Shown here piece after piece: positions 1 through 64,000 of a stretch of 64,000 nt of DNA; the stretch's first letter is position 1; every line of letters starts with the position of its first letter. Source of the DNA: Gammaproteobacteria bacterium (lineage in GTDB: Bacteria > Pseudomonadota > Gammaproteobacteria > Pseudomonadales > JADFDG01). Under the pieces are notes generated by a model. It was not told the origin of the DNA. It ran no database searches and was given only the letters and a program-made list of their open reading frames with translations. The translations under genes and the position numbers were made by a program. The stretch spans positions 1-64,000 of the forward strand of contig JADFDG010000009.1 in the NCBI GenBank assembly GCA_018262975.1, written 5' to 3'.

Positions 1-691
<691 letters not shown>

Positions 692-697
<6 letters not shown>

Positions 698-901
698 AAT
701 GGCGGTACGATTGGCTTCAAGTGCAATTCACCCGAGCAAGTGCACGCCTTCCACGATGCGGCAGTTGCCAATGGCGGCACCTCGATCGAGGCGCCACCCG
801 GCCCGCGCCAGGGAAGCCTGGGGGCCCTGTATCTCGCATACGTTCGCGATCCGGATGGAAACAAACTGTGTGCCATGTACAGGGTGCATAAGCCCTCCTG
901 A
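692..901 (+). pseudogene. VOC/glyoxalase-family protein, C-terminal remnant truncated by the IS
   Basis: ...FKCNSPEQVHAFHDAAVANGGTSIEAPPGPRQGSLGALYLAYVRDPDGNKLCAMYR resembles the C-terminal half of VOC proteins; frame begins at the IS boundary. Confidence 0.75.
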
Positions 902-969
902 TCCGGGGGCGTGCTCTGTGGCCGGATGTCAGCGTCTGGCCTGAAACGAATATCTCAAGGAAGAATAAA

Positions 970-1473
970 GTGGAAGCAGGGAAGTCCTACCAGGCAACGT
1001 CTGCCAGCCAGGTCCAGAGCCATGGCGCCGAAGTCCTGGTACTCGCCACCCGCTGGCAGCGGTTTGCCGCCATGTTTGTGGATGCCTTTACCAGTGGCCT
1101 GTTGACCTTGGCTGTCTGGTACTTTGCCGGGCTAATCCGGTTTCCCGTCGAAAGCTCTCCGCCCTTCGGGGACGCAGTGGTCATGGGCTTGCTGGGCTTC
1201 CTGGTCTTCGTGACGCTCAACTGGTACCTGATGCTGCGCTACGGCCAGACGATCGGGAAGCGGGCCATGGCCATCCAGGTTGTCGACATGACCGATGAGG
1301 TGCCCAAGCTCAGGACGCAACTGTTCCTCAGGTATTTTCCGGGCTATCTGATGGCCAACGTGCCTGTCGCTGGCAATATCTATTCCCTCGCAGACGCGTT
1401 GCTGATCTTCGGCAAGCCGCGTCGTTGCGTTCATGACTATCTGGCGGGCACAAAGGTCATCAAGGTGACCTGA
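970..1473 (+). CDS. RDD family membrane protein
   Basis: ATRWQRFAAMFVDAF... YGQTIGKRAMAIQVVD, RDD-type architecture. Confidence 0.8.
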   Translation: MEAGKSYQATSASQVQSHGAEVLVLATRWQRFAAMFVDAFTSGLLTLAVWYFAGLIRFPVESSPPFGDAVVMGLLGFLVFVTLNWYLMLRYGQTIGKRAMAIQVVDMTDEVPKLRTQLFLRYFPGYLMANVPVAGNIYSLADALLIFGKPRRCVHDYLAGTKVIKVT

Positions 1474-1526
1474 GGGTGGCGGTAGACCCGTCGCCATCCG
1501 TCCGCCGCCGTTACAGGGATTGTTGT

Positions 1527-2027
1527 ATGAAAGTCATATCGTCGAGCACGACGTTCATTAACAAGTGGCTTATGCCTGTCTCCTGGTTTGCAGGGTTGTC
1601 CATCGTCATGTTGGCAGGGATCACCAATGGTGCCGTCGAACAGGACATCATGTTTCTCGTAACGCCGCTGTTGATGATGGCGGCTGGCTATTTGATGTTC
1701 CGCAATATGTTGTGGGACATCGTGGATGAGGTGGTGGATTTCGGCGACCGCCTGGTGGTGACCTGGAAGGGAAAGAAGGAGTCCATCCTGATTTCCAATA
1801 TCATGAATGTCAGCTACAAGGTTGACCAGAATCCGCCTCGCGTTACGCTCCGCCTCAGATCGCCGTGCAGGTTTGGTAGCGAGATTACGTTCTCGCCCAT
1901 TGTGCGCGGCGCATACCTGCTCAATGGCAACAGGAATGCCATCGTGGAAGACCTGATCGTCCGTGTTGATGAGGCGCGCACCCGCGCTGCCCGGGACGCA
2001 GCCGCGCAAGAAGGTCAGGCGCGCTGA
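1527..2027 (+). CDS. Hypothetical membrane protein
   Basis: ORF with two N-terminal hydrophobic segments; ATG at 1527 in the 1476-2027 frame. Confidence 0.6.
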   Translation: MKVISSSTTFINKWLMPVSWFAGLSIVMLAGITNGAVEQDIMFLVTPLLMMAAGYLMFRNMLWDIVDEVVDFGDRLVVTWKGKKESILISNIMNVSYKVDQNPPRVTLRLRSPCRFGSEITFSPIVRGAYLLNGNRNAIVEDLIVRVDEARTRAARDAAAQEGQAR

Positions 2028-2093
2028 CGCGCTGCCGCCCTGGCCACCCGTCCCTTAAACGCGTGTTTTTTTCAACCAAGGAGAGCTCCACTC

Positions 2094-2702
2094 GTGAAGG
2101 TACTCGCTGCTATCGTCGCTTCGGCGGCACTGTTGTCTGGCTGCGCCACTGTCGTTTCCGGTCCGTCCCAGCAGGTCACGTTCAATAGTGAACCGCAGGA
2201 AGCCACTGTTACCGTGGCCGGCAAGGCGCTGGGCAAGACGCCCATCACGGCCAACGTGAGCCGCGACAAGAACGTGGCGGTTACCTTCGAGAAGGAGGGC
2301 TACAAGACCTACACCACCCAGTTGTCCACCACTCTTAACGGTTGGTTCTGGGGCAATATCGTGATCGGCGGCCTGCTGGGTTCCACCACCGACGGCCTGT
2401 CCGGTGCCATCAACGAGTACTCGCCGAACCAGTACTTTGTGACGCTGGTGCCGGAGAAGCCCTTTGGCACCGAGAGCAACCGGCCCAAGGACATCAAGCA
2501 GATGCTGCTCGGCTTCGGCGCCGAGATCCGCGGTGAACTTGCCGTGGGCGGCGGTAGCCATGTGAATGAGCTGCTGGCTGCCATTGGCGTCACCGAGGAC
2601 AAGCAGGCCCAGGCCGTCGCCGCGCTGAAGAACATGGCGGTGTCCGAGCAGGACAACCTGGAGTTCGCCAAGAAGATCATCGAGGTCTTCGAGGTCAAGT
2701 GA
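2094..2702 (+). CDS. PEGA-domain lipoprotein
   Basis: Lipobox ALLSGC; VTFNSEPQEATVTVAGKALGKTPITANVSRDKNVAVTFEKEGYK PEGA-like repeat. Confidence 0.75.
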   Translation: MKVLAAIVASAALLSGCATVVSGPSQQVTFNSEPQEATVTVAGKALGKTPITANVSRDKNVAVTFEKEGYKTYTTQLSTTLNGWFWGNIVIGGLLGSTTDGLSGAINEYSPNQYFVTLVPEKPFGTESNRPKDIKQMLLGFGAEIRGELAVGGGSHVNELLAAIGVTEDKQAQAVAALKNMAVSEQDNLEFAKKIIEVFEVK

Positions 2703-2773
2703 GTCGCCTTTAACGGCTCGTGGCCGGGCGCTTGCCGTGCAGGCACGCCCAGCCCCGTGCCCCGGGAGCGTCC

Positions 2774-3127
2774 ATGATCACCACCGAATTCGCCCACCAG
2801 TTCGCCCGTGAATGGATCGAGGCCTGGAACGCCCACGACCTCGACCGCATCCTTTCGCACTACGCCGATGACTTCACCATGTCGTCGCCCTATATCGCGC
2901 AGATTGCCGGCGTGGCCTCGGGTTCGCTGACCGGCAAGGCCGCCGTGCGTGCCTACTGGGCCGCCGCGCTGCAAAAAATGCCCACCCTGCGCTTCGAGCT
3001 CTTGCAGACGCTGGTGGGTGCCGGCTCGGTCATCCTTTACTACCGCGGCGTCAGGGGCATGGCAGCCGAGGTGTTCTTCTTCGGTCCGGACCACCTTGTG
3101 CAGCGGGCAGCAGCCCATTACGAATAA
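2774..3127 (+). CDS. SnoaL-like / NTF2-fold protein
   Basis: FAREWIEAWNAHDLDRILSHYADDFTMSSP, typical SnoaL start. Confidence 0.8.
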   Translation: MITTEFAHQFAREWIEAWNAHDLDRILSHYADDFTMSSPYIAQIAGVASGSLTGKAAVRAYWAAALQKMPTLRFELLQTLVGAGSVILYYRGVRGMAAEVFFFGPDHLVQRAAAHYE

Positions 3128-3154
3128 GGGTTCCCGGATCCCAGGTATCCACCC

Positions 3155-3859
3155 ATGTGCGGTCGCTACGTCACCCCCGATGCCCGGGCGATGGAAAGCT
3201 ACTTCCACCTCGGGCGCCACAACTGGAAGGGCTGGATCACCCGCTACAACGTCGGGCCCACCCAGCCGGTGCCCATCGTGTACATGCCGCAAGGCGAGGT
3301 GCTGGGCGACGTGGCCCGCTGGGGGCTGATTCCCTCCTGGTGGAAGAAGGACACGCCGCCCACCATGACCTTCAACGCGCGCAGCGAGGAGGCCGCCAGC
3401 AAGCCCACCTGGCGCCACGGCATCCGTTCGGCGCGCTGCCTGATGCCCGCGCGTGGCTGGTACGAGTGGAACGAGCACGAGCCGGTGAAGACCGCCGCCG
3501 GGCGTGCCGGGCACCAGCCATACTATTTCCACGCACCGGACGCCGAGGTGGTCGCCATCGCCGGCCTGTGGTCGCTGTGGCACGGTCCGCACGCCACCGT
3601 GCTCTCCTGCGCGCTGCTCACCCGCGAGGCCGCCGGGACCGACATCGCCGCCATCCACCACCGCATGCCGGTAGTGCTGCGGCCCGCGGATTTCGCTGCC
3701 TGGCTGTCGCCGGATACGCCGGCGCCGGAGGTGGCTGGCCTGATCGCGCAATCGCGTGGCGATTTCGTGGCGCACCGCGTGAGCACACAAGTGAACAACG
3801 TGCGCAACGAGTCTTCAGACCTCATTGACGAGGTTCCGCCGGAGGGCGAGATCGGGTAG
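3155..3859 (+). CDS. SOS response-associated peptidase (SRAP/YedK family)
   Basis: Begins MCGRY (catalytic Cys2), NARSEEAASKPTWRHGIRSARCLMPARGWYEW. Confidence 0.93.
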   Translation: MCGRYVTPDARAMESYFHLGRHNWKGWITRYNVGPTQPVPIVYMPQGEVLGDVARWGLIPSWWKKDTPPTMTFNARSEEAASKPTWRHGIRSARCLMPARGWYEWNEHEPVKTAAGRAGHQPYYFHAPDAEVVAIAGLWSLWHGPHATVLSCALLTREAAGTDIAAIHHRMPVVLRPADFAAWLSPDTPAPEVAGLIAQSRGDFVAHRVSTQVNNVRNESSDLIDEVPPEGEIG

Positions 3860-3961
3860 GGTGCCGCATGGGCCGGTTTCCCGGCCGTAATCGCCCGGGT
3901 GAAAGGGCAAGGGAAGACCCCCGGAAAGTTATCCGGACGTGGAATCAGAAGGATCTGGACT

Positions 3962-4504
3962 ATGACAGGCGCACCGACCAAGGGCGGCGAGGCGATTGAA
4001 TCCTCGCGCATGAGCTACCGCGATCTTTCCAATCTGCTGCTGCGCATCGCTGGCGTCGCGATGATCGCCTTTGCGCTGACCGCCCTTGGCGGCTATCTGT
4101 CCTTCTATCTGACAGCACCGGAGCGCTCCCCCTCTGCCTTTTCCGGCCTGGTCGTGATCCCGATAGTCATTCCGCTGGCACTTGGCCTGGCGCTACTGTT
4201 TTTCCCGCGATCGGTAACCAACAGGCTGGTTGAGGAAGGCGGGATCGAAGGGGCTCCGGCGTTCGACGCGGACACGCTGCAGCGTGTCGCCTTCTCGGTG
4301 CTGGCCTTGTACCTGCTGTTCCAGGTGCTTTCGGACCTGGTCTACCACGGCACCGCTATTTACATCGCCGGGCTCGAAGGCGGCAGGCTGGATCCGGAGA
4401 TATGGCCAACCCTGATCGCCACCCTTGCTGAGCTTGTCTTCGCCCTGTTCCTGTTGCTCGGGTCCGGTCGACTGGTCCGGGCATTGCGGTCCGTGCGCAC
4501 ATGA
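3962..4504 (+). CDS. Hypothetical membrane protein
   Basis: ORF with several hydrophobic helices; start codon uncertain. Confidence 0.5.
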   Translation: MTGAPTKGGEAIESSRMSYRDLSNLLLRIAGVAMIAFALTALGGYLSFYLTAPERSPSAFSGLVVIPIVIPLALGLALLFFPRSVTNRLVEEGGIEGAPAFDADTLQRVAFSVLALYLLFQVLSDLVYHGTAIYIAGLEGGRLDPEIWPTLIATLAELVFALFLLLGSGRLVRALRSVRT

Positions 4505-4773
4505 TGCCCTTTCCTGGTTATGAATGGCTATTGGTGGGCGCTTGGCACCTTTCCATATTTGCTTTTGGCTTTCTCTTCATGGGGGCGCGCAGGAATGCTC
4601 CTTTTCCAGGTGGGATCGCACTTATCGGCGTCCTGGTTTCCCTGCTTGTCATTCATTTCTCTCGCGAGCCTGCCATGCTGTACGTGAATGAATCGATCTA
4701 CTGGGCAGCATCGCCGCTGATTTGCCTTGTTGCTGGTATGGGTTCGAATTTCGCTTTCAAGAGTAAAGAGTAG
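4501..4773 (+). CDS. Hypothetical small membrane protein
   Basis: ORF overlapping the previous stop (ATGA), hydrophobic. Confidence 0.5.
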   Translation: MMPFPGYEWLLVGAWHLSIFAFGFLFMGARRNAPFPGGIALIGVLVSLLVIHFSREPAMLYVNESIYWAASPLICLVAGMGSNFAFKSKE

Positions 4774-4868
4774 GGATGTCTGCCGGAAGTACACTTTTCC
4801 TCTGCTCAGATCATTCCCTTTGTTCAAGCTTATTGTCGTCGCCTGATCCGGATGTATGGTACACACCA

Positions 4869-5309
4869 ATGACTGCGCATCAAGAAGCAGAATGCAAGAA
4901 TTGCGGCTACCGCCGAAAAGCCAGCGACACGGCCATGCGCCATCGCTGCCCTTCATGCAAGCAGCCATACATCCTCCTGCGTGATTTCGTTCCGAACAGT
5001 ATTCCGATGGGGACGCGTGTTGCCAACATCGTCCTGGCGATAGGCCTGTTTTGTTATGGGTCCTACATGCTTGTTGCCGGTCAGGTCGCGGCTCCTGAAG
5101 GCGGGGCGGGTTTTTTCCACGACGTTCCGGCGTGGATACGGTACGGCGGGTACGTTGCTCTTTGCCTCATGCTCGTTTCCCGGGTATTGGATCACTATGA
5201 CAAGCGCGACAATGAATCCGTCTACAGAACCTTCGAGGAAATTGCGATCGGTGCTGCGATAGTTCTCTTTGCGGGGGCTACCATCTACTGCAAGCTGGAC
5301 AATATGTGA
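4869..5309 (+). CDS. Zinc-ribbon membrane protein, unknown function
   Basis: CKNCGYRR...RCPSCKQPY CxxC pairs followed by hydrophobic helices; start may be 4776. Confidence 0.5.
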   Translation: MTAHQEAECKNCGYRRKASDTAMRHRCPSCKQPYILLRDFVPNSIPMGTRVANIVLAIGLFCYGSYMLVAGQVAAPEGGAGFFHDVPAWIRYGGYVALCLMLVSRVLDHYDKRDNESVYRTFEEIAIGAAIVLFAGATIYCKLDNM

Positions 5310-5368
5310 GTACGGTGCCGGGCCACGGTCCGCGCCAAAACCCAGGTTTACTTCAGGAGGAAGCGAGT

Positions 5369-5926
5369 GTGAGTGAGGAAAAAACTGCCAAGGCCGTTCG
5401 TGGATTGACCATCGCCGTCTGGGCGCTGACGGTAGTGATGGTGATCTCGCTGGTGTTTCCGTACGTATGGACGTACGTGGCGTTCAGCGAGCAGACCGTT
5501 GCCGTGGAACCGGCGCCCCGTGAATCCGCCCCGAAGGTGCTGAAGGCCCCGCTAAAGCCCTACGAGGATGAGTACGAAGACTTCTACGATTGGCCGATCG
5601 AAAAGCAGATATCCACCGCGTCAGCCATCATTCTTACCAGGAACACCGATGACGGTGAGCGGATCGTCAGTACCGTCGAAGAGGTGCTTATGGTCAAGCC
5701 TGGTACCACGCTGTACTACCAGGTGGGCGATGAGTACAAGAATGGTACTCACTACAAGCGTGAGGGGTACTCCTATGGCGAGGGCGAGATCGTCTTCATG
5801 ACCGGGTCGCCGGCACGCATGCGGTACTCCACGAGCTATTCGGATGGCCGTTGTGGCGGCCTGGGTGACATGCCCATCGAGAAGCTCAGGGAACTCATTG
5901 CTGCGCACGGCAATGTTGAGGGGTAA
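5369..5926 (+). CDS. Hypothetical single-pass membrane protein
   Basis: GTG start after AGGAGG at about 5355-5360; N-terminal TM helix. Confidence 0.5.
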   Translation: MSEEKTAKAVRGLTIAVWALTVVMVISLVFPYVWTYVAFSEQTVAVEPAPRESAPKVLKAPLKPYEDEYEDFYDWPIEKQISTASAIILTRNTDDGERIVSTVEEVLMVKPGTTLYYQVGDEYKNGTHYKREGYSYGEGEIVFMTGSPARMRYSTSYSDGRCGGLGDMPIEKLRELIAAHGNVEG

Positions 5927-5992
5927 GTGAGTAATCGCGGCCCTGCGGCCACGTTACGCTTTTAGTCTGTGCGGCTGTTTTTCGAGGCAAGG

Positions 5993-6475
5993 ATGCTGAA
6001 GATCATCTACGCGATGTTGTGTGCGATTGTGCTGCTGGGTGGGTGGGTTGCCTGGCAGTTTGCCCATGGTCCCGATGGCGCTGCCGGGGACGCTTCGTTG
6101 TCCTGGTATACGGGGATTGATTCGCTGCCGGCGTCCCAGGCCGAGGCGGAACAGGCGGGGATGCCGCATCTGATCTACTTCTATACGGACTGGTGCAAGT
6201 TCTGCGCGCAACTGGAGGAGGAACTGCTCGACACCGATGAGGTGGCCGAGGCCCTGCAGGATGTGGTGATGATTCGCATCAATCCAGACGCGAATGGTGA
6301 ATCCTGGCGTGCCTGGCGCGGGTTCGGCTCGCGCGGCGTTCCGGCGCTGTACGTCAGGCAGCCCGGCGAAGCGGATTACCAGCGCATCGACGCATTTGTG
6401 GGCAGGGCCGGATTCAGCCCGGAGGTTCTTTCCGAGGACGCGTTCATCACGCGCGTGCTGGGCCGCAGGGAGTGA
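5993..6475 (+). CDS. Thioredoxin-fold protein
   Basis: N-terminal signal/TM, HLIYFYTDWCKFCAQLEEELL (WCxxC). Confidence 0.8.
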   Translation: MLKIIYAMLCAIVLLGGWVAWQFAHGPDGAAGDASLSWYTGIDSLPASQAEAEQAGMPHLIYFYTDWCKFCAQLEEELLDTDEVAEALQDVVMIRINPDANGESWRAWRGFGSRGVPALYVRQPGEADYQRIDAFVGRAGFSPEVLSEDAFITRVLGRRE

Positions 6476-7260
6476 TGTCCGTGTGCCCGGGTCGCACCGT
6501 TCAACGCCGGCGCGCTGTCCTTGCCCGCCATTTGACCGCGCTGTCCGTCCTGCTGTTCAGCCTGCTGCCGCTGTGTGCATCCGCCGCCACGCAACCCGTG
6601 GTGCTCCTCCACGGCCTCGCCCGGTCCGCCGGCTCCCTCGACAAGCTCGAAGATCGCCTGCTGCAGGCCGGTTACACCACCTGCAACATCGATTACCCGT
6701 CCACGCGCTACCCGGTGGAAACGCTGGCCCGCGAGCACGTGTTGCCGGCCATCCGCGCCTGCGTCGGTGACGCGCCGGCCACCGTGCATTTCGTCACCCA
6801 CTCGATGGGCGGCATTCTCGTGCGGCAGCTGCGCCGCAGCGCACCGGACTTGCCGGTGGGCCGCGTGGTCATGCTCGGCCCGCCCAACCACGGCAGCGAA
6901 CTGGTAGACCGCATGGGCGACTGGCGCCTGTTCCGCTGGATCAACGGCCCCGCCGGCCAGCAACTGCGCACCGGCCCCAGGGGCCTGCCCGCGCAACTGG
7001 GCCCCGCGGATTTCGAACTGGGCATCATCGCCGGCGACGCGCCGTTCCTCGAGCCGTTCACCGGTTACATCGCCGGCCCCAGCGACGGCAAGGTGTCGCT
7101 GGAAAGCGCGAAGCTGGAGGGCATGAAGGGCTACCTGGTGCTGCCGGTCACCCATTCGCTGATGATGCGCGATACCATCGTGATCGAGCAGGCGGTGTAC
7201 TTCCTGCAGAACGGCAGGTTCAAAACCGCGGGGGAATCCGCTGGCCCTATTTCGCAATGA
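6475..7260 (+). CDS. Alpha/beta hydrolase, lipase-like
   Basis: PVVLLHGLARS, THSMGGILVRQL nucleophile elbow; exact start uncertain. Confidence 0.75.
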   Translation: MSVCPGRTVQRRRAVLARHLTALSVLLFSLLPLCASAATQPVVLLHGLARSAGSLDKLEDRLLQAGYTTCNIDYPSTRYPVETLAREHVLPAIRACVGDAPATVHFVTHSMGGILVRQLRRSAPDLPVGRVVMLGPPNHGSELVDRMGDWRLFRWINGPAGQQLRTGPRGLPAQLGPADFELGIIAGDAPFLEPFTGYIAGPSDGKVSLESAKLEGMKGYLVLPVTHSLMMRDTIVIEQAVYFLQNGRFKTAGESAGPISQ

Positions 7261-7276
7261 CAACAAGGAGCAAGGA

Positions 7277-7702
7277 ATGCAATCCGACCAAATGGAATAC
7301 GTAGGCTTCTGGGCACGCGCCTGGGCTTCGCTCATCGACTCGGTGCTCGGCGCCCTCATCATCTGGCCGATCCTCACCCTGGTGTACGGCGAGGCGTACT
7401 GGTCAGGCGACCGCCTGATCCATGGCCCGGTGGACTTCCTGATGTCCTGGGTGTTCCCGGTGGTGGCGGTGGTGCTGTTCTGGATCGCCAGGCAGGCCAC
7501 GCCGGGCAAGATGGCCATCTCCGCGAAGATCGTCGATGCGAAGACCGGCGGGGTGCCGAGCACCGGGCAGTTGATCGGCCGCTACGCCGCCTACTACGTC
7601 TCGCTGCTGCCGCTGTTCCTGGGCTTCATCTGGGTGGCTTTTGATGACCGCAAGCAAGGCTGGCATGACAAGCTGGCTGGTACGCTGGTGGTGCGCAAAT
7701 AG
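7277..7702 (+). CDS. RDD family protein
   Basis: YVGFWARAWASLIDSVL ... TPGKMAISAKIVDAKTGG. Confidence 0.85.
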   Translation: MQSDQMEYVGFWARAWASLIDSVLGALIIWPILTLVYGEAYWSGDRLIHGPVDFLMSWVFPVVAVVLFWIARQATPGKMAISAKIVDAKTGGVPSTGQLIGRYAAYYVSLLPLFLGFIWVAFDDRKQGWHDKLAGTLVVRK

Positions 7703-7714
7703 AGGGTCAGGACC

Positions 7715-9049
7715 ATGTCCGCCATCAAGCTCGCCCTGATCGCCATCCTGCTGGTGCTCACCGCGCTGTGGCTGGCCGCCGATACGTTGCTGCCCGAGCC
7801 GTTCACCTACTTCGCGTTCCGCAGCGTGTTCGTGCAATACAGCGGCGTGCTGGCCATCGGCGTGATGAGCATCGCCATGCTGCTGGCGCTGCGCCCGAAG
7901 TGGCTGGAGCCGCGGCTGGACGGTCTGGACAAGATGTACCGCCTGCACAAGTGGCTGGGCATCACCGCGCTGGTGGTGGCGGTGGGTCACTGGTGGATGG
8001 CCAAGGGCACCAAGTGGATGGTGGGCTGGGGCTGGCTGGAGCGGCCGGCGCGCAAGCCGCCGTCCGGCGAAACGCTCGGCGCGATCGAGGGCTTCTTGCG
8101 CAGCCAGCGCGGCCTCGCCGAAGGCATCGGTGAATGGGCCTTCTACGCGGCAGCGCTGCTGATCGTGCTGGCGATCATCAAGCGCTTCCCTTACCACTGG
8201 TTCGTGAAGACCCACAAGTTGCTGGCGGTGGCGTACCTTGCGCTGGTCTGGCACACGCTGGTCCTCACGAAAATGGCCTACTGGACGCAGCCGGTGGGCT
8301 GGGTGCTGGCGCTGTTGCTGCTCGGTGGCAGCGTGGCCGCGGTGCTGACGCTGGCCGGGCGCATCGGCGCCGGTCGCAAGGTGCAGGGCACCATCGCCTC
8401 CATCACCGAATACGCGCCGCTGCGCGTGCTGGAAACGGCGGTGACGGTGCAGGACGGCTGGCCCGGCCACGCCGCCGGGCAGTTCGCCTTCGTCACCTCC
8501 GACCAGCACGAGGGCGCGCATCCCTACACCATTGCGTCGGCGTGGAATCCCGCCGAGCGCCGGCTGGTATTCATCACCAAGGCCCTCGGCGACCACACCA
8601 GCCGGCTGCGCGAGCGCCTGAAGCCGGGCATGCCGGTGACGGTGGAGGGGCCGTACGGCTGCTTCAACTTTGCCGACGGGCAGCCGCGGCAGATCTGGAT
8701 CGGTGCGGGCATCGGCATCACGCCGTTCGTTGCCCGTCTCAAGCAGCGCGCGGCCACGCCGGATGGCACGGTGATCGACCTGTTCCATCCCACCGCGGAT
8801 TTCGACCAGGCCGCCATCGACCATCTCGCCGCCGACGCAGCGGCGGCCAACGTGCGCCTGCACCTGCTGGTGGGCAACAAGGATGGCCGCCTCGATGGCG
8901 ACCGCATCCGCGCCGCGGTGCCGGAGTGGCAACAGGCGAGTATCTGGTTCTGCGGGCCGCCGGGGTTTGGTGAATCGCTGCGCGACGATTTCATCGCGCA
9001 CGGCCTGCCGCCGGCGCGTTTCCACCAGGAACTGTTCCGGATGCGTTGA
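7715..9049 (+). CDS. Ferric reductase-like transmembrane / FAD-NAD-binding oxidoreductase
   Basis: N-terminal ferric-reductase helices with His residues, then HPYTIASA and GIGITPFVARL FNR-like motifs. Confidence 0.88.
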   Translation: MSAIKLALIAILLVLTALWLAADTLLPEPFTYFAFRSVFVQYSGVLAIGVMSIAMLLALRPKWLEPRLDGLDKMYRLHKWLGITALVVAVGHWWMAKGTKWMVGWGWLERPARKPPSGETLGAIEGFLRSQRGLAEGIGEWAFYAAALLIVLAIIKRFPYHWFVKTHKLLAVAYLALVWHTLVLTKMAYWTQPVGWVLALLLLGGSVAAVLTLAGRIGAGRKVQGTIASITEYAPLRVLETAVTVQDGWPGHAAGQFAFVTSDQHEGAHPYTIASAWNPAERRLVFITKALGDHTSRLRERLKPGMPVTVEGPYGCFNFADGQPRQIWIGAGIGITPFVARLKQRAATPDGTVIDLFHPTADFDQAAIDHLAADAAAANVRLHLLVGNKDGRLDGDRIRAAVPEWQQASIWFCGPPGFGESLRDDFIAHGLPPARFHQELFRMR

Positions 9050-9051
9050 GC

Positions 9052-9408
9052 ATGACGCCCGCGCTGCTGGCCGGTTTCGTGATCACCTTGTTGCTGCTTT
9101 CCGGTGCCGGCTCGCTCTGGGCGTACCGGCGCATGCGCCGCCCCACGGTCGGGCCGCTGGGCCGCCTGCTGGTGGCGCTGGGCTTCCTGCTTGGCGGCGC
9201 CCTGGTGGCGTACGTGCCGTTCAACGCCATCCGCGCGGGTGGCCTGTGGTGCCCCAGCCGCGCATGTGATGCGTGGTTCTCCATGGCTGCCAACCCCGTC
9301 GACTTCTGGGCTACGGTCGTTTTCCTGCACCTGTCGGCGGCGGCGATCCTGTCGTTGGGCATCGCCGGCCTGCGGCTGGCCATTGCCGGACCTCACCGGG
9401 AGGCATAG
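9052..9408 (+). CDS. Hypothetical membrane protein
   Basis: Hydrophobic ORF between two confident genes. Confidence 0.5.
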   Translation: MTPALLAGFVITLLLLSGAGSLWAYRRMRRPTVGPLGRLLVALGFLLGGALVAYVPFNAIRAGGLWCPSRACDAWFSMAANPVDFWATVVFLHLSAAAILSLGIAGLRLAIAGPHREA

Positions 9409-9414
9409 CACCCC

Positions 9415-10479
9415 ATGGCACACACTGAGCTGGCTGCACTGGGCTGGAGTGACTGGTTCGAGCAGCGCGCCAACTGCAGCGGCGCCGACACCGTCGCGCG
9501 TGTGACGGCCGTGGACCGCGACCAGTTGCTGCTGGTTGACCAGGCCGGTCACTTCCGCGCCAAGCTGAGCGGGAGCTTCCTGCACCACCATCACCTGTCG
9601 CACGAACTGCCCTGCGTGGGCGACTGGGTGTGCGTGGCCCGGCCGGCGGGCGACGGGATCGGCGTGGTGCACTCATTGCTGGAGCGCCGCACGGCGCTGC
9701 GCCGCAAGTCGGCGGGCAAGGTGGTGGATTACCAGATGATTGCCGCCAACGTGGATGACGTGGTGATCGTCCAGTCCTGCCATACCGACTTCAATCTCAA
9801 GCGCCTGGAGCGCTACCTGGTGATGGTGATGGATGGCGGCGCCGAGCCGCGCATCCTGCTCACCAAGACCGACCTGGTGACCCCGGAGGTGCTGGCCGCG
9901 CAGCTGGCGCAGATCCGTGCCGCCGGCATCACCGCGCCGGTGTTCACCCTGAGCAACGTCACCGGCGACGGCCTGGACGAACTGCAGCGCCAGCTGGTGC
10001 CCGGCCGCACCTGTTGCTTCGTGGGCTCCTCGGGGGTGGGCAAGAGCACGCTGGTCAACCACCTGCTCGGCCGCGAGGTGCAGGAAACGGCCACCGTCAG
10101 CGGCACCGGCGAAGGCCGCCACACCACGGTGCGCCGCGAACTGATCCGCCTGGAGGGCGGGGCCCTGGTCATCGACAACCCCGGCATGCGTGAGTTCGGC
10201 ATCGTCGGTGCGGAGGAGGGCCTGGAGGGCAGCTTCGCCGACATCGTGGCGCTGGCCGCGGGCTGCCGCTTCCGCGACTGCAGCCATACCGGCGAGCCCG
10301 GCTGCGCGGTGCTCGCCGCCGTCGAGGCCGGCGAGATCAGCCGCGAGCACCTCGACAATTACCTGAAGCTCGGCCAGGAGTCCGCCTTCCACCAGATGTC
10401 GTATGCCGAGAAGCGCAAGAAGGACCGTGATTTCGGCAAGTTCATCAAGTCGGTGAAGAAGGACCTCGCCGATGACTAG
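9415..10479 (+). CDS. rsgA: Ribosome small subunit-dependent GTPase A
   Basis: Circularly permuted GTPase: LTKTDLV (G4) before GSSGVGKSTLVNHLLG (G1), DNPGMREFG (G3), C-terminal Zn motif CRFRDCSHTGEPGC. Confidence 0.95.
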   Translation: MAHTELAALGWSDWFEQRANCSGADTVARVTAVDRDQLLLVDQAGHFRAKLSGSFLHHHHLSHELPCVGDWVCVARPAGDGIGVVHSLLERRTALRRKSAGKVVDYQMIAANVDDVVIVQSCHTDFNLKRLERYLVMVMDGGAEPRILLTKTDLVTPEVLAAQLAQIRAAGITAPVFTLSNVTGDGLDELQRQLVPGRTCCFVGSSGVGKSTLVNHLLGREVQETATVSGTGEGRHTTVRRELIRLEGGALVIDNPGMREFGIVGAEEGLEGSFADIVALAAGCRFRDCSHTGEPGCAVLAAVEAGEISREHLDNYLKLGQESAFHQMSYAEKRKKDRDFGKFIKSVKKDLADD

Positions 10480-10564
10480 CGTGGCGCAACGCGCTATGTT
10501 CCCGACGGCGGCAACCCGTTCGTCCGCCGTTCATTCCGTCACATGGCAACCAGAGGAAGGATCC

Positions 10565-11032
10565 ATGCGTACCACCCGTGTCATTGCCTCGATGCTCGCC
10601 GCCATCGCTCTGCCGTTGTGCGTCAGCGCCCTGGCCGCCACCGCCCCGCAATGCCCGTTTACCGCCGACTACCTCAAGGCACAACTGGGCCAGCCGTTCG
10701 CCGCCGGCGTGCCGGAGAACGGCATTGTCGGCAAGGCCTGCACCTACAAGGCCAAGGGCATCAAGTTGTGGATCGATGCCGGCCCGCTGGCGGCGCCCAC
10801 CGCGGAGATGTGGCGCAAGATGGCGTCGCCGCCCGGCATGAAATGGAAAGTGGTCGCCGGTGATCCGGACAAGGCCGTGCACGAGCAGCCGCCGGCTGGC
10901 GTCAGCCCGTATCCGTCGCTCAGTTACGAGCGTGCCGGCTGGCTGGTGAACATCACCGTGACTGGCGTGGATGGCAAGGCCGCCATCGATAGCTGGAACG
11001 GCAAGCTGCTGAAGCTGCGCCGCATTCCCTGA
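10565..11032 (+). CDS. Hypothetical secreted protein
   Basis: Signal peptide MRTTRVIASMLAAIALPLCVSALA; RBS aggaagg. Confidence 0.55.
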   Translation: MRTTRVIASMLAAIALPLCVSALAATAPQCPFTADYLKAQLGQPFAAGVPENGIVGKACTYKAKGIKLWIDAGPLAAPTAEMWRKMASPPGMKWKVVAGDPDKAVHEQPPAGVSPYPSLSYERAGWLVNITVTGVDGKAAIDSWNGKLLKLRRIP

Positions 11033-11076
11033 ACTGCCCACGGATGGCGCGGTGTTGCGCCAGAGGACTCGCCCGC

Positions 11077-11499
11077 ATGATGCGTGTATTGCTCGCGTTG
11101 CTTCTTTCCATGGCCGCCACGGCCCAGGCCGGTGAGATTTACAAGTGGACCGACGCCAACGGCAAGGTCCACTTTGGTGACCGCGCGACGCAAGCGGGCC
11201 CAGCGGCGGCGGAAGTCGTCAATCCGCAGGTGAATGTCGTGGAGTCGAGCATGTCCCGTGGCGCCCCACCGCCCGGCGAAGCCGCTGCGCAAAGTCCCGG
11301 GCGGCCACCGGCGCTGCAGAAGCAGCGGCGCGATCCCGAACCCGAAACGGGATCTTCCTCCTGCCAGGCGCAGTGGCGTGCCTACGATGAATCGAAACGC
11401 TGCTATGAAGGCTGTTCCATCCGCCGCCACGATGGCCTGGGCTGGAACACGTCGAACTGCCAGTGCACCAGCGTGCCGGTGCCGAATTGCCGGCGCTGA
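11077..11499 (+). CDS. DUF4124 domain-containing protein
   Basis: Signal peptide then GEIYKWTDANGKVHFGDRA. Confidence 0.8.
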   Translation: MMRVLLALLLSMAATAQAGEIYKWTDANGKVHFGDRATQAGPAAAEVVNPQVNVVESSMSRGAPPPGEAAAQSPGRPPALQKQRRDPEPETGSSSCQAQWRAYDESKRCYEGCSIRRHDGLGWNTSNCQCTSVPVPNCRR

Positions 11500-11682
11500 G
11501 GCGCCTGCCCGCTTGCTGACGTCGCAAGGGCGTGCTTCGATCACTGTCCGCCAGTACGCAGCCGCCGTTTCACCGGTCAGTGTCCTTGCGCACGCGAGCC
11601 TCGTTTCTGCGGCAAATCGCGTCATTTGCTTCATGCAAACTTCCTAAGCGCCCTGGCTTTCGCGTACTGCAAAAGTACCTTT

Positions 11683-11705
11683 CGCATTCCGCTCATCGGA
11701 ATGCG
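11683..11705. repeat. Perfect inverted repeat CGCATTCCG-ctcat-CGGAATGCG
   Basis: 9-bp arms read directly, upstream of the di-heme cytochrome gene. Confidence 0.7.
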
Positions 11706-11871
11706 TGGCCGCATCTGTTGACCCTCCGTGACCTGCTCGTGGAAATGAAACCGCAGTTGCATTCCGTGCAACGCCGGCCCGCAGTACATGGCCGCGCAAT
11801 TACAAAAATTAACAACGCGAGCATGACAACAGTGTCCGCCAGCTACGGCGGACCGGAGCGGGAGGTGGCAG

Positions 11872-14025
11872 ATGCTGTCCATATGGAAAGGTGGAACAAC
11901 GGTACGCGTGGCCGGCGCGCTATGCGTGCTGGCGCTGGCCGGGTGCAACGCGGAGCAGGAAGGCGGTGAACTGGCGGTCTCCGAGGAAATCGGCAGCGCG
12001 GTCGGTGACGCCGGTGTGTTCCCGGAAATCACCGTTGCAGATCTCGACATCACACCCAGGGCCGGCAACACCGCCTACCCGTTGCTGGGCACCAGCAAGC
12101 GCGGCGGTTCGCCGGTGTGGGACTACTGCGAAGACAAGCCCGACAGCACGCCGGTGCCCACCGATCCGCGCTGGCTGGTGCAGCCCGGCATCAGCGACGG
12201 CCGCGCGGTGGCCTTCAACGCCTACTGGAAGGACTGCCACGTCGATCCCGAGGCCGTTGACGAGGTAGGCCACGCGAAGACCTGCGGCGAGTTGCGCCAG
12301 CGCTGGTACGCCGGCGACCGCCTGCTGAACACCGGCAGCCCCGGCGTGGGCGTGCTGTTCGGCGGTGATGATCCGTACACGCTGGAGGCGGCTTTCGGCA
12401 TCTCCACGTTCTCCGCCGCGCAATACAACCAGTTGTGGAAGATCTGGGGCGGGTTTCTCACGCGCCCGTCGAACTTCGACCAGCTGGTGGCCGAGCGTTA
12501 CGGCTCCGGCTTCAAGACGACGTCACGCAACCCGTACCCCAAGCCCGGCGAGGACCCCAACAAGACCAACGGCGGCAGCGGCCAGTTGCCCGAGATGTTC
12601 ACCCAGGTGCGCGGTTACGACGGCAAGTGGACCGGCATGATCGGCGTGACCTGCCATGCCTGCCACTCCGGCGTGGCTGCCAACAAGGTGACCCCGGGCG
12701 GCGGCAACTCCATGCAGGACCTCAACCTGTTCCTGCGTGACATGCTGCCGCTGGGTTACCTGGCGTCGGTGGCGTCCATCGCCAACCTCACCCACACGCG
12801 CGGCACCAACAATGCCAGCGACGTGAACCTCGCCTTCCTGTTCCCCGACGACATCACCAACCTGTGGACGCCCGGCGAGCTGCTGGGGCTGATCACCTCC
12901 GGTTCCACCGCCAGCATGGACACGCCCAACTGGTGGAACATGGGCCACCGCCCGGTGAAATTCGCCGACGGCGTGTTCCCCATGGATGCGCCGCGCGTGG
13001 ACATGGTGTTCTACACGCCGTTCTTCGGCCTGTTCGGCTTTGCCGGCGGCCCGGTGAGCGAGGCCGGCCAGGAGTGGATGCGCGAGAACGGTCCGATGAT
13101 CAACACCTGGGTGGATTCGCTGAAGTCGCCGGCGTATCCGTTGCCGGTGAACACCACGCTGGCCGAGCAGGGCGCCGTGCTGTTCCATGAACTCGACCTG
13201 TGGTCACGCCCGAACACCGTGGCACGCCCGGCCGAGGGCAACGGCTCCTGCTCCAGTTGCCACGGCGCCTACTCGCCGCGCTACGTGAACGACTCGCGCT
13301 GGCTGGCTACCCCGGCACTCGAAGGCATGGCCTCGTACATCACGCCGCAACGCATCATCGCCGCCGACCCGGTGCGCCTGGACACCAACAACGAGATGAT
13401 GCAGCGCGCCGGCGCGAAGAACTTCTTCGGTTACCCGCAGACCTACGGCACCGAGAACGATTGCGGCCCGCAGAACCAGGAGCGCCTGCGCGGCGATCGT
13501 GAGCTCGGCTACCTCGCGCCGCCGCTGTACGGCGTGTGGGCATCGGCGCCGTACATGCACAACGGCTCCATCCCGAACGTCTGGGAGATCCTCAAGCCGT
13601 CCGACCGCAAGGCGATCTGGCGCCGCAAGTCGAAGACCGCGCCGTTCGGCCAGTCCTCGCAGGTGATGGGCTACGACACCAACATGTCCACCGCCTACGA
13701 CAGCGCGAAGATGGGCTGGAAGTACGACACCATCGCCTGCAAGTGGCGCACCTGGTGGAACCCGTCGGTGACGCCGTACATCAGCTGCGACCCGAACGAC
13801 GAGTACAACGACCCGCTGGCCCAGCAGATCCTGTCCGGGCTGTTCTCCAACCTGATCGTGACCTGGAACATCCTGTTCCCGCCCACCCTGACCAAGGCGC
13901 AGATGGAAGATCGCAAGATCTACAACACCATCCTGTTCAGCCAGGGTAACGAAGGCCACGAGTTCAACGCGGTGCTCACCGATGCCGAGCGCACGGCCAT
14001 CATCGAGTACCTGAAGACGCTGTAA
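11872..14025 (+). CDS. Large di-heme c-type cytochrome, RoxA/rubber-oxygenase-like (MauG/CcpA superfamily), predicted lipoprotein
   Basis: CHACH (C261) and CSSCH (C460) heme motifs; lipobox LALAGC; APPLYGVWASAPYMHNGSIPNVWEIL distal motif of di-heme peroxidase-like proteins; 717 aa. Confidence 0.8.
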   Translation: MLSIWKGGTTVRVAGALCVLALAGCNAEQEGGELAVSEEIGSAVGDAGVFPEITVADLDITPRAGNTAYPLLGTSKRGGSPVWDYCEDKPDSTPVPTDPRWLVQPGISDGRAVAFNAYWKDCHVDPEAVDEVGHAKTCGELRQRWYAGDRLLNTGSPGVGVLFGGDDPYTLEAAFGISTFSAAQYNQLWKIWGGFLTRPSNFDQLVAERYGSGFKTTSRNPYPKPGEDPNKTNGGSGQLPEMFTQVRGYDGKWTGMIGVTCHACHSGVAANKVTPGGGNSMQDLNLFLRDMLPLGYLASVASIANLTHTRGTNNASDVNLAFLFPDDITNLWTPGELLGLITSGSTASMDTPNWWNMGHRPVKFADGVFPMDAPRVDMVFYTPFFGLFGFAGGPVSEAGQEWMRENGPMINTWVDSLKSPAYPLPVNTTLAEQGAVLFHELDLWSRPNTVARPAEGNGSCSSCHGAYSPRYVNDSRWLATPALEGMASYITPQRIIAADPVRLDTNNEMMQRAGAKNFFGYPQTYGTENDCGPQNQERLRGDRELGYLAPPLYGVWASAPYMHNGSIPNVWEILKPSDRKAIWRRKSKTAPFGQSSQVMGYDTNMSTAYDSAKMGWKYDTIACKWRTWWNPSVTPYISCDPNDEYNDPLAQQILSGLFSNLIVTWNILFPPTLTKAQMEDRKIYNTILFSQGNEGHEFNAVLTDAERTAIIEYLKTL

Positions 14026-14031
14026 CGCGAT

Positions 14032-14060
14032 GCCCGCCGGCCAGCTACTGGCCGGCGGGC
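14032..14060 (+). terminator. Stem-loop after the di-heme cytochrome gene
   Basis: GCCCGCCGGCCAG-cta-CTGGCCGGCGGGC, 13-bp perfect arms 7 nt after the stop; no strong T-tract. Confidence 0.6.
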
Positions 14061-14077
14061 CATCCGCCCACGCCGGA

Positions 14078-14126
14078 AATTCCGTAAGGCAATTCCGTAA
14101 GGAATTCCTGTTAGGAAATTATTAGG
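14078..14126. repeat. Short tandem direct repeats, consensus AATTCCGTAAGG
   Basis: aattccgtaagg c aattccgtaagg aattcctgttagg aaattattagg read directly. Confidence 0.65.
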
Positions 14127-14187
14127 AACGCGCCCGGAACGGCTCTGCTAGGTTGTCGCCCCGTGATGACACCCGACGGAGAAATCC

Positions 14188-14589
14188 ATGCGCTGCCTGC
14201 CTCGCCTCACCCCGGTCCTTGCCCTGCTGGCCACGCTCGCTGTCGCCACGGCAACCGCCGCCGACAACGCCTGCCTGCTGCGCGGCGCCATCAACGACGA
14301 TGGCATCGTGCAGAACGTCAACTACTGCGCGGTGAACAAGGGCATGAGCGCCGCCAGCTTCCGCACGCATTGCCAGGAACTGCACGCCAACCACGTGGAG
14401 GGCCTGAGCCCGGCCGCGGCGCGCGGCGTGAAGCTCTCGTTCCAGCCGGCCTGCCCGACCACCTACAAGGGCGCCTGCGACAATGCCTTCGGCGAGAAGA
14501 TGACGCTGCAGTTCATGGCCGGCGACTCGCTGGTGGTGAGCCGCCAGGCCGGTCTGTTCTGCATATCGATCGACGGTCGCTGGCGGTGA
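14188..14589 (+). CDS. Hypothetical secreted Cys-containing protein
   Basis: Signal peptide MRCLPRLTPVLALLATLAVATATA, several Cys. Confidence 0.55.
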   Translation: MRCLPRLTPVLALLATLAVATATAADNACLLRGAINDDGIVQNVNYCAVNKGMSAASFRTHCQELHANHVEGLSPAAARGVKLSFQPACPTTYKGACDNAFGEKMTLQFMAGDSLVVSRQAGLFCISIDGRWR

Positions 14590-14599
14590 GCCGCGGCGC

Positions 14600-15403
14600 T
14601 CAGGCGCGCGGCGGCAGGTTGCGGTGCACCGTCGGCTTCGGGTTCCAGTACCAGTAGAAGAAGCCGTTGTCCGTCTGCAGCAGCGTGTGCGTGCGGATGC
14701 TGCTGGCGTGGATGTCGCCCCAGCAGGCGCGCGCCGAGTTGCGGTTGTTGTGCAGGTCGATCACGTCCTGGCCCGGCACCTGCGGCTTGGGCGGGATGTA
14801 CAGCGCGCTGCCCTGCGGCACCCACAGGTCGGCCATGCGGATCCTGCCGAGCTTCGGCCAGTAGCGTGCCACCGAGATCACCAGCGGGAATTTCGGATCG
14901 GTTGACGCGAACACGTGCGGGAAGTCGTGGTGCTCGAGGTCGGTGCACACCACGGTGAGCAGCGCGTTGCCGGTGCCCTGGTACGGCGACCAGTGGCCCG
15001 CCCACACGCCGTATTCGTATTCCACCTGGTGCAGTTGCTTCACCGGGCTCTGCAGCGCCACGCACTGGCCTTTTTCCACCAGCGTGATGCCGAACGCCGC
15101 CGCCGTCATCGGCGTGGCCCACAGCGGCAGGTATTCCACGTCCTCGGCCACCAGCCCCAGCTGCGTTTCCACGCCGTAAGGCGGCGTCTGCTTCACGCCG
15201 GCGATTTCCGGCACGATGTACTCGTTGCCCATGGCCAGCGCCGGGTCGGTGGCGGCGGGCGTGATCGGCGTCACGCCGGCCGGCGGCGCGGCCAGGTAGG
15301 TGGGCTGGCCGCCGTCGTTGTAGAAGTACGGCGTGGCGCTGATGTCCACCGGCTGGTCGATGATTTCGTTGATGAAAACCGGCGTAGCAAAGGGGCTGTC
15401 CAT
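14600..15403 (-). CDS. Hypothetical protein
   Basis: ORF from MDSPFATPVFINEIIDQPVDISATPYFYNDG; no recognised family. Confidence 0.6.
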   Translation of the reverse strand: MDSPFATPVFINEIIDQPVDISATPYFYNDGGQPTYLAAPPAGVTPITPAATDPALAMGNEYIVPEIAGVKQTPPYGVETQLGLVAEDVEYLPLWATPMTAAAFGITLVEKGQCVALQSPVKQLHQVEYEYGVWAGHWSPYQGTGNALLTVVCTDLEHHDFPHVFASTDPKFPLVISVARYWPKLGRIRMADLWVPQGSALYIPPKPQVPGQDVIDLHNNRNSARACWGDIHASSIRTHTLLQTDNGFFYWYWNPKPTVHRNLPPRA

Positions 15404-15429
15404 GCAGTAGTTCTCGTCGTGGTGGTTGG

Positions 15430-16245
15430 TCAGTACTTGTCCCAGTCGTGCGCTGAAGCCACGCACTTGCCGGTGGTGCTGAGCGGGCGCGCGGCCGCAC
15501 GCACGTTCAGGCCGCAGTGGCGGCACACCCAGGTGTATTCGCGCGGTGGTGCGTTGCGTGCTGCGGCCATTTGCTGGCGGTGCAGTTCTTCCTGGCGTGC
15601 CGCCTGGCGCTTGGCCTCGCGGCGCGCATCGTCGCGGTCCGCTTCTGCCTGGCGTTCCTTCGCCTGCGCCGCCCAGCGGGCGGCGGTCTCCGGGGAGGTG
15701 GCGGTAAACGCGTGCAGGCTGGCCGGTTGCCCGCGTTTGAACATCACCGAGCAGGTGTCGCCCCAGGGTTGCGCGAGGAATGACAGTACCAGAGAGTCGG
15801 TCACGCCGTTGCTGAAGGTCACGCTCAGGTTGTAGCAGTCGGGAATGAGCTCCAGCGCCACCAGTTCCTGCGGGCCCCAGTTCTGTTCGCCCATGTCCAC
15901 GTCGCCGTAGGCCAGCATGTCGTCGCGCATGTCATCCGGCATGTCGTCCATGTCGATGCCGCTGAGCATGCTGCTGCCCCACAGTTCGCGCAGTTCCCGT
16001 TCGGACTTGCCGGCCACGAAATGCGCCAGGCTCCAGGCGGCGTGCTGCACGTCATCCACGGACCAGGGCTCGGACGGATCACGCCAGGGGCGCGCCGGGT
16101 CGCCTACGCCACCGCTGCCGGTCGGCGCGGCCTGGACCCGTGCGGCCATTTCGGCCGGCGAGTCGTCGGCCTCGAGGTCGATGCTGTCGATATCGGCCTG
16201 GGTGGGCGCGCCTGGCGCGGGTTTTTTCTTGCTGAATGGCCACAT
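15430..16245 (-). CDS. Hypothetical protein
   Basis: MWPFSKKKPAPGAP...; soluble ORF with DUF-like composition. Confidence 0.55.
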   Translation of the reverse strand: MWPFSKKKPAPGAPTQADIDSIDLEADDSPAEMAARVQAAPTGSGGVGDPARPWRDPSEPWSVDDVQHAAWSLAHFVAGKSERELRELWGSSMLSGIDMDDMPDDMRDDMLAYGDVDMGEQNWGPQELVALELIPDCYNLSVTFSNGVTDSLVLSFLAQPWGDTCSVMFKRGQPASLHAFTATSPETAARWAAQAKERQAEADRDDARREAKRQAARQEELHRQQMAAARNAPPREYTWVCRHCGLNVRAAARPLSTTGKCVASAHDWDKY

Positions 16246-16369
16246 GTGCGTCACGCCTCGGGCTGTGTCCGGGAAGAGGGCGACGGCCTTGTCGCGCTGT
16301 GTTCCCCGGCAATATAGGGCGCGTGCAACGCACGGCGCAAACCGGACCGTGCGGTCCGGCGTGCGCGGA

Positions 16370-16594
16370 TCACGCGGTGATGCGCGCGACCACCCCGCGC
16401 ACCCAGGGTGCCACCACCGCCACCGTCGGGAAGGCCACCGGCCAGGTGGTCGCGCAGCTTTTCAGCCATTGCGACCACAGGCCGGCGTGCAATCCCTGCG
16501 TGGTGGTCAGCACGAAGGCCGACACGATGCAGACCATGATCGCCGAGAGCAAGGCGCTGAAGACCAGCGGGGCAAAGCGGGCGGGAATACGCAT
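16370..16594 (-). CDS. DUF2798 small membrane protein
   Basis: MRIPARFAPLVFSALLSAIMVCIVSAFVLTTTQGL...WLKSCATTWPVAFPTVAVVAPWV. Confidence 0.75.
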   Translation of the reverse strand: MRIPARFAPLVFSALLSAIMVCIVSAFVLTTTQGLHAGLWSQWLKSCATTWPVAFPTVAVVAPWVRGVVARITA

Positions 16595-16650
16595 GTTGAT
16601 TCTCCAGGTCGATGATGCCAACGGTGTTGGCGGTATTTCCCGGCCGGCGT

Positions 16651-17142
16651 TCAACGCAGGCCCGGGAAGTGGGTGGCCCAGCCTGCGAGGTACAGGCCCA
16701 GGCCGAAGACGGCGTGCGTGACGAGGCTCTGCAGGCGTGCGGCCCGCGGGTCCGGCGTGCGCGACGCGGCGATGCCGGCGCCCATGCCCGGCTGCATCAG
16801 CAGGAACGGCGCGGCGGTGGTGGCGATGCCGAACGCCAGCGCCGGCAGCAGCGTGGGGTGGCGCAACCAGTCCGTACCGAGCAGCGTCAGCAGCAGGGCG
16901 GCGAACGCGATGCCGGTGAGGTAGTGCACGCTCCAGCCCATGACGGCCTCGCCGCTCACCGCCTCGGCGCGGGCGATCGCCGCGTGCCGGAACCGGCCGT
17001 GCCGCATGTGCGCGACCCAGCGGCCGACCAGCGCGTAGTTGGGGAAGGCCTGGCCCAGCAGGGGGCCGCGTGCCAGGCACCACAGGTCCATGACCAGGGT
17101 GGCGCCGATGCCGGTGACGAGGATGTCGCTCAATGTGTCCAT
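16651..17142 (-). CDS. DUF2938 membrane protein
   Basis: GIGATLVMDLWCLARGPLLGQAFPNYALVGRWVAHM...GWSVHYLTGIAFA. Confidence 0.8.
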   Translation of the reverse strand: MDTLSDILVTGIGATLVMDLWCLARGPLLGQAFPNYALVGRWVAHMRHGRFRHAAIARAEAVSGEAVMGWSVHYLTGIAFAALLLTLLGTDWLRHPTLLPALAFGIATTAAPFLLMQPGMGAGIAASRTPDPRAARLQSLVTHAVFGLGLYLAGWATHFPGLR

Positions 17143-17190
17143 GGGACGCTCCGGTGCTTGCCTTGGGCAGGTATGGCAGGCACAGTGCCA

Positions 17191-17208
17191 CTTCAAGTCA
17201 ACTTGAGG
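17191..17208. promoter_or_regulatory. SoxR-box-like MerR-family operator in the divergent promoter
   Basis: Minus strand TTGACC-TCAAGTTGACTTGAAGTGG(19)-CACTGT with dyad CCTCAAGTTGACTTGAAG. Confidence 0.65.
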
Positions 17209-17223
17209 TCAAGGGGGGTGGCC

Positions 17224-17649
17224 ATGGATATTGCCGAGGTGGCGCGGCGCTCGGGCATGCCGGCCTCCACGCTGCGTTTCTACGAGGAAAAGGGCCTCAT
17301 CCGTTCGATCGGCCGCAGCGGCCTGCGCCGCCTGTTCGATGCCGACGTGCTGGAGCGGCTGTCGCTGATCGCCCTCGGACGCGCCGCGGGCCTGTCGCTG
17401 GAAGAGATCGCGCGCATGTTCGCCCCCGAGGGGCAGCCACAGATCGACCGCGCGCTGCTGGCCGCCAAGGCCGATGAACTCGACGACAGCATTCGCAAGC
17501 TCACGGCGATGCGCGACGGCCTGCGCCACGCGGCCGCCTGCTCCGCGCCCAGCCACATGGAATGCCCGAAGTTCCGCCGCCTGGTGGGTTTGGCGGCAAG
17601 GGACGTGAAGCGCGCGCACCGCAAGAAGAGTGCGGCGAAGTTGGTGTAG
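17224..17649 (+). CDS. MerR-family transcriptional regulator
   Basis: MDIAEVARRSGMPASTLRFYEEKGLI; two C-terminal Cys (CSAPSHMEC). Confidence 0.92.
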   Translation: MDIAEVARRSGMPASTLRFYEEKGLIRSIGRSGLRRLFDADVLERLSLIALGRAAGLSLEEIARMFAPEGQPQIDRALLAAKADELDDSIRKLTAMRDGLRHAAACSAPSHMECPKFRRLVGLAARDVKRAHRKKSAAKLV

Positions 17650-17692
17650 GCTATCAGTCCCGCGTTTCACGCCACGCGCAGTGCCGCACGCC

Positions 17693-18031
17693 ATGTCTCC
17701 CTGGCTCTACCTCGCCATCGCCATCGTCGCTGAAGTCCTCGGCACGTCGTTCCTGAAGAGCTCCGAGGGCTTCACCCGCCTGTGGCCGTCGCTGGTGGTG
17801 GTGGGTTCCTATGTCACCGCGTTCTATTTCCTGTCGCTCACCCTGAAATCCCTGCCGCTGGGCATTGCCTACGCGGTGTGGGCCGGTGCCGGCGTCGCGC
17901 TCATCGCGCTGGCCGGCTACGCGCTGTACGGCCAGCGGCTGGATGCGCCGGCCATCGTCGGCATTTGCCTGATCGTGGCCGGGGTGGTGATCATCAACGT
18001 CTTTTCCAGCAGCGTCAGTCACGGCGGTTGA
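17693..18031 (+). CDS. SMR-family multidrug transporter (EmrE/QacE-like)
   Basis: WLYLAIAIVAEVLGTSFLKSSEGFTRLWPS...PLGIAYAVWAGAGVALI. Confidence 0.93.
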   Translation: MSPWLYLAIAIVAEVLGTSFLKSSEGFTRLWPSLVVVGSYVTAFYFLSLTLKSLPLGIAYAVWAGAGVALIALAGYALYGQRLDAPAIVGICLIVAGVVIINVFSSSVSHGG

Positions 18032-18066
18032 GCCGTCGCCTGACTCCAGCATTGCAGGTAATCCGC

Positions 18067-18399
18067 ATGACGCTCGAAGAATTTGCCGCCCGCCTGCGCC
18101 AGCAGGGCCAGGCGTGGGGCCTGAAGAATGCCCGCGACGAGTGGGCCACCCACGAGGATCCGGAAGAAGAAACCGAGTCCATGCCGGTGTGGCTGGATGC
18201 CGATGCCGCGGCGCGTTGCGCGGTGGACGAGTGGGCCGGCTTCGCGCCGGCGCCCATCAGCCTGCAGGAGCTGCTCGACGACTGGCTGCCGGCGCTCGAC
18301 GAGGAAGCCGCCTGGCTGGGCATCAATTTCAACCCGGAAGCCCAGGGCGACCTGGTGGACCCGGTGGAGTTGCTGGACCTGCTGCAAGCGGCGCCCTGA
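18067..18399 (+). CDS. Hypothetical acidic protein
   Basis: ORF with ATG at 18067; acidic composition. Confidence 0.55.
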   Translation: MTLEEFAARLRQQGQAWGLKNARDEWATHEDPEEETESMPVWLDADAAARCAVDEWAGFAPAPISLQELLDDWLPALDEEAAWLGINFNPEAQGDLVDPVELLDLLQAAP

Positions 18400-18421
18400 A
18401 CCTGGAGTAGGAAGCATCACC

Positions 18422-18976
18422 ATGCGCATCATCACCTGCCTGCTCGCCCTGTGCCTGTGCGGCGTCGCCACGGCCACCGAACTCAGCGAGAAGACCATGC
18501 GCCACCTGCTGGTGGCCAGCCAGGCCGAGGAGCAGTTCCAGGCCTCGGTGTCGCACATGATCAGCCCCATCATGGACCTGGTGCGCATGCAGAGCCGCGC
18601 ATTGGCCGAACAGCAGGGCTTCACTCCCGAGCAGCAGGAACAACTGGACACGGTGCTGCAGAAATACCTGACGGAGGTCGTGCAGTCGGTGGCGGGGCGC
18701 GCCGATGAGCTGGTGAAGGTCGACGAGTTGGTGCCGCTCTACCTGCCGACCATGCGCAAGGTGCTCAGCGAGGAAGATGCGCTGGAGGTGATCCGCTTCC
18801 ACGAATCACCGGTGGGCAAGAAGATGCTGGCGGCCATTCCCGACCTGATGGCCAACGTGGTTCCGCTGGTGCAGCAGTCGGTCCAGCTGCGCGCCCAAGG
18901 CATTTTCGAGGATGAATTCGCCCGCGTGCGCGGTCCCCTCGAGCAGGACATGGTGCGCATCCTCAAGGGCCCCTGA
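18422..18976 (+). CDS. DUF2059 domain secreted protein
   Basis: Signal peptide; LVPLYLPTMRKVLSEEDALEVIRFHESPVGKKMLAAIPDLM. Confidence 0.8.
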   Translation: MRIITCLLALCLCGVATATELSEKTMRHLLVASQAEEQFQASVSHMISPIMDLVRMQSRALAEQQGFTPEQQEQLDTVLQKYLTEVVQSVAGRADELVKVDELVPLYLPTMRKVLSEEDALEVIRFHESPVGKKMLAAIPDLMANVVPLVQQSVQLRAQGIFEDEFARVRGPLEQDMVRILKGP

Positions 18977-18985
18977 GGCGCGCGC

Positions 18986-20416
18986 TCAGTTCACCCGCCC
19001 GTACTTGTCCTCGAAGCGGACGATATCGTCCTCGCCGAGGTATTCGCCGCACTGCACTTCGATCATCACCAGGTCGATCATGCCCGGGTTTTCCAGGCGG
19101 TGCTTGAAGCCGGCCTTGATGTAGGTGGACTCGTTGGTGCGCACGAAGCGCTCGGTCTGTTCGCAGGTGACCTTGGCCATCCCGTGCACCACGATCCAGT
19201 GCTCGTTGCGGTGGTGGTGCATCTGCAGGCTGAGTGTCTGCCCGGGCTTCACGTCGATGCGCTTGATCTTGTACCAGGGGCCGTTCTCCAGCACGGTGAA
19301 CGTTCCCCACGGGCGATGCACGGTGCGGTGCACGCGGTATGCCTCGTTGTTCTCGGCCTTCAGCTGGTTGTAAACGTGCTTCACGTCCTGCGCGTGGTCG
19401 TGGTGCGCCACCAGCAAGGCGTCCGGCGTATCGATGATCAGCAGGTTGTCGACGCCCACGGTACCCACGATGCGGCCGCGGCTGTTCACGTAGCAGTTGC
19501 GCGTGTCGCGCAGTAGTGCCTGGCCGACCACGCGGTTGCCGGCGGCATCCGGTGGCGTCAGTTCGGCCATCGATGCCCACGAGCCGATGTCGCTCCAGCC
19601 GATGTCGCAGGGCACCACCGCCACCGCGCCGGGGGTGCCGGCGACTTTTTCCATCAGCGCGTAGTCGATGGATTCCTCGCGCACCTGGCGGAAGGTATCG
19701 GCGTCCAGTTCCACCTGGGTCACGCCGTCGCCCTCGCTGCGGTGCGAGGTCGCCAGGCAGGTGCGGGTGGCGGCGAGGATATCCGCGCAATGTGCTTCCA
19801 TGGCCGACAGCACGGTGCCGGCGCGCAGGCAGAACATGCCGGCGTTCCACAGGAAGCGGCCGGATCCGACGTACGCCTGTGCGGTCTCCAGGGAGGGCTT
19901 TTCCACGAAGCGCACCACGTCGGTGCCGTTGGCCTCGATGTACCCGTAGCCGGTTTCCGGGTGGTCCGGGCGGATGCCGAAGGTCACCAGGCGGCCCTGT
20001 GCGGCCAGCGCCATCGCCTGCTCGACGGCACGCGCGAACGCTGCCTGGTCGTGCACCACGTGGTCGGCCGGCAGCACCAGCAGCAGGGCATCCTCGCCGT
20101 AGCGGGCGGCCACGTGCAGCGCGGCCGCGGCGATGGCGGCGGCAGTGTTGCGCGCAAAGGGCTCGAGCAGGAAGTCGGTGGCCGCCGGGCCCTCGCCCAG
20201 CGCGCGGTACTCGTCGCGCACCTTGAACAGCAACTCGCGGTTGGTGACGGTGAGCACCGCGGTGGCCTGCGGCAGGGTGGCGCCGCGCAGGAACGCTTTT
20301 TGCAACAGGCTCTGCCCGTCGGCCAGGTGGATGAACGGCTTGGGGTGCTGCTCGCGTGATACCGGCCACAGGCGCGAGCCGGCACCGCCGCAGAGGATGG
20401 TGGGAATCAGGGTCAT
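18986..20416 (-). CDS. manC: Mannose-1-phosphate guanylyltransferase / mannose-6-phosphate isomerase
   Basis: PTILCGGAGSRLWPVSREQHPKPF; C-terminal cupin KPGQTLSLQMHHHRNEHWIVVHG. Confidence 0.94.
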   Translation of the reverse strand: MTLIPTILCGGAGSRLWPVSREQHPKPFIHLADGQSLLQKAFLRGATLPQATAVLTVTNRELLFKVRDEYRALGEGPAATDFLLEPFARNTAAAIAAAALHVAARYGEDALLLVLPADHVVHDQAAFARAVEQAMALAAQGRLVTFGIRPDHPETGYGYIEANGTDVVRFVEKPSLETAQAYVGSGRFLWNAGMFCLRAGTVLSAMEAHCADILAATRTCLATSHRSEGDGVTQVELDADTFRQVREESIDYALMEKVAGTPGAVAVVPCDIGWSDIGSWASMAELTPPDAAGNRVVGQALLRDTRNCYVNSRGRIVGTVGVDNLLIIDTPDALLVAHHDHAQDVKHVYNQLKAENNEAYRVHRTVHRPWGTFTVLENGPWYKIKRIDVKPGQTLSLQMHHHRNEHWIVVHGMAKVTCEQTERFVRTNESTYIKAGFKHRLENPGMIDLVMIEVQCGEYLGEDDIVRFEDKYGRVN

Positions 20417-20499
20417 CACGGGCCTCGCGTCCGTCCGTTGGCGGGTAACGATCACGACAATGTCACCCTTTCCATTGATATTGGATGGGGTGGCTGTCG

Positions 20500-20519
20500 A
20501 TGTTGACAGGGGTCAACAT
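20500..20519. promoter_or_regulatory. Inverted repeat ATGTTGAC-aggg-GTCAACAT in the manC/GH130 divergent region
   Basis: 8-bp perfect arms read directly. Confidence 0.5.
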
Positions 20520-20606
20520 TGGATCCGTGCAGGTGGCGATGATGTTACCCGGTGTCATGTTGCCGGCATGTGTCTCCGCTGGAGGCCGTGGCAAAAGGAT
20601 CTGCTG

Positions 20607-22544
20607 ATGAGCGTACCCAGACTCGAACGTATCGCTGAAAACCCCTTCCTCGTGCCGAATCTCGACGAGGCGTGGCAGTCGTACGCCGCGTTCAACCCGT
20701 CGGTGGCCAAGGACGGTGATTGCTGGCGAATGCTCTTCCGCGCCCAGTCGGCGCCGCGCCACCACGAGGGCGTGATGCTGTCGCTGTCCACCATCGGCGT
20801 GGCCTGTGGCGACAGCCCGTTTCATTTTCCTTATACGCAGCCGTTCATCACGCCGAGCGAGCCCTGGGACCGCTACGGGTGCGAGGATCCGCGCGTCACC
20901 CGCATCGGCGACACCTGGTTCACCTTCTACACGGCGCTGTCGGAATACCCCTTCCAGGCGTCGGGGATCCGCGTGGCGGTGGCGCTCAGCCGCGACCTGA
21001 AGACGGTCGACGAGAAGCACCTGGTCACGCCGTTCAACGCCAAGGCCATGGCGTTGTTCCCGGAAAAGATCAACGGCAAGTACGTGGCCATCCTCACCGT
21101 GGACACCGACCGGCCGCCGGCAAAGATCGCCCTGGCCTGGTTCGACCACGAGCAGCAGATCTGGTCGGAAACCTACTGGAACGAGTGGTACGCCAACCTG
21201 CCGGCGCACATCGTCCCGTTGCTGCGCAGCCGCAACGACCACCTCGAGGTGGGCGCCCAGCCGGTACGCACCGACCGTGGCTGGTTGCTGGTGCATTCCT
21301 ACATCCGCAACTACTACAACGCCGCGCGCCAGTTCGGCATCGAGGCGGTGCTGCTCGACCTGTATGATCCGTCGCGGGTCATCGGTCGCACCGCGCAGCC
21401 GATCATGGTGCCGGAGAAAAAATACGAACTGGTCGGCGACGTGGCCAACGTGGTGTTCCCGTCCGGTGCGTGGCTGGATGGCGACACGCTGAACGTCTAC
21501 TACGGTGCCGCCGATACCACCTGTTGCATGGCCACCATCAACGTCCACGAATTGCTGGACGCGATGTGCGCCAATGAAGAAGTCCGCTTCGTTGAAAGCC
21601 GGCAGGCGCCGGGCGGGTTCCGCCGCTACGCCGGCAACCCGATCATCTCGCCGCGCCCGGAACTGCACTGGGAAGCACAATCCACTTTCAACCCCGCTGT
21701 ACTGTACGAGGACGGCGCCTTCCACATCCTCTACCGCGCCATGTCGCGCGACGGCACTTCGGTGATGGGTTACGCGCGCAGCCGCGACGGCGTGCACATC
21801 GACGCGCGCCCCACGCACCCGGTTTACCTGCCGCGCGAGCGCTACGAGAAGCGCGGCAACGCCGGGCTGTCCGGCTGCGAGGATCCCCGCCTGACTCGCA
21901 TCGGCGACCAGGTCTACCTGTTCTATACCGCCTACGACGGCAACATCCCGCGGGTGGCGTTCAGCTCCATCGCGCTGGCCGACTTCCTCGCCGGCCGCTG
22001 GGACTGGGCCTGGCCGCAGGTGATCACGCCGCCGCACATCGATGACAAGGACGCCTGCATTTTCCCGGAGAGGATCGGCGGCAAGTACGCCATCATCCAT
22101 CGCCTCAACAACAACATCTACGTGGATTACGTCGACAGCCTGGAGTTCGCCGACGGCCAGTACCTGCGCGAGGCCGGCTTCGTCATACGCCCGCGCCGCG
22201 AATACTGGGGCCACAAAAAATTCGGCATCGCCGCGCCGCCCATCCGCACCGAACGCGGCTGGCTGGCGTTGTTCCACCACGTGTCCGACCCGGGCAATAC
22301 CTACCGGGTGGGCGCCATGCTGCTCGACCTGGCCGATCCGTCGCAACTGCTGGCGGAAACCAGCGCTGATCTCATCGAGCCGGAACTGGATTACGAGAAA
22401 GTGGGGGACGTGAACAACGTCGTGTTCCCCTGCGGTGCCGTGCTGAAGGACGGCGAGGTGTGGATCTACTACGGTGGCGCGGACACCGTGGTGGGCGTGG
22501 CGAAGATGCCGCTGGCGGACATCTTCGCGCGCATGGGGCTCTGA
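20607..22544 (+). CDS. Two-domain GH130-like beta-mannoside phosphorylase/hydrolase family protein
   Basis: Two tandem homologous halves, each with GCEDPR (GCEDPRVTRIGD / GCEDPRLTRIGD) and GDV.NVVFP.GA motifs. Confidence 0.85.
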   Translation: MSVPRLERIAENPFLVPNLDEAWQSYAAFNPSVAKDGDCWRMLFRAQSAPRHHEGVMLSLSTIGVACGDSPFHFPYTQPFITPSEPWDRYGCEDPRVTRIGDTWFTFYTALSEYPFQASGIRVAVALSRDLKTVDEKHLVTPFNAKAMALFPEKINGKYVAILTVDTDRPPAKIALAWFDHEQQIWSETYWNEWYANLPAHIVPLLRSRNDHLEVGAQPVRTDRGWLLVHSYIRNYYNAARQFGIEAVLLDLYDPSRVIGRTAQPIMVPEKKYELVGDVANVVFPSGAWLDGDTLNVYYGAADTTCCMATINVHELLDAMCANEEVRFVESRQAPGGFRRYAGNPIISPRPELHWEAQSTFNPAVLYEDGAFHILYRAMSRDGTSVMGYARSRDGVHIDARPTHPVYLPRERYEKRGNAGLSGCEDPRLTRIGDQVYLFYTAYDGNIPRVAFSSIALADFLAGRWDWAWPQVITPPHIDDKDACIFPERIGGKYAIIHRLNNNIYVDYVDSLEFADGQYLREAGFVIRPRREYWGHKKFGIAAPPIRTERGWLALFHHVSDPGNTYRVGAMLLDLADPSQLLAETSADLIEPELDYEKVGDVNNVVFPCGAVLKDGEVWIYYGGADTVVGVAKMPLADIFARMGL

Positions 22545-22561
22545 GCAGGGAGGGGGATCGC

Positions 22562-23593
22562 ATGGAACAGCGGTTGGCCAGGTGCTGCAGCGATTTTCGC
22601 CGCACGGCTGCCGATGTGCCGCGCCTGCGTCGTTTCGGCAACAACCCCATCCTGGTGCCGCGCGCGGACCACGACTGGGAGTCGCACTACGTGTTCAACG
22701 CCGCCGCCATCCGCCTGGACGGGCAGGTGCACCTGGTGTACCGGGCAATCGGCAACGACGGCATGTCGCGGTTGGGTTACGCAGTGAGCCGTGACGGTAT
22801 CCACGTGGACGAACGCAGCGATACGCCGGTCTACCAGTTCGGCCCGGAGGCCATGCCGCCGCGCCGTATCGGCGAGGCGCTGCCGCCGCTGGCGTCCGGC
22901 GGCAGCTGGCACGGTTGCGAGGACCCGCGCCTGACGCAGGTCGGTGACCGCATCTACATGACCTACACGGATTTTGGTGGCTGGGAGAGCCCGCCGGCGG
23001 TGGCGATCACCTCCATTGCGGTCGACGATTTCCTCGCCCGCCGCTGGCACTGGCAGCCGGCGCGCATCATTTCGCCGCCCGGCGAGGTGCACAAGAACTG
23101 GGTGGTGTTCCCGGCGCTGTTCAACGGCCGCTACGCGGTGTTGCACAGCCTGAAGCCGTGCGTGCAGGTGGATTACGTGGATTCGCTCGACGACCTGCGG
23201 CCCAACGACATCCGCAGCCGCCATTTCGACTGCGCCCGTCCGCCCGGCTGGGACAACTGGATGCGCGGCGTGGGCGCACCGCCGCTGGAAACGCCCGCCG
23301 GCTGGCTGGTGATCTACCACGCCATGGATCGGGGTGATCCCGACCGTTACAAGCTGGGCGTGATGCTGCTCGATCGCGACGATCCGACGCGGATCCTCGC
23401 CCGCCTGCCATACCCGCTGCTCGAGCCCAATGCCCGCTACGAAAACGACGGCTTCAAGGTGGGCGTGGTGTACAACTGCGGAGCGGTGCTGTCCGGCGAC
23501 GAACTGCTGGTGTACTACGGTGGCGCCGACGCGGTGGTGTGCGGTGCGTCGATCAGCCTGTCGCGCTTGCTGGAAAAACTGCAGGCGGCGTGA
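22562..23593 (+). CDS. GH130-like glycoside phosphorylase family protein
   Basis: GCEDPRLTQVGDRIYMTYT, GVVYNCGAVLSGDELLVYYGGADAVV. Confidence 0.88.
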   Translation: MEQRLARCCSDFRRTAADVPRLRRFGNNPILVPRADHDWESHYVFNAAAIRLDGQVHLVYRAIGNDGMSRLGYAVSRDGIHVDERSDTPVYQFGPEAMPPRRIGEALPPLASGGSWHGCEDPRLTQVGDRIYMTYTDFGGWESPPAVAITSIAVDDFLARRWHWQPARIISPPGEVHKNWVVFPALFNGRYAVLHSLKPCVQVDYVDSLDDLRPNDIRSRHFDCARPPGWDNWMRGVGAPPLETPAGWLVIYHAMDRGDPDRYKLGVMLLDRDDPTRILARLPYPLLEPNARYENDGFKVGVVYNCGAVLSGDELLVYYGGADAVVCGASISLSRLLEKLQAA

Positions 23594-23629
23594 CGGGGTT
23601 CCCCCGCGCCACGCCGCCGGCCACCGCTG

Positions 23630-24247
23630 TTACTCCGCGTCGAGGATGGAATCCACTTCCGCGTCGGTCAGTACCTGGGCCTCATACGACAGGCCCTGTT
23701 TCTCGATCACGTCCACGAAGGCGCGCAGGTGGTTCTTCGAGCCGTCGAGCAGGTTGGAGTAGGTGATGATGGTCGCACGCTCGTCGGTGGCCTCGATCGC
23801 ATCGACGATGTCCTCGATGTCCGTTTCCTCGATCAGCGCGCCGACGTACAGCCCGTCGACCATCGACTGCGTGCCCTTGTGTACCAGCAGGTCATAGAGT
23901 TCCTGCAACTCGGCATTGACGAACACGCCGGTCACGTCCTGGACCACCGGGTCTTCCAGCTGGTACTTGTCGAGCAGCGCCTCGATGGCCGTGGTGTGCT
24001 GCTGCTCGGAGACGGCGATGTTGGCGAACACGCTGGTCTGCGTGCCCCAGTACTGGTCCAGGGTGCGGTAGACGTCGCGGGCCAGCTTCTCTTCCTCGCG
24101 CATGAACTGCAGCATGGCGATCTCGCTGGCTACCAGCGTGGTCGTGGTGGTCGTGCTCGTGGTCTTGACGCGGGGGGCAGCCATGGCTGCGTTGCCGGTG
24201 ATCAGCGAACCGATCAGGGTGGCGGCGATAAGGTGCTTGGCTTTCAT
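23630..24247 (-). CDS. DUF2202 domain secreted protein
   Basis: Signal peptide; LQFMREEEKLARDVYRTLDQYWGTQTSVFANIAVSEQQHTTAI. Confidence 0.88.
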   Translation of the reverse strand: MKAKHLIAATLIGSLITGNAAMAAPRVKTTSTTTTTTLVASEIAMLQFMREEEKLARDVYRTLDQYWGTQTSVFANIAVSEQQHTTAIEALLDKYQLEDPVVQDVTGVFVNAELQELYDLLVHKGTQSMVDGLYVGALIEETDIEDIVDAIEATDERATIITYSNLLDGSKNHLRAFVDVIEKQGLSYEAQVLTDAEVDSILDAE

Positions 24248-24426
24248 GACAACCTCCGGTTTTGAACCTGTGAGGCAAAGTCTGCGCGCATGCAGTCGGC
24301 AAGGAATACGCAAATCCTGTTATCGGATCGCGCAAAGTGTTGTTTTTATTTAAATAACGCCAACGGTTTTCATTTGGTGGTGTTTCAATTTCTTCGCATT
24401 GATTTTTGTCATTGCGAGCAAAAATC

Positions 24427-24984
24427 TCAGAATACGCGGAACCACGCCAGCGCCAGTCCCGTGCACAGGCCGGCGAGATGTGATTCCCACGACGCGCGCG
24501 CCTGCAGCGGCAGCGCGCCCCACAGGATGCCGGAATACAGCACCAGCAGCACCGCGCTGATCGCTACGTACAGCAGGTTTCCGGAAAGAAATCCGCCGAG
24601 CGCCAGGTAACCGAACAGGCCGTACACCAGGCCGCTGGCACCGAGGTGGTTGCCGCGCCGCGCCAGCAGCCACACCAGCGCGCCGCTGGCCAGCGCGATG
24701 CATCCCGCTACCCACCAGAAGTTGCCGGGCCGCCACTGGCCGAGCAGGAACGCCAGCACCGTCAACGGCGCCAGGTTGGCGAGGAAATGGCGGAAGTCGC
24801 TGTGCAGCAGGTGCGCCAGCACGATGCCCGCCACCGAACCCGGCTCGCGCGGCACGATGCCGAGCTTGTTCAGCTTGCGGAAGGTGACGAGGTTGAGCAG
24901 CTCGGCCAGCACCATGGCCAGCACGAGGTACAGGCCCGGGCCGAAGTGGCGCCGGGCGACCTGCAGGTAGTCGAGGTATTCCAT
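24427..24984 (-). CDS. Rhomboid-family intramembrane serine protease
   Basis: HLLHSDFRHFLANL, GASGLVYGLFGYLAL, ESHLAGLCTGLALAW. Confidence 0.85.
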   Translation of the reverse strand: MEYLDYLQVARRHFGPGLYLVLAMVLAELLNLVTFRKLNKLGIVPREPGSVAGIVLAHLLHSDFRHFLANLAPLTVLAFLLGQWRPGNFWWVAGCIALASGALVWLLARRGNHLGASGLVYGLFGYLALGGFLSGNLLYVAISAVLLVLYSGILWGALPLQARASWESHLAGLCTGLALAWFRVF

Positions 24985-24994
24985 GCGTGGCCGG

Positions 24995-25927
24995 TCAGCC
25001 CACCACGCGGTTGCGGCCTTCCTGCTTGGCGCGGTACAGGCGGCGGTCGATGTCATGGATGAAAGCCGACACGTCGTTCGGTTCGTCCGGCACGATGGTG
25101 CCCACGCCCTGGCTCACGGTCAGGATGTCGCCCCGGCGGGCGTGCGGCATCTGCGCGTCCACGATGGCCTGGCGCACCCGCTCGGCCACCGCGTGCGCGG
25201 CGACGGCGTCGGTTTCCGGCAGCACCAGTACGAACTCCTCGCCGCCGTAACGGGCCACCAGGTCGCGCGGGCGCGACACGGTTTCCTGCAGGATCTTCGC
25301 CACCTGCTTGAGGCACTCGTCGCCGGCCAGGTGGCCGAAGTGGTCGTTGTACTGCTTGAAGTAGTCGATATCGAGCAGGATCACCGACAAGGGCCGCGCC
25401 TCGCGGCGCGCCGAGGCCCACTCGCGATCCAGCGTCATGTTGAACATGCGGCGGTTGGCCACCCCGGTCAGGCCGTCCTTGAAGGACAGCACTTCCAGTT
25501 CGCGCCGCAGGCGCTCCAGTTCCTGTTCATCGCGCTTGCGCTGGCTGATGTCGAACATGAAGCCCACCAGCGAGTCCACGTCGCCGTTGTCCTTGCGCAC
25601 CACGTGCACCACGTCGCGGATCCACACGTAGCCGCCGTCGGCGGTGAGCGCGCGGTAGTCGGCCTCGTGGTCGATGCCGTTCTGCGATTGCATCACGCAG
25701 AAGTTGACCACGTACTCGCGGTCCTCGTCGTGCATGCGTGCCGCCCAGTCTTCCACGCTGGTCCAGCTGTCCGGCGTCCACCCCAGCAGGTCCTGGATCT
25801 GCGGACCGATGTAGGTGAAGCGCTTGGTGTCCCAGTCGATGCGCCAGGGGATGGCCTTGGTGGATTCCAGCAGCGTCTTGTAGACGGCGTGGTCGGGTTC
25901 CCGGGTCAGGTCGGTAGTGGCGTCCAT
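24995..25927 (-). CDS. PAS-domain diguanylate cyclase
   Basis: PAS-like N-terminus, ARYGGEEFVLVLPE (GGEEF active motif). Confidence 0.94.
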   Translation of the reverse strand: MDATTDLTREPDHAVYKTLLESTKAIPWRIDWDTKRFTYIGPQIQDLLGWTPDSWTSVEDWAARMHDEDREYVVNFCVMQSQNGIDHEADYRALTADGGYVWIRDVVHVVRKDNGDVDSLVGFMFDISQRKRDEQELERLRRELEVLSFKDGLTGVANRRMFNMTLDREWASARREARPLSVILLDIDYFKQYNDHFGHLAGDECLKQVAKILQETVSRPRDLVARYGGEEFVLVLPETDAVAAHAVAERVRQAIVDAQMPHARRGDILTVSQGVGTIVPDEPNDVSAFIHDIDRRLYRAKQEGRNRVVG

Positions 25928-26103
25928 GGTCGTGTCGGGCAACAGGAGGGCAGGTAGGGGAAGTATCGCAGGTCCGTTTTGCTGCGTGCCAGCGGTCGGG
26001 CGCCGGCCGGCTTTGCCATCCGTGCCGACGGCACGTATAACGCAGGGGCGGAACGGGCAGCGCCCGGCCGCGTACACCCTTGCCAGACCGACAGGAGCCC
26101 ACA

Positions 26104-26475
26104 ATGACTGCCCCGCTGTTCGACCGCCTTGGTGGCATGGAGGCCGTGATGGCCGCCGTCGACATCTTCTACGACAAGCTGCTGGCCGACCCGCTGGTGG
26201 CGGACTTCTTCAATGGCGTGGACATGGAGAAGCAGGCGAAGAAGCAGGTGGCCTTCATGACCTGGGCCTTTAACGGGCCGCAGGAATACCGTGGCCGTGA
26301 CCTGCGTACCGCGCACCGCCACCTGGTGCAGCGCCAGGGGCTGGGCGACGCGCATTTCGACGCGGTGGCAGGCCACCTGCAGGCCACCCTGGAGGAACTC
26401 GGCGTGGCCCCCGAGCTGATTGCCGAGGTCATGGCGGTGGTGGGTGGCACCCGCAACGAAGTGCTCGACAGGTAA
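26104..26475 (+). CDS. Group 1 truncated hemoglobin
   Basis: LFDRLGGMEAVMAAVDIFYDKLLADPLVADFF, FMTWAFNGPQEYRGRDLRTAHRHL. Confidence 0.93.
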   Translation: MTAPLFDRLGGMEAVMAAVDIFYDKLLADPLVADFFNGVDMEKQAKKQVAFMTWAFNGPQEYRGRDLRTAHRHLVQRQGLGDAHFDAVAGHLQATLEELGVAPELIAEVMAVVGGTRNEVLDR

Positions 26476-26481
26476 CCGGCC

Positions 26482-26706
26482 ATGCAACTGATGTTCGACC
26501 GTATCTGCATCGATCTGCCCGATGGTCGCCAGTGCTACGAGCCGGAGCAGTTCATCCGCCAGCCGCTGCACCTGCGCATCCAGTACATCATGGAAAAGCG
26601 CGTGTCGTTCTGGCGTGGCGAGGCCGAGGTGGACACCCGCCCGGCGCTGAACAACTACCGCCAGTGGTCGGCGCTCAAGGGCGCACTGGCCTCCACGCGC
26701 CTGTGA
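26482..26706 (+). CDS. Hypothetical small protein
   Basis: Short ORF between coding neighbours. Confidence 0.45.
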   Translation: MQLMFDRICIDLPDGRQCYEPEQFIRQPLHLRIQYIMEKRVSFWRGEAEVDTRPALNNYRQWSALKGALASTRL

Positions 26707-26717
26707 CGGGGGGCAGC

Positions 26718-27125
26718 ATGGAATCGTTCGTCCCCGCCAATGCACTCGAGCAGGCGCTGCTCGATGCCCGTGACGGAAAGGTGCCGCCGTCGCGGCTGTT
26801 CCAGACGCTGGTGGACGCCCAGGTGTTCGTGATGGTCAGCCAGTCGCTGGGCGACAACGGCGAATGGCTGGACGGCACCCGCATGCTGGTGCTGGAAAAC
26901 GACGCCGGCGCGCCGCTGGTGGCGGTGTTCAGCTCGCCGCCGCGCTCTTTGATGTGGCACGACATCGCGGTGGGCTTCGGCCACGGCCTGCTGGTCGATT
27001 TCCGCTGGGTGCTGGGCGGGGTGATGGACGACGTGGGCATCGCCGTCAATCCCGGCTCCGAGGTCGGCGTGGAGCTCGCGCCGAACATGGTCAAGAAGCT
27101 CCGCGACGGCATTCCCCTGCAGTAG
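26718..27125 (+). CDS. SseB-like family protein
   Basis: LEQALLDARDGKVPPSRLFQTLVDAQVFVMVSQ...; stop TAG lies inside a REP GTAG. Confidence 0.6.
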   Translation: MESFVPANALEQALLDARDGKVPPSRLFQTLVDAQVFVMVSQSLGDNGEWLDGTRMLVLENDAGAPLVAVFSSPPRSLMWHDIAVGFGHGLLVDFRWVLGGVMDDVGIAVNPGSEVGVELAPNMVKKLRDGIPLQ

Positions 27126-27188
27126 AGAGGGGGCCATGCCCCCGACGCTTCTGCTTTTCGCGTATCGGGGGCATGGCCCCCTCTCTAC
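27122..27188. repeat. Paired inverted REP-like palindromes (BIME-like), copy A
   Basis: GTAGAGAGGGGGCCATGCCCCCGACGC...(G)CG..TCGGGGGCATGGCCCCCTCTCTAC, arms each containing their own palindrome. Confidence 0.85.
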
Positions 27189-27200
27189 AAAAATTGGCGG

Positions 27201-29009
27201 TCAGTCGGCTGCCTTTTCCTGCTGCAGCTTCCACATCGCCGCGTAGCGGCCGTCGCGCGCCAGCAGGTCGGCGTGCGTGCCGCGCTCGATGATCTCGCCC
27301 TGGTCAATCACCAGGATCTCGTCGGCGTTCATGATGGTGGACAGCCGGTGCGCGATCACCAGCGTGGTGCGGCCTTCCTGGATGCGGTCCAGTTCCTGCT
27401 GGATGGCGCGCTCCGATTTCGAATCCAGCGCGCTGGTCGCCTCGTCGAAGATGAGGATGGCCGGGTTCTTCAGCAGCGCCCGCGCGATCGCCACCCGCTG
27501 CTTCTCGCCACCGGACAGCTTCAGGCCGCGCTCGCCTACCTGGCTGTCGTAGCCTTCCGGCAGGCTGGTGATGAAGTCGTGGATGTGCGCGGCGCGTGCC
27601 GCGTCCTCCACCTCGGCGTCGGTGGCGTCCACGCGGCCGTAGCGGATGTTGTAGCGGATCGAATCGTTGAACAGCACGGTGTCCTGCGGAACGATGCCGA
27701 TGGCCCCGCGCACGCTGTCCTGGGTCCAGTCGCGGATGTCGCGGCCGTCGATGGTGATGCGGCCGCCGGTCACGTCGTAGAAGCGGTACAGCAGGCGCGC
27801 CAGCGTGCTCTTGCCGCTGCCGGAATGGCCCACCACCGCCACCGTGCCGCCGGCGGGAATGTCGAAACTCACGCCGTGCAGGATCTCGCGGCGCGGGTCG
27901 TAGCTGAAGCGCACGTCCTCGAAGCGCACCACCGGGTGGCGGCTGGCCAGCACCTGCGCGTCCGGGCGGTCCTGCACGTCGCGCTGTTCGTCGAGCAGGC
28001 CCCACAGGCGCTCGATGTTGGTCAGCGCCTGCTTCACCTCGCGGTACATCATGCCGAGGAAATTGAGCGGCGCCGCCAGCTGGATCAGGTAGGCGTTCAC
28101 CAGCACCAGGTCGCCCACCGTCATGGTGCCGTTCACCACGCCGCTGGCCGCCCGCCACATCAGCGCGGTGACGCCGATGGTGATGATGGCGTTCTGGCCG
28201 ATGTTGAGCAGCGCCAGCGTCTTGTAGGCGCGGACGTCGGCTTCTTCCTTCAGCGTGAGGCTGCCGTCGTAGCGGCGCGCCTCGTGCTCCTCGTTGTTGA
28301 AGTACTTTACCGTCTCGAAGTTGAGCAGCGAGTCCACCGCCGAGGAACTGGCCGTGCTGTCGGCCTCGATGGCGGCGCGGTAGTACTTGGTGCGCCACTC
28401 GGTGACCTTGATGGTCCAGGTGATGTACACCAGCAGCGTGCCGATGGTGATGAAGGCGAAGCCGGCGTCGTACAGCACCACCAGCACGATGGTCACGAAG
28501 GTGACCTCGAGGATGGTCGGCAGGATGGTGTACAGCGTCCAGTCCAGCAGGTCGGCGATGGACTTGCCGCCGCGCTCCACGTCGCGCGACACGCCGCCGG
28601 TGCGGCGGTTGAGGTGGAAGCGCAGGCTCAGCGCGTGCAGGTGGCGGAACACCTTCAGCATCACCGTGCGCGAACTGCGTGCCATCACCCGCGCGAACAC
28701 CAGCTGGCGCAGCTCGGTGAACACCCGCTCCGACAGGCGCGCACCGCCGTAGGCCAGCAGCAGACCCACCGGCAGCACCAGCATGAGGTTGGCGGCGTCG
28801 GCCTTCAGGTTCAGCCCGTCCACCAGGTGCTTGAGCACCAAGGGCACCGACAGGCCGGCCAGCTTGGCGGTCACCAGGAAGGCCAGCGCCAGCAGGATGC
28901 GGCCCGTCCAGGGCTTCAGGAAGGGCAGGAGGGTCGCCAGCACCTCGCGGGTGGTGCGGGACGGGGAGTAGGGGGCCGCCGGGGCGGCATCACGGGCCAT
29001 TGAGCGCAT
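27201..29009 (-). CDS. ABC transporter ATP-binding/permease, Atm1/HMT1-type
   Basis: GHSGSGKSTLARLLYRFYD, LSGGEKQRVAIARALLKNPAILIFDEATSALD with N-terminal TM domain. Confidence 0.92.
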   Translation of the reverse strand: MRSMARDAAPAAPYSPSRTTREVLATLLPFLKPWTGRILLALAFLVTAKLAGLSVPLVLKHLVDGLNLKADAANLMLVLPVGLLLAYGGARLSERVFTELRQLVFARVMARSSRTVMLKVFRHLHALSLRFHLNRRTGGVSRDVERGGKSIADLLDWTLYTILPTILEVTFVTIVLVVLYDAGFAFITIGTLLVYITWTIKVTEWRTKYYRAAIEADSTASSSAVDSLLNFETVKYFNNEEHEARRYDGSLTLKEEADVRAYKTLALLNIGQNAIITIGVTALMWRAASGVVNGTMTVGDLVLVNAYLIQLAAPLNFLGMMYREVKQALTNIERLWGLLDEQRDVQDRPDAQVLASRHPVVRFEDVRFSYDPRREILHGVSFDIPAGGTVAVVGHSGSGKSTLARLLYRFYDVTGGRITIDGRDIRDWTQDSVRGAIGIVPQDTVLFNDSIRYNIRYGRVDATDAEVEDAARAAHIHDFITSLPEGYDSQVGERGLKLSGGEKQRVAIARALLKNPAILIFDEATSALDSKSERAIQQELDRIQEGRTTLVIAHRLSTIMNADEILVIDQGEIIERGTHADLLARDGRYAAMWKLQQEKAAD

Positions 29010-29099
29010 AGGGCGGCAAGAGTGGGGGCGGGGTGGCCGAAACGCAATGGCCGCGGTGGCGGTATCATGGGCAGATGCCCTTTCCCGGATGACCCGCTC

Positions 29100-29504
29100 A
29101 TGCAGATCCGTTCCTTCGCCGACCTCCTGGTGGCAGCCGGCCAACAGCCCGACGCCCAGCGCCTGCTGTTCGTGTTCGTTGCCGCCGAGGCGCCGGCCAA
29201 CGCGACCCCGGAGCAGCAGGCGCGCCTGCAGCAGAAAACCGGTGGCTACCTGGTGCCGCAGGTGTGCGTGGACAAGTTGCCGGCGGAAATCGCCTCGTTT
29301 GCCGCGCTGGCCGGGGAATCACTCGCCACCGGCAAGTCCTGGGACCTGGTGTTCGTGGCCGGCATGGGTGGCCGCGGCACGCAGGCCCCGTCCTCGCAGG
29401 ACGCCGAGCCGATGCTGGGCAGGATGGTCGAGTCCATCAAGGGTGGCAGTGTCGGCAACTTCATGGCCTTCGACCGCGAAGGCAATCCGGTTCGTTTCTA
29501 CTGA
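29100..29504 (+). CDS. Hypothetical protein
   Basis: ORF MQIRSFADLLVAAGQQPDAQRLLFVFV. Confidence 0.65.
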   Translation: MQIRSFADLLVAAGQQPDAQRLLFVFVAAEAPANATPEQQARLQQKTGGYLVPQVCVDKLPAEIASFAALAGESLATGKSWDLVFVAGMGGRGTQAPSSQDAEPMLGRMVESIKGGSVGNFMAFDREGNPVRFY

Positions 29505-29557
29505 ATCAATTGCGCGCGCCTGCGGGCGGTGATGCACGAGGAAACAGGAAAGTATCC

Positions 29558-29932
29558 ATGGACAGCGGCTTCGACATCGTCATCGAGAACGGCGTGACCC
29601 GGGTGAACTACCGCGGCCGGACGCACTCGGAGCTGTCGCAGGCGATGATGCGCGAGGCATTCGGCCAGGCGCGTGCCCACGGCAGCAAGTGGATCCTCAT
29701 CGACATCCGCGCGGTGCACGACCCGGACTACCACGTGAACGCCATCGTGCGCGCCGAGTCGGCGCCACCGCCCGGTGCCGAGATCTACCGCGACATGCGC
29801 GTGGCCATCCTCGGTTCCCCCGGCGACGAGCGCCTGCCCTACATCGAGAACGTGCTGGCCAACCGGGGGCTGCCCGGCCGCGCCTTCGACGACGAAGCCC
29901 ACGCCCTCGCCTGGCTGATGGGCGCCCTCTGA
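29558..29932 (+). CDS. Hypothetical protein, SpoIIAA/STAS-like
   Basis: MDSGFDIVIENGVTRVNYRGRTHSEL...WILIDIRAV. Confidence 0.55.
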   Translation: MDSGFDIVIENGVTRVNYRGRTHSELSQAMMREAFGQARAHGSKWILIDIRAVHDPDYHVNAIVRAESAPPPGAEIYRDMRVAILGSPGDERLPYIENVLANRGLPGRAFDDEAHALAWLMGAL

Positions 29933-29994
29933 CCTTTCCGCTCCCCCTGCATTTGGGGAACAATGTGAACCAACGTCCTGCGGAGTCCTGCCCG

Positions 29995-30672
29995 ATGTCG
30001 CTGTCCACGCGTTCGCTGTTGCTGGCCCTGCCCCTGGCCGTGCTCGCTGGTTGCGCCGGTGAACCGGTGAAGATGGAGCCGCTGGCCGAGGCCAACCTGC
30101 CACCCGAATTCGTCGCCACCCACATGGCGGTGCTGCGTTGCCCGGACCTCGCACCGGTGGCCTTGCAGCTCAACGACCACGCGGTGCGCATCGACGGCAT
30201 CAGCGGCCCGCGCGACCTGCCGGAAGTGGTGTCGGCGTCGGGCGCGAAATACGAGGCCGAAGGCTTCCTGCTGTGGTTCAAGGACAACGGCGCGCAGTTC
30301 CAGCAGCCCGACGAGACCGAGGCGCGCGATTGCCGCGTCTACCCGGTGAAGGGCCCGTGGGAGAGCGCCGCGCTGCGCGAGGTGAGCTTCCGCGCGGTCG
30401 GCACCGAGCCGGGCTGGGTGATGGAAGTGGTGCCGGACAAGTGGATCCTGCTGCTGATGAACCATGGCCAGGATCGCGTGGTGTTGCCGCCGGTGGCGGC
30501 CGAAAAGGACGGCGACAAGCTGCGCTTCCGCGTGCAGACCGACAAGAACAATTTCGATGCGGTGGTCACGCCGTTGCCGTGCAGCGACGGCATGAGCGAC
30601 GACCGTTACGAGCAGATGGTGAGCATCACCCTGAACGGCATCGCGTTCCGCGGCTGCGGCCGCTTCCTGTAA
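29995..30672 (+). CDS. Lipoprotein, COG3650/MliC-like
   Basis: Lipobox VLAGC; SFRAVGTEPGWVMEV motif. Confidence 0.65.
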   Translation: MSLSTRSLLLALPLAVLAGCAGEPVKMEPLAEANLPPEFVATHMAVLRCPDLAPVALQLNDHAVRIDGISGPRDLPEVVSASGAKYEAEGFLLWFKDNGAQFQQPDETEARDCRVYPVKGPWESAALREVSFRAVGTEPGWVMEVVPDKWILLLMNHGQDRVVLPPVAAEKDGDKLRFRVQTDKNNFDAVVTPLPCSDGMSDDRYEQMVSITLNGIAFRGCGRFL

Positions 30673-30677
30673 CGCAG

Positions 30678-30686
30678 GCTCCCTCT

Positions 30687-30690
<4 letters not shown>
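30678..30690 (-). repeat. Partial REP remnant (GTAGAGAGGGAGC on minus strand)
   Basis: ctccctctctac matches the 5' end of the REP arm GTAGAGAGGGGG. Confidence 0.45.
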
Positions 30691-34505
<3,815 letters not shown>

Positions 34506-34535
34506 CGCGCCGGCCGCCTGTACAGGAGAGATGTC

Positions 34536-35393
34536 ATGACCGCTGCACTGCCTACCGAAGAAATCAGTGATGCGCGCCTGGCGCGCGCGGCGCGCTGGAA
34601 AATCGCATACGAGTGGTTGGCTGGCGCCGGCCGGTTCATGGTGTTCAACATCCTGCCCGGCGTGACGGGGCTGGCGCTGTTCGTGCTCGGCTGGGAGATC
34701 CTCAGCCAGCACAACGCGCAGTTGCCCGGCCCGGGCAAGACGCTGGATGCGGCTTTGGTGCTGTTTGCTGACCCGTTCTACAACAACGGCCCCAACGACC
34801 AGGGCATCGGCTGGAACCTGCTCAGTTCGCTGCAACGCGTGGGCATCGGCTTCGGGCTGGCCTGCCTGATCGGCATCCCGCTGGGCTTCATGCTCGGCCG
34901 TTTCGTGGTGCTGTCGCGCATGGCGGCGCCGATCATCTCGCTGCTGCGCCCGGTGTCGCCGCTGGCCTGGCTGCCGATCGGCCTGCTGGTGTTCCAGAAG
35001 GCCGACCCGGCGGCGATCTGGGTGATCTTCATCTCGTCGATCTGGCCGGTAATCATCAACACCGCGGTGGGCGTCACCCGCGTCCCGCAGGACTACCTGA
35101 ACGTGGCGCGCGTGTTGCAGCTCAACGAGTTCCGCATCATGACGCGCATCCTGTTGCCAGCCACCTTGCCCTACGTGCTCACCGGCGTGCGCCTGGGGCT
35201 GGGCGTGGCATGGCTGGTGATCGTCGCCTCGGAAATGCTCACCGGCGGCAGCGGCATCGGCTTCTGGGTATGGGACGAGTGGAACAACCTCAACGTCGAA
35301 CACATCATCATCGCCATCTTCGTGGTCGGCACGGTGGGTCTTCTGCTCGAGCAGGCCATCATGCTCGTCGCCAAGCGTTTCACCTACGAGTGA
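34536..35393 (+). CDS. nrtB: Nitrate ABC transporter permease
   Basis: LLRPVSPLAWLPIGLLVF, EASEMLTGG-like GIGFWVWDEWN BPD permease motifs. Confidence 0.92.
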   Translation: MTAALPTEEISDARLARAARWKIAYEWLAGAGRFMVFNILPGVTGLALFVLGWEILSQHNAQLPGPGKTLDAALVLFADPFYNNGPNDQGIGWNLLSSLQRVGIGFGLACLIGIPLGFMLGRFVVLSRMAAPIISLLRPVSPLAWLPIGLLVFQKADPAAIWVIFISSIWPVIINTAVGVTRVPQDYLNVARVLQLNEFRIMTRILLPATLPYVLTGVRLGLGVAWLVIVASEMLTGGSGIGFWVWDEWNNLNVEHIIIAIFVVGTVGLLLEQAIMLVAKRFTYE

Positions 35394-35403
35394 GGAACAT
35401 GCC

Positions 35404-36195
35404 ATGAACCGCTTCGTGAGCGTCGAGGACGTCAGCATCGAGTTCAACAGCCGTGGCGGCCGCTTCCTGGCCCTGCGCGATATCAACCTGCAGATAGCCA
35501 AGGGTGAATTCGTCACGCTGATCGGCCACTCCGGCTGCGGCAAGAGCACCCTGCTCAACCTGGTCGCGGGCCTGCTTGATCCCACCCGCGGCGTGCTGCT
35601 GTGCAACAACCGCGAGATCGCCGGCCCCGGGCCGGAGCGGGCGGTGGTGTTCCAGAACCACTCGCTGCTGCCCTGGCTGACCTGCTTCCAGAACGTGCAC
35701 CTGGCGGTGGAGCGGGTGTTCGGTGGCAAGGAGGACCGGTCGGCACTCAACGCACGCACGGAGGCCGCCCTGGAGCTGGTGGGCCTGAACCACGCCATGC
35801 ACAAGCAACCGCACGAGATCTCCGGGGGCATGAAGCAGCGCGTGGGCATTGCCAGGGCATTGGCGATGGAACCGCAAGTACTCCTTATGGATGAGCCGTT
35901 CGGTGCGCTGGATGCGCTCACCCGCGCACATCTTCAGGACGAATTGATGAAAATCGTCTCGCGCACTGCCAGCACCGTCATCATGGTCACGCACGACGTG
36001 GATGAAGCAGTGTTGCTGGCCGATCGCATCGTGATGATGACCAACGGCCCGGCGGCCACCATCGGCGAGATCGTCGATGTTGGCTTGGCCAGGCCGCGCG
36101 ATCGCCTCGCGCTGGCCAACGACCCGCAGTACCACGCCGTGCGCGCCCGGGTACTGGAGTTCCTCTACAAGCGGCACCAGCGACCCGCCGCCTGA
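35404..36195 (+). CDS. nrtC: Nitrate ABC transporter ATP-binding protein
   Basis: GHSGCGKSTLLNLVAGL, ISGGMKQRVGIARALAMEPQVLLMDEPFGALD. Confidence 0.93.
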   Translation: MNRFVSVEDVSIEFNSRGGRFLALRDINLQIAKGEFVTLIGHSGCGKSTLLNLVAGLLDPTRGVLLCNNREIAGPGPERAVVFQNHSLLPWLTCFQNVHLAVERVFGGKEDRSALNARTEAALELVGLNHAMHKQPHEISGGMKQRVGIARALAMEPQVLLMDEPFGALDALTRAHLQDELMKIVSRTASTVIMVTHDVDEAVLLADRIVMMTNGPAATIGEIVDVGLARPRDRLALANDPQYHAVRARVLEFLYKRHQRPAA

Positions 36196-36241
36196 ACGAC
36201 CGCGCCACACCACATTTCCTTTCCCCATGGGAGTACCTGTC

Positions 36242-37471
36242 ATGAAGTGCTCGGCCCTCGCTCGCCCGCTGTTTGCCCCCTTGCTGGTTGCCGGCGCCGT
36301 TGCCGGTGTGAATGCCCACGCCGAGGACCTGCTCGGCGATGCGATCGCCAAGGGCAAGGTCAACCTGGAGTTGCGCTATCGCCTGGAGAACGTCGACCAG
36401 GAGTCGGCCAGCGACAAGGAGGCCTTCGCCAGTACGCTGCGTACCCGGCTGCGTTACGCCACTGGGGAATGGGCGCAACTGTCGGCGCTGGTCGAACTCG
36501 ACAACGTCAGCCGCATCGGCGAGGACCGTTACAACGACACCCGCAACGGCAAGACGCAATACCCGACGGTGGTCGATCCGGACGGCGGTGACCTCAACCA
36601 GGCGCTGGTGAAGTACGTCGGTATCGCCAACACGCCCGTCACCGTCGGCCGCCAGCGCGTCAACCTCGACAACCAGCGCTGGATCGGCTCGGTGGGCTGG
36701 CGGCAGAACGAACAGACGCTCGATGCCGGCGTGGTGGAGTTCAAGGGGGTGGATCGCCTCACCGTGACCTACGCCTACGTGACGGGCGTCAACCGCATCA
36801 ACGGCCCGGAACAGGGCACGCCGCCGGCCATTTATGAAAGCGACAGCACGCTGCTGAACGCGAAGTACGTGGTCGGACCGGCGCTCACCGCGGTCGGCTA
36901 CGCCTACGCGCTGGATTTCGACAATGCCGCCGCCTCCTCGAACCGCACGGTAGGCGTGCGTGCCACCGGCAAGGTGCCGGTGGGCGAATTCAACCTGACG
37001 TATGCCGGCGAGCTGGCGCGCCAGGCCGACAACGGTGACAACGCCGCCGATTACGACGCGGCCTACGGGCTGGCCGAGGTGGGCTTCGGCAAGGGTGCGT
37101 GGGAAGTGCAGGCCGGCTACGAAATGCTGGGCAGCGACGATGGCGTTGCCGCAGTGCAGGCGCCGCTGGCGACGTTGCACAAGTTCCAGGGCTGGGCTGA
37201 CAAGTTCCTCACCACGCCCGCCAACGGCCTGGTGGATGTCTACGGCGGCGCCACGTACACGGTGAATGGCTACGGTTTCACCGTGGCATACCACCAGTAC
37301 GACGCCGAGGAGGGCAACGCCGACTACGGCAGCGAGGTCGATGCCCAGGTCGCGAAGACGTTCGCCAAGCGCTACACGCTGACCTTCAAGTACGCGAACT
37401 TCAGCGATGGCGAGGTGGCGGCCTACACCGACACGAAAAAGGCCTGGCTGATGGCAGAAGCGAAGTTCTGA
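36242..37471 (+). CDS. Outer-membrane porin (alginate-export-like)
   Basis: Signal peptide; VNLELRYRLENVDQE, VGRQRVNLDNQRWIGSVGWRQNEQTLDA, C-terminal aromatic MAEAKF. Confidence 0.85.
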   Translation: MKCSALARPLFAPLLVAGAVAGVNAHAEDLLGDAIAKGKVNLELRYRLENVDQESASDKEAFASTLRTRLRYATGEWAQLSALVELDNVSRIGEDRYNDTRNGKTQYPTVVDPDGGDLNQALVKYVGIANTPVTVGRQRVNLDNQRWIGSVGWRQNEQTLDAGVVEFKGVDRLTVTYAYVTGVNRINGPEQGTPPAIYESDSTLLNAKYVVGPALTAVGYAYALDFDNAAASSNRTVGVRATGKVPVGEFNLTYAGELARQADNGDNAADYDAAYGLAEVGFGKGAWEVQAGYEMLGSDDGVAAVQAPLATLHKFQGWADKFLTTPANGLVDVYGGATYTVNGYGFTVAYHQYDAEEGNADYGSEVDAQVAKTFAKRYTLTFKYANFSDGEVAAYTDTKKAWLMAEAKF

Positions 37472-37668
37472 TTTGACCGGGCCTGCCACGGCCGACCGTG
37501 GCCCGGCAGGCCGGCGCGAATCTGGTGCGTTCGCTGCACGCAGTCAGTGCACGCGGGCGCGCCGGTCGGGGTGGCAATACGCGTTGGCAGGCATCGGTCG
37601 GGCCGCAGTGCACCACGAATGCGCGATTCATACCACCATGGGGGTATGCCGGCATGCGGTGGCACGAC

Positions 37669-37684
37669 TGGCACGACCATTGCA
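37669..37684 (+). promoter_or_regulatory. Sigma-54 promoter upstream of nirBD-nasA
   Basis: TGGCACG-acca-TTGCA, full consensus match. Confidence 0.85.
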
Positions 37685-37713
37685 CCGTAAGCGTACGTTG
37701 ATGTGAGCGTAAC

Positions 37714-37768
37714 GGTGCGGCCGCGCAAGCGGGCCGCACCCCGGGCAAGGGCTCCAAGGGCGGAGTCC
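37714..37768 (+). ncRNA. Two-hairpin ANTAR-type leader RNA of nirBD-nasA
   Basis: GGTGCGGCC..GGCCGCACC hairpin (37714-37740) then GGGCTCC-AAGGGC-GGAGTCC (37749-37768), hexaloop with A1 and G4. Confidence 0.65.
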
Positions 37769-37807
37769 TGCACCGGTGACCACGGCAAATCGGATCCAGA
37801 CAGACGA

Positions 37808-37841
37808 AGGCGTCTCCCGGGCAACCGGGGACGCCTTTTTT
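37808..37841 (+). terminator. Leader intrinsic terminator (attenuator) of nirBD-nasA
   Basis: AGGCGTCTCCCGG-GCAA-CCGGGGACGCCT + T6, near-identical to 33165-33200. Confidence 0.87.
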
Positions 37842-37873
37842 CATTCCCGGCGCGAGCCGGTGCGAGGTGAGCG

Positions 37874-40414
37874 ATGGCAAGGCAGAAACTGGTCGTGATC
37901 GGCAACGGCATGGTGGGCCAGAAGTTCCTCGAGGCGATCGTCGAGGCGGGCGGCGACTTCGATATCACCGTGTTCGGCGAGGAGCCGCGCGCGGCCTATG
38001 ACCGCGTGCACCTGTCCGAATACTTCACGGGCCGCAGCGCCGACGACCTGCTGCTGGCGCCGGCCGACTTCTATGCGCAGCATGCGATCAACCTGAAGCT
38101 CGGCGTGAAGGCCACGGCCATCGATCGCGAGGCGCGCACCGTCACTGGCAGCGACGGCAGCAGCGTGCCTTACGACCACCTGGTGCTGGCCACCGGCTCC
38201 TTCCCCTTCGTGCCACCGGTGCCGGGCCATGACCGTGCCCACGTGCACGTCTACCGCACCATCGAGGACCTCGACGCCATCCGCGCGTCGGCCGCCAGCG
38301 CCCGCACAGGCGTGGTGATCGGTGGCGGCCTGCTCGGCCTCGAAGCGGCCAAGGCGCTGCGTGACCTCGGCATCGAGACCAACGTGGTGGAATTCGCGCC
38401 GCGCCTGATGGCGGTGCAGATCGACGAGGGTGGCGGCGCCATGCTGCGCCGCAAGATCGAGGCGCTGGGCGTGTACGTGCACACCAACCGCAACACGAAG
38501 GAGATCGTCGACGGCGAGGCGGCTCGCCATCGCCTGAACTTTGCCGACGGCACCGTGCTGGAATGCGACATGCTGGTGTTCTCCGCCGGCATCCGGCCGC
38601 AGGACGCACTGGCGAAGGCCAGCGGCGTCGAGGTCGGGCCACGCGGCGGCATCGTGGTGGATGACCAGTGCCGCACCTCCGACCCCTCCATCTACGCGAT
38701 CGGCGAATGCGCGCTGTGGAGTGGCCGCATCTACGGCCTGGTGGCACCGGGCTACGAGATGGCCAAGGCCGCCGCGCAGCAGATCATGGCGCTGCCGGAC
38801 GCGGCGCTGTTCCAGGGCGCCGACATGTCCACCAAGCTCAAGCTGATGGGCGTGGACGTGGCCTCGATCGGTGACGCCCACGCGCAGACGCCGGGCGCAA
38901 AATCCTATGCCTGGATCGACGAACCGAACGGCGTGTACAAGCGCATCGTCGTCAGCAGCGACAACAAGAGGTTGCTGGGCGCGGTGCTGGTGGGCGAGGC
39001 CTCCGACTACGGCACCCTGCTGCAGGTGATGCTGAACGGCGTGGCACTGCCGGCGCAGCCGGAATCCATGATCCTGCCCGCCACCGACGGCAAGTCGTCC
39101 GCCGGCATCGGCGTGGACGCGCTGCCGGACACGGCCCAGATCTGTTCCTGCAACGCCGTCAGCAAGCGCGAGCTGTGCAAGGCGGTGCGCGAGGGCGCCC
39201 ACACGGTGGCGGCCCTGAAGGACTGCACGAAGGCGGGGACCACCTGCGGCGGCTGCGTACCGCTGGTCACGCAGGTGATGAACAGCGAGCTCAAGAAGCT
39301 CGGTGTGGAGGTGAAGAAGGATCTGTGCGAACACTTCGCCCACACGCGCCAGGAGCTCTACCACCTGGTGCGCGTCGGCAAGCTGAAGACCTTCGACGAG
39401 GTGCGCAACAAGCACGGCGTCGGCCTCGGCTGCGACATCTGCAAGCCGACCATCGGCTCGATCCTCGCCTCCTGCTGGAACGACTACGTGCTCAAGGACG
39501 AGCACGCCGGCCTGCAGGATTCCAACGACCACGTGCTGGCCAACATCCAGAAGGACGGCACCTACTCAGTGGTGCCGCGCATCCCGGGCGGCGAGGTCAC
39601 CCCGGATGGCCTGCTGGCCATCGCGACCGTGGCAAAGAAATACGACCTCTACACCAAGATCACCGGCGGCCAGCGCATCGACCTGTTCGGCGCGCGCCTG
39701 GAGCAGTTGCCATTGATCTGGGAAGAACTGATTGCCGCCGGCTTCGAGTCCGGCCATGCCTACGGCAAGTCGCTGCGCACCGTGAAGAGCTGCGTGGGCA
39801 GCACCTGGTGCCGCTTCGGCGTGCAGGACTCGGTCGGCATGGCCATCCTCATCGAGAACCGCTACAAGGGCCTGCGCGCGCCGCACAAGCTGAAGATGGC
39901 GGTGTCCGGCTGCACGCGCGAGTGCGCCGAGGCGCAGTCCAAGGACGTGGGCGTGATCGCCACCGAGAAGGGCTGGAACCTGTACGTCTGCGGCAACGGT
40001 GGCATGAAGCCGCGCCACGCGGAGCTGCTGGCATCGGATCTGGATGACGTGACGCTGCTGCGCTACATCGACCGCTTCTACATGTTCTACATCCGCACCG
40101 CCGACCGCCTGCAGCGCACCAGCACCTGGCGGGACAACCTCGAGGGCGGGCTGGACTACCTCAAGCAAGTCATCATCGAGGACTCGCTGGGCATCGGCGC
40201 CGAACTGGAGGCCGAGATGGCGCTGGTGATCGGCACTTACCAGGACGAGTGGCGCACCACCGTCGAGGACCCGGTCAAGCGCGCGCGCTTCCGTGCGTTC
40301 CTCAACAGCGACGCCGCTGACGACAACGTGGTGTTCGTGCGCGAACGCGGCCAAGTCCGCCCCGCCAGCGCCGACGAAAAGGCGCCGGTTGCCGCCGTGA
40401 AAGAAGAAGCCTGA
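37874..40414 (+). CDS. nirB: Nitrite reductase [NAD(P)H] large subunit
   Basis: FAD domain VIGNGMVGQKFLE, BFD-like CSCNAVSK...CGGCVPLV, siroheme TRECAEAQSKDVGVIATEKGWNLYVCGNGG. Confidence 0.96.
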   Translation: MARQKLVVIGNGMVGQKFLEAIVEAGGDFDITVFGEEPRAAYDRVHLSEYFTGRSADDLLLAPADFYAQHAINLKLGVKATAIDREARTVTGSDGSSVPYDHLVLATGSFPFVPPVPGHDRAHVHVYRTIEDLDAIRASAASARTGVVIGGGLLGLEAAKALRDLGIETNVVEFAPRLMAVQIDEGGGAMLRRKIEALGVYVHTNRNTKEIVDGEAARHRLNFADGTVLECDMLVFSAGIRPQDALAKASGVEVGPRGGIVVDDQCRTSDPSIYAIGECALWSGRIYGLVAPGYEMAKAAAQQIMALPDAALFQGADMSTKLKLMGVDVASIGDAHAQTPGAKSYAWIDEPNGVYKRIVVSSDNKRLLGAVLVGEASDYGTLLQVMLNGVALPAQPESMILPATDGKSSAGIGVDALPDTAQICSCNAVSKRELCKAVREGAHTVAALKDCTKAGTTCGGCVPLVTQVMNSELKKLGVEVKKDLCEHFAHTRQELYHLVRVGKLKTFDEVRNKHGVGLGCDICKPTIGSILASCWNDYVLKDEHAGLQDSNDHVLANIQKDGTYSVVPRIPGGEVTPDGLLAIATVAKKYDLYTKITGGQRIDLFGARLEQLPLIWEELIAAGFESGHAYGKSLRTVKSCVGSTWCRFGVQDSVGMAILIENRYKGLRAPHKLKMAVSGCTRECAEAQSKDVGVIATEKGWNLYVCGNGGMKPRHAELLASDLDDVTLLRYIDRFYMFYIRTADRLQRTSTWRDNLEGGLDYLKQVIIEDSLGIGAELEAEMALVIGTYQDEWRTTVEDPVKRARFRAFLNSDAADDNVVFVRERGQVRPASADEKAPVAAVKEEA

Positions 40415-40428
40415 CCGGGAGCACGCAC

Positions 40429-40800
40429 ATGAACCTGAAGAAATACGCAACCACCTACGTGCCGGTCTGCAACATCGACGACCTCGTGCCCGGCCGCGGT
40501 GCCTGCGTGCTGGTGGAGGGCCGCCAGGTGGCGGTGTTCCGCCTGCCGCGCGGCTCGGTGTACGCCATCGGCAACCATGATCCGTTCAGCGGCGCCAACG
40601 TGCTGTCGCGCGGCATCGTCGGTGATCTCAAGGGCGAACTGGTGGTGGCCTCGCCGATCTACAAGCAGCATTTCAGCCTGGTCAGCGGCCGTTGCCTCGA
40701 GAAACCTGACGTCTGCGTGCCGGTGTACCCGGTGCGCACGCTCAAGGGCCGCATCGAGGTCGGCAGCGAACCGGTGCCGGACGGTTCGCGGGTGGCCTGA
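40429..40800 (+). CDS. nirD: Nitrite reductase small subunit (Rieske-like fold)
   Basis: VCNIDDLVPGRGACVLVEGRQVAVFRL...YAIGNHDPFSGANVLSRGIVGD. Confidence 0.95.
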   Translation: MNLKKYATTYVPVCNIDDLVPGRGACVLVEGRQVAVFRLPRGSVYAIGNHDPFSGANVLSRGIVGDLKGELVVASPIYKQHFSLVSGRCLEKPDVCVPVYPVRTLKGRIEVGSEPVPDGSRVA

Positions 40801-40801
40801 C

Positions 40802-43573
40802 ATGGCCGACGGCAGCGGCACCCCCGTCCGGCACACCGCCTGCGCCTATTGCGGCGTCGGCTGCGGCGTGGTCGCGGGCGTGAAGGACCGTGACGCGCGC
40901 CTGGTCACCGTCGCCGGCGACCTCGCGCACCCGGCCAACGGTGGCCGTCTGTGCAGCAAGGGCACCGCGCTCAACGAGACCCTCGCGCCCGACGGCCGCC
41001 TGTTGCGGCCGCGCATCGCCGGCCGCGACGCCTTCTGGGGAGAAGCCCTGGATGCGGTAGCTGCGAAGATCGCGCAGGTGCGCCGCGACCACGGGCCGGA
41101 CGCCATCGCCTTCTACGTCAGCGGCCAGTTGCTCACCGAGGACTATTACGTCGCCAACAAGCTGGTGAAAGGCTTCCTTGGTACGGCGAACATCGACACC
41201 AATTCGCGCCTGTGCATGTCGTCGACGGTGGTGGCGCAACAGCGCGCCTTCGGCGAGGACGTGGTGCCCGGTTGTTACGAGGATCTCGAACTGGCCGACC
41301 TCGTGGTGCTGGTCGGCAGCAACACCGCCTGGTGCCACCCGGTGCTGTTCCAGCGCCTCAAGGCCGCGCGCGCCAGCCGCGGTACGAAGGTGGTGGTGAT
41401 CGATCCGCGCCGCACGGCGACCTGCGAGATCGCCGACATCCACCTGGCCATCCGGCCCGGTACCGATGCCGCGCTGTTCAACGGCCTGCTGGTGCATTGC
41501 GCGGAGCAGGGCGCGCTCGACGCATCATTCATCGCGCTGCACACGGCGGGCTACGGTGGTGCCTTGAATGCCGCGCGCGCGGCGGTCGGCAGCATGGCGG
41601 CGCTGGCCGGTCATTGCGGCGTGCCCGCCGAAGACCTCGCGACCTTTTTCCGCCTGTTCGCGCGTACCCCGAAGACGGTCACCTGCTGGTCACAGGGCGC
41701 CAACCAGTCCACCGGTGGCACCGACAAGGTGAACGCCATCATCAACTGCCACCTCGCCACCGGTCGCATCGGCAAGCCCGGCGCGACGCCGCTGTCGCTC
41801 ACCGGGCAGCCCAATGCCATGGGTGGGCGCGAAGTCGGCGGCCTCGCCACCCAGCTGGCCGCGCACATGGCGCTGGACGACCCCGCTTCACGGCAGCAGG
41901 TGCAGCGCTTCTGGCGCAGCCCGGCGTTGCCGGACAAGCGCGGCTACAAGGCGGTGGAGCTGTTCGACGCCGTGGCCCGCGGCGACGTGCGCTTCCTGTG
42001 GGTGATCGGCACCAACCCCGCCGCCAGCCTGCCGGATGCCGACCGCGTGAACGCGGCACTGGCCGCCTGCGAATTCCTGGTGGTGTCCGATTGCGTGGCC
42101 GACAACGACACGCTGCGCCATGCCCACGTGGCGCTGCCGGCGCAGGCCTGGGGCGAGAAGGACGGCACCGTCACCAATTCCGAGCGGCGCATTTCCCGCC
42201 AGCGCGCGCTGGTCAATGCCGTGGGTGAAGCGAAACCCGACTGGTGGGCGCTGGCACAGGTGGCACAGCGCCTGGGTTTCGCCGCGCAGTTCCGTTACCG
42301 CGCGCCGGCGGAGATCTTCCGCGAGCATGCCGCGCTGACGACGCAGGGCAATGACCGGGGCAGGCCGCATCGCCTGTTCGACCTGTCCGGGCTCGCCGCG
42401 GTCAGTGACGAGGACTACGAGGCCCTGCAGCCGGTGCAATGGCCGGTACGCGCAGCGCCGCACAAGCGGCAGGGCAGTGCGCGGCTGTTCGCCGACGGCC
42501 GCTTCATGCACACCGACGGCCGCGCGCGTTTCATCGCCATCCCGCCCCACCGGCCAGCCAACGCCCTGCGTGACGAGTTCCCGCTGGTGCTCAACACCAA
42601 CCGCCTGCGCGACCAGTGGCACACCATGACGCGTACCGGCCTGGTTCCGCGGCTGGTGCGCCATCGCGACGAGCCCTGCCTGGACCTGCATCCGCGCGAT
42701 GCCGAGGCGTTGGGCATCGTCGATGGCGGCATCGTGCGGGTCAGCACCGCGCAGGGCAGTGCACTGCTGCGCGCGGTGGTCACCGCCGCGCAACGCCCGG
42801 GCGAGACCAGCGCCGTCATGCACTGGACGCGCACCTTGGCGCCGGCCTCCTGCATCAACGCGCTGGTGAATGCCGCGGTGGACCCGCAGTCAGGCCAGCC
42901 GGAGTTCAAGCACACGCCGGCACGTGTCGAACCGGTGGCCATGGCACTGGAGGCGGTCTTCCTGGTGCGTGCAGCGCAAGGCACGGTGGACGGTGATTAC
43001 CGCGTGCGCGTGCAGGAAGACGGTTGCGTGCGCTTTCGCGTGGCCCTCGCCGAACGCCCGGCATCGGTGGCCGGCTGGTTGCATCGCCAGTTGGCGCAGG
43101 CCATTGGCCATGCCAGCGGCGTGACCTGGCTGGCGCGCGAGGATCTCGCCAACGGCCGCGTCGCGCTGGCCTGCTTTGCCGATGGCCAGCTGGTGGGCTT
43201 CGCCGCGCTGCAGATCGATGGCGTGCCGGAGCGCATCGACTGGTTGCGCCGGCTGGTCGCACAGGGCGCGCTCGGCGACGATCAACGCCTGTGGCTGCTG
43301 GCCGACCTGTTGCCGCCCGGCGAGCGCGAATGCGGACGCCAGTTGTGCGCTTGCCTGCAGGTGCGTGAACTGGCATTGCGCGATGCGCTGCAGGCTGGCT
43401 GCCACACCGTGGATGCACTGGTGGCGAAGACCGGCGCCGGTGGCAAGTGCGGCACCTGCCTGCCGGAACTGGGCGCGTGGCTGGAGGCGGCGACTCAGGC
43501 GCCGGCGCGCCAGGTGAGCGGTGCCACCTCGACGTTGTGCTCGCCGCTGGACACGAACGCCACGCCGTCCTGA
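40802..43573 (+). CDS. nasA: Assimilatory nitrate reductase catalytic subunit with C-terminal BFD-like [2Fe-2S] domain
   Basis: CAYCGVGCGVVAGV 4Fe-4S, NTNRLRDQWHTMTRTG molybdopterin motif, C-terminal CACLQV...CGTC. Confidence 0.95.
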   Translation: MADGSGTPVRHTACAYCGVGCGVVAGVKDRDARLVTVAGDLAHPANGGRLCSKGTALNETLAPDGRLLRPRIAGRDAFWGEALDAVAAKIAQVRRDHGPDAIAFYVSGQLLTEDYYVANKLVKGFLGTANIDTNSRLCMSSTVVAQQRAFGEDVVPGCYEDLELADLVVLVGSNTAWCHPVLFQRLKAARASRGTKVVVIDPRRTATCEIADIHLAIRPGTDAALFNGLLVHCAEQGALDASFIALHTAGYGGALNAARAAVGSMAALAGHCGVPAEDLATFFRLFARTPKTVTCWSQGANQSTGGTDKVNAIINCHLATGRIGKPGATPLSLTGQPNAMGGREVGGLATQLAAHMALDDPASRQQVQRFWRSPALPDKRGYKAVELFDAVARGDVRFLWVIGTNPAASLPDADRVNAALAACEFLVVSDCVADNDTLRHAHVALPAQAWGEKDGTVTNSERRISRQRALVNAVGEAKPDWWALAQVAQRLGFAAQFRYRAPAEIFREHAALTTQGNDRGRPHRLFDLSGLAAVSDEDYEALQPVQWPVRAAPHKRQGSARLFADGRFMHTDGRARFIAIPPHRPANALRDEFPLVLNTNRLRDQWHTMTRTGLVPRLVRHRDEPCLDLHPRDAEALGIVDGGIVRVSTAQGSALLRAVVTAAQRPGETSAVMHWTRTLAPASCINALVNAAVDPQSGQPEFKHTPARVEPVAMALEAVFLVRAAQGTVDGDYRVRVQEDGCVRFRVALAERPASVAGWLHRQLAQAIGHASGVTWLAREDLANGRVALACFADGQLVGFAALQIDGVPERIDWLRRLVAQGALGDDQRLWLLADLLPPGERECGRQLCACLQVRELALRDALQAGCHTVDALVAKTGAGGKCGTCLPELGAWLEAATQAPARQVSGATSTLCSPLDTNATPS

Positions 43574-44040
43574 ATCGTCACCTGCCACTGCATGGCGCGC
43601 GTCACCATGGCGGTGAGCGCGACGCAGGCGTCGGCGGGGATGCGCAGCACGGTGAGGTTGTCGAAGCGTTGCAGCGACGGGGCGATCTTGTCCCACCAGG
43701 GTTCGGGCGCACGCGCGCCGTAGGTGATCACCACCACCTCGCGGGAACGGTTGCAGGCCTTGCGGATGCGCGAGTCGTCCGGCTGGCCGAGCTCGATCCA
43801 GCGCTCGATGTCGCCGGTGAGGTCCTTCTGCCACAGGTCGGGCTCGTCGTCGGTGGACAGGCCACGGGTGAATTCCAGGCGCTCGCCGGCGTACAGCGCG
43901 AAGGCCAGCAGGCGGATCGCCAGGCGCTCCTCGGTTTCCGAGGGGTGCAGCGCCAGCGTCAGCGCGTGGTCGGCGTAGTAGCCGCGATCGGTGTCGGCGA
44001 CGTTGAGTTGTGCCTTGTAGACGACGGCCTTGGCTGCCAC
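43495..44040 (-). CDS. yaeQ: YaeQ family protein
   Basis: YKAQLNVADTDRGYYADHALTLALHPSETEERLAIRLLAFAL. Confidence 0.92.
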   Translation of the reverse strand: MAAKAVVYKAQLNVADTDRGYYADHALTLALHPSETEERLAIRLLAFALYAGERLEFTRGLSTDDEPDLWQKDLTGDIERWIELGQPDDSRIRKACNRSREVVVITYGARAPEPWWDKIAPSLQRFDNLTVLRIPADACVALTAMVTRAMQWQVTIQDGVAFVSSGEHNVEVAPLTWRAGA

Positions 44041-44092
44041 GGGCGTTCCATCCGCAAACGGGTGGCGCCCATCATAGGGCAGCGCGGGGCAG

Positions 44093-44449
44093 TCAGTCCT
44101 CGTCCTCGAACAACTCGCCCTGCATGTCCTCGTCCCCCAGCAGTTCGGTGGCGATCTCGGCCACGCTGTCGATGAAGTCCACCTGCTCTTCCACGTCGTC
44201 GTAGTACTCCTCGGCGGCCAGGGCCAGCACGGTGGAGCAGGCGGCCATCAGTTCTTCCACGGCCTTGTCCGGGTCGTTGTCGGTGGCGGCGCGTACTTCC
44301 TCGAGGTAGTCCTCGAACAACTCGCCAAGCTCCTCCATGAATGCCGCGCGGATGGGCGCCACGGCGTCTTCCTTCTCGGCTTCCAGGCGGCGACGGACGT
44401 CGAGCAGCGAGATCACCTCGCTCGACTTGCGGGGACGGTCCTGGCTCAT
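44093..44449 (-). CDS. Hypothetical acidic protein
   Basis: MSQDRPRKSSEVISLLDVRRRLEAEKEDAVAPIRAAFMEELGELFEDYLEEV. Confidence 0.65.
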   Translation of the reverse strand: MSQDRPRKSSEVISLLDVRRRLEAEKEDAVAPIRAAFMEELGELFEDYLEEVRAATDNDPDKAVEELMAACSTVLALAAEEYYDDVEEQVDFIDSVAEIATELLGDEDMQGELFEDED

Positions 44450-44681
44450 GGGTTGCTCCTGCCGGGTGACGGGCCGGCGCCCGGGGGACAGCGGCTCGCC
44501 CGGGCGGGGGCCGGGGCGGGCGGTTGATCGGGATGCGGCCACTATGGGTCCGCCTGATCACAGGGACAAGGCGGGAATACCGCGGGTTCCGGCGGAAATC
44601 CGCCCGCCGGTCGGGCCGACCGGTGCCGGTGCGCCTGTCAGCCAGGGCCACCATTGGCAAATCAATGGGTTATAATCAGGA

Positions 44682-45392
44682 ATGACCTCATCGCACCACC
44701 CGGCCACGCAGGCCTGCCCGCTCTGTGGCGCCCCCGACGCCCCCCTGTTCCACCGCGACCCGCGCCGCCCCTACCACCGCTGCCCGGCCTGTGCGCTGGT
44801 GTTCGTGCCGGCCGCCTGGCACCTGGACGCGGCGGCGGAGAAGGCCCAGTACGACCTGCACGAGAACGCCCTCGACGACCCCGGCTACCGGCGCTTCCTG
44901 TCGCGTATCGCCGCCCCCGTGCTGGCGCGCGCGCGACCGGGCAGCCGCGGCATCGACGTGGGCTGCGGCCCGGCACCGCTGCTGGCACGCATGCTGGAGG
45001 AGGGGGGGCTCGCGATGCGGGTGTACGACCCGTACTTCGCACCCGATGCGGCGGTGCTGGAGGCGCGCTACGCGGTGGTCACCGCCAGCGAGGTGGTCGA
45101 GCACTTCCGCCGTCCGGCGGAGGACTTCGCGCGGCTGGTCGCGCTCGTGCAACCGGGCGGCTTGCTGGCGGTGATGACCAAGCGGGTGCGCGACCCGGCG
45201 GCGTTCGCGCGCTGGCACTACATCCTCGATCCCACCCACGTGGCCTTCTACGACGAGCACACCTTCCGCTGGCTGGCCGCACACCATGGCCTCACGCTGG
45301 ACATCGCCGGTGACGACGTGGTGGTTTTCACGCGCCCGGCAGACGACAATGCGCCCATGATTCCCGACGCCCGCGAGCGCCCCCTGTCTTGA
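44682..45392 (+). CDS. SAM-dependent methyltransferase with N-terminal zinc ribbon
   Basis: CPLCG...CPAC pairs; IDVGCGPAPLLARMLEEGG; TASEVVEHF. Confidence 0.88.
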   Translation: MTSSHHPATQACPLCGAPDAPLFHRDPRRPYHRCPACALVFVPAAWHLDAAAEKAQYDLHENALDDPGYRRFLSRIAAPVLARARPGSRGIDVGCGPAPLLARMLEEGGLAMRVYDPYFAPDAAVLEARYAVVTASEVVEHFRRPAEDFARLVALVQPGGLLAVMTKRVRDPAAFARWHYILDPTHVAFYDEHTFRWLAAHHGLTLDIAGDDVVVFTRPADDNAPMIPDARERPLS

Positions 45393-46243
45393 AAACACCG
45401 CCACGCCTGGAACCCCTGGTCGAGGACGGCCTCATCGACGGCGTCCTGCGCCAGCTGAAAAGCGGCAAGGAAGCCACCGTCTACCTCGTCACCCGCGGCG
45501 GCGCCACGCTGTGCGCCAAGGTGTACAAGGACGTGCAGCAGCGCAGCTTCCGCCAGGCGGTGCAGTACCGTGAGGGCCGCAAGGTGCGCAACTCGCGGCT
45601 GGCGCGCGCCATGGAGAAAGGCTCGAAGTTCGGTCGCGAGGAACAGCAGGAACACTGGCAGAACCACGAGGTGAACGCCCTGTACCGGCTGGCCGCGGCC
45701 GGCGTGCGGGTGCCGAAGCCCTACGGCTGCTTCGACGGCGTGCTGTTGATGGAAATGGTGGAGGACGGCGAGGGCAACGTCGCCGACCGCCTCGCCGATT
45801 TCGATTTCGAACCCGACCAGGCCCGCGATTTCCACGCCCGCCTGATCCGTGAGGTGGTGCGCATGCTGTGCGCCGGCCTCATCCACGGCGACCTGTCGGA
45901 GTTCAACATCCTGGTCGACCCGGATGGCCCGGTGATCATCGACCTGCCGCAGGCGGTGGATGCCGCCGCCAACAACCATGCCCGTGCCATGCTGGCGCGG
46001 GACGTACAGAACCTCGCCAACTTCTTCGGCCAGTACGCGCCGGACCTGTTGCAGACGAACTTCGCCGACGAGATCTGGGATCTCTACGAGCGCGGCGAAC
46101 TCACCCCGGAGACGAAACTCACCGGCGAATTCGTGCGCGAGGAGGCCCCGGCCGACGTCGACGACCTGCTGCGCCAGATCCAGGACGTGATTGCCGAGGA
46201 AGAGGCGCGCAAGGCGCGCGAAGCCGCCGGGGACGAACCGTGA
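45389..46243 (+). CDS. RIO1-like serine protein kinase
   Basis: LKSGKEATVYLV, AKVYKDVQQRSF, GLIHGDLSEFNILV, VIIDLPQAVD. Confidence 0.92.
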   Translation: MKTPPRLEPLVEDGLIDGVLRQLKSGKEATVYLVTRGGATLCAKVYKDVQQRSFRQAVQYREGRKVRNSRLARAMEKGSKFGREEQQEHWQNHEVNALYRLAAAGVRVPKPYGCFDGVLLMEMVEDGEGNVADRLADFDFEPDQARDFHARLIREVVRMLCAGLIHGDLSEFNILVDPDGPVIIDLPQAVDAAANNHARAMLARDVQNLANFFGQYAPDLLQTNFADEIWDLYERGELTPETKLTGEFVREEAPADVDDLLRQIQDVIAEEEARKAREAAGDEP

Positions 46244-47613
46244 CCGACTTTTCCACGCTGGGCCTCGAGCCGGCGATCCTCGCCAACCTCGGCGAGCTGG
46301 GCTACCGCGAGATGACGCCGGTGCAGGCGGCGGCGCTGCCGCACGTGCTGGCCGGCCGCGACGTGATCGCCCAGGCCAAGACCGGCAGCGGCAAGACCGC
46401 CGCCTTCGGCATCGGCCTGCTGCGCACGCTCAACCCGCGCTTCTTCGGCGTGCAGGCGCTGGTGCTGTGCCCCACGCGCGAACTCGCCGACCAGGTGGCC
46501 AAGGAACTGCGCCGCCTGGCGCGCTACCAGGACAACATCAAGATCCTCACCCTGTGCGGCGGCATGCCGATGGGTCCGCAACTCGGCTCGCTGGAACACG
46601 GCGCGCACGTGGTGGTGGGCACGCCGGGGCGCGTGCTCAAGCACCTGGAGAAGGGCTCGCTGGTGCTCGACGGCACGCAGGTGCTGGTGCTGGACGAAGC
46701 CGACCGCATGCTCGACATGGGTTTCCATGACGACATCGTGTCCGTGGTGGACAGGATGCCGCGCCAGCGGCAGACGCTGCTGTTCTCCGCCACCTGGGCG
46801 CCGGAAATCCGTGCCATCAGCCGCAACTTCCAGCGCGAGCCGGCGGAAGTCACCGTGGAGTCGGTGCACACGGACAGCAGCATCGAGCAGGTCTTTTTCG
46901 AGGTGGAACGCAGCAACAAGCCGGCGGCGCTGAAGGCGCTGCTGCGCCACTACCAGCCGGCCTCCGCGCTGCTGTTCTGCAACACGAAGCAGATGTGCGA
47001 CGACATCGAGGCCTCGCTGTGCGCCGACGGCTTCCACGCGCGCGCCCTGCACGGCGACCTCGAGCAGCGCGACCGCGACCTGACGCTGGTGCAGTTTGCC
47101 AACGGCAGTTGCCCGGTGCTGGTGGCCACCGACGTGGCCGCGCGCGGCCTCGACATCAAGGGCGTGGCGGCGGTGATCAACGTGGAAATCGCCTTCGAGC
47201 CCGAGGTGCACATCCACCGCGTGGGCCGCACCGGCCGCGCCGGCGAAGCGGGGCTGGCACTGAGCCTGTGCGCGCCGTCGGAATCACCGCGCGCGCTGGC
47301 CATCGAGCAGGCGCTGGGGCGCCGGCTGGCGTGGCGCGACGTGCCGGTGGCCGGCGGCGGTGCGCCGTCGGCGTTGCCGGCCATGGTCACGCTCAATATC
47401 GGTGGCGGCCGCAAGGACAAGTTGCGGCCCGGCGACATCCTCGGTGCGCTGACCGGTGAAGGCGGCATTGCCGGCAACATGATCGGCAAGATCGACATCT
47501 TCGACATGCAGGCCTACGTGGCGGTGGATCGCCGCGTTGCGGACCAGGCGCTGCGCGCACTGGTCAACGGCCGCATCAAGGGGCGCAGCTTCAAGGCCCG
47601 CAAGCTTTCCTGA
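46240..47613 (+). CDS. dbpA: ATP-dependent RNA helicase DbpA
   Basis: AKTGSGKTAAFGIGLL, VLDEADRMLDMGF, SATW, HRVGRTGRAG, C-terminal DbpA-type RNA-binding domain GDILGALTGEGGIAGNMIGKIDIFD. Confidence 0.94.
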   Translation: MTDFSTLGLEPAILANLGELGYREMTPVQAAALPHVLAGRDVIAQAKTGSGKTAAFGIGLLRTLNPRFFGVQALVLCPTRELADQVAKELRRLARYQDNIKILTLCGGMPMGPQLGSLEHGAHVVVGTPGRVLKHLEKGSLVLDGTQVLVLDEADRMLDMGFHDDIVSVVDRMPRQRQTLLFSATWAPEIRAISRNFQREPAEVTVESVHTDSSIEQVFFEVERSNKPAALKALLRHYQPASALLFCNTKQMCDDIEASLCADGFHARALHGDLEQRDRDLTLVQFANGSCPVLVATDVAARGLDIKGVAAVINVEIAFEPEVHIHRVGRTGRAGEAGLALSLCAPSESPRALAIEQALGRRLAWRDVPVAGGGAPSALPAMVTLNIGGGRKDKLRPGDILGALTGEGGIAGNMIGKIDIFDMQAYVAVDRRVADQALRALVNGRIKGRSFKARKLS

Positions 47614-47626
47614 CCCTGCTTTTCAT

Positions 47627-47693
47627 GTAGAGAGGGGGCCATGCCCCCGACGCTCTTGCTACAGAGCAATCGGGGGCATGGCCCCCTCGCTAC
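47627..47693. repeat. Paired inverted REP-like palindromes, copy B
   Basis: GTAGAGAGGGGGCCATGCCCCCGACGC...ATCGGGGGCATGGCCCCCTCGCTAC; matches copy A at 27122. Confidence 0.85.
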
Positions 47694-47700
47694 AGGCCCC

Positions 47701-50940
<3,240 letters not shown>

Positions 50941-50944
50941 GGCT

Positions 50945-52021
50945 TCAGCCCTGCGCCGCCGGCTTCACCTGGGCAACGGCAGTGCCCGCGTCGAGCCAGA
51001 CATGCTCGCCGGCAGCCAGCCCCGCGATGATTTCCACGCTGCCGTTCTCGCGTCGCCCGGTGCGTACCTGGCGCAGTTCAGGGGTACCGTCGGCGCGGCG
51101 CACGTACACGGCGGTGAGTTCGTTGCGTTCCACTAGCGCCGCTTGCGGCACGCGGATGGCCGGCTTCTCGCCGACTGCCAGACGCACTTTCACGAACATG
51201 CCGGGATAGATTTCGCCGGACACGTTGGGTGCGAGGTCGGCGCGCACCTTGAAGCTGTGGCTGTCCTCGTCGGCGTAGGGGAACACCACCACGTTGGTGG
51301 CCTCGATGGTGTTGCCGTTCTGCAGCACCAACTGCAGTTTCTTCTGCTCGCGCACCTGGTCGATGAATTTCTGCGGCACGTGGGTGGTCACGCGCACCTT
51401 GTCCAGCGACAGGCCCGATACCAGCGCGCGGCCGGGCGTCGCCAGCTCACCCACTTCGATGTGGCGGGCGGTAACGATGCCGTTGTACGGCGCGCGCACT
51501 TTCGTGTAGCCGTACTGCGTCTGCGCTTCGGCCTGCGCCGCCTGTGCCGACGCCACCCGCGCCTTCGCGGCCTCGAAGTTCGCCTTCACGCGGTCGTAGT
51601 CGGCCTGCGAGATCAGTTGCTGCTTCACCAGCTGGCCGGCACGCGCGTAGTTGGTTTCCGCTTCGCGCAGGGCGGCTTCCGCCTCGGCCAGGCCCGCGCC
51701 GGCCCGGGCGGCACGCGCGCCCTGTTCGGTGGCGGCGATCTCCATCACCACCGCGCCGGCCGGCACGTAATCGTCCACGTCGTAGTTGATCTTCGTCACG
51801 CGCCCGGTGGTCTGCGCGGTCAGCGTGGCCTTGTTGGTGGCCTCGAGGGTGCCGTCCAGGGTGATGCTGTCACGCACGCTTTCCGGCGTCACCGTGAGGA
51901 AGACCTTGGCGTCCGGCGTGAAGGCGGCGGGCGTGGCCGGTGGCGGGGCATCGTTGCCGCAGGCGGCCAGCAGGCCGAGCAGCGCGGCGAGGGGCAGGAG
52001 GCGGGCGTTTGCAGTGCGCAT
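50945..52021 (-). CDS. RND efflux periplasmic adaptor (MFP) lipoprotein
   Basis: Lipobox LLAAC; LDGTLEATNKATLTAQTTGRVTKINYDVDDYV, YTKVRAPYNGIV. Confidence 0.93.
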   Translation of the reverse strand: MRTANARLLPLAALLGLLAACGNDAPPPATPAAFTPDAKVFLTVTPESVRDSITLDGTLEATNKATLTAQTTGRVTKINYDVDDYVPAGAVVMEIAATEQGARAARAGAGLAEAEAALREAETNYARAGQLVKQQLISQADYDRVKANFEAAKARVASAQAAQAEAQTQYGYTKVRAPYNGIVTARHIEVGELATPGRALVSGLSLDKVRVTTHVPQKFIDQVREQKKLQLVLQNGNTIEATNVVVFPYADEDSHSFKVRADLAPNVSGEIYPGMFVKVRLAVGEKPAIRVPQAALVERNELTAVYVRRADGTPELRQVRTGRRENGSVEIIAGLAAGEHVWLDAGTAVAQVKPAAQG

Positions 52022-52072
52022 GGTGGTCTCCAGGGGTATCCGGACCCGGGCTGTGTCCTGCGTGCAGGCTAC

Positions 52073-52111
52073 ATACCCTAGGGGGTATAAGATATACGGA
52101 GGGGAGTATAT
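52073..52111. promoter_or_regulatory. CsoR/DUF156-like operator(s) upstream of RND operon
   Basis: ATACCCTAGGGGGTAT (52073-52088) and ATATACggaggggaGTATAT (52092-52111). Confidence 0.55.
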
Positions 52112-52247
52112 GTGGGCGGTAGCAGCCAGGCAAGCCATCACCCCTGTCCGGGGGGTATCTGCAAGGCGGGTGCGGGAGTTACCTTGGGGGTTCCGCTCCG
52201 TCGAGCGGTTACCCCCAACGGATTCCAGAAGAAGCAGGAGCAGTCGC

Positions 52248-52583
52248 ATGAACAAGGTATGGAAGGCCGGCGCCGTCATCGTGGCCCTGGCGTTTGCCCA
52301 CCCGGTGCTGGCCGAGGAAGCAGCGGTGGAAGCCGCCCCGGCCGTAGAGGCCGTCGAGGGCACCGAGGCAGAAGCCCCGGTGGTCGCCGTCACCCCGACC
52401 GGCGACCAGGTGGTGACCGTGACCACCGGCAACGAGACCGTCGATGCCGCTGCCAACTATGCGGTGAAGTGCACCGAGAGGGCGGCCGCCATGAAGACCT
52501 GCGACAGCATGGGCGCCTTCAAGGCCATCGCCTGCCGCAAGGTCGCCGAGATGCGTTACAAGGGCATCGAGTGCCCGCTGTAA
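52248..52583 (+). CDS. Hypothetical secreted protein
   Basis: Signal peptide MNKVWKAGAVIVALAFAHPVLA; Ala/Val/Glu-rich then Cys-containing C-terminus. Confidence 0.6.
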   Translation: MNKVWKAGAVIVALAFAHPVLAEEAAVEAAPAVEAVEGTEAEAPVVAVTPTGDQVVTVTTGNETVDAAANYAVKCTERAAAMKTCDSMGAFKAIACRKVAEMRYKGIECPL

Positions 52584-52682
52584 GCCCGCCTCGCGGTTGA
52601 TTGCGGCAATCCGGCATCGTGGCCGGCGGAACGGCGCGCTATATTGCGCGCCGTTCCTGTTTCAGCATGAGGCATTTGCGCG

Positions 52683-52910
52683 ATGAAGAAGATCCCGCGC
52701 CGTCACTTCCCGATCGTGTTCCCCTTCTTCATGGCGCTGATCATGGCGTTCATCATGTCGGCGGTGATCACGGCGTTCAACACCGGCATCGATGCCGGCT
52801 TCGTGGCGCGCTGGCTGAAGGCGTTCGTGTTCGCGTTCGTCATCGCCTGGCCGGTGGCCTGGTTCGCCGCGCCGCGGGCCCGTGCCCTCGCCGAGAAGGT
52901 CTGCGACTGA
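52683..52910 (+). CDS. DUF2798 small membrane protein
   Basis: IVFPFFMALIMAFIMSAVITAFNTGIDAGFVARWLKAFVFAFVIAWPVAW. Confidence 0.85.
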   Translation: MKKIPRRHFPIVFPFFMALIMAFIMSAVITAFNTGIDAGFVARWLKAFVFAFVIAWPVAWFAAPRARALAEKVCD

Positions 52911-52929
52911 GCACCGCGCGCCAGCCATG

Positions 52930-52956
52930 AAAAAGCCGGGCAATGCCCGGCTTTTT
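52930..52956. terminator. Bidirectional intrinsic terminator
   Basis: AAAAAGCCGGGCAATGCCCGGCTTTTT between convergent genes. Confidence 0.9.
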
Positions 52957-52975
52957 CGTTGGCACCCGGGCAACG

Positions 52976-54013
52976 TCAGTTGTGCTTGTGCAACTCGGCG
53001 TTCAGCTCGATGGCGCTCTTGTTGGTGAGGCACTCCACCGTACCCGTCTGCGAGTTGCGGCGGAACAGCAGCCCGGACTTGCCGGCAAGTTCACGGGCCT
53101 TGGTGACCTGTACCACCTGGCCCTTGTCGTCGAGCACCGCGCACTTGGTACCGGCGGTGATGTACAGGCCGGACTCCACCGTGCACTTGTCGCCCAGCGG
53201 GATGCCCACGCCGGCGTTGGCACCCAGCAGGCAGCCCTCGCCCAGCGAGATGACGATGTTGCCGCCGCCGGACAGCGTGCCCATGGTGGAGGCACCGCCG
53301 CCGATGTCCGAGCCCTTGCCCACGAACACGCCGGCGGAGATGCGGCCTTCGACCATGCTGGTGCCGGCGGTGCCGGCGTTGAAATTGATGAAGCCCTCGT
53401 GCATGACCGTGGTGCCTTCGCCCACGTAGGCGCCCAGGCGGATGCGCGAGGCATCGGCGATGCGCGTGCCGGCCGGTACCACGTAATCGGTCATGCGCGG
53501 GAACTTGTCCACCGAGTGCACGGTGAGTTGCTCGCCCTTCAGGCGCGCTTCCAGCTGGCGTGCCGGCAGTTCCTCGAGGTCGATGGCGCCGGCGCTGGTC
53601 CAGGCGACGTTCGGCAGCAGCGGGAAGATGCCCTTGAGGTTCACGCCGTGCGGCTTCACCAGGCGGTGCGACAGCAGGTGCAGCTTCAGGTAGGCCTCGG
53701 GCGTCGTCTTCGGCTCGTCGTCGGTCTCCAGCAGGGTCAGTACCATCGGGCGCTTGCTGGCGGAGAACTGGCGCACCAGGTCCGCGTAGTCGTGGTCATT
53801 GGCTGCCTCGGCGGCCGACACCAGGTGCATCAGCACGTCCACGTCGACGTCGATGCACAGGTTGCCGCCCTTGTGGCCCACGGCCTCGGCGATGCGCGCG
53901 CACAGCACGTGGTCGGGGCGCAGCAGCGGACGCGGGTAGTACACCTCGAGCCAGTTGCCCCTGGCGTTGCGGGTGCCGACACCGAGGCCGATGGCAAAGA
54001 AGCTGGCAGTCAT
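52976..54013 (-). CDS. dapD: 2,3,4,5-tetrahydropyridine-2,6-dicarboxylate N-succinyltransferase
   Basis: Left-handed beta-helix hexapeptides; GTAGTSMVEGRISAGVFVGKGSDIGGGASTMGTLSGG. Confidence 0.94.
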   Translation of the reverse strand: MTASFFAIGLGVGTRNARGNWLEVYYPRPLLRPDHVLCARIAEAVGHKGGNLCIDVDVDVLMHLVSAAEAANDHDYADLVRQFSASKRPMVLTLLETDDEPKTTPEAYLKLHLLSHRLVKPHGVNLKGIFPLLPNVAWTSAGAIDLEELPARQLEARLKGEQLTVHSVDKFPRMTDYVVPAGTRIADASRIRLGAYVGEGTTVMHEGFINFNAGTAGTSMVEGRISAGVFVGKGSDIGGGASTMGTLSGGGNIVISLGEGCLLGANAGVGIPLGDKCTVESGLYITAGTKCAVLDDKGQVVQVTKARELAGKSGLLFRRNSQTGTVECLTNKSAIELNAELHKHN

Positions 54014-54014
54014 T

Positions 54015-54368
54015 TCACTCTCCTTTCTTGAATCGTTTGGCAAATTCGCCGGCGTCGAAGCCGCAACTGACGTTGCCGCCTTCGACCACCACCGGCCGTT
54101 TGATGATTGACGGATTCTCCAGCATCAACGCGCGCGCCGAGGCCGCATCGATGCCCTCGCGAACCTTCTCCGGCAACGCGCGCCAGGTGGTGCCCTTGCG
54201 GTTCAGCAGGGTTTCCCAGCCGGCCGCCTTCAGCCACTTGTCGAGGGTGGCGGCGGTCAGTGTTTCCTTCTTGAAATCATGGAAGCGGTACCCGACCTGG
54301 TTGGCGTCCAGCCAGGTGAGCGCCTTCTTGACGGTATCGCAGTTGCGGATACCCCACACATCGATCAT
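54015..54368 (-). CDS. ArsC/Spx-family protein (YffB-like)
   Basis: WGIRNCDTVKKALTWLDANQVGYRFHDFKKE. Confidence 0.92.
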   Translation of the reverse strand: MIDVWGIRNCDTVKKALTWLDANQVGYRFHDFKKETLTAATLDKWLKAAGWETLLNRKGTTWRALPEKVREGIDAASARALMLENPSIIKRPVVVEGGNVSCGFDAGEFAKRFKKGE

Positions 54369-54369
54369 G

Positions 54370-55572
54370 TCAGCGTCCCTCGATGAAACGGCGGATGCGT
54401 TGCGCGGCTTCGGCGGCTTCGTCCACCGAGGCGACCAGCGCCATGCGCACGCGGCCGGCGCCCGGGTTCACGCCGTCCACCACCCGCGACAGGTAACTGC
54501 CCGGCAGCACCGTCACGTGCTCGCGCACGAACAGTTCTCGCGCGAAGGTGTCGTCGGCCAAGGGCGTCTTCGCCCACAGGTAGAAGCCGGCATCGGGCAT
54601 TGCCACGTCCATCACCGGCGCCAGCGTATCGACGGCGGTGCGGAACTTGGCGCGGTAGAGGTCGCGGTTGGCGCGCACGTGCGCCTCGTCGTTCCAGGCG
54701 GCGATGGACGCTTCCTGCACCGGCAGGCTCATGGCGCAGCCATGGTAGGTGCGGTATTGCAGGAATTTCGCCAGTACCTGCGCGTCGCCGGCGACGAAGC
54801 CGGAACGCAGTCCGGGCAGGTTGGAACGCTTGGACAGCGAGTGGAACGCCACGCAACGCGCATAATCGTGGCGCCCCATGGCGCGACAGGCCTCGAGGAT
54901 GCCCGGCGGCGGCGCGGCCTCGTCGAAGTAGATCTCCGAGTAGCACTCGTCGCTGGCGATCACGAAATCGTGCTTGTCCGCCAGTTCGATGAGCACGCGG
55001 AACTCGTCGTTGGACAGTACCGCGCCGGTGGGATTGCCCGGCGAGCACACGAACAGCAGCTGGCAACGCTCCCACACCGCGGCCGGCACCGCGGCGAAAT
55101 CCGGCTTGAAGCCGTTGGCGGTGGTGGCGGCCACGAAGTACGGCTCGGCGCCGGCGAGGAACGCCGCGCCCTCGTAGATCTGGTAGAACGGATTGGGCGA
55201 CACCACCAGCGGCACACCGCCCCGCGCGGCGCCGCGGTCCACCACCGCCTGCGCGAACGAGAACAGCGCCTCGCGCGTGCCGTTCACCGGCAACACCTGG
55301 GTGCCGGCATCGATCTTCGCCAGCCCGAAGCGACGCGTCAGCCAGCCGGCGATCGCCTCGCGCAGGTGGTCGCTGCCCTTGGTGGTCGGGTACACGCTGA
55401 GCTTCTCGAGGCTGCGTGCCAGCGTTTCCAGCACGAATGCCGGTGACGCGTGCTTCGGTTCGCCGATCGACAGCGCGATGTGCTTCACGCCGGCCGGCGG
55501 CACGGCGCCCTGCATCAGTGCCGAGAGCTTCTCGAACGGGTAGGGTTGCAGTCGGTTCAGGTCGGGGTTCAT
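54370..55572 (-). CDS. dapC: Succinyldiaminopimelate transaminase
   Basis: Class I aminotransferase, VCSPGNPTGAVLSNDE, HSLSKRSNLPGLRSGFVAGD; between dapD and glnD. Confidence 0.92.
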   Translation of the reverse strand: MNPDLNRLQPYPFEKLSALMQGAVPPAGVKHIALSIGEPKHASPAFVLETLARSLEKLSVYPTTKGSDHLREAIAGWLTRRFGLAKIDAGTQVLPVNGTREALFSFAQAVVDRGAARGGVPLVVSPNPFYQIYEGAAFLAGAEPYFVAATTANGFKPDFAAVPAAVWERCQLLFVCSPGNPTGAVLSNDEFRVLIELADKHDFVIASDECYSEIYFDEAAPPPGILEACRAMGRHDYARCVAFHSLSKRSNLPGLRSGFVAGDAQVLAKFLQYRTYHGCAMSLPVQEASIAAWNDEAHVRANRDLYRAKFRTAVDTLAPVMDVAMPDAGFYLWAKTPLADDTFARELFVREHVTVLPGSYLSRVVDGVNPGAGRVRMALVASVDEAAEAAQRIRRFIEGR

Positions 55573-55607
55573 CCGGTCCAGGGTTCCTTGCGTTGCGTGC
55601 CGCTTGT

Positions 55608-58280
55608 TCAGTCTTCGGCGCTGTCCAGGCGCTCGCGCAGGGTGGCGAGCAGGCGCTGGCACAGGTCGGGGTCGGCCAGCGGCTTGCCGTCGCTGCCGGT
55701 GACGAAGAACACGTCCTCCACGCGCTCGCCGAGGGTGTCGATGCGCGCCTTGGACAGCAGCAGGTTGAATTCCATGAAGATGCGGCCGATGCGTGCCAGC
55801 AGGCCGGGGCGATCGAGCGTTATCACCTCGATGGCGGTGCGGCCGACCCGGTCGTTGCTGATCATCACCTCGGTGGGGAAACGGAAGTGCCGGTACTGGC
55901 GCGGCATCTTGCGCTGCACCAGTGCCGGGAAGCTGTTCGGGTCGCGCAGCGCGTCGGCCAGCGACTGGCGGATCTCCACCATGCGCGCGCTGTTGTCGCC
56001 GATACGCTCGCCGGATTCCTCCAGCACGATGTAGGTGTCCAGCGAAAAGCCGAGCGTCGAGGTGATGATCTTGGCGTCGAGGATGTTCAGCCGTTGCGCC
56101 GACAGTGCCGCTACCGAGGCGGCGAACAGGTTAGGCTGGTCGCGCGTGTACACGAAGATCTGCGTGGCGCCCTCGAAGTCATGCTGGGTGGTGTTGCGCA
56201 CCAGCACCAGCGGGCCGCCGTCGGCCGGGTGCAGCAGGATTTCCTCGGTGTGCCAGGCCACCTCGTCGGCGGTCTCGCGCATGAAGTAGTCGTCGCCGAG
56301 GCCCGCCCACAGTTTCACCACGTCGTCCTCGTCCACGCCGCGCTGGCGCAGCAGGGTGAGGGCGGCGGTCTTGGTCTCTTCGATCCAGGCCTGGCGCTCC
56401 ACGGGGGTTTCCAGGCCGCGGCGCAACAGCCGCTTGGTCTCGGTGTACAGCTGGCGCAGCAGCGTGGCGCGCCAGCCGTTCCACAGGTTGGGGTTGGTGG
56501 CGTTGATGTCCGCCACCGTCAGGCAGTACAGGTAATCCAGGTGGATCTGGTCGCCCACCGCCTGCGCGAACTCCAGGACCACGTCCGGATCCGACACGTC
56601 CTTTTTCTGCGCGGTGACGCTCATCAGCAGGTGGTTCTTCACCAGCCAGGCCACCAGGTTGGCGTCCCACTTGCCGAGCCGGTGGTGCAGGCAGAAGTCG
56701 CGCGCCTCGTGTTCACCGATGGCGGAGTGGTCGCCGCCGCGGCCCTTGGCGATGTCGTGGAAAAGCCCGGACAGGTACAGCAGTTCCGGCTTGGGCAGCT
56801 TGTGGTACACGTCCCACACCAGCGGGAATTTCTCGCGCACTTCCGGGTAGCGGAAGCGGCGCATGTTCTTGATCACCTGCAGGGTGTGGAAGTCCACCGT
56901 GTAGATGTGGAACAGGTCGTACTGCATCATGCCCACCACCTGGCCGAAGGCCGGCAGGTAGGTGCCCAGCACGCCGCAGCGCTTCATCGCCAGCAGCGGC
57001 GTGAACAGCTGGTGGTGCGAGCGCATCAGCTCCATGAACAGGGTGATGGCGCGCAGGTCGTTGCGGAAGGCGGCATCGATGCGATGCAGGTTCTGCTTGA
57101 TCAGGCGGACCGTGGAGGCGCGCATGCCCTTGATGGTCGGGCTCTGGCCAAGCAGCACGAAGGCCTCGATCAGTGCCGGCGGCATGCGCTCGAACACCTT
57201 GTCGTGGGTCACTTCGAGGTAATCGTTGCGCAGGCGGAAGCGGGCGTTGACCGGCACCACCACGTCCTGCTCGCCATCGCGCAGGATGGCCTCGTCGAAG
57301 TGCTGCAGCAGCATCTCGTTGAGCTGCGACACCACCACCGCGGTGCGGTAGTAGCGCTTCATCAACTGCTCCACCGCCAGGTTGGCGTTGGAATCGCGGA
57401 AGTCCAGCAGTTCGGCCACCGTGCGCTGGTGGTCGAACAGCAGGCGGTTCTCGCCGCGGCCGGTGAGCATGTGCAGCGCGTAGCGGATCTGCCAGAGCGT
57501 GTCCTGGCTGTCCACCAGGGCCTGGTATTCACTCTCGTCGAGGAAACCCAGGTCGACCAGTTCGTGCAGGGTCTTCGCGCCGAAATGCCGCTTGGCCACC
57601 CAGCCGATCATCTGGATGTCGCGCAGGCCGCCCGGCGCGTTCTTCAGGTCCGGCTCGAGGTTGTACTCGGTGTTGTTGTGCTTGCGGTGGCGGGCGATCT
57701 GCTCGTCCCACTTCGCCTGGAAGAAGGCCTTGCTCGGCCACACGTAGTCGGGGCCGGTGCGCCGCTGCATTTCCGCCAGCAGCGCGTCGTCGCCGGCCAG
57801 CGTGCGCGCTTCCATGATGTTGGTGGCGATGGTGATGTCGCCCTGCGCCTGCGCCACGCACTCGTCCAGGGTGCGCACGCTCGAGCCGATCTCCAGGCCG
57901 ATGTCCCACAGGAAGGTGATGAACGCGGAAATCTCCGTCTTGTGCGCGTCGCCGGCGCCGTCGGCCAGCAGCACGAGGATGTCCACGTCCGAGCCGGGGT
58001 GCAGCTCCTGGCGGCCATAGCCGCCGGTGGCCACCAGCGCGGTGTCAGCGAAACCGGCCAGCCCGAAGTGCTGCCAGGCGGCGGCCAGCACGCTGTCGAT
58101 CAGCAGCGCACGGCCGCTGACCAGGTCGCGGATGGGGTCGCCGGCGCGGAAACGCTCGTTGAGCCAGGCCTGCGCCTGCTTGAGATAGCCGCGCATGGTC
58201 GGGCCCGGCGCCCCCTCGCGGCAGCGCGCGGCGAGGGTGTCTACGGACAGCGGGGTGAACGGCGCGGCGACCTCGGTCAT
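55608..58280 (-). CDS. glnD: [Protein-PII] uridylyltransferase / uridylyl-removing enzyme
   Basis: ATGGYGRQELHPGSDVDILVL nucleotidyltransferase, HD LSGLFHDIAKGRGGDHS, C-terminal ACT domains. Confidence 0.96.
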   Translation of the reverse strand: MTEVAAPFTPLSVDTLAARCREGAPGPTMRGYLKQAQAWLNERFRAGDPIRDLVSGRALLIDSVLAAAWQHFGLAGFADTALVATGGYGRQELHPGSDVDILVLLADGAGDAHKTEISAFITFLWDIGLEIGSSVRTLDECVAQAQGDITIATNIMEARTLAGDDALLAEMQRRTGPDYVWPSKAFFQAKWDEQIARHRKHNNTEYNLEPDLKNAPGGLRDIQMIGWVAKRHFGAKTLHELVDLGFLDESEYQALVDSQDTLWQIRYALHMLTGRGENRLLFDHQRTVAELLDFRDSNANLAVEQLMKRYYRTAVVVSQLNEMLLQHFDEAILRDGEQDVVVPVNARFRLRNDYLEVTHDKVFERMPPALIEAFVLLGQSPTIKGMRASTVRLIKQNLHRIDAAFRNDLRAITLFMELMRSHHQLFTPLLAMKRCGVLGTYLPAFGQVVGMMQYDLFHIYTVDFHTLQVIKNMRRFRYPEVREKFPLVWDVYHKLPKPELLYLSGLFHDIAKGRGGDHSAIGEHEARDFCLHHRLGKWDANLVAWLVKNHLLMSVTAQKKDVSDPDVVLEFAQAVGDQIHLDYLYCLTVADINATNPNLWNGWRATLLRQLYTETKRLLRRGLETPVERQAWIEETKTAALTLLRQRGVDEDDVVKLWAGLGDDYFMRETADEVAWHTEEILLHPADGGPLVLVRNTTQHDFEGATQIFVYTRDQPNLFAASVAALSAQRLNILDAKIITSTLGFSLDTYIVLEESGERIGDNSARMVEIRQSLADALRDPNSFPALVQRKMPRQYRHFRFPTEVMISNDRVGRTAIEVITLDRPGLLARIGRIFMEFNLLLSKARIDTLGERVEDVFFVTGSDGKPLADPDLCQRLLATLRERLDSAED

Positions 58281-58287
58281 GGCAGCC

Positions 58288-59076
58288 TCAGAAGGTTTCG
58301 TCCTTGCGGGCGGTGAGCACCTCGCAGCCGGTGGCGGTGACCGCCAGCGTGTGCTCCCACTGTGCCGACAGCTTGTGGTCGCGGGTGACCACCGTCCAGC
58401 CGTCCGGCAGCAGGCGGGTCTGGAAGGTGCCGGCGTTGATCATCGGCTCGATGGTGAAGGTCATGCCTTCCTCCAGCACGATGCCGGTGCCCGGGCGGCC
58501 GTAGTGCAGCACCTGCGGCTCCTCGTGGAAGCCCTCGCCGATGCCGTGGCCGCAGTAGTCGCGCACCACCGAGAAGCGATTGGCCTCGGCGTGCTGCTGG
58601 ATCACGTGGCCGATCTCCCCCAGCCGGACCCCCGGGCGCACCAGGGCGATGGCCTTGTACAGGCACTCCTGGGTGACCTTCACCAGCCGCTGGGCAAAGG
58701 GGTTGACCTCGCCGACGCAGAACATGGCGCTGGTATCGCCGTGCCAGCCGTCCTTGATGACGGTGATGTCCAGGTTGACGATGTCGCCCTTCTTGAGTGT
58801 CTTGGTCTCGCTGGGGATGCCGTGGCATACCACGTGGTTGATCGAGGTGCAGATGGACTTGGGGAAGGGGGGGCGGCCATCGCCACCGCCATACCCCAGG
58901 GGGGCCGGGACCGCGTGCTGCACGTCGACGATGTGCTCGTGGCACAGGCGGTCCAGCTCGCCGGTGCTTACCCCCGGCTTGACGTGGGGGGCGATCATTT
59001 CCAGCACCTCGGCGGCCAGCCGGCCGGCGGTGCGCATCCGGGCAATCTGCTCGGGGGTCTTGCGGACAATGCTCAT
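58288..59076 (-). CDS. map: Type I methionine aminopeptidase
   Basis: TSINHVVCHGIPSETKTLKKGDIVNLDITVIKDGWHGDTSAMF, CGHGIGEGFHEEPQV. Confidence 0.96.
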   Translation of the reverse strand: MSIVRKTPEQIARMRTAGRLAAEVLEMIAPHVKPGVSTGELDRLCHEHIVDVQHAVPAPLGYGGGDGRPPFPKSICTSINHVVCHGIPSETKTLKKGDIVNLDITVIKDGWHGDTSAMFCVGEVNPFAQRLVKVTQECLYKAIALVRPGVRLGEIGHVIQQHAEANRFSVVRDYCGHGIGEGFHEEPQVLHYGRPGTGIVLEEGMTFTIEPMINAGTFQTRLLPDGWTVVTRDHKLSAQWEHTLAVTATGCEVLTARKDETF

Positions 59077-59211
59077 GGGGGCTCGCAGGGTCTTGGGGGT
59101 CGTGGCAACGGGGGGTCGCCTGCCGGGGGGCGGCCGTGGTATAAAGCGCGCCGCTTTCAGCGCCACCCACCGGCCGGTACCGGCGGCGGGGGTCGCCCGG
59201 AAGGCCGCATT

Positions 59212-59235
59212 GTAGGAGCGGGCCACGCCCGCGAC
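59212..59235. repeat. REP element of GTAGGAGCGGGCCACGCCCGCGA type
   Basis: gtaggagcgggccacgcccgcgac upstream of map/rpsB divergent region. Confidence 0.7.
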
Positions 59236-59394
59236 CAGCGGCTTTCACCGGACGGCGGCGTTGCCGGCGAACGTAACCCCGCGCAAAACACGCGGTTTTC
59301 ATAACTCTCACGTATTCCGTCACGGCCCCCTGGGTGCCCCGCGAGGGGTTGGGCGTCGGGGAATGCGGAGGCTCAACCCGAGCAGAGGAAAAAA

Positions 59395-60147
59395 ATGGCA
59401 CAAGTCAGCATGCGCGAACTGCTCCAGGCAGGCGCCCACTTCGGTCACCAGACCCGCTTCTGGAACCCGAAAATGTCGTCGTACATCTACGGCGCGCGCA
59501 ACAAGATCCACATCATCAACCTCGAGCACACCACCAAGGCGCTGAACGAGGCCCTGACCTACCTGAATTCCGAAGCCTCGAAGAAGAAGAAAGTCCTCTT
59601 CGTCGGCACCAAGCGCGCTGCCCAGCAGATCGTGAAGGAAGAAGCGATCCGCGCCGGCATGCCGTACGTCAACCACCGTTGGCTGGGCGGCATGCTCACC
59701 AACTGGAAGACCATCCGCCAGTCGATCAAGCGCCTGAAGGACCTCGAGCAGCAGTCCCAGGACGGCACCTTCGCCAAGCTGACCAAGAAGGAAGCGCTGA
59801 TGCGCACCCGCGAGATGGAGAAGCTCGAGCGCTCCATCGGCGGCATCAAGGACATGGGCGGCCTGCCGGACGTGGTGTTCGTCATCGACGTCGACCACGA
59901 GCGCATCGCCGTCACCGAAGCCAACAAGCTGGGCATCCCGGTTGTCGGCATCGTCGATACCAACTCCAACCCGGACGGCATCGACTACGTCATCCCGGGC
60001 AACGATGACGCCATCCGCGCCATCGGCCTGTACGTCAAGGGCGTTGCCGACGCGGTCCTCGAAGGTCGCCAGCACGCCGACCTGACCGGTGCCGGCGCCA
60101 AGGACACCGAGGGTTACGTGGAAGTGGCCGACGCCGACAAGGCGTAA
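59395..60147 (+). CDS. rpsB: 30S ribosomal protein S2
   Basis: [44 protein letters not shown]. Confidence 0.98.
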
Positions 60148-60176
60148 CCGGTCAGACGCTCCACCGCGGTAAAGAG

Positions 60177-60199
60177 AAAGGGGGCCTGGCCCCCTTTTT
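60177..60199 (+). terminator. Rho-independent-like hairpin between rpsB and tsf
   Basis: AAAGGGGGCCTGGCCCCCTTTTT. Confidence 0.8.
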
Positions 60200-60260
60200 C
60201 GAACCTGCCGCCACGCCCCACCCGCAACAGATCTAGCCAACCGAATTTGAGGTAACGACG

Positions 60261-61127
60261 ATGGAAATTACCGCTGGCCTTGTAAAGGAACTGCGCGAGC
60301 GCACCGGCCTGGGCATGATGGAGTGCAAGAAGGCGCTGGTTGAAGCCAATGGCGACATCGAGCTGGCCATTGATAACCTGCGCAAGTCCGGCCAGGCCAA
60401 GGCTGCCAAAAAGGCCGGCCGTACCGCCGCCGAAGGCACCGTGGTTGTCGCCGTGGAATCCAACGGCAAGGCCGGCATGATGGCCGAGGTGAACTGCGAG
60501 ACCGACTTCGTCGGCCGCGACGCTTCCTTCACCGCCTTCGCCCAGCAGGTCGTGCACGCCGCGCTGCAGTCGGGTGAAACCGACGTGGCCAAGCTGATGG
60601 CCGCCAACAACGGCGAGCTGGAAGCTGCCCGCCTGGCGCTGGTGCAGAAGATCGGCGAGAACATCCAGGTGCGCCGCCTCGCGAAGATCGAGGGCGACAT
60701 CGTGGGCGCCTACATCCACAGCGGCAAGATCGGCGTGCTCACCAGCCTGGCCGGCGGCAACGTCGATCTGTCCAAGGACATCGCCATGCACGTGGCCGCC
60801 GCCAACCCGCAGGTGGTCAACCCGGCCGACGTGTCGGCCGACGTGCTGGCCAAGGAAAAGGAAATCTACACCGCCAAGGCCGCCGAGTCCGGCAAGCCGG
60901 CCAACATCATCGAGAAGATGGTGGAAGGCTCGCTGCGCAAGTTCCTCGCCGAGGTGAGCCTGGTCGAGCAGGCCTTCGTCAAGGACCCGGACACCAAGGT
61001 CGGCGACCTGGTGAAGAAGCACGGCGCGACCGTCAACGCGTTCGTCCGCTTCGAGGTGGGCGAGGGCATCGAGAAGGAAGAAGTGGACTTCGCGGCGGAA
61101 GTCGCCGCGATGACCAAGGGCGCATAA
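60261..61127 (+). CDS. tsf: Elongation factor Ts
   Basis: [37 protein letters not shown]. Confidence 0.98.
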
Positions 61128-61226
61128 TGCTCCCGCCGGCGGCGCCTTCGGGCGCCGCCTTTGCGATGGGCCCGCTGTTACCGGCGGGCCGTTTTACACT
61201 GAATGCCTGTCCGAAGAGGTGACGCC

Positions 61227-61961
61227 ATGGCCGCCGGCAACGATCGCCAGCCGAAATACCGCCGCATCCTGCTGAAACTCTCCGGCGAGGCGCTGGCCGG
61301 CAACGAGGGCTTCGGCATCGACCCGAAGGTGCTCGACCGCATGGCGCTGGAGATCGGCCAGCTGCGCGGCATCGGCGTGCAGGTGGGCATGGTGCTGGGC
61401 GGCGGCAACCTGTTCCGCGGCAAGGCGCTCAGCGAGGCGGGCCTGGACCGCGTCGCCGGCGACTACATGGGCATGCTCGCCACCGTGATGAACGGCCTGG
61501 CCATGCGCGACGCGCTGGAACGCTCCAACATCCGTTGCCGCCTGATGAGCGCCATCCCCATGAGCGGCATCGTCGAGCACTACGACCATCGCCGCGCCTC
61601 GCGTTACCTCGACGAGGGCGAGGTGGTGATCTTTTCCGCCGGCACCGGCAACCCGTTCTTCACCACCGACACCGCGGCCTGCCTGCGCGGCATCGAGGTC
61701 GACTGCGACCTGGTGCTGAAGGCCACCAAGGTGGACGGGATCTACGACGCCGATCCCAAGCGCAACCCCGAAGCGAAGAAGTTCGACCGCCTGACCTTCG
61801 ACGAAGTGCTGGACCGCAAGCTGGAAGTGATGGACCTCACCGCCATCTGCCTGTGCCGCGACCATGACATGCCGCTGCGCGTGTTCGACATGAACAAGAC
61901 CGGCGCGCTGGTCAACATCATGGTCGGTGGCAACGAAGGAACCCTGGTCGAGCGCGGCTGA
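61227..61961 (+). CDS. pyrH: UMP kinase
   Basis: [40 protein letters not shown]. Confidence 0.97.
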
Positions 61962-61996
61962 GCGCAGGCCACAAGAGACAACCGGAGGGACTGACC

Positions 61997-62557
61997 ATGA
62001 CGATCAACGACATCAAGAAAGACGCCGACGTCCGCATGAAGAAGTGCCTCGAGGCGCTCGACGTCGCGTTCAAGAAGATCCGCACCGGCCGCGCCAACCC
62101 GTCCATCCTGGATTCGGTGCGCGTGAACTACTACGGCCAGGAGACCCCGCTCAGCGGCGTCGCCCAGATCACCGTGGAAGACTCGCGCACGCTGTCGATC
62201 TCGCCGTGGGAAAAGACCATGGTCACCGAGATCGAGAAGGCCATCCTCAAGAGCGACCTGGGCCTCAACCCGAACACCGCCGGCACCGTGATCCGCCTGA
62301 TCATGCCGGCGCTGACCGAGGAGACCCGCAAGGACATGATCAAGGTTGCCCGTGGCGAGGCCGAGCACGCCCGCGTGGCGGTGCGCAACGTGCGTCGCGA
62401 CGCCAACAACCACCTCAAGGCCCTGCTCAAGGACAAGAAGGTGAGCGAGGACGAGGAGCGTGCCGCCCAGGACGACGTGCAGAAGCTCACCGACAAGTTC
62501 ATCGCCGAGATCGACGGCAACCTGAAGAAGAAGGAACAGGACCTGCTGGCCGTCTGA
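61997..62557 (+). CDS. frr: Ribosome recycling factor
   Basis: [26 protein letters not shown]. Confidence 0.98.
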
Positions 62558-62596
62558 CGGCCGGCAGTTCCCTTCTTCGCGTCACGGGATGACCGC

Positions 62597-63373
62597 GTGA
62601 GCAATCCAGCCAATCCGCACTCGGCGGCCCCCGACATCGACAGCTGGCGGCGCGACGGCGTGCCGCGCCATGTTGCGGTGATCATGGACGGCAACAACCG
62701 CTGGGCGCGCCGCCGCGGCCTGCCCGGCCGTGCCGGCCACGAGGCCGGCGAGCGTGCGCTGCGCGACCTGGTCGAGCACGCCGGCCGCCGCGGCGTGGAA
62801 GCACTCACGGTGTTCGCGTTTTCCAGCGAGAACTGGCGGCGTCCGCCCGAGGAAGTGAACGCGCTGATGCAGCTGTTCGTGGGCGCGCTGGCCAAACGTG
62901 TCCCGGAACTGCATGCCAACGGCATCCGCCTGCGCTTCATCGGCGAACTGGCGGCGTTTTCCGACGAGATCCGTGCCGGCATCGCCGACGCCGAGCGCGT
63001 CACCGCCGGCAACACCACCCTGCACCTGTCGGTGGCGGTGAACTACGGCGGCCAGTGGGACATCGCCCAGGCCGCGCGCGCGCTGGCGCGCGAAGTGGCC
63101 GCCGGCACGCTGAAGGCCGATGAGATCGACGAAGCCCGCCTGGGCGCGCGCGTCATGCTCGCCGACCTGCCGCCGCCTGACCTGCTGATCCGTACCGGCG
63201 GTGAGCTGCGCATCTCCAATTTCATGCTGTGGCAGACCGCCTACAGCGAATTCCATTTCAGCGACGAGCTGTGGCCGGACTTCGGCGCCGAGGCGTTCGA
63301 CGCCGCGCTGGCCGACTATGCGCGTCGCCAGCGCCGCTTCGGTCGCTCCGGCGCCGAACTCGGACAGGACTGA
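62597..63373 (+). CDS. uppS: Polyprenyl (undecaprenyl) diphosphate synthase
   Basis: RHVAVIMDGNNRWARRRGLPGRAGHEAG, FAFSSENWRRP. Confidence 0.97.
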   Translation: MSNPANPHSAAPDIDSWRRDGVPRHVAVIMDGNNRWARRRGLPGRAGHEAGERALRDLVEHAGRRGVEALTVFAFSSENWRRPPEEVNALMQLFVGALAKRVPELHANGIRLRFIGELAAFSDEIRAGIADAERVTAGNTTLHLSVAVNYGGQWDIAQAARALAREVAAGTLKADEIDEARLGARVMLADLPPPDLLIRTGGELRISNFMLWQTAYSEFHFSDELWPDFGAEAFDAALADYARRQRRFGRSGAELGQD

Positions 63374-63383
63374 GGACATCCCC

Positions 63384-64000
63384 ATGCTCTGGCAACGCGT
63401 GGTCACGGCGCTGCTGCTGTTGCCGCTCATCCTCGGCGCGATTTTCTTCCTGCCCAACGACTGGTTCGCGCTGGCCATGGTGGTGCCGGTGCTGATCGCC
63501 GGCCGCGAGTGGGCCGCCATGGCGAAAGTGTGCAAGTACACCTTCCCCGCGCTGTTGCTCGTCGCGCTGGCACTCATGCACGTGGCCGCCGGCGCAGTGG
63601 CCACGGCCGTACCGGCAGCCACCACGGCCTTGTCGCCGCTGGCCACCGGCGTGCTCACCGTTACCGCGTTTTTCTGGCTGGTTGCCCTGTATCTCGTGGT
63701 CCGCTACCCGGCCGTCACCGCCTGGGCGAAGAACCGCGCGCTGATGTACGCGGTCGGCCTGCTGTTGCTGGTACCCGCCTGGTACGCGGTGGTGCACCTG
63801 CAGGGCATGGGCGGCTGGGTGCTGCTGGGCGCCTTCGTGATCGTCTGGGGTGCCGACGTGGGGGCCTATTTCGCCGGTCGTGCCTTCGGCAAGCGCAAGC
63901 TGGCGCCGGCGGTGAGCCCGGGCAAGTCGGTGGAGGGCGCCGTCGGCGGCGCGCTGCTGACACTGGCGATTGCCTTCGGCGTCGCGCAGTACCTGGGCCT
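63384..64000 (+). CDS. cdsA: Phosphatidate cytidylyltransferase (3' end outside window)
   Basis: WGADVGAYFAGRAFGKRKLAPAVSPGKSVEGAVGG, open to window end. Confidence 0.93.
   Translation, partial: MLWQRVVTALLLLPLILGAIFFLPNDWFALAMVVPVLIAGREWAAMAKVCKYTFPALLLVALALMHVAAGAVATAVPAATTALSPLATGVLTVTAFFWLVALYLVVRYPAVTAWAKNRALMYAVGLLLLVPAWYAVVHLQGMGGWVLLGAFVIVWGADVGAYFAGRAFGKRKLAPAVSPGKSVEGAVGGALLTLAIAFGVAQYLG

Follow-up and report, generated by a model that had tools for sequence, protein, structure and literature searches.

The window, by which we mean the whole 64,000-nucleotide stretch of DNA that was analysed, carries at positions 11872 to 14025 of the forward strand a single open frame encoding a 717-amino-acid protein. 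The N-terminus of this protein is unambiguous, because in our scan the ATG at 11872 is the first ATG, GTG, or TTG after the preceding in-frame TGA, and a GGAGGT lies 5 nt before it. Exactly two CxxCH motifs are present in the 717 residues, CHACH (C261-H265) and CSSCH (C460-H464), and they are 199 residues apart, exactly as a preliminary description of this DNA had reported. The mature protein is 76 kDa with its linker counted in, and its pI of 5.02 is closer to published RoxC values than to the 6.3 of RoxB35Y; the relatives that we compared were all acidic. The features of the locus are as follows.

11872-14025, + strand: roxB/latA-type gene, 717 aa (NCBIfam RoxB score, RoxB clade, AlphaFold/Foldseek match to 4b2n)
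11861-11866, + strand: Shine-Dalgarno-like GGAGGT, 5 nt upstream of the ATG (sequence)
11872-11943, + strand: predicted signal peptide, residues 1-24, MLSIWKGGTTVRVAGALCVLALAG (sequence; earliest possible start codon in frame)
11935-11946, + strand: lipobox LAGC with predicted lipidated C25; the +2 residue is Asn (pattern [LVI][ASTVI][GAS]C)
11947-12081, + strand: putative linker, residues 26-70, joining the anchor to the catalytic domain (pLDDT below 50 at residues 1-48; comparison with relatives)
12652-12666, + strand: N-terminal (catalytic) haem site CHACH, C261-H265; H265 corresponds to RoxA H195 (alignment to RoxA)
12961-12963, + strand: F364, corresponding to RoxA F301, distal pocket (alignment to RoxA)
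12964-12966, + strand: A365, at the position of RoxA W302 and RoxB V294 (alignment; PMC10837239 Table 1)
13009-13011, + strand: F380, corresponding to RoxA F317 and RoxB F309, the distal Phe beside bound O2 (alignment to RoxA)
13249-13263, + strand: C-terminal haem site CSSCH, C460-H464; H464 corresponds to RoxA H394 (alignment to RoxA)
13549-13575, + strand: MauG motif PYMHNGSIP; H563 corresponds to RoxA H517 (alignment; PF21419 match at 546-584)
13957-13959, + strand: H696, corresponding to RoxA H641 and RoxB H627, second axial ligand of the C-terminal haem (alignment)

Directly downstream (14188-14589, + strand) lies a gene for a small secreted-looking protein of 133 aa with no Pfam match, and the other neighbours in the window include a ferric-reductase-like protein, a DUF4124 protein, and unnamed small proteins. 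There are no rubber-related genes among the neighbours in the window, and comparison of wide RoxB loci recovered no operon, conserved neighbourhood, or synteny.

Profile comparisons placed the protein above the cut-off of the NCBIfam RoxB equivalog (1067.9 bits against 900; E = 0) and below those of RoxC (594 against 900), RoxA (445 against 1000), and the di-haem peroxidase model CytoC_perox, NF040606 (96 against 150); its status as a RoxB equivalog rests on this model score. In Pfam, PF21419 (RoxA-like_Cyt-c) matches residues 546-584, and a sequence search of the PDB gave one strong match, RoxA (4b2n; E 1.7e-105). An AlphaFold model based on 45 aligned sequences (mean pLDDT 83.5, pTM 0.87) recovered the same structure in a Foldseek search of the PDB (E 3.5e-55, TM 0.72/0.79), where no other chain was found at E <= 0.001. 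It is well supported that the protein is a RoxB/LatA-type di-haem enzyme and not RoxA, because of its family score, its placement in the RoxB core described below, and the lack of the RoxA-specific tryptophan (W302, here A365). The preliminary description had favoured the RoxA/RoxB/LatA branch over classic MauG/CcpA enzymes, and profile scores, trees, and fold agree with this choice while narrowing it to RoxB/LatA. The RoxA haem positions that it gave, C191 and C390, were also right, as H195 and H394 in the literature (PMC10837239 Table 1) give the same cysteines and the same spacing of 199. It had named placement among ordinary cytochrome c peroxidases or loss of RoxA active-site residues as observations that would count against its proposal, and we found neither: the peroxidase model gives 96 of the 150 bits of its cut-off, the trees keep the protein outside the peroxidases, and the distal Phe is present as F380.

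In the alignment to RoxA, H265 (H195), H464 (H394), H563 (H517), H696 (H641), F364 (F301), and F380 (F317) are kept; the C-terminal haem has both of its axial histidines, H464 and H696, and the MauG motif PYxHNGS is present as PYMHNGSIP. Variants of RoxA F317 lose most or all activity and those of F301 keep 14 to 21% (PMC6797691), and Ala stands at the F317 position of two RoxCs in which tests showed no rubber activity (PMC10837239, given there as unpublished data). The W302 position is Val in characterised RoxBs and Phe in RoxCs, and the haem histidines of RoxB35Y, H196 and H395, have the same spacing of 199 as in RoxA (PMC10837239 Table 1). Since F380 is kept and A365 occupies the W302 position, where RoxCs have Ala and Phe, respectively, the aligned residues indicate a pocket that is RoxB-like and not RoxC-like. 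Among the loci that we examined, most three-haem paralogues have Ala or Leu at F317; one three-haem lipoprotein (L046:3860-5830, genome G252) has Phe at both the F301 and F317 positions, and a RoxA-related three-haem lipoprotein (L058:1001-2929, genome G234) has Leu at both.

In a sample of 392 genomes from the window's order, 18 had a protein over the RoxB cut-off, and in a phylum-wide sample of 399 genomes the window's own genome was the only one to pass. An initial tree was made quickly under a simple model and carried a long-branch warning; the one that we relied on is a mixture-model tree, in which the protein falls within a RoxB core of 16 rows (support 100/100), with RoxA (100/100) and the three-haem and CSICH-type lipoprotein paralogues placed outside it. 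This tree was built without the characterised RoxB35Y and LatA sequences, and the link from the clade to these enzymes is made by the NCBIfam model and by features listed in Table 1 of PMC10837239; some CSICH-type paralogues also exceed 900 bits, so that the cut-off is slightly wider than the core. The closest rows are L012 (70% identity), L021, and L023. Both L012 and L023 come from the family-level group f44, whose GlnD is 60 to 61% identical to that of the window's genome and among the top of the 15 genomes compared, but GlnD of G324, the source of L021, is just 49% identical, hinting that roxB in G324 was possibly acquired by transfer. Two other genomes contain islands of Rox paralogues, with seven Rox-family genes in 35 kb (G192:C1:3513803-3548775, L116-L118) and nine in 59 kb (G272:C23:300001-359241, L112-L115); both mix RoxB core, CSICH/CSFCH-type, and three-haem proteins, and one frame in the latter encodes at least 1784 aa with four CxxCH motifs.

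The N-terminus, MLSIWKGGTTVRVAGALCVLALAGC-N, includes a canonical lipobox, LALAGC, with C25 at the exact end of the hydrophobic stretch, and 45 residues separate C25 from the start of the conserved domain. The proposal that this lipobox anchors the protein to the membrane stands at the level of sequence as a prediction, with lipidation of C25 predicted from the pattern. The motif alone is moderate evidence, because shuffling of residues 2-40 yields a lipobox by chance in about 5% of cases, and we place weight on its position together with the linker and the recurrence of the trait. The start of the linker is predicted to be disordered, with pLDDT below 50 across residues 1-48 of the AlphaFold model, and RoxB relatives that have ordinary signals mostly lack the linker or have a shorter one. 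Published RoxA and RoxB are given as Sec-secreted and the lipobox as a RoxC feature (PMC10837239); the export signal here is thus of the lipoprotein type by pattern, as opposed to their ordinary Sec type. Thirteen of the 16 RoxB core rows lack a usable lipobox, and the three predicted lipoproteins are the window protein, L009 (FAAC; from a Myxococcales MAG), and, with less certainty, L023 (TPGC); stray pattern matches in L012, L015, and L017 either precede the likely start or sit where the hydrophobic stretch begins. Forcing the three into a single clade was rejected (p-AU 1.5e-5), which argues that, as predicted from sequence, the lipoprotein trait changed more than once in the RoxB core or was ancestral and often lost. 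The one unusual feature of this protein is a lipid anchor predicted for a RoxB whose pocket appears intact.

The genome itself is 3.3 Mb and 99.95% complete in 29 contigs; it is the single representative of its family-level group among the genomes compared, and a 16S rRNA gene was not found in the assembly. A search of this genome recovered no second Rox protein and no RoxA. RoxB without RoxA is common within the sampled genomes of the order: in a co-occurrence count covering 13 of these genomes, only 1 of the 12 with a RoxB-scoring protein (G324) was also over the RoxA cut-off, and G134 had RoxA with no RoxB over the cut-off. Conversely, carriers of roxA nearly always have roxB too (PMC6311187). 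The genome also encodes 14 MPAB_Lcp_cat (PF09995) proteins, three of them in tandem (e.g., C23:266793-269533, L064), and such proteins number 7 to 15 per genome in RoxB-bearing members of groups f28 and f44 and 0 to 3 in the other genomes tested. We rejected the idea that an Lcp substitutes for RoxA, as 10 of these 14 proteins were scanned and none received an NCBIfam name, and L069, which matches LcpK30 best, carries Glu at K167 and lacks an evident signal peptide. Carriage on a plasmid or virus was likewise rejected; there was no close relative in viral contigs or in plasmids, where only partial peroxidase-like matches below 60% identity were recovered.

A type II secretion system (T2SS) secretin, GspD, is encoded in the genome (548 bits, over the cut-off), and GspD was present in 11 of 11 genomes tested, which rules out a missing T2SS as the cause of the lipid anchor. 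The T2SS takes some lipoproteins, such as PulA, and the c-type cytochrome lipoproteins MtrC and OmcA to the cell surface. A surface location is therefore possible, but the presence of the secretin does not by itself establish it.

The family, clade, residues, fold, lipobox, T2SS secretin, and absence of RoxA were all computed directly, and the reading that we consider best and probably correct is that of a tethered, endo-cleaving polyisoprene dioxygenase of the RoxB/LatA type, in which the enzyme class is well supported and the substrate and surface location are what we infer. O2 would be bound at the N-terminal haem, with H265 as the proximal ligand and no protein ligand on the distal side, and F364 and F380 would be part of the hydrophobic pocket around it. 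Endo cleavage and its products have been described for RoxB35Y and LatA, and by analogy with these characterised enzymes (PMC6311187) the protein would act as a polyisoprene dioxygenase, making internal cuts at the C=C bonds of poly(cis-1,4-isoprene) or of a comparable long isoprenoid and releasing oligoisoprenoids of C20 and longer that end in aldehyde and keto groups. An electron-transfer or structural role would fall to the C-terminal haem (H464/H696). Sec export, lipidation of C25, and the 45-residue linker would hold the enzyme on the outer membrane, and we speculate that the T2SS might expose it at the surface, where polymer would be cut at cell contact. Against this reading speak A365 in place of the V294 of characterised RoxBs, the only 70% identity of the nearest locus row, the lack of rubber-related neighbours and of conserved synteny, a lipobox predicted from pattern, and a mature pI closer to RoxC values; an outer-membrane lipoprotein may also face the periplasm, out of rubber's reach. 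The fuller proposal of a catalytically competent, surface-tethered RoxB lipoprotein that degrades its polymer on contact by endo cleavage alone, with no RoxA trimming to C15, and whose tethering arose or disappeared on more than one occasion within the RoxB core, is plausible, though as a whole we would sooner doubt than affirm it.

The main rival is an enzyme of RoxB catalytic type on the periplasmic face of the outer membrane that acts not on rubber but on another isoprenoid or unsaturated lipid (squalene, polyprenols, carotenoids, or membrane fatty acids). A lipoprotein signal, a genome lacking the RoxA partner, and neighbours unrelated to rubber would all suit such an enzyme, as would the oxidation of unsaturated fatty acids proposed for lipoprotein RoxCs (PMC10837239), but the distal Phe and the other active-site residues fit rubber-active enzymes and not the tested inactive RoxCs, and the protein belongs to the RoxB-core clade; we consider this rival unlikely, if deserving of serious attention. 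Less likely again is an ordinary secreted RoxB, processed by signal peptidase I, in which a lipobox-like stretch arose by chance. Such a protein would agree with the shuffling result and with the 13 core rows that lack a usable lipobox, but it would not be expected to have a canonical LALAGC exactly where the hydrophobic stretch ends, nor a long and mostly disordered linker after it, and two further core RoxBs are lipoprotein-like.

The tethered polyisoprene dioxygenase also has to be set against membership in two other groups, to both of which we give very little probability. The lipobox and acidic pI recall RoxC (PMC10837239), the lipoprotein group without demonstrated rubber activity, but we rejected this identity on the RoxC model score and on F380 and A365, where tested RoxCs have Ala and RoxCs have Phe, and the protein has no third haem domain and lies in a clade separate from RoxC-like three-haem rows. 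The most improbable alternative is a di-haem cytochrome c peroxidase or MauG-like enzyme; the MauG motif and di-haem core are shared, and CytoC_perox does match weakly below its cut-off, but the size of the protein, its distal Phe, and a fold search that found RoxA only all point elsewhere, and we rejected this membership on scores, tree, and fold.

The gene thus adds a new member to the already known RoxB family, and apart from the predicted anchor its features are those expected there. It provides an apparently intact RoxB, with its catalytic residues mapped, from a small genome that lacks RoxA. Because the lipobox is not limited to the RoxC group, the lipoprotein signal and the loss of a rubber-type active site appear to be separate traits. 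If the predicted tether is real, the protein would serve as a test case of polymer degradation that depends on cell contact, and as an example of a rubber oxygenase displayed naturally on the cell surface.

Among known systems, the latex clearing protein Lcp of mostly Gram-positive bacteria resembles this enzyme in its presumed reaction, the oxidative cleavage of rubber, but is an unrelated b-type haem protein (PF09995 family). RoxA of Steroidobacter cummioxidans 35Y (4b2n) shares the fold, haem spacing, F301, F317, and haem-ligand histidines, and differs in its ~34% identity, in having W302 where Ala is found here, and in a first haem motif of CSACH instead of CHACH; the window protein is also below the RoxA cut-off. 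The RoxCs of Fontimonas and Oceanococcus have a lipobox, which is not unique to them, and an acidic pI in common with it, but have Ala at F317 and Phe at W302 and in many cases contain a third haem (PMC10837239), in contrast to F380, A365, and two haems here. The closest likeness is to RoxB of S. cummioxidans 35Y and RoxB (LatA) of Rhizobacter gummiphilus NS21; the predicted lipoprotein signal and linker in place of an ordinary Sec signal, A365 for V294, GSIP for GSVP, and the absence of RoxA from the genome set our protein apart from these enzymes, but like them it passes the NCBIfam RoxB cut-off, and it shares with them the haem His spacing of 199, the distal Phe, the MauG motif PYMHNGS, and the second axial His of the C-terminal haem, and with RoxB35Y the first haem motif CHACH.
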